From IMG/VR virus record IMGVR_UViG_3300025687_000390, positions 1 through 21,473 of that record: a DNA stretch of 21,473 bases. The stretch is one strand, 5' to 3'. This stretch comes from a virus. The position numbers were made by a program, and so were the translations under genes. Shown here in pieces: positions 1-21,473 of the stretch. The notes under the pieces are model-generated. The model worked only from the letters and a program-made list of their open reading frames with translations, had not been told where the DNA came from and ran no database searches. Position 1 is the stretch's first letter, and every line of letters starts with the position of its first letter.

Positions 1-534
1 CTGTAATGGCTGTAACATTTTGTTTCTTTTTTTTGACACTTGGAAAATCCCGCCATGTCGATAAGCTATTTCATCCATTGAATATTCTTTTTTTCCCCCA
101 AAACGTTTATAGGTACCACTATGCCAATACCATGCCGTTTTATTTTTTGAAAACTTAAAGCCTAAAGACTTAATCATATCTTTATGCGGTTTTGTCGTGC
201 CGTCAAGCCATATCCAATTGCCCACAATATTAATATTAATATCATCATTAGTAGCAAACTTTTCAATTAATTCCATGATTTTAAAAATTAATTCTTGGCT
301 GTAATTAGCCATTATATCTTCAACTTGTTTGGTATCACTTGAATATTTCTTTGATGGGTATTGAATTTCGCCCATTAAATATTCATAGGCATTTTGCAGT
401 TCAATAAATGCTTCACTTGTACCCCCGTGATCGGGATGATGCTTGAATATGGCTTTTTTATAAGCTTTTGTTAATGTTTCAATATTTAAATCGCCGTCAA
501 TATCAATGTATTTTTTTGCTTTTTCTGTGTTCAT
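1..534 (-). CDS. J-domain (DnaJ-like) protein, partial at window edge
   Basis: Reading the reverse complement from the ATG at 534 gives an open frame of 178 codons to the window edge, so the C-terminus is missing. Residues 1-55 form a J domain: helix II (TLTKAYKKAIFKHH) is followed by the HPD tripeptide at residues 33-35, then a helix III-like segment (SEAFIELQNAYEYLMG). HPD is the motif by which J proteins stimulate Hsp70 ATPase. The second half (GNWIWLDGTTKPHKDMIKSL, then a Lys/Trp/Tyr-rich stretch) resembles the C-terminal region of short J-domain proteins often found on plasmids and phages. There is no zinc-finger or G/F region, so it is not a chromosomal-type DnaJ. A purine-rich site (aaggataag) lies about 10 bases before the start. 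It is transcribed away from the packaging genes. The client and role in the phage are unknown; the J-domain call is firm. Confidence 0.85.
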   Translation of the reverse strand, partial: MNTEKAKKYIDIDGDLNIETLTKAYKKAIFKHHPDHGGTSEAFIELQNAYEYLMGEIQYPSKKYSSDTKQVEDIMANYSQELIFKIMELIEKFATNDDININIVGNWIWLDGTTKPHKDMIKSLGFKFSKNKTAWYWHSGTYKRFGGKKEYSMDEIAYRHGGIFQVSKKRNKMLQPLQ

Positions 535-565
535 TTTTATTCTTATCCTTATTTATTTATTTATT

Positions 566-634
566 TTATTTTAGTTTGATGACTTTGTTTGTTTGGCTAC
601 AATACGCCCATTTATCTGTTACTTGTATTATCAT
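566..634 (-). CDS. Possible 22-residue leader ORF upstream of the J-domain gene
   Basis: On the minus strand the sequence gaggtgaaaaATG places a good ribosome-binding site four bases from an ATG that opens a 22-codon frame (MIIQVTDKWAYCSQTNKVIK, then LK and a TAA stop). It lies 31 bases upstream of the J-domain start and in the same direction. The only support is the ribosome-binding site and position; the peptide resembles nothing I recognise. It could be a leader peptide, a small phage protein or chance. Confidence 0.3.
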   Translation of the reverse strand: MIIQVTDKWAYCSQTNKVIKLK

Positions 635-701
635 TTTTCACCTCGTTTATCATTTTACGTTTGTTATATTATCATAATAACCAAAAAAGGTAAATACCCT
701 T

Positions 702-730
702 ATTGAAAAAAAGCATTTAATTTTTTCAAT
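702..730. repeat. 10-bp perfect inverted repeat in the divergent intergenic region
   Basis: ATTGAAAAAA at 702-711 is the exact reverse complement of TTTTTTCAAT at 721-730, with a 9-base spacer. Its place between two divergent genes would suit an operator or other protein-binding site. As a hairpin it is almost all A-T and would be weak. Confidence 0.45.
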
Positions 731-797
731 GTATTTTTCTGACTCTTACTTTTTTCAAAAAATAAAATAAAAACTACTGTTTTTGAACTTATTTGAA

Positions 798-826
798 TTG
801 TATATAAGTCCTTAAGTATATATATA
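798..826 (+). promoter_or_regulatory. Weak candidate promoter for the terminase genes
   Basis: TTGTAT at 798-803 and TATATA at 821-826 are spaced by 17 bases, with TATAAT overlapping just downstream at 825-830. This is the best sigma-70-like pair I see upstream of the small-terminase gene, but base composition makes such matches cheap. Confidence 0.25.
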
Positions 827-974
827 TAATAAATTATACTCATACATATTTATTTTAATATTTTTAATATATATGTTATATAGTAGATATATCATGGTTT
901 TATTGAATTGGTTTATAAATATTTGGGGTTTTATTGATTTTTTTTGTTTACACAAAATAACAAAAACATAAATC

Positions 975-1421
975 ATGAAAAAAATATCAAGACAAATTAA
1001 AAAAATAAATAAAGAATTTACACTAAATAATCTAGAACAAGAAAAGAATAGGGAGAATATCATCCAATGTTATTTGAAGTTATTAAAGAAACAAAGATCA
1101 TTGCCTACAAATAAACAAATTGCTGAAATAACTGGATTGAATGAACGCACAATAAGCATACATAAGAAAGATATAATTAAAGATAGTAGTAAAGCTAGAG
1201 AAGCTATAACGCCTTATATAGAGCCGTTTGTTACTACATTATTAGATAATAGTATTAACTATAAATGTGTTCGTTCAGCTAAGTTATTAGCTCAAATAAT
1301 GGGATTGCTTGAAGTAGACAAAAATGAAATAAATATAAATAATAATAGAATATCACAAGTAATAATTTCACAAAAAAAAGTTCAAAAATCTGAAAAAGGT
1401 ATGCCGGATGACACCCCATAA
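975..1421 (+). CDS. Probable terminase small subunit
   Basis: This is a 148-residue basic protein. The segment at about residues 44-68 (LPTNKQIAEITGLNERTISI) reads as a helix-turn-helix, the DNA-binding fold of phage small terminases that recognise packaging sites and load the large subunit. A helical middle part (about 75-112) could oligomerise, and the tail is low complexity. The call rests on the HTH, the size and the position two genes upstream of a clear large terminase; small terminases diverge too fast for recognition by sequence alone. No Shine-Dalgarno site is visible before the ATG, which is unusual here. The last 14 bases overlap the next gene. A transcriptional regulator is the main alternative. 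Confidence 0.6.
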   Translation: MKKISRQIKKINKEFTLNNLEQEKNRENIIQCYLKLLKKQRSLPTNKQIAEITGLNERTISIHKKDIIKDSSKAREAITPYIEPFVTTLLDNSINYKCVRSAKLLAQIMGLLEVDKNEININNNRISQVIISQKKVQKSEKGMPDDTP

Positions 1422-1668
1422 TCATATCGGATGGGCTATATCCCAACACATACTAATTATACTCACAACTCTCATAATAATATTTTCCTTAGCCTTTGCT
1501 ATTACATTGGTCATTAGAGCCTTTTATTTTCTTAATATAGGTAATGATCCTATCGAAGGATGGTCTAGCCGTAAAGAAAGAACATTAGAAGATATTATGA
1601 AAGATGGTATAGAACAAGAGAATATAGAAGGAAATAGATTTGTATCAGGATTTAGGACTCAGGACTAA
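1408..1668 (+). CDS. Small single-pass membrane protein of unknown function
   Basis: This 86-residue protein has a strongly hydrophobic segment at about residues 13-37 (ILIILTTLIIIFSLAFAITL and following), then a charged tail of roughly 45 residues. There is no lipobox or cleavable-signal pattern I would trust. It sits between the two terminase genes, overlapping the upstream gene by 14 bases, with an AAAGG site inside that gene. In T7-like phages lysis genes (holin, Rz-type spanin) neighbour the terminase genes, so a lysis or membrane role is possible, but nothing in the sequence proves it. The tail is too short for a typical Rz coiled coil. Confidence 0.6.
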   Translation: MTPHNHIGWAISQHILIILTTLIIIFSLAFAITLVIRAFYFLNIGNDPIEGWSSRKERTLEDIMKDGIEQENIEGNRFVSGFRTQD

Positions 1669-1677
1669 GAAGGTTAT

Positions 1678-2988
1678 ATGAAGGTTAGTTTTGAACTCAA
1701 TTCTAAACAGTATGAAATATATAACATGATATTTGATGAGAAAGGGGAGTTAAGGACTGATCATAATTATACTCATTTTAGTTTCTTTGGCGCATTTAGA
1801 TGCGGCAAGTCATTTTTAATGATGTTAGTAACAATGATGTTATGCCTAACTTATCCTAACTGTAATGGAACTATTATTAGGATGACTTACGGAGAGTTAG
1901 CGGATAGTTCAATTGTTCAATATTTAGAAGCGTTCCCACCCGATCAGTGGGGGTACTCTTATAAAACAGCAAACAGAGAAATTATTTTTGATAATAACTC
2001 ACGATTAACTTTTCGTGCCTTTGATACTGATAGTAAGATTAAGAGTAATAATTATGATTTTGCACTGTTAGTGCAGGCAGAAGAGATTCCTGAGAGTTTA
2101 TATTTACAAGTTATTGGGAGACTTTCAGGACAGGCTTTGCCTCGACCAATACTCCTGACAGAGGGGAATCCGGCTGATACACACCTTAAGGATTTATATA
2201 TTGATTCGACTGAGGAGTTTAGAGAGAAACAAGGTATTTATTTTATTAGTGGTGAGACTAAAGATAATGCTGAAAACTTGCCTAAGAATTATATAGAAAA
2301 TTTGAAGCAGAATTACCCAGAAGATTATCTTGATAGGTATTTGTATGGTGGATGGAATAAAACTTCGGATAGAGTTTATACCGCTATGCAAGATCACCAT
2401 AAGATTAAAGATTTAATTGTACAAGATCATTGGTATAAGTGTATTGGTTTTGATCATGGGATTGTTAATGATTCAGCAGCTGTGTTCTGTGCTAAAGATG
2501 AGTACGGGAATGTTTATGTTTTTGATGAGTGGAAAAAGAAAGGTGCTACTTTAGAAGATATAGTTTCTGCTTGTAAGATGTATGGCAATCTACCCATTAT
2601 TGCTGATTTTTCAATGAAGACTGGTAGGGTAGATGTCGCTTCACTTTGGGATGATTTGATGACGATGGGTCTACACCTTATAGAATGTACCAAAGACAAA
2701 CAGGCAAATATTTTATTGGTTAATAGAGCTTTTCATCTTAATAGATTAAAGATCATGGAAAGCTGTGAATATACTTGGGGGCAACATAAGCGTTATCAAT
2801 ATAAAAGAGCGTCAATGACTGGTACTGAAAACAGAAAAGAACAAGTTAGAAAGTTCGATGATCATAGTTGTGATGCTTTGCAATACGCGATGCGTTATTT
2901 ACAAGATATTAAAGTTCGAAACACACTCGCCTTTGATGCAGTTGCGGGCAAGCCAACGCTTAAAGAGATGGTGGAGAGAGACGTATAA
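1678..2988 (+). CDS. terL: Terminase large subunit (packaging ATPase-nuclease)
   Basis: This 436-residue protein is the motor that threads DNA through the portal and cuts concatemers. The N-terminal ATPase has a Walker A-like loop at residues 38-45 (GAFRCGKS) and a Walker B plus catalytic acid at 129-136 (ALLVQAEE). The C-terminal RNase H-like nuclease shows its expected acidic residues: D259 in IGFDHG, D310 in PIIADF, and D394/D395 and D399 in RKFDDHSCDAL. Length fits the family. AAGG precedes the ATG, and the gene ends nine bases before the next start. The Walker A departs from a classic GxxxxGKT/S only in its flanking residues. No interruption is seen. Confidence 0.95.
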   Translation: MKVSFELNSKQYEIYNMIFDEKGELRTDHNYTHFSFFGAFRCGKSFLMMLVTMMLCLTYPNCNGTIIRMTYGELADSSIVQYLEAFPPDQWGYSYKTANREIIFDNNSRLTFRAFDTDSKIKSNNYDFALLVQAEEIPESLYLQVIGRLSGQALPRPILLTEGNPADTHLKDLYIDSTEEFREKQGIYFISGETKDNAENLPKNYIENLKQNYPEDYLDRYLYGGWNKTSDRVYTAMQDHHKIKDLIVQDHWYKCIGFDHGIVNDSAAVFCAKDEYGNVYVFDEWKKKGATLEDIVSACKMYGNLPIIADFSMKTGRVDVASLWDDLMTMGLHLIECTKDKQANILLVNRAFHLNRLKIMESCEYTWGQHKRYQYKRASMTGTENRKEQVRKFDDHSCDALQYAMRYLQDIKVRNTLAFDAVAGKPTLKEMVERDV

Positions 2989-2997
2989 GGAGGCTAT

Positions 2998-3555
2998 ATG
3001 GAAGGACAAGAATTAATTAAATATGAAGTAAAACAAAGAGTAGATGAAATTAGAGATGGAATAGATAAGAATGTAATGATGCAGATCAAGCAAGCAATGC
3101 TTAAAAATCAAGAGTTTTTACGTACTGCATCTATAGAGGCAAACAATAGAATGATTGATGAAAATAAAGTTATGAACTCAGCACAATTGACTAAGAAGTT
3201 ACTCGAACTGGATTCAAAAGTAACAACAATGCAATACCATTCAGACCCATATGTCCTCAGTGATAAAGTCAATAAACTACATCAGAGAATGGAAAACATG
3301 ATAAATGAAATTAATACTCTATCTAATAGAATGACAAGAAATGAAGATTCTTTGGTAGATGCAGAAATTAAAGCAGAGGATGTCAAAAAATTATATGTTC
3401 TATCAGGATGTACCCATGTTGAAATGAGTAAATACTTAAACGTAGATAAGTCACGCTTCTATCAGATTTTAAATGGATATGAAAAAAAACCTGATCTAAG
3501 AAGACTTAACTTAATGAAAAGGTATTTTGAGAATAAAATAAATGCCACTTCATGA
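2998..3555 (+). CDS. Unknown protein with coiled coil and C-terminal HTH-like segment
   Basis: This 185-residue charged, largely helical protein starts after a strong AAGGAGG site ten bases downstream of the large terminase stop. Residues about 60-120 have heptad-like spacing of hydrophobics (LDSKVTTMQ, VNKLHQRMENMINEINTL) and probably form a coiled coil. Residues 132-160 (LYVLSGCTHVEMSKYLNVDK and following) look like a Cro/sigma-type helix-turn-helix. Coiled coil plus DNA-binding helix would suit a second packaging factor or a regulator. I do not recognise the family and assign no function. The last 14 bases overlap the next gene. Confidence 0.65.
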   Translation: MEGQELIKYEVKQRVDEIRDGIDKNVMMQIKQAMLKNQEFLRTASIEANNRMIDENKVMNSAQLTKKLLELDSKVTTMQYHSDPYVLSDKVNKLHQRMENMINEINTLSNRMTRNEDSLVDAEIKAEDVKKLYVLSGCTHVEMSKYLNVDKSRFYQILNGYEKKPDLRRLNLMKRYFENKINATS

Positions 3556-3910
3556 TATTAAATGCAATGATTGCAAACACGTTTCAACTCAATTGGTTCA
3601 ATTGGATAGAAAAAAAGAATGGAAATGTGCAAATTGTAAATCATGCAACGTATTTGTTTATTTTGGAAATATAAAACCAGCTATTTTTAACGGTATAACT
3701 TATTACAAGGATATAGATAACTATGGAGAAGGTATTACATCTAGTCAGATTGACAAAAAATGCAAAGAGAAAGGCTTTGTATATGGATCCCATGACGAAA
3801 TATGTCGAGAGGCTGCGCGTTATCGAGCAATTAATAAAAAAGAATCAGACGCAAGAGACGAAAAAATAGTGAATCAAATCGAACATGAGTTTAAAAAGAG
3901 GATGAATTAA
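3542..3910 (+). CDS. Zinc-ribbon protein, FmdB-like N-terminus
   Basis: This 122-residue protein begins MPLHDIKCNDCKH and continues to CANCKSC. C8-x2-C11 and C29-x2-C32 (with an extra C35) form a zinc-ribbon pattern resembling the FmdB-type domain that also turns up in phage structural or packaging regions. The rest is charged and helical with no motif I recognise; its end (residues 85-122) is Lys/Glu-rich. It starts inside the upstream gene with a 14-base overlap and only a weak GAG upstream, so translation is probably coupled. A role in nucleic-acid or protein binding is likely; nothing more specific can be read. Confidence 0.65.
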   Translation: MPLHDIKCNDCKHVSTQLVQLDRKKEWKCANCKSCNVFVYFGNIKPAIFNGITYYKDIDNYGEGITSSQIDKKCKEKGFVYGSHDEICREAARYRAINKKESDARDEKIVNQIEHEFKKRMN

Positions 3911-3911
3911 T

Positions 3912-4280
3912 ATGAAATTAGGATCAAGAACAACGGATTATCAAATATTTTGTGTATACGATTACAATAAAGACAAAACAACAATTAAAGTAGAAGAAAA
4001 ATTACACAAATTACCACGTATCCACCAACTAGATTTTTTAAAAGATGCAACTGAGAAGTTATTAAAATTATATAATCAAAAACTAGATGAATTTAACGAC
4101 TCACCTAAAAATGAAAGTGAGAAAAAAATTATAAAAGAAATACAACAGGTAATTGATAGTAAAGAAGGAGAAAAAAATGCCATTGAAGAAAGGGACGAGC
4201 AAAAAAACATTCTCGAAAAACGTGAAAACGGAGTTAAAAGCAGGAAAAAATATGTCGCAGGCACTCGCTATAGCTTATGA
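3912..4280 (+). CDS. Unknown charged protein
   Basis: This 122-residue Lys/Glu-rich protein starts one base after the previous stop with AGAGGAT upstream. Residues 1-30 look beta-rich (DYQIFCVYDYNKDKTTIKVE) and residues 38-110 are helical and probably coiled-coil. I do not recognise it. The last 104 bases are shared with a second, well-supported small gene in another frame, and the final 34 residues (ending KYVAGTRYSL) are encoded there, so the functional C-terminus may matter less or be constrained by the overlap. Confidence 0.55.
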   Translation: MKLGSRTTDYQIFCVYDYNKDKTTIKVEEKLHKLPRIHQLDFLKDATEKLLKLYNQKLDEFNDSPKNESEKKIIKEIQQVIDSKEGEKNAIEERDEQKNILEKRENGVKSRKKYVAGTRYSL

Positions 4281-4314
4281 TATGAAAAAGAAAAGCAAAA
4301 AAAAGAGTTATTAA
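4177..4314 (+). CDS. Small basic phage protein beginning MPLKKGTSKKTFSKN
   Basis: A 45-codon frame starts at an ATG seven bases after AGAAGGAG and ends with TAA at 4314. The product is extremely basic: MPLKKGTSKKTFSKNVKTEL, then KAGKNMSQALAIAYDMKKKS and a lysine tail. The PLKKG(S/T)SKKT-FSxNxKxExKAGK-xxQAxAIA pattern resembles a small protein I know from many phage genomes, particularly aquatic ones, usually of unknown function. It overlaps the 3' end of the upstream gene by 104 bases in another frame. Family resemblance plus ribosome-binding site make this a real gene despite its size. A DNA- or capsid-associated role is only a guess from its charge. Confidence 0.75.
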   Translation: MPLKKGTSKKTFSKNVKTELKAGKNMSQALAIAYDMKKKSKKKSY

Positions 4315-4328
4315 GGTATAATAAAAAT

Positions 4329-4434
4329 GCATAGGTATCCAAGTGGCCAAAGGAGCCGTTGATCAATATCAATTCATCAAAGAATAAACAGCGGTAGATT
4401 ATGTCTTTCAAAGGTTCGAATCCTTTTCTATGCA
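4329..4434 (+). tRNA. tRNA-like element, class II, with an oversized anticodon loop
   Basis: A nearly complete tRNA cloverleaf can be folded by eye. The acceptor stem is GCATAGG (4329-4335) with TCTATGC (4427-4433), closed by one G-U. The D stem is TCC/GGA around loop AAGTGGCCAAA; the T arm is AAAGG-TTCGAAT-CCTTT (4410-4426); a short extra arm AGA/TCT lies within 4395-4409. Discriminator A is 4434 and no CCA is encoded. The D arm and extra arm are class II and most like tRNA-Tyr. The anticodon stem CCGTT(G)/(C)AGCGG encloses about 27-29 bases instead of 7, so no anticodon can be assigned. Without roughly 22 extra bases the length would be normal. It may be intron-bearing, decayed, or a tRNA mimic. 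Confidence 0.6.
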
Positions 4435-4455
4435 ACAGTAAATATGAACTAATTT

Positions 4456-4626
4456 ATGACAAATAAAATCAACCATGATAAGTATCAGAACAATGACTTT
4501 ATTAAATCCAATAGTGAGTCATTGAAATATATTGCACAATGGGATGAAAAAACATCAGATATTGTATATAAACAAATAAAAGACGAAGATTTTTATAAAA
4601 AAAGGAAAAATAATGAGCAGACTTAA
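4456..4626 (+). CDS. Small hypothetical protein
   Basis: A 56-codon frame (MTNKINHDKYQNNDFIKSNS, then a Glu/Lys-rich end) fills the space between the tRNA-like element and the next gene, overlapping the latter by 14 bases. That matches the overlap at two other junctions in this cluster. The composition is that of a soluble helical protein, not random AT-rich translation. There is no clear ribosome-binding site and I do not recognise the family, so it remains a moderate call. Confidence 0.45.
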   Translation: MTNKINHDKYQNNDFIKSNSESLKYIAQWDEKTSDIVYKQIKDEDFYKKRKNNEQT

Positions 4627-4894
4627 AGAACTTATAAAAAGAATAGGAGTTTCAGGAGTTAACAAACCAAAGAGAACACCAAACCACCCAACAAAAAGCC
4701 ATGTAGTAGTAGCTAAATCAGGCGATCAAGTTAAAACGATTAGGTTTGGTCAGCAAGGTGTATCAGGCGCAGGGGCAAATCCAACAACATCTAAAGGTAA
4801 AGCAAGACAAAAATCCTTTAAAGCTAGGCATGCAGCTAATATAGCAAAGGGTAAAATGAGTGCTGCTTATTGGGCTGATAAAGTTAAATGGTAA
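4613..4894 (+). CDS. Small basic phage protein ending in KARHAANIAKGKMSAAYWAD
   Basis: This 93-residue strongly basic protein starts after AAAGG. The C-terminal block (residues about 60-93: KGKARQKSFKARHAANIAKG, then KMSAAYWADKVKW) resembles a conserved ending I associate with hypothetical proteins of aquatic phages. The middle is Gly/Ser/Ala/Thr-rich and probably flexible. It is followed by paired hairpins that read as terminators only on the opposite strand. Charge and context would allow DNA or scaffold binding, but the function is unknown. Confidence 0.75.
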   Translation: MSRLKELIKRIGVSGVNKPKRTPNHPTKSHVVVAKSGDQVKTIRFGQQGVSGAGANPTTSKGKARQKSFKARHAANIAKGKMSAAYWADKVKW

Positions 4895-4904
4895 TACATA
4901 TTTA

Positions 4905-4942
4905 AATAAAAACCGCCAGGAGTCTTAAAAGATTTCTGACGG
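4905..4942 (-). terminator. Rho-independent terminator, minus strand (second of a tandem pair)
   Basis: Arms 4913-4926 and 4929-4942 pair over 14 positions with one mismatch and two G-U pairs, leaving a two-base loop (wider if the inner pairs open). Read on the minus strand, the stem ends CTGGCGG and is followed at once by TTTTTATTT (complement of 4904-4912). On the plus strand no T tract follows, so the direction is clear. Confidence 0.75.
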
Positions 4943-4950
4943 CCTCATTC

Positions 4951-4983
4951 AAAAAACACTACTTCAAAAAGGGGAGAAGTAGT
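4951..4983 (-). terminator. Rho-independent terminator, minus strand (first of a tandem pair)
   Basis: ACTACTTC at 4958-4965 pairs perfectly with GAAGTAGT at 4976-4983 across a 10-base loop. On the minus strand the stem is followed by G and then six Ts (complement of 4951-4956). The plus-strand side has no comparable T run. It lies about 15 bases before the second terminator in the direction of minus-strand transcription. Confidence 0.7.
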
Positions 4984-5029
4984 CATTAGTATTATTGCAA
5001 AAACAAAAAAAATGGTCAATACTTGGTAA

Positions 5030-5248
5030 ATGGCAAGCTTAAGAAAAGTAGGTAAAACCTATTATGTACGATATAAGAAAGGGGAAAAGGAATATACTGA
5101 GAAGTTAGGAAGTAATTTGACCAAAAGAGTTGCAGAACAGCTTTTAAGAAGGGTAGAAGCGCGACTAGCTTGGCAGAAGCAAGATGAGATTGATAAAGCT
5201 ATTGGATTTAACTTTAATAAAATGTATTCAAATTTATTAGGAGAATAA
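5030..5248 (+). CDS. Orphan integrase N-terminal (arm-type DNA-binding) domain protein
   Basis: This 72-residue protein begins MASLRKVGKTYYVRYKKGEK and continues EYTEKLGS...RVAEQLLRRVEARLA. That is the beta-hairpin-plus-helix pattern that opens many tyrosine integrases, where it binds arm-type att sites: a short three-stranded sheet (residues about 3-26) and one helix (about 31-52). Complete integrases continue for some 300 residues with a core-binding domain and an R...HxxR...Y catalytic domain, none of which follows in any frame here. It could be an integrase remnant or a free-standing DNA-binding protein acting like an excisionase or regulator. No clear ribosome-binding site precedes it; it follows the twin hairpins by about 45 bases. 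Confidence 0.65.
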   Translation: MASLRKVGKTYYVRYKKGEKEYTEKLGSNLTKRVAEQLLRRVEARLAWQKQDEIDKAIGFNFNKMYSNLLGE

Positions 5249-5249
5249 T

Positions 5250-5498
5250 ATGTCAGCAATCCCAAATCGTGAAAAAAGTCTTACTTTAGAATTTAAAAAA
5301 TCCATAAGTTCATCAGTTAAAAGACCATATGACTATGCATTTTCAGGCCAAAACGAGCAAGAAGAATCACCTAAAAAGAAACAAAAAACAAACCTAGAAA
5401 TACGCCTTGCACAAGTGTTTATACCTTACTATCAGTCTATAACACCTATCGAACGAACATATGTATCGCTAAATTCCCCTCGTAATGTTCTCTTTTGA
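5250..5498 (+). CDS. Hypothetical protein
   Basis: This 82-residue protein starts one base after the previous stop with a good AGGAG site inside the upstream gene, so the two are probably co-translated. Residues 1-50 are polar, with a lysine-rich patch (SPKKKQKTN) reminiscent of a flexible DNA-binding tail. Residues 52-82 are more hydrophobic (LAQVFIPYYQSITPIERTYV). No family is recognised, and it is not an integrase core domain. Confidence 0.5.
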   Translation: MSAIPNREKSLTLEFKKSISSSVKRPYDYAFSGQNEQEESPKKKQKTNLEIRLAQVFIPYYQSITPIERTYVSLNSPRNVLF

Positions 5499-5513
5499 AT
5501 ATTATGATATAAT
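5485..5513 (+). promoter_or_regulatory. Extended -10 promoter
   Basis: A perfect TATAAT at 5508-5513 is preceded by TG one base upstream (TGaTATAAT), the extended -10 form that tolerates a poor -35 such as ATGTTC at 5485-5490. Transcription would begin near 5520, at the structured non-coding segment. Confidence 0.55.
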
Positions 5514-5519
5514 CATAAT
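5501..5519. promoter_or_regulatory. Inverted repeat overlapping the -10 element, possible operator
   Basis: ATTATGAT (5501-5508) and ATCATAAT (5512-5519) are perfect reverse complements separated by three bases. The repeat covers the -10 hexamer, where a dimeric repressor would block initiation. AT-richness raises the chance expectation. Confidence 0.4.
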
Positions 5520-5614
5520 GATAAAGTTTTAGTGATCTTTATCAAGCAAGACTAATGCCAGCTAGTCTTTTTCATTGAATAACAGCGAGGTTCATTTCAC
5601 GCCTTGCTGTTATT
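5520..5614 (+). ncRNA. Candidate structured small RNA or leader with three stem-loops
   Basis: Immediately downstream of the extended -10 promoter are three consecutive hairpins. The first is GATAAAG/CTTTATC (5520-5526 with 5537-5543). The second is AAGACTA/TAGTCTT (5548-5554 with 5563-5569), followed by a short T run that could act as a weak terminator. The third is a 13-bp stem AATAACAGCGAGG/CCTTGCTGTTATT (5578-5590 with 5602-5614, one G-U). No ORF of note lies here. The arrangement fits a phage small RNA or an attenuated leader for the next gene. It matches no RNA family I can name. Confidence 0.45.
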
Positions 5615-5631
5615 AAAAGGTAAGATATAAT
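5604..5631 (+). promoter_or_regulatory. Candidate promoter for the DUF5659-like gene
   Basis: TTGCTG at 5604-5609 and a perfect TATAAT at 5626-5631 are spaced by 16 bases. The -35 lies inside the third hairpin's 3' arm. The gene starts at 5656 with AAAGGAT upstream, giving a short leader. Confidence 0.4.
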
Positions 5632-5655
5632 AAAAAAATAAGTAAAAGGATAAAT

Positions 5656-5883
5656 ATGGAATACAAAACAAAAAACATCAACGTAGCAGCAGTACTAAGT
5701 GCATTAAATCATAGAATACTTAGAATAGATAAAAGCCAATCTAACAGAGCAGACTTTGTTTTTGAATCTAACGATCAACTCCAGTTAGACGTAAATAAAT
5801 TTTTTAATAAAGAGCTTAAATTCGAGCCAAATAATTTATTTAATCAACTCAAACATATTAAAAGCAGACTTTACGACGAGTAG
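5656..5883 (+). CDS. DUF5659-like small protein
   Basis: This 75-residue protein opens MEYKTKNINVAAVLSALNHR, continues ILRIDKS...ADFVFES and ends in a helix with LKHIKSRLYD. This layout (Tyr-Lys-Thr start, AA-LxALxH, (D/E)FVFE, closing LK-LKSRxY) resembles DUF5659, a small domain found on plasmids, integrative elements and phages, with no established function. AAAGGAT precedes the ATG. It converges on the portal gene; 49 bases with a perfect palindrome separate the two. Confidence 0.65.
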   Translation: MEYKTKNINVAAVLSALNHRILRIDKSQSNRADFVFESNDQLQLDVNKFFNKELKFEPNNLFNQLKHIKSRLYDE

Positions 5884-5903
5884 GCTTTATAAATAGCTAA
5901 AGG

Positions 5904-5917
5904 GGTCGAATTCGACC
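5904..5917. repeat. 14-bp perfect palindrome between convergent genes
   Basis: GGTCGAATTCGACC is its own reverse complement and sits between the stop of the DUF5659-like gene (plus) and the stop of the portal gene (minus). As RNA it could fold as a 5-bp GC-containing stem with an AATT loop. Only three Ts follow on each strand, so a bidirectional terminator is possible but weak; a protein-binding site is the alternative. Confidence 0.4.
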
Positions 5918-5932
5918 GGTTTAAAACTAATA

Positions 5933-7924
5933 TTAATTAAAATTAAGCTCTATACCCTGATCCCCAATATTAGGCATTTGTGGCATTTCATCTTCTAAAT
6001 CAGGATTCCCATCAGTTAAGCCCAAAGCGTCAGTTATTTGATACATGGCTTGTTCTTGTATTTGAGGACTTAAAGTACTTATCAAACTTAAAATATCAGA
6101 CAAAGTAATATTTACTTTTTTAAGGTAATCTTCAAACCTAGGTTCTATAGGTACAGAAGCAGCTCTTCCCTCTTCAGCTTTTAATTTATCGATGATTGCA
6201 CGATAGTGCGGATAATCTAATGACTTGAGTATTATTTCTTTTGTTTCAATAGAATTAACATCGCCTAAAACACCTTTTTCAGCTAATTGTATTGTGGTAG
6301 CTGCTATTGCAGATGCAGATTGTGGTAATGCGGATCCAGTTTGTACTTGTACTTCATACTGAGTCAAAGTTAAATCATTTAATAACATTTGTGGTATTTG
6401 TACAGAAGGTGCAGATCCATCTTCTGAGACAATATCCATCATTTGTGAGTCTTGATTCATAATAGCAAACCTTTGACCAGATAAGCGCATAATACGTGGC
6501 TGTGTATAGTAAAGCTGTATTAATGTTATTCCCTTATTAGATAAATCAACTAAAAACGTTTTAAAGTTTCTTTGTACTTCTCTAATTGAAGATAAAGGAC
6601 TTTCATTTAAATCCCTTACCATTTGACCTGAATTTACCCCAACTTGCCTTTCACCAGATAACATCATTTCATTTATGCGAGCTATTGATAGCGCATCACG
6701 TTTTAAATCATCTATGTGTTGCCTCACTAACTGAATATCTTGAGTTAATTTATTAGTAATTTGCACAGGTGGCTGCATAGAGCCACGTTTAGCTGTAATA
6801 ATATCAAAATTCTTAGCTAGATCAGCAGGATTAATGGACTCAGGACTTACGATCAACATAGATTTATATTTATTAATTAGCTCAGAAAGCTTGTAATAAG
6901 CATCAGTTATTTTTTGCTGTATAGACATTAAATCTTTTACATCACTATAACCAATCAATTGATTAGTAGCCGTAGGTGAAAAAGTTGTAAATGGGAATCC
7001 GAAAGGATAATCAATTGCTCTATCTTCTAATATATAATCACCACAGTAGACGATTAACCGACCATTAGGATACTTAAATATTTCTTCACGCTTAACTTGT
7101 TTAGTATCACTTAAATCATCCTTTTGAGGCTGAAAAACTGTATCATCTTTCAAGTAGCATTCATACACAATATAGTTAGTTTTAGTCGATGAAGGAAATA
7201 CACTCCCTTTATTAAGATATGCTTGACCAGCATCTTTAGAGTTTTCATAACCTTGTAAGATATTAGTATCATCACCTTCCCTAACTTCTTGATCAGGCTT
7301 TTGATCTAATTTATCTAATATTTCTAATACACGTTTATTGCCCTTATATTGATTAATTAAATCAAACTTAGATAAACGTCTACGTACAAATATATAATTT
7401 GCATTTTCGATAGATGTAGCTTGTGGCTCTGGGAAAAAGTTAAGAGGAGATATCCTTGATACTGACACATTTCCAAGTCCATCATCAGCAGTTGCGTCCC
7501 AACTTACTTTTCCAACTCCTACACCATATATCAAACCATCTCTAACAATACGCTGCGATATAGTCTGCATATCATTAGCAGTTTTTACATTATCCCAAAC
7601 ATCATTAAGAATTTCTGAAACACTTTCTATTTCTTTGAGATATTCAAAATTAGCATGAGATAAACTAGAAGGCTCAACATTAGTAGATATCATTGCATCT
7701 AAACTAATCGTTGCCTTTGTTTCTATGATTGGCCTTATAGCATTATAAGCATTCGAGTAATTACCCTTTTTTGGATTATTGCCATAAGAATAACCAATAG
7801 TAGGGTTTACCTCACCGTTATAAAACTTATCATACTCTACAAATTGCTTGTGAGTGTGCGTGTTCATTGCAGGGCGCAATAGACCATTAAGGTATTTTAC
7901 GAACTTTTCATTTTTGAGAGACAT
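5933..7924 (-). CDS. Portal protein
   Basis: This 663-residue protein should form the dodecameric ring at the packaging vertex. It begins with the helical opening typical of podovirus-like portals (residues 20-70: FVEYDKFYNGEVNP, NAIRPIIETK). Then come IVRDGLIYGVGVGKVSWD (about 126-143), SRISPLNFFPEPQAT (156-170), NANYIFVRRRLSKFDLI, and a helical section that includes ARINEMMLSGERQVG. The wing pattern, size and place between terminase and scaffold/capsid all fit. No Shine-Dalgarno site precedes the start at 7924. It is the only recognised morphogenesis gene on the minus strand, divergent from the scaffold/capsid operon, so it must have its own promoter in 7925-8048. Confidence 0.88.
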   Translation of the reverse strand: MSLKNEKFVKYLNGLLRPAMNTHTHKQFVEYDKFYNGEVNPTIGYSYGNNPKKGNYSNAYNAIRPIIETKATISLDAMISTNVEPSSLSHANFEYLKEIESVSEILNDVWDNVKTANDMQTISQRIVRDGLIYGVGVGKVSWDATADDGLGNVSVSRISPLNFFPEPQATSIENANYIFVRRRLSKFDLINQYKGNKRVLEILDKLDQKPDQEVREGDDTNILQGYENSKDAGQAYLNKGSVFPSSTKTNYIVYECYLKDDTVFQPQKDDLSDTKQVKREEIFKYPNGRLIVYCGDYILEDRAIDYPFGFPFTTFSPTATNQLIGYSDVKDLMSIQQKITDAYYKLSELINKYKSMLIVSPESINPADLAKNFDIITAKRGSMQPPVQITNKLTQDIQLVRQHIDDLKRDALSIARINEMMLSGERQVGVNSGQMVRDLNESPLSSIREVQRNFKTFLVDLSNKGITLIQLYYTQPRIMRLSGQRFAIMNQDSQMMDIVSEDGSAPSVQIPQMLLNDLTLTQYEVQVQTGSALPQSASAIAATTIQLAEKGVLGDVNSIETKEIILKSLDYPHYRAIIDKLKAEEGRAASVPIEPRFEDYLKKVNITLSDILSLISTLSPQIQEQAMYQITDALGLTDGNPDLEDEMPQMPNIGDQGIELNFN

Positions 7925-8048
7925 ACAAATATTTTACAGTAAATATGGTGTGTTTTGTTGTTGATTATTCTTAAAAAATTAGAATAATTGTAAAAATTTA
8001 AGAAAACTTTCTAATGATTTATTGTCTTTAAATTCATAGAATTGAAGT
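7925..8048. promoter_or_regulatory. Divergent promoter region between portal and head genes
   Basis: These 124 AT-rich bases must drive the portal leftward and at least part of the head operon rightward. TTCTTAAA (7968-7975) and TTTAAGAA (7997-8004) form a perfect 8-bp inverted repeat with a 21-base spacer, a possible operator. TTGTAA at 7988-7993 with TAATGA at 8012-8017 is a weak rightward promoter candidate. I see no convincing leftward -35/-10 pair. Confidence 0.4.
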
Positions 8049-8357
8049 ATGGAGTATAACGTAGGCACAGAACTTCAGTTTAAAAAAGATTTAGGGGTAA
8101 GCGTATGGGTAGATGGCATTTTACCAGCAGGGCAAATGGGCTTGAAAACCACCCATTTGCGAATATGCATCAATGAGTTTCACTTGGACTTGCCCCTGAA
8201 TCAAGTAGAAAAGTTATTTGAATTAAAAGTTGATACTCCAAAAGTAGAACCTGTAATAGAGCCAGAACCAGAACCAGAAGTAGAAAAAATAAAAATTGAA
8301 AGAGTAAGGCTAACAAAACCTAGATCAAAAAATCCAAGGAAGAAAAAAGATGCATAA
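8049..8357 (+). CDS. Unknown protein with Glu/Pro-rich linker and basic tail
   Basis: This 102-residue protein is the first gene of the rightward head operon. Residues 1-60 look folded and beta-rich (VSVWVDGILPAGQMG, LRICINEFHLDLPL). Residues 61-82 are an acidic proline-rich linker (VEPVIEPEPEPEVEK), and the last 20 are basic (TKPRSKNPRKKKDA). Acidic linker plus basic tail suggests binding to another head protein or nucleic acid, but no family is recognised. The ribosome-binding site is weak (GAAG) and the last 8 bases overlap the next gene. Confidence 0.55.
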   Translation: MEYNVGTELQFKKDLGVSVWVDGILPAGQMGLKTTHLRICINEFHLDLPLNQVEKLFELKVDTPKVEPVIEPEPEPEVEKIKIERVRLTKPRSKNPRKKKDA

Positions 8358-8691
8358 AGAAAAAGGTAAAGGCATGTTCATCATACAAATTGGCGCAGAA
8401 GAAATGAAAAAGCCTAACTCAATGGCGGAAGAATATGAAGATAAAAAAGACAAAAAATCTTATACCGTACAAGAGTATGGAGGTTACACACCACAATCCC
8501 TCGTTAAAAAATTAGAAGGTGTAAAAGAGTCCATTGCTGCTGGAAAAACGAAAGAGGCTCTTATGCAAATTGACAGTTGTATCGTGAGATTAACTAAACG
8601 GGAGTTACCCGAAATGAAGGAAGATGATCCTTTCACAACAATCGAGTATCAGCTGGATCAGATTTTACCTAATCAAGGTAAAGGAAACTAG
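8350..8691 (+). CDS. Unknown acidic protein upstream of the scaffold gene
   Basis: This 113-residue, mostly helical protein has residues 50-75 (LVKKLEGVKESIAAGKTKEA) as an amphipathic helix and an acidic C-terminal half (ELPEMKEDDPFTTIEYQLDQ). The first ATG has AAGGAAG at good spacing inside the previous gene; the ATG at codon 9 is a second possibility with AAAGG upstream. Position just before the scaffold suggests a head-assembly role, but it is not recognised. Confidence 0.55.
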   Translation: MHKEKGKGMFIIQIGAEEMKKPNSMAEEYEDKKDKKSYTVQEYGGYTPQSLVKKLEGVKESIAAGKTKEALMQIDSCIVRLTKRELPEMKEDDPFTTIEYQLDQILPNQGKGN

Positions 8692-8704
8692 GAGTTGATT
8701 ATTA

Positions 8705-9493
8705 ATGGAAGACATCCAAGAAACAGCTGCTCCTGAGCAAGTTGAGCAACAAGAGACCACCTTAACTTTTGGGCAAGGTCAGATAGCCAACACTCAAGAA
8801 GGAGTAGATAACGGACAAGTCGAACAAGAAATAGCTAATTGGAATGAAGACAAAAGGTTTAAAGATCACTGGGGAGAAGACCCCAACAAGATGTACGAAA
8901 CTTTGCGTTATCATGAAAAAAGACAAGGTGACTACGATAATTTAAAAAATGAAGTAGAAAGTCTTGTTAAATATCGAGATGACTATAACGCATTAGAAAA
9001 ATTATTCGATCATCCTGAGCTAGGAAATCAATTAATAGACGTAATTAACAAATATCAAAACCCACAAAAGTCTCAACCAATGCAAGAGACCGTTCAAGAC
9101 AATCCATATCAAGCTGAATTAGCAAAGTTAAATGAGATAACTCAGTGGAAAGAAAAAATCGAAAATCAAGCTTATGAACAAGCTATGCAGCAACAGCAGC
9201 AAGAGCAATTTAATAAGATTGATGATTTTGCTAAACAGTACAACATTAAGTATGACAAAGATGAATTTTTATCTGCGATGCAAGCAAATAATATTGAGCC
9301 TAATAACTGGGTTCATTATTTTAAGTCTCAAGCATCAGATGTAGCTCTAAAAAACGCACAAAACAGAGCTGCAGAATCCGCACTTAAAAATCGTTCAAGC
9401 ATACCTAGTTCTGTATCTGGTAATGGAAAGTCAGTGTCTGGTTATGCAGGCATGAACGTAGATCAAGCATTAGAGGCAATATTGGGATCTTAA
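8705..9493 (+). CDS. Probable capsid scaffolding protein
   Basis: This 262-residue protein is acidic, Gln/Glu-rich and almost entirely helical, without cysteines. These traits are typical of scaffolds that fill the procapsid and leave before DNA enters. Residues about 75-110 and 130-180 are coiled-coil-like, with a glutamine run (AMQQQQQEQFNK). The Ser/Gly tail (SSIPSSVSGNGKSVSG) followed by a short amphipathic helix (MNVDQALEAILG) is a common scaffold ending that contacts capsid protein. It lies 12 bases upstream of the major capsid gene, the usual order, with AGGAG before the ATG. Sequence alone would not prove the role; position makes it likely. Confidence 0.8.
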   Translation: MEDIQETAAPEQVEQQETTLTFGQGQIANTQEGVDNGQVEQEIANWNEDKRFKDHWGEDPNKMYETLRYHEKRQGDYDNLKNEVESLVKYRDDYNALEKLFDHPELGNQLIDVINKYQNPQKSQPMQETVQDNPYQAELAKLNEITQWKEKIENQAYEQAMQQQQQEQFNKIDDFAKQYNIKYDKDEFLSAMQANNIEPNNWVHYFKSQASDVALKNAQNRAAESALKNRSSIPSSVSGNGKSVSGYAGMNVDQALEAILGS

Positions 9494-9505
9494 AGGAGAT
9501 AAACA

Positions 9506-10507
9506 ATGGCCTTAACAAGCGATCAGTTAAATGAAGCCGTATCCGTTGCACACAGACTAATTGCAGACGAGTTAGCTTCATCATTTGCGAAAGCAAATTA
9601 TTTTTATAGCGTAGTAACCAAAGCACCTCTACTTAAAGCAGGATCAGGTACTAAAATCCAAATTCCTGTACAGTATGCAGAAAATGCAGCTAAAGGTTTC
9701 TTTAGTGGTGAATATGACACTGTACCAACTAACGCTAACCAACAGCTCACATTCGCAGAGTTCGATTGGAAATTTTACGTTTCGAATTCTACATTTAATT
9801 TGAAAGACTTTAGCACAGGCACAGGTAGTGCAGCAGTTAAAGATCTTATCAAGACCAAAATTGCTCTTGCAAAACAGGATGCAGTTCGTGATTTATCATT
9901 AGCTTTACATACTTCATCAGCTTCTGACTCCAACCAGATTAACTCATTATTTGATGCTGCTGGGGCTTCTGGTACAGCTTATGGTGGATTAAATGACACT
10001 GATTTATCAGAATGGCTTTTTGAGAGAGATACAACGACCAATACAATCAATTACAGCAATTTAAATGATGTATTTAGAGTATTGATGGGTAGAGGGCAAG
10101 GTGTTTCAGATGAAACAGGTACATATGCACCTAACTTGATGATATCTAATTCATTTGTTCTTTCTAAGTTCCTTAACTCACAACAATCACAACAGCAATT
10201 TACTTCTGATGCAGATCTACGAGCTGGGTTCGCTGGCTGTCAGTTCAACGGGATACCATTCGTCGTAGACGAGTACACGCCTGGGTCAGCGGATGGGTCT
10301 ACTGCTGATAACAGATTGTATATTCTTTCTACTAACACTTTCCGTATGTATCACAAATATGGTTTTGGTGGAGTTAAATCTCCAATGGATACACTATCTA
10401 TGAGATTACCTAACCAAGCTGCTATTAGTTCACAAACTTACTTAGTTATGAACTTAGTATGTATCGCAAGACGTTATAACGCTGTGTTTACAGCATTACA
10501 AAGCTAG
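9506..10507 (+). CDS. Major capsid protein, HK97-like
   Basis: This 333-residue protein should be the shell subunit. The N-terminal helix (SDQLNEAVSVAHRLIADELA) leads into an extended arm and loop region (SGTKIQIPVQYAENAAKGFF, then EFDWKFYVSNSTFNL). A long spine helix follows (VKDLIKTKIALAKQDAVRDL). P- and A-domain material comes after, ending in the beta-rich MDTLSMRLPNQAAISSQTYL. The layout matches HK97-fold capsid proteins from phages with a separate scaffold; there is no fused protease or long delta domain. It has a strong AAAGGAG site and lies between scaffold and decoration-type genes. Length suits a T7- or P22-sized shell subunit. Confidence 0.88.
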   Translation: MALTSDQLNEAVSVAHRLIADELASSFAKANYFYSVVTKAPLLKAGSGTKIQIPVQYAENAAKGFFSGEYDTVPTNANQQLTFAEFDWKFYVSNSTFNLKDFSTGTGSAAVKDLIKTKIALAKQDAVRDLSLALHTSSASDSNQINSLFDAAGASGTAYGGLNDTDLSEWLFERDTTTNTINYSNLNDVFRVLMGRGQGVSDETGTYAPNLMISNSFVLSKFLNSQQSQQQFTSDADLRAGFAGCQFNGIPFVVDEYTPGSADGSTADNRLYILSTNTFRMYHKYGFGGVKSPMDTLSMRLPNQAAISSQTYLVMNLVCIARRYNAVFTALQS

Positions 10508-10516
10508 GAGGAAATT

Positions 10517-11041
10517 ATGGCATATAAAGCAATTAACAATATAGCTGCTGTAGACCTCGATGATATCGATAAAGAGTCAGCTACAAAAAAATATCCTTTA
10601 GGTACTGTTATTGAAGTTAATGACACTTCTAAAGGTGGCGTTTCACAGTTTATGTACGTTAAAGCTCATGCTGCTTTTGCAACTGTAGGAACACCATTCC
10701 AAATTACTGCTGGTTCTGGTGGTGATGCAGAAGTAGTTACAAAAGCTAATGCAACTTTAGCTAATGGAGCATTAATTGGATTTAATAATATTGCAATTAC
10801 TGTAGATTATTATTTCTTTGCACAAACTGGAGGTGTAGTAACAGCTGCTGCTGCTGCTGGGATTGCTGCTGGTGATCATGTAGAAGTAATTAATGCAGGT
10901 ACTAGTGTAACTGTAGATGGTACTTCTGGATCAACTACACTATCTACAAAGTCAATTGGAGTAGCTAAAACTGCAACTACAGCTTCACAAATAGAATTAG
11001 CTATAGTTCCAGGACGTAGAGTAGAGATAGCTGCTGCTTAA
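10517..11041 (+). CDS. Probable head decoration (capsid cement) protein
   Basis: This 174-residue Ala/Gly/Thr/Val-rich beta protein directly follows the capsid gene behind a strong AGGAGG site. Short repeated beta turns run through the chain (TKANATLANGALIGF, AAAAAGIAAGDHVEVI), and the end GVAKTATTASQIELAIVPGR has the 'returns to G(V/I)A...V.V.PG' form seen in DUF2190-like cement proteins. These bind the outside of the shell and stabilise it. The stop codon shares one base with the next start. Confidence 0.7.
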   Translation: MAYKAINNIAAVDLDDIDKESATKKYPLGTVIEVNDTSKGGVSQFMYVKAHAAFATVGTPFQITAGSGGDAEVVTKANATLANGALIGFNNIAITVDYYFFAQTGGVVTAAAAAGIAAGDHVEVINAGTSVTVDGTSGSTTLSTKSIGVAKTATTASQIELAIVPGRRVEIAAA

Positions 11042-11433
11042 TGACTAACTACGGATGGATTCCAGAACAAGAGGGCATACAGTATTTTAAGTCGACTGGT
11101 ACTGGTACTCAATCTGATCCATTCGTGCCTGAAATATCAACGAGTATTGAAGGTCATTTAGACTTTGGCTCGGCCACTAACTTTTCAGTTACGGTCGGGT
11201 CAACGTCTACATTAATTAGAAGTGCAAATTCAGCACGAAAATTATTAGTTTTAGTGAATGATTCTGACGTTGTTTTGTATGTGTCTTTAGGTGCAACAGC
11301 AGTTATGAATGAAGGTATTAGATTAAATGCTAATGGGGGGAATATAGTTCTTGAGAACCCAATATATACAGGAGATATTTACGCTATTTGTTCAGCAGGC
11401 GGTAAAACAATAGTTGGAGTAGAGGGTGAATGA
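11041..11433 (+). CDS. Small virion-type protein of unknown function
   Basis: This 130-residue beta-rich protein has a polar N-terminus (residues 1-45). Its core (SVTVGSTSTLIRSANSARKL, then LVLVNDSDVVLYVSLGATAV, then a closing AICSAGGKTIVGVEGE) has the shape of small phage structural domains often found near capsid and fibre genes. The start codon is in the TAATG of the previous gene and no strong Shine-Dalgarno is seen, so it is probably translated by reinitiation. It overlaps the next gene by 4 bases. Confidence 0.6.
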   Translation: MTNYGWIPEQEGIQYFKSTGTGTQSDPFVPEISTSIEGHLDFGSATNFSVTVGSTSTLIRSANSARKLLVLVNDSDVVLYVSLGATAVMNEGIRLNANGGNIVLENPIYTGDIYAICSAGGKTIVGVEGE

Positions 11434-13679
11434 CAAGTATATATAATCCTCAACAATTAGAGCCAGATGAAAATACATTTATTACAGCGTTAGCTTTTGC
11501 AACTGGGTCAGGTGTTTTAACAGCGACAAGAAATGACGGTGTGGAAATTACACAATCATTAGACGGTAGATATGTAACTTCTAATGATTATGTAACATCA
11601 GCATCATTTAACACATCAGATGGCGTTTTAACATTAACTAGAACAGATACAGGAACAGTAACTGTAGATTTAGATGGTAGATATATAGAAACTGATATCT
11701 ATGTAAATGCAGCTTCTTTTGATGCAAGCACAAGAGTATTAACTTTGACATTAACTGATAGCTCAACAGTAACCGTAACTATTCCTGAAAGTCCAGATGC
11801 AAATACGTTCGTAACTTCTGCATCATTTAATACGACTGATGGCGTATTAACTTTGACTAGAAATGATACAGGAACAGTAACAGTTGATCTTGATGGACGA
11901 TATTCTACACAAAACACACATTTAAACGCAGCTTCTTTTGATAATGGTACAAGAATTTTAACGCTTGCAATGGTAAATCCATCATCAAATATAACTGTTA
12001 CAATTCCAGATGCAAATGATTATGTAAATGCAGCTTCATTTAATACATCAGATGGCGTTTTAACATTAACACGTACAGATACAGGAACAGTAACAGTTGA
12101 TCTTGATGGCAGATATTCAACAACAGATATATATTTAACAGCTGCGGCATTTAATTCTTCTAATGGAGAACTTACATTAACTAGAAGTGATGCAGGAACA
12201 GTAGTTGTTGATCTTGATGGTAGATATCCAACAGAAAATACACATCTTAATAGTGCATCTTTTGATTCAGGAACAAGAGATTTAAGTTTAGTAATGACTG
12301 ATCCAAGCTCTACTATTACAGTTAATATTCCTGAGTCGTCAGATGCTGGAACATATGTAAATGCAGCTTCTTTTAATTCATCTACAGGTGATTTAAAACT
12401 TACGAGAACAGACTCAGTAGCTATAACTGCTAACCTAGATGGTCGTTATGTTCCTTATAATCTCATTATTCCAACCGGAACATATAATCTTAATTCTTAT
12501 GTAAATACTGGTATATATTCAGTTGATACAACAGCAACAAATATACCTTCTGATTTACCTTCTTGGGCAGATGAATTAACTTTGCAGGTATGGGAAGCTG
12601 GTGGGAATAATGGTGTACAAACACTTTATACTACAAATGGTACAATATCAGTTCAGATAGGGCGTATCTATTGGAGGATGTGGTCAGTTTCAGGTACCAC
12701 TGTATTTAGTTCTTGGAGAAAAATAGCAGTAGAAAATGAATATCAACCTTTATACCTAACTCATAATTATTATACAGGTGATCTTAATGATTTAACTGAT
12801 TCAGGTATATATTACATACACCCAACAAGCACAAATAATCGTCCAACACCTTTACTATCTCAAGGGTCAACAGTTGAAGTAATTAAGATATTCCAATCAT
12901 CTTCATCAGCAGCTTTTGGGATAAAACAAATATGTCGAGAAAATACTTTTTCTACTTCTTCCCCTAAAATTGAAAGAGGAAGGACTTATGAAAGAGAATG
13001 GAATAGTAGTGGAACTTGGTCAGATTGGGTACTGGTTACAAAAGGTGGTATTCCAGGGGATTTAAAAAGTTTATATTTTGCAGCTAATTTAAATTCATCT
13101 ACCTACACAGATACTACAGGAATGTGGAGTTTAGCTGCATCTTATCCACTTTCAGGATGGCCTGAAAACTTTCCAGCAGGATCTGATTACAATGTACTGG
13201 AAACGGTTAGAACACATACTTCAGGAGCAGGTGGTTATCAAAAGTTATATTGTGCAGATTATGATACAGCGACCACACATGTTAGAGAATTTAAAAGAAC
13301 AATTCAAAGCGGATTACAAGGCGATTGGTTTGAGTACTGTTTGCAAGGTTCACCGATATATAAGGAAGTATTAGCTCCAACTGTATGGACATCTAGCATT
13401 GGAAACAATCCAGATACTGAGTATGTAACGCTTTATGTTTTTGATGGATCAAGTACATCAGCGTCTATTTATGGGTTTTCTAATGGGTATGCAGATGGAC
13501 AAAAAATAAGGTTCATGCGTTCAACTAACAGCACAACAAAGACATTAACGTTTTATCACAATTCATATTATGCAACTCAACCCATCTATACCACAGACTC
13601 AAAAACTTTAACTTTAACAGGCTATCAGAGTGTTGAGTTTATTTTTTATAGCAATATTTGGTTTCAGCAAGGACTTTAG
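11430..13679 (+). CDS. Tail fibre protein with nine beta repeats and knob-like modules
   Basis: This 749-residue probable receptor-binding fibre has nine repeats of 34-39 residues at 15-344. One type ends in DLDGRY (repeats 1, 2, 4, 6, 7, 9) and the other in TIP (3, 5, 8). LDGRY is a frequent motif in trimeric fibre shafts. Three successive segments follow (about 345-437, 438-545, 546-640), each opening with N-(L/S)NxxxxxGxYS-like text and containing a W-R/E-(M/E)WS... element, the look of pyocin-knob modules. A final beta domain (641-749) ends YSNIWFQQGL. GGGTGA precedes the start, and it overlaps the previous gene by 4 bases. Its place between head and adaptor genes is unusual but seen in some podoviruses. 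Confidence 0.8.
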   Translation: MTSIYNPQQLEPDENTFITALAFATGSGVLTATRNDGVEITQSLDGRYVTSNDYVTSASFNTSDGVLTLTRTDTGTVTVDLDGRYIETDIYVNAASFDASTRVLTLTLTDSSTVTVTIPESPDANTFVTSASFNTTDGVLTLTRNDTGTVTVDLDGRYSTQNTHLNAASFDNGTRILTLAMVNPSSNITVTIPDANDYVNAASFNTSDGVLTLTRTDTGTVTVDLDGRYSTTDIYLTAAAFNSSNGELTLTRSDAGTVVVDLDGRYPTENTHLNSASFDSGTRDLSLVMTDPSSTITVNIPESSDAGTYVNAASFNSSTGDLKLTRTDSVAITANLDGRYVPYNLIIPTGTYNLNSYVNTGIYSVDTTATNIPSDLPSWADELTLQVWEAGGNNGVQTLYTTNGTISVQIGRIYWRMWSVSGTTVFSSWRKIAVENEYQPLYLTHNYYTGDLNDLTDSGIYYIHPTSTNNRPTPLLSQGSTVEVIKIFQSSSSAAFGIKQICRENTFSTSSPKIERGRTYEREWNSSGTWSDWVLVTKGGIPGDLKSLYFAANLNSSTYTDTTGMWSLAASYPLSGWPENFPAGSDYNVLETVRTHTSGAGGYQKLYCADYDTATTHVREFKRTIQSGLQGDWFEYCLQGSPIYKEVLAPTVWTSSIGNNPDTEYVTLYVFDGSSTSASIYGFSNGYADGQKIRFMRSTNSTTKTLTFYHNSYYATQPIYTTDSKTLTLTGYQSVEFIFYSNIWFQQGL
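11472..12461 (+). repeat. Tandem protein-coding repeats in the fibre gene (nine units)
   Basis: Units begin at residues 15, 54, 91, 126, 164, 198, 235, 272 and 309 of the fibre. Units 2 (from 11589) and 6 (from 12021) are nearly identical as protein and close as DNA, sharing stretches such as ACATCAGATGGCGTTTTAAC. They could recombine and change repeat number. Confidence 0.8.
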
Positions 13680-13689
13680 GAGGTAGAAA

Positions 13690-14619
13690 ATGTTAGTAAG
13701 TGATGCGATTTCAAGAATAAGATTTCAAACGAACACAAACGATGACAATACAGGACGTAATGCTAATGCTTTATTTTCTAATAAAAATTTAGTAGCGCAA
13801 TTTCAAATATGTTTAGATCAATATGCTGCATTTACTAAAGGTATAGAGGCAATATTTTCATATCCTTTAGGTTTAAATGTTAGGTCAATTAATGGCCCAT
13901 CAGATGTAATTAGGTCAGAAGGCTATAGATTTATATATCTTTGGCGTGGTGGGCGTAGATATTCATTAAACATAAAAGAATTAAACTATACACAAACAAG
14001 ATTCCCATACCAAACTTATTCAGGAATTCCCCAGTACGTCAGTATTTGGAATGATGAAATATATTTCTATCCTGATTCTTCAACTAATTATTTAACTGCT
14101 ACATTAGCAAGTGAGCTAAGTATTACGGAAACAACAATAACAGTTGATTCAACAACTAATTTTCCTGAACAAAATGGCAGATTAACCATAGGGACAGAGA
14201 AAATATTATATCAGTCTAAAAATGATACGCAGTTTTTAAATTGTACTAGAGGCATTGAAAATACAACTGCGGCTTTGCATGATGCTGGTTCAACTGTTAA
14301 TGAGAATAACTTGATGATTTTTTATAATAAAAGAGTTAAAAAAATTAGTGTAGATGATAACGATGTTATTTTTCCAGAGGATATGGCTAGAGAACTACCT
14401 ATTCCAGAGGAGCATATGATATCCATAATTGATCTTACAACCTATATGCTATTACAAAAAATAGATGCAGTTAGAGCAGAACCATACAAAATAGATGCAG
14501 CTCAATTTTTAAGATTAGCTAAAGAAGATGTGGAATGGGGCAGATCAAACATAACCTCAGGGTTGATGATTAGTCAGCCTTTAGACTTTGAAGTTAATAA
14601 CACAGGAGTTACTTTCTAA
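13690..14619 (+). CDS. Probable head-tail adaptor (connector) protein with inserted beta module
   Basis: This 309-residue protein starts with MLVSDAISRIRFQTNT and a helical first part (residues 1-60) like podovirus adaptor proteins that dock under the portal. The C-terminus returns to helix (HMISIIDLTTYMLLQKIDAV, AQFLRLAKEDVEWGRS), as expected for the same fold. Between them, about residues 135-205, sits a beta module with the pattern FPEQNGRLTIGTEKILYQSK ... LNCTRGIENTTAALHDAGST. I know this RG-x3-T-A-x2-H-x2-G element from many phage structural proteins. A strong AGGAGG precedes the start; the stop abuts the next ATG. Confidence 0.7.
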   Translation: MLVSDAISRIRFQTNTNDDNTGRNANALFSNKNLVAQFQICLDQYAAFTKGIEAIFSYPLGLNVRSINGPSDVIRSEGYRFIYLWRGGRRYSLNIKELNYTQTRFPYQTYSGIPQYVSIWNDEIYFYPDSSTNYLTATLASELSITETTITVDSTTNFPEQNGRLTIGTEKILYQSKNDTQFLNCTRGIENTTAALHDAGSTVNENNLMIFYNKRVKKISVDDNDVIFPEDMARELPIPEEHMISIIDLTTYMLLQKIDAVRAEPYKIDAAQFLRLAKEDVEWGRSNITSGLMISQPLDFEVNNTGVTF

Positions 14620-16401
14620 ATGGAACTAGAACTTCAACAGAGTAGAGGTTTAAGAAACGATAGAAGCCGTAAGTTTATAGGCCCTGAATATTTTTATGAT
14701 ATGGCCAATTATAACTTTGATGACATTATAGGGTGTAATAGAATCAATTTTCCTGAAATTGAATATAACATTGGTGGCACTGATGGCATTGATGGCATGT
14801 TTGAGTTTCGTTATATAGATGTAAATTCAACATTACAAAAAGAATATATTGTTGTTGTTGGCGGTAATGTTGTTAAAGATTTTTTAAGTACTCCAGTAAC
14901 AATCTATACAGGACTAACAGCAAACGAAAAATGTACTTTTGCGGTCTTGAATGACAAGTTATTTATTTCCAATGGAGTAGATAATGTGCTGGTTTATGAT
15001 GGATCTTATGTTTATGAAATGGGCGCACCTTTAGCTCGAAACTTAAACGAAGCAGGCTCATTAACAGGAGATTATTTTTACGCAATCACATACACAGTTG
15101 ATGGCGTAGAACTAGTCACAGGTGCAGTTTCAAATACAGTTACAGTTTCATCAGAACGTATTGATGTAACATTGCCCATTGGCCCTACAGGTACAACACA
15201 AAGGGATTTATATAGAACTGAGGCTGGTGGAACTGATCTTTATCATTGTCATAACATTAATGATAATACGACAACTACATTTACTGATAATGTAGGTGAT
15301 GGTAATTTAGGTTCAGGTATTCCTTCTGTTAATAGTGAAGCTCCAAAACCTAAATTTATTACAGTTAAAGATGAACGGTTAGTAGGAGTAGGTGTTAGTA
15401 GACGACCAAACTATTTATATTATTCAGAAACTGAAATAGAAAGTTTGTTTGCAACTATAGGGGTAACGGATGTATCAGGGGTAGGAAATGATAATACAGG
15501 CTTAACTGGAATGGCAATTGATTACAATGAGATTGTTGTTTTTTCAGAAAAGCGTATATACATAGTTGATGTATCAGGTACGACTGCGTCAGTAAGACAA
15601 ACGAATTCAAACATTGGCTGTTTAGATGGTCATTCAATTGCAAAAGTACCACCACAAGCACAATTTGATGGTGGTTTGATGTTTGTTTCAACTGAATATG
15701 ACATACGTATATTTAATGGCAATTTGAAAGTAAATCTTGCTACTTCATTTGATAACTTAGCAACTGAAAACTTTTCTGCGCAATTAAATGCAAATGAAAT
15801 GAGATTAAAAATGGAGGGTAGAGAGTTAGAAGGGTTTTTTTATGATTATAAATATCACCTGATAATAGATGATGAAATATATATTTACGATATACGAATA
15901 CTTGGTTGGTCAAGGTATTTCATTAAGACAAATAGTTATAGCCCTGTTTGGCGTGTATTTGGCCTTCTTAATGATAATTTTTACATTGGTCAATCAGGAA
16001 CTGGAATAGTAGAAGAAATGTATCGATCTAATCAGTATCGTTCAGAAAATGTAAATTCTTTTTTTGAGACTGGAGAGCTATTAGTAGATGATAATTATAA
16101 ACTTTGGAAATATATGAACGTATATTATTCAAATACAGGTAATGTAGTCCAAAATGTAATCATAACTCCAGATAATAACTCAAATTTAAGTAATACTGTT
16201 AATTTCAGATATAGCGCAGACGGCTTTGATGAAAATTATTTTTCCCCTACTTATTTTGAAACTTCTACAGGTACAGATGACTATATTTTAATTCATATGA
16301 ATAAATATGCACGTTGGTTGAGGTTAAGGTTTGAATGTGCCTCAAAATTTAATTTTCGTGGCTACAAAATAGAAATTGAAGGACTAACAAATAAAGAATG
16401 A
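14620..16401 (+). CDS. Probable tail hub / DNA-stabilisation protein, P22 gp10-like beta-propeller
   Basis: This 593-residue beta-rich protein starts immediately after the adaptor stop. The middle (KDERLVGVGVSRRPNYLYYS, EIVVFSEKRIYIVDVSG, GGLMFVSTEYDIRIFNG) has the repeated blade-like form of propeller proteins in short-tailed phages, such as P22 gp10, which plug the vertex and hold DNA in. The last 150 residues form a separate beta domain (LWKYMNVYYSNTGNV, ARWLRLRFECASKFNF). Position directly after the adaptor supports this. A tail tubular protein is the alternative. It ends with an ATGA overlap into the acetyltransferase gene. Confidence 0.65.
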   Translation: MELELQQSRGLRNDRSRKFIGPEYFYDMANYNFDDIIGCNRINFPEIEYNIGGTDGIDGMFEFRYIDVNSTLQKEYIVVVGGNVVKDFLSTPVTIYTGLTANEKCTFAVLNDKLFISNGVDNVLVYDGSYVYEMGAPLARNLNEAGSLTGDYFYAITYTVDGVELVTGAVSNTVTVSSERIDVTLPIGPTGTTQRDLYRTEAGGTDLYHCHNINDNTTTTFTDNVGDGNLGSGIPSVNSEAPKPKFITVKDERLVGVGVSRRPNYLYYSETEIESLFATIGVTDVSGVGNDNTGLTGMAIDYNEIVVFSEKRIYIVDVSGTTASVRQTNSNIGCLDGHSIAKVPPQAQFDGGLMFVSTEYDIRIFNGNLKVNLATSFDNLATENFSAQLNANEMRLKMEGRELEGFFYDYKYHLIIDDEIYIYDIRILGWSRYFIKTNSYSPVWRVFGLLNDNFYIGQSGTGIVEEMYRSNQYRSENVNSFFETGELLVDDNYKLWKYMNVYYSNTGNVVQNVIITPDNNSNLSNTVNFRYSADGFDENYFSPTYFETSTGTDDYILIHMNKYARWLRLRFECASKFNFRGYKIEIEGLTNKE

Positions 16402-16862
16402 TTATTAAAAAGCTTGAAATGGATCAAGAAAAAGAATTTTTAGAGAGGTGTAAAGAATATTTGGAATGGGTTTCTACAAACACAAACCCAAACTATGTGT
16501 GGTCACTTACAGAAGCTAAAAATGAATTAGATTACACATTGAAAAATGGGATTGTATATATAGCAGAACAAGCGAATCATATTATAGGCTCTATTGCTTT
16601 TGCTATAACACCTATGTTCATGTCATTAGAAAAAATAGCGCACGAAAAGGTATGGCATTGTAATAAAAATTTACCAATTAAAACTAAATACAAAGTGTTG
16701 GTTGGACTATTAGAAAAAGCAAATGAATGGGCAATCAAAAACAGAGTAGATAGATTGATAATTTCAGCACATTCTAAAAATCCAAGTGTCAAAATACTTC
16801 ATAAACATGGGTATTTAGAAAGCGAAACATTTTATGAAAAGGAGTTAAATTATGGGTTCTAG
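16398..16862 (+). CDS. GNAT-type N-acetyltransferase-like protein
   Basis: This 154-residue protein follows a GNAT outline: alpha-helical opening (residues 8-25), beta strand GIVYIAEQANHIIGSIAFAI (about 51-70), helix KYKVLVGLLEKANEWAIKN, and closing strands DRLIISAHSKNPSVKILHKHGYLE, where NPSVKILHKHGY matches the common N-x-A/S-...-x-K-x-G-(F/Y) ending. The usual acetyl-CoA loop (Q/R-x2-G-x-G/A) before the central helix is not evident, so catalysis is uncertain. Similar proteins occur among structural genes of several podoviruses, where their substrate is unknown. It has an ATGA overlap with the hub gene and overlaps the next gene by 11 bases. Confidence 0.65.
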   Translation: MIIKKLEMDQEKEFLERCKEYLEWVSTNTNPNYVWSLTEAKNELDYTLKNGIVYIAEQANHIIGSIAFAITPMFMSLEKIAHEKVWHCNKNLPIKTKYKVLVGLLEKANEWAIKNRVDRLIISAHSKNPSVKILHKHGYLESETFYEKELNYGF

Positions 16863-17301
16863 ATCAAGAGAAGGAAGAAGGCAAAGAGAGTTTGAAAGAG
16901 AAGAAGCGGAAACTCAATTTGAGAGAGAAAAAGCAATATTACGTTCAACTGGTAAAGAAGCACAAAAACAATATGAGCGCGCAATGCAACAATTTGGACA
17001 AGCAACAAGCGGTACTCCACAAGCTGTTACTAGGTTACAGCAGTTGATACGTGAAAGATCATTGCCAGAACAACAAAGAGCAATGGCACAAGGCCGTATT
17101 TCTAGGCAACAGCAAGGGGTAAGAGGTATTGATGCAACTGTATTAGAACAACAACAAGCAAACGCATTACAAAGACAGCTTGCACAAGATGCTGAAAATG
17201 TAGCATTGCAACAACAGTTAAAAGATAGAGAAATGAAACAAAAATTAGCAGCAGAACAAGCTACACAAGCGATGATAAAAAGCTTTGGGATGAACGTTTA
17301 A
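16852..17301 (+). CDS. Probable internal virion / ejection protein, Gln-rich helical
   Basis: This 149-residue protein is highly charged in its first 35 residues (SREGRRQREFEREEAETQFE) and Gln/Ala-rich after that (QQQANALQRQLAQDAENVAL), so almost wholly helical and probably coiled-coil. Short Gln/Ala-rich proteins at this place, between hub and larger virion proteins, fit the ejection proteins of short-tailed phages (the T7 gp14 and P22 gp7 class), which enter the cell envelope before the DNA. That is inference from composition and order; there is no diagnostic motif. AAGGAG inside the GNAT gene marks the start. Confidence 0.55.
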   Translation: MGSRSREGRRQREFEREEAETQFEREKAILRSTGKEAQKQYERAMQQFGQATSGTPQAVTRLQQLIRERSLPEQQRAMAQGRISRQQQGVRGIDATVLEQQQANALQRQLAQDAENVALQQQLKDREMKQKLAAEQATQAMIKSFGMNV

Positions 17302-17312
17302 GGAGAAATAAA

Positions 17313-17576
17313 ATGTTACAGTTACTACCCACATTAATTCAAGTAGGAAAATCATTAATGACAGCAGGAAAAGCTGCAGGGGCTGCTGCAGGTACTTCAG
17401 GCGGATTAAAAAGTTTACTTAATTTAGGAAATATAGCAAATGCTACTGGGCTTGCAGCACAGACAGTAAAAGATATAGATGATTATGAAGCTAGTATAAT
17501 GCCTGGTCAATCAAGGCGTATCCCTACAGTGAGACAAGGTAGCTTACAAAATTTACTAAGAGATTATTACGGATAG
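17313..17576 (+). CDS. Small Ala/Gly-rich protein, possible ejection component
   Basis: This 87-residue protein has an amphipathic to hydrophobic N-terminal half (residues 1-60: LQLLPTLIQVGKSLMTAGKA, then AAGAAAGTSGGLKSLL) and a polar end (SRRIPTVRQGSLQNLLRDYY). Gly/Ala-rich membrane-active helices of this kind are common among ejection proteins. A strong AAGGAG precedes the ATG. It forms a tight group with its neighbours (gaps of about 10 bases). The family is unknown. Confidence 0.55.
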   Translation: MLQLLPTLIQVGKSLMTAGKAAGAAAGTSGGLKSLLNLGNIANATGLAAQTVKDIDDYEASIMPGQSRRIPTVRQGSLQNLLRDYYG

Positions 17577-17585
17577 GAGGGACAA

Positions 17586-18983
17586 GTGGCCAGACAAAAT
17601 GCAAGTGTAGATAATTTGAGACAAGACCAAATAAACTTTAGAAACATAAAAAAGAAACCAGTTTTACAAGTTGGCAATCTAGCAAATCAACCACCAGTAC
17701 TTAATCAAGTACAATTTCAACAGGAAGATTTCAAGCAACCTGATAGAGAATCCATGACTGCTAACTTTATATCTAATTTATTGCCTAAAGCAGGAGAAGT
17801 TGTAGGTGGTGTAGTAAGTAGAGGGCAAGAATTAGCAGGTACAGGTTTAGAAAAATTAACTGAGTTAGCAAAAGATCCTAGGACATATGAAACATTAGCT
17901 AATATTGGTCAGATTGCATATGCATATGAAGACCCATATACATCACAAGCTTTAGGTAGAGTAGCATCTGGTTTAGGAGCAGAAAGAATTGCTAAACAAG
18001 AAGCAGAAACAGAAAAAGCTAAATTAGCTAGTGAGCTATTAAAACAAGATTATGAGGCTTTGGGAACTTATACTCGTGCGGATTTTAGAGAAGCAAGAGA
18101 GGGAGATAATCCTGACTATGTACAAGAAGCTATGTTGCCAAGCGGTAGAACAGTGTCTTTGTTTAATCAAAAAGCAGCTACTGAAGCTGGAGAGTTAGCA
18201 CTTAAAGGTCAACCTAAAGCACCTACAGGATATATTCCTTTAGATCCTAACCTTGAAGCTTCTTTAGCAGATATTAAAGAAGATACAGTTTTTAAACAAA
18301 GTGGTGCAGTTAGTGGTGATTTTGTTGATCCAGAAAAGGTAGCAAAAATTGTAGAGCAAAAAGCAATAGATACTAATGATTTATTATCTCAGCAAAGTGC
18401 TGCAAAAGTTATGGATGAAGTAATTGAAGATATAATATTTAATGAAGACTTAGATAATTTAATAGGAAAAAATAAACTAGGACCATTTAACTTTAGAAAA
18501 AGATTTTTGGCAGGGCTATTAGGATTTTCAGAAACAGAAGAAGACCTTTTAGCAAATTTAGATGTTATAGATTCTGAAAAAATATTATCAACTTTATTAG
18601 CTCTTAAAGAAAAAGGCGGAGGCTCTACAGGGTTTGGTGCATTAAATCAAAAAGAATTAGAAGTTATTGCTAATTCACTAGCTAGTTTAAACACGAATCA
18701 ATCTAAAGAGCAATTTATAAAACAACTAAGAAGAATACAAAATAAAATTGGTAATAATGCATTAAATGCGCAGAAAGCATATGGAAAAAAATATGTAACT
18801 GAAGGTATAGAAATGTATGAAAGTCCATATGATGTTAAAGGTAATAGAAAATCTATAGATAACATAAAAAATAATCAAAATACTAAGCCAAATATTACTG
18901 ATATTATTTATGGCAATGTACCTAAGCAGACAACAACTGATTATTCTAGCTTAAGTGATGATGATCTTATGAGAGGATTATAA
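17586..18983 (+). CDS. Unknown large virion-type protein, possible ejection protein
   Basis: This 465-residue protein starts at GTG, the only non-ATG start I see in the cluster, chosen because AGGAGGG lies four bases upstream. The N-terminus is Gln/Asn-rich and extended (residues 1-55). A Gly/Ala segment (EVVGGVVSRGQELAGTGLEK, about 71-90) precedes a helical, Lys/Glu-rich body. The remainder contains Ile/Leu-rich helices but no enzyme motif I can find, and no lysozyme or transglycosylase signature. Order and composition suggest an internal virion protein; the family is not recognised. One base separates it from the next gene. Confidence 0.55.
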   Translation: MARQNASVDNLRQDQINFRNIKKKPVLQVGNLANQPPVLNQVQFQQEDFKQPDRESMTANFISNLLPKAGEVVGGVVSRGQELAGTGLEKLTELAKDPRTYETLANIGQIAYAYEDPYTSQALGRVASGLGAERIAKQEAETEKAKLASELLKQDYEALGTYTRADFREAREGDNPDYVQEAMLPSGRTVSLFNQKAATEAGELALKGQPKAPTGYIPLDPNLEASLADIKEDTVFKQSGAVSGDFVDPEKVAKIVEQKAIDTNDLLSQQSAAKVMDEVIEDIIFNEDLDNLIGKNKLGPFNFRKRFLAGLLGFSETEEDLLANLDVIDSEKILSTLLALKEKGGGSTGFGALNQKELEVIANSLASLNTNQSKEQFIKQLRRIQNKIGNNALNAQKAYGKKYVTEGIEMYESPYDVKGNRKSIDNIKNNQNTKPNITDIIYGNVPKQTTTDYSSLSDDDLMRGL

Positions 18984-18984
18984 A

Positions 18985-21066
18985 ATGGCAATTGATTTAG
19001 AAAGATATGCAGAAGCATATAGAAGAGGATTGTTGAATGAAGATCAAAACCTAAGACTTGAAGAACTAGAAAGAAGGGGACTTGTACAGCTAGAAAGGCC
19101 ACCAATAAAACAACAACAAGTAGAACAACCAAAATTAAATAGACTAGCTAGTATTGCTAGAACAGTAATGGAAAGCACATTTCCTGCATTAGGTGCACGT
19201 AGAGATAAAGATATTAAAGAAGAGGCAAGAAATGTACTTGATATAGCTTCTTATACCACTACTCCAGCTGGTTTAGTAAGTAAAGCAGCACAAGCAGGAA
19301 AAATTGCAAAATTTGCTGCACAAACAGTACCGCAAGCAGTAGCAGGAGCAGGAGCTACTTATTTAGGTCAAAGAGAAAAAGGTGTGTTGCGTGGGCAATC
19401 TGCATTAGATGCTGCATCAGGATTTGGATTAGAACTTGGCGCACAGGCAACTTTAAAAGGGATTGGAAAAGGTTTGGGGTTTGGTGCTAAACAATTAACA
19501 AAAAAATTGCCAGAAGATCTTGTTTCTAAAGCTAAACAGTATGTAGCAGATAAATCTAAAACAGCAGAGCAGAGAACAAAGCAAATAATAAGGCTAGGAA
19601 AGAAAGCAATAGCTAACAATAAAAAAATAGGAACAGAATTAGAAAATATAGCTAATAAAGCAGATAAAGCAAATAAAAATATAGCAAAACAAGCAGCAAC
19701 TAAACTAAAAGATGCTAATAGAAAATTTCATGAAGCTAATAAAGATAAATCTGAACTTATAACTGATATAAGTGATGTAGATATAGATAATTTTATAAGA
19801 CAAGAACATCAACGTTTAAAAACAGCAGCAGAGCCACTTATTGAAGGCGGACAAAAAAAAGTAAGAGAAGCAGAAGAACAAGTATTAAAGGATTTTGAAA
19901 AAAGATTTTTATTAGAACCTAAAATAGTTACTGAAACACAAGTTAATGAATTAGGAATACCAATTACAAGAACTGTAGAAAAAAAAGGTGCTAAGCCATT
20001 TAAAAATAGACAAGAAATTTTTAAAGAACTTGGAAATATACAAGATAAAGCACAGCAAGGATTTCAAGAAGGAGCTAAAGAAAATCCAGCATTATATAGA
20101 GATATTTACCAGCAATTTACTAAATTCTTTAAAGATAATAGCCAAAAATACAGTGATCATATGGAATTAGGCCAAGATTTAGTTCGTATGCAAGGCGCAA
20201 AAGTAGATATTCCAATTACAAAAGATGGTGAGATAGTAAGTGATCTATATAATCCTAAAAAACTTAAAAGTAGTTTTGATAAAGCTATTAATAAGTTTGA
20301 TAAGTTAGCAGATCAAGATAAATTATTAGAAATAGAAAGATTAGTAGAGCAATCTAATAAGTTATTTCAAACAGATTTTAAAGTAGATAAATTATTAAGA
20401 AAATATGAAAGAAACCAAAATTTAATGAATTTTAAAGGTGCTAAAAAAGGATTAACACAAGCACAAATTGATTTATTACCTGCTAACAAAAGAAAAATAT
20501 ATAAAGATAATCAAGAGCTAGCAAAAGTTACAGAAAAAGGATTATTTACTGAACCTAAAAAATTACAAAAGTTTATTTCACCAGAAACACAAGAAGGTGT
20601 ACTAAGTGAAACTAAACTGGCGGAATTACTACCAAAAAGATTAGTAGATCAATTAGAAATAGAAGCAGCTGGTAGGTTATTAAGAGAAGGTGCTGATATT
20701 AATAAAATACCTATTGGTGTTATTGGTAACCCGTATTTAAGAGCAATAAATTTAGTTAAACGACTAGGCGTAACACCTAGAGCTCAATTTGGATTGAGAA
20801 GGTTTATGGAAAGTAAAATACCTGGTCAAATTGGTGAAGGGGCTAGAGCATTATCCCGTGTTTTATCAAGAGAATTAGTTAGAGATGATGAACAAAAGAC
20901 AGATGTTATAAGACATCCAGAAACAAATGAACCAGTGATAGTAAAAAGAGAGCCATTTCAACTTGAAAGAACAACATCAGGAAATTTAACAATTAGTCAG
21001 CAAAATAAATTAAAAAAACAAAGAGGATTAGGAGGTAATAACAATGGCATATCCATCAGACAGTGA
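18985..21066 (+). CDS. Unknown large Lys/Ala-rich protein, probable internal virion protein
   Basis: This 693-residue protein opens with IDLERYAEAYRRGLLNEDQN and EELERRGLVQ, an 'AYxRGLL...RRGL' motif I associate with large phage internal proteins. Residues 85-165 carry alternating Ala/Gly-rich, weakly hydrophobic stretches (KIAKFAAQTVPQAVAGAGAT) that could be membrane-active. Residues 170-260 are an almost continuous Lys/Ala/Asn helix (GKKAIANNKKIGTELENIAN), and the rest is helical and basic. No muramidase or protease motif was seen. AGAGGAT precedes the ATG, and it is co-translated with the upstream gene. The last 23 bases overlap the next start. Confidence 0.6.
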   Translation: MAIDLERYAEAYRRGLLNEDQNLRLEELERRGLVQLERPPIKQQQVEQPKLNRLASIARTVMESTFPALGARRDKDIKEEARNVLDIASYTTTPAGLVSKAAQAGKIAKFAAQTVPQAVAGAGATYLGQREKGVLRGQSALDAASGFGLELGAQATLKGIGKGLGFGAKQLTKKLPEDLVSKAKQYVADKSKTAEQRTKQIIRLGKKAIANNKKIGTELENIANKADKANKNIAKQAATKLKDANRKFHEANKDKSELITDISDVDIDNFIRQEHQRLKTAAEPLIEGGQKKVREAEEQVLKDFEKRFLLEPKIVTETQVNELGIPITRTVEKKGAKPFKNRQEIFKELGNIQDKAQQGFQEGAKENPALYRDIYQQFTKFFKDNSQKYSDHMELGQDLVRMQGAKVDIPITKDGEIVSDLYNPKKLKSSFDKAINKFDKLADQDKLLEIERLVEQSNKLFQTDFKVDKLLRKYERNQNLMNFKGAKKGLTQAQIDLLPANKRKIYKDNQELAKVTEKGLFTEPKKLQKFISPETQEGVLSETKLAELLPKRLVDQLEIEAAGRLLREGADINKIPIGVIGNPYLRAINLVKRLGVTPRAQFGLRRFMESKIPGQIGEGARALSRVLSRELVRDDEQKTDVIRHPETNEPVIVKREPFQLERTTSGNLTISQQNKLKKQRGLGGNNNGISIRQ

Positions 21067-21473
21067 TTTTCAGTTATATGACGGTAGTTTAATCACACAA
21101 ACACAATTTGATTATAACTTTCAAAGGATACCAGTATTTTGGTCATCAGGTAATTATGATATTAATGTTAATTCAATTACAGCAACAACTTATAACGGCT
21201 TACCAACTAATGCATTTACAGCAGTAGCAGGTGAAAGTATAGATGCAGGTGACATTGTTAGGTTTGTAGGAGCGCAAATATATAAAGCATCTAATACAAG
21301 TAGTGCAGGTATTACAAATGTAATTGGTGTATCAAGTACAACAACTGCATCAGGTCAAACAGCAACTATAGAAGTCGATTATTATAACTCTTTTTCAGGC
21401 CTAACAGCAGGCGATACATTTTATGTGGGTATAGATGGCGCAAAGACAACAACTAAGCCAACTAACTATCCAT
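21044..21473 (+). CDS. Fibre or virion appendage protein, partial at window edge
   Basis: An ATG at 21044, preceded by a strong TTAGGAGG, opens a frame that stays open to the window edge (143 codons). It begins MAYPSDSDFQLYDGSLITQT. The next part (AGESIDAGDIVRFVGAQIYK, then VIGVSSTTTASGQTATIEV, then GLTAGDTFYVGIDGAKTT) is the beta pattern common in phage tail fibres and appendages, where 'aGd.v.f..g..ykA..~viGv' and 'GLtaGdtfYv' recur. The C-terminus, including any receptor-binding part, lies outside the window. It overlaps the previous gene by 23 bases. Confidence 0.7.
   Translation, partial: MAYPSDSDFQLYDGSLITQTQFDYNFQRIPVFWSSGNYDINVNSITATTYNGLPTNAFTAVAGESIDAGDIVRFVGAQIYKASNTSSAGITNVIGVSSTTTASGQTATIEVDYYNSFSGLTAGDTFYVGIDGAKTTTKPTNYP

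Follow-up and report, generated by a model that had tools for sequence, protein, structure and literature searches.

The DNA analysed here (hereafter the window, meaning the whole stretch of 21,473 nucleotides) is a 21.5-kb fragment of an uncultured, podovirus-like phage with a P22-like portal and a TerL. The intergenic gap between an ORF that ends at position 4314 and one that starts at 4456 contains a tRNA-like element of 106 bases on the plus strand (4329-4434), and an ORF that resembles the start of an integrase gene lies further downstream. The parts of the locus are as follows, with the basis of each assignment in brackets (L084 is a related phage that carries a diverged copy of the element, and R1 is a covariance model that we built with the proposed structure).

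4317..4322, plus strand: TATAAT, a -10-like hexamer 6 bases before G1, without a good -35 (sequence)
4329..4434, plus strand: whole tRNA-Tyr-like element, from G1 to the discriminator A73 (RF00005; our own model R1)
4329..4335, plus strand: 5' strand of the acceptor stem, 7 bp with 4427-4433, GCATAGG/TCTATGC (Rfam model, comparison with L084)
4338..4354, plus strand: D arm with a 3-bp stem TCC/GGA and a AAGTGGCCAAA loop as in bacterial tRNA-Tyr (Rfam model, D-arm matches, comparison with L084)
4355..4361, plus strand: 5' strand of the anticodon-type stem, GCCGTTG, which pairs with 4389-4395 (comparison with L084)
4362..4388, plus strand: expanded 27-base loop that replaces the 7-base anticodon loop, without GUA (sequence, ARAGORN)
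4372..4385, plus strand: inner hairpin ATTC-ATCAAA-GAAT, in L084 ATGC-AGT-GCAT (depends on gap placement within the loop)
4389..4395, plus strand: 3' strand of the anticodon-type stem, CAGCGGT (comparison with L084)
4396..4409, plus strand: variable arm to C48 (4409), with a 3-bp AGA/TCT stem between 4396-4398 and 4404-4406 (comparison with L084)
4410..4426, plus strand: T arm AAAGG-TTCGAAT-CCTTT with a 5-bp stem, in L084 AAGGG-TTCGACT-CCCTT, a compensatory difference (comparison with L084)
4427..4434, plus strand: 3' strand of the acceptor stem and discriminator A, CCA not encoded (sequence, comparison with L084)
5030..5248, plus strand: orphan integrase ORF of 72 aa, N-terminal part only (contig L217 encodes a full tyrosine integrase with a matching N-terminus)

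The Rfam tRNA model (RF00005, gathering score 29) matched the element over its full length (model positions 1-71 of 71) with 33.9 bits and an E-value of 1.7e-5 in a region search with lax filters. The class II tRNA-like fold that the first-pass annotation had read from the letters is thus confirmed, with the acceptor, D, variable and T arms and A73 all intact. It should be noted that the element was neither reported by cmscan with default filters nor called by ARAGORN in its default mode (introns off); when introns were allowed, ARAGORN returned a tRNA-Leu(CAA) with a 20-base intron. The Leu call reflects no more than the triplet that ARAGORN places in the loop. RF00005 was the only Rfam family above its cut-off in a search to E 10, in which no match to bacterial Y RNA, T-box or other families could be observed, and neither ARAGORN nor Rfam gave a tmRNA match. 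Single-sequence folding of the element was not significant (z -1.24), and its support thus comes from the tRNA model and a diverged relative rather than from folding energy. An assembly error is unlikely, because the element is identical in an independent contig (L083) that is 99.7% identical to the window. Since the gene is skipped by standard annotation (default ARAGORN and default Rfam scan), similar RNAs may go unnoticed in other phages.

The tRNA landmarks U8, A14, G15, G18G19, C48 and A73 are present in the window element, and the elbow contacts G18G19/T55C56, T8-A14 and G15-C48 are all possible. The anticodon-type stem comprises 7 bp and closes a loop of 27 bases (a larger one if 5 bp are counted), which agrees with the earlier estimate of 27-29 bases with about 22 in excess; our count is 20-22 extra bases. 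Both phages lack the 7-base anticodon loop with U33 of a decoding tRNA, their loops having 27 (window) and 24 bases (L084), and no GTA for a GUA anticodon could be found in either loop. The body of the element is tRNA-Tyr-like, a feature that the first-pass annotation had overlooked. Its D-arm 20-mer (GTATCCAAGTGGCCAAAGGA) had 17 matches when one genome per species was considered: 15 tRNA-Tyr(GUA), from Verrucomicrobia, Phycisphaerales and Chloroflexi by record title, one archaeal tRNA-Leu and one non-tRNA sequence. The assignment to tRNA-Tyr is based on these matches and on three further features: the class II variable arm, G1-C72 and A73. A tRNA-Tyr-type D-arm sequence was also seen in L238 (position 191) and L239/L240 (viral contigs), followed there by sequence that ARAGORN rejects as tRNA; these are possible truncated or odd tRNA-like elements.

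Promoter scans upstream of the element found no full promoter and nothing better than chance. In a related contig (L207) without the RNA at this place, the same upstream gene also has a comparable AAGGTATAAT after it. In the window, the ORF just before the gap (4153-4314) encodes a lysine-rich protein of 53 aa that belongs to phrog_2423 (function not assigned); it overlaps the end of ORF 3912-4280 and occurs in all relatives checked.

Conservation of the fold in a diverged phage

L084 shows about 71% DNA identity to the window phage over the terminase and portal regions. Its tRNA-like unit (8348-8451, 104 bases) scored 30.9 bits with RF00005, above the gathering score, and sits at a different genomic position; the BLAST match between the two elements is confined to window positions 4331-4434 and excludes the flanks. 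The two copies differ by substitution at 15 of the 103 aligned columns. None of the 25 pairs in the cloverleaf and anticodon-type stem is lost in L084, and two have changed on both strands: C28-G66 has become A-U and, in the T stem, an A-U pair has become G-C. With substitutions placed at random, the joint P is ~1.5e-4. The anticodon-type stem of L084 reads AACGTTG/CAGCGTT and includes one of these double changes. When the inner hairpin is included, 29 of 29 pairs are kept with three double changes (P ~1.5e-5), provided that the 3-base gap is placed in the hairpin loop; MAFFT put it elsewhere. RNAalifold predicted the same fold from a structure-aware alignment of the two copies. In addition, synonymous sites are saturated between the two phages (pS 0.71-0.87), and a divergence of about 15% in a non-coding element therefore points to constraint, unless the element has moved between the phages since the rest of their genomes diverged. 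The first-pass annotation had made its reading depend on a covariance score above background and on covariation in relatives; both were found, the latter in one diverged relative. On sequence grounds, it is well supported that the element is a structured RNA that functions.

The element was found in two phage species only (window/L083 and L084), so that the covariation is based on a single pair of sequences, and it was absent from the other relatives examined, some of which are fragments. Model R1, whose founders score 128 and 124 bits, detected no further member in 775 kb of phage DNA; the best other match (20.7 bits) was a partial tRNA beside the integrase in L217. No third diverged copy was found via TerL, portal or integrase N-terminus homologues in viral contigs. 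Beyond the known members, the pattern GTTGATCAA...AAACAGC matched in IMG/VR, among the matches listed, unrelated sequence without tRNA-like context. When both copies were compared by BLAST with sequenced phages, and the window copy also with plasmids, all that came up were short 3'-end or chance matches.

Genomic neighbourhood and possible origin

The L084 homologue of the orphan integrase ORF (MASLRKKGKSYYVRY...; 8468-8659) starts 16 bases after the RNA on the same strand, and this position directly before an integrase N-terminus had escaped the first-pass annotation. In the window the ORF lies about 600 bases downstream of the element, with two ORFs between them. The ORF lacks the catalytic domain. 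Its versions in the window and L084 share 56% identity, and a pN (0.32) lower than pS (0.78) indicates that it is probably maintained as a protein. Both the element and the ORF are carried by the window phage and L084, and both are absent from a further relative (L002). Integration of an element at a tRNA gene leaves the tRNA with an integrase gene behind it in the same orientation. The order seen here is of this kind, which suggests that the element and the ORF may come from a tRNA/integrase junction that was captured. A search for the integrase N-terminus in the tRNA-Tyr gene neighbourhoods examined gave nothing convincing.

The same observations might be taken to mean that the element is still a relic or attachment module, that is, a host tRNA-Tyr and integrase gene start captured from an integrated element and retained either through inertia or for use as an attachment site. 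The proximity in L084 and the joint presence and absence of the two features favor this explanation. However, the ORF has no catalytic domain, it is well separated from the element in the window, and an attachment site requires DNA identity, not compensatory RNA pairing. We consider such a role unlikely on balance: tRNA-integrase capture is good as an account of origin and weaker as one of present function.

The cargo of relatives provides further context. In L242, a C5 cytosine methyltransferase gene (10564-11355) lies between the 53-aa and 56-aa ORFs, which is the exact site of the element in the window. Further on, in both L242 (12226-14167) and L207 (reverse complement, ~1300-3430; contig IMGVR_UViG_3300010297_000210), a compact Cas12f/Cas12u-like protein (477 aa in L242; Pfam Cas12f1-like_TNB, PADLOC Cas12u4/Cas12f) is followed by CRISPR arrays with 35-base repeats, comprising nine repeats and eight spacers in L207 and several more, up to the contig end, in L242. 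The gene-to-array stretch is similar in the two contigs and may contain a tracr-like RNA, and the L207 spacers had no match, with five mismatches allowed, in the sequences compared. Thus, the methyltransferase and the Cas12f-like CRISPR cargo indicate that the terL-portal stretch is an accessory-gene hotspot with defence-related cargo.

The expanded loop and alternative readings

In the consensus of the two phages, the anticodon loop is replaced by an arm that consists of the 7-bp stem, an asymmetric internal loop (10 + 3) and a small hairpin. Two inner hairpins had been noticed at first pass. ATTC/GAAT is preserved in L084 by a compensatory change, whereas TTGAT/ATCAA, although possible in both phages, is in competition with the anticodon stem. 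Rival folds either lose pairing in L084 or are less favourable in the window. One of those rejected combines a normal-looking GTTGA/TCAAT anticodon hairpin with a long variable arm (AAAGA/TCTTT); in the window it is less stable than the cloverleaf by 4.7 kcal/mol, and its long arm is broken in L084. The GTTGA/TCAAT hairpin occurs in Opitutaceae tRNA-Tyr and, on its own, is still possible in the element. The L084 copy has a single-sequence fold that is 4.4 kcal/mol better than the cloverleaf, a point against the reading favored below. The rod-like MFE structure of L084 was rejected, having no counterpart in the window by inspection.

That the RNA is a decoding tRNA, from which a host or phage enzyme excises an anticodon-loop intron of 20-22 bases (17 in L084) to leave a 7-base loop, appears quite improbable. 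ARAGORN does give tRNA-Leu(CAA) in both phages, with introns of 20 and 17 bases, and the edges of the loop (ATCAA... and ...ATAAA) are conserved around a variable middle. However, the 10 + 3 internal loop is not a standard bulge-helix-bulge motif, the splice sites are ambiguous (CAA, CUA or AUA anticodon by choice), no simple junction yields GUA on the Tyr-type body, and the middle of the loop retains a hairpin. The insert is also too short for self-splicing and far below group I size. Bacteria are not known to have a tRNA-splicing endonuclease, which would also count against an intron in a bacterial host.

A pseudogene of a phage tRNA-Tyr in decay would account for the lost anticodon, the absence of the gene from many relatives and the missing CCA, but is highly doubtful given that all stems are intact in both phages with two to three compensatory changes, that the T-loop, D-loop and Levitt positions are intact and that divergence is about 15% despite saturated synonymous sites. 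Among the options named at first pass (intron, decay or mimic), the mimic fits best, decay being opposed by pairs that are all kept across saturated divergence and the intron by the lack of a known splice motif. A cis-acting leader, in which a tRNA mimic would regulate the downstream gene by binding a tRNA-binding protein, is very unlikely: a small ORF does follow shortly downstream in both phages (21 bases in the window, 16 in L084), but the downstream genes differ (a 56-aa ORF in the window and the integrase N-terminus in L084) and conservation ends at the tRNA ends.

Proposed imitation of tRNA-Tyr and comparison with known systems

The RNA is probably at work outside translation, and perhaps serves as a decoy against bacterial defences that attack tRNA. 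The gene would encode a structured RNA derived from bacterial tRNA-Tyr, in which the elbow, acceptor end and variable arm have been kept and the anticodon loop is swapped for a longer arm; with its loop so replaced, the RNA is unable to decode as transcribed. The parts retained by selection are the ones that RNase P, the CCA-adding enzyme, EF-Tu and TyrRS recognise. Host proteins might thus recognise the RNA as tRNA, and it could tie up or distract those that act on tRNA-Tyr, the most plausible targets being defence nucleases of the retron-Eco7, Septu (PtuAB) or a related kind. An RNA derived from tRNA-Tyr that works outside translation by imitating tRNA-Tyr, most plausibly against defence nucleases, is the reading we favor, with confidence somewhat short of even. 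The sequence analysis shows the structure and its conservation, the tRNA-Tyr-like body, the missing Tyr anticodon and the location among accessory genes; that the RNA is transcribed, processed at its 5' end, given a CCA and used as a decoy is what we infer. More tentatively, the element may represent a class of phage RNA that retains the tRNA-Tyr body, has a non-decoding hairpin arm in place of the anticodon arm and is selected for its effect, as decoy or inhibitor, on host proteins that target tRNA-Tyr.

Retron-Eco7 and Septu both cut the variable loop of tRNA-Tyr, and both are counteracted by phage tRNA-Tyr (PMC11555353, PMC13096335), for which decoy or supplement have been raised as alternatives (PMC13096335). 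Changing the anticodon of the phage SP15 tRNA-Tyr abolished rescue from retron-Eco7 (PMC11555353), a result more in keeping with supplementation by a tRNA that decodes than with a decoy that does not. Thus, the decoy role suggested by the position of the element and by the literature carries moderate weight. If the element is indeed a mimic directed against tRNA-cutting defences, phages would counter these with tRNA-shaped non-decoding RNA and not only by tRNA replacement, and such a mimic would separate two models, decoy and supplement, that are at present difficult to tell apart.

In tmRNA, a tRNA-like domain has its anticodon arm replaced by a longer element, a likeness to the RNA described here. 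The latter differs in its true D stem, in a third acceptor pair that is A-U rather than the Ala G3:U70, and in giving no tmRNA call. The tRNA-Tyr genes of T5/SP15 and T6 share with the element the tRNA-Tyr body, the class II variable arm and the status of phage accessory cargo (PMC11555353, PMC13096335); however, their GUA anticodon is functional and at least part of their action is via translation, whereas the element is without an anticodon loop of normal size. The Bacillus cereus pseudo-tRNA tRNAOther is likewise a tRNA-like RNA beside foreign DNA, with a role outside translation such as we propose, but it is chromosomal and has a Trp anticodon, whereas the element is phage-borne and its anticodon arm is rebuilt (PMC3399842). 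Work on tRNA-dependent lysogeny likewise treats a phage tRNA and an integrase jointly, but there the tRNA functionally replaces that of the host and the integrase is complete, unlike the case of the element (PMC10865867). Finally, phage tRNAs that evade tRNases through anticodon-loop mutations resemble the element in being altered in the loop that is attacked, although their mutations lie within decoding tRNAs, whereas the element has gained about 20 bases (PMC10264068).
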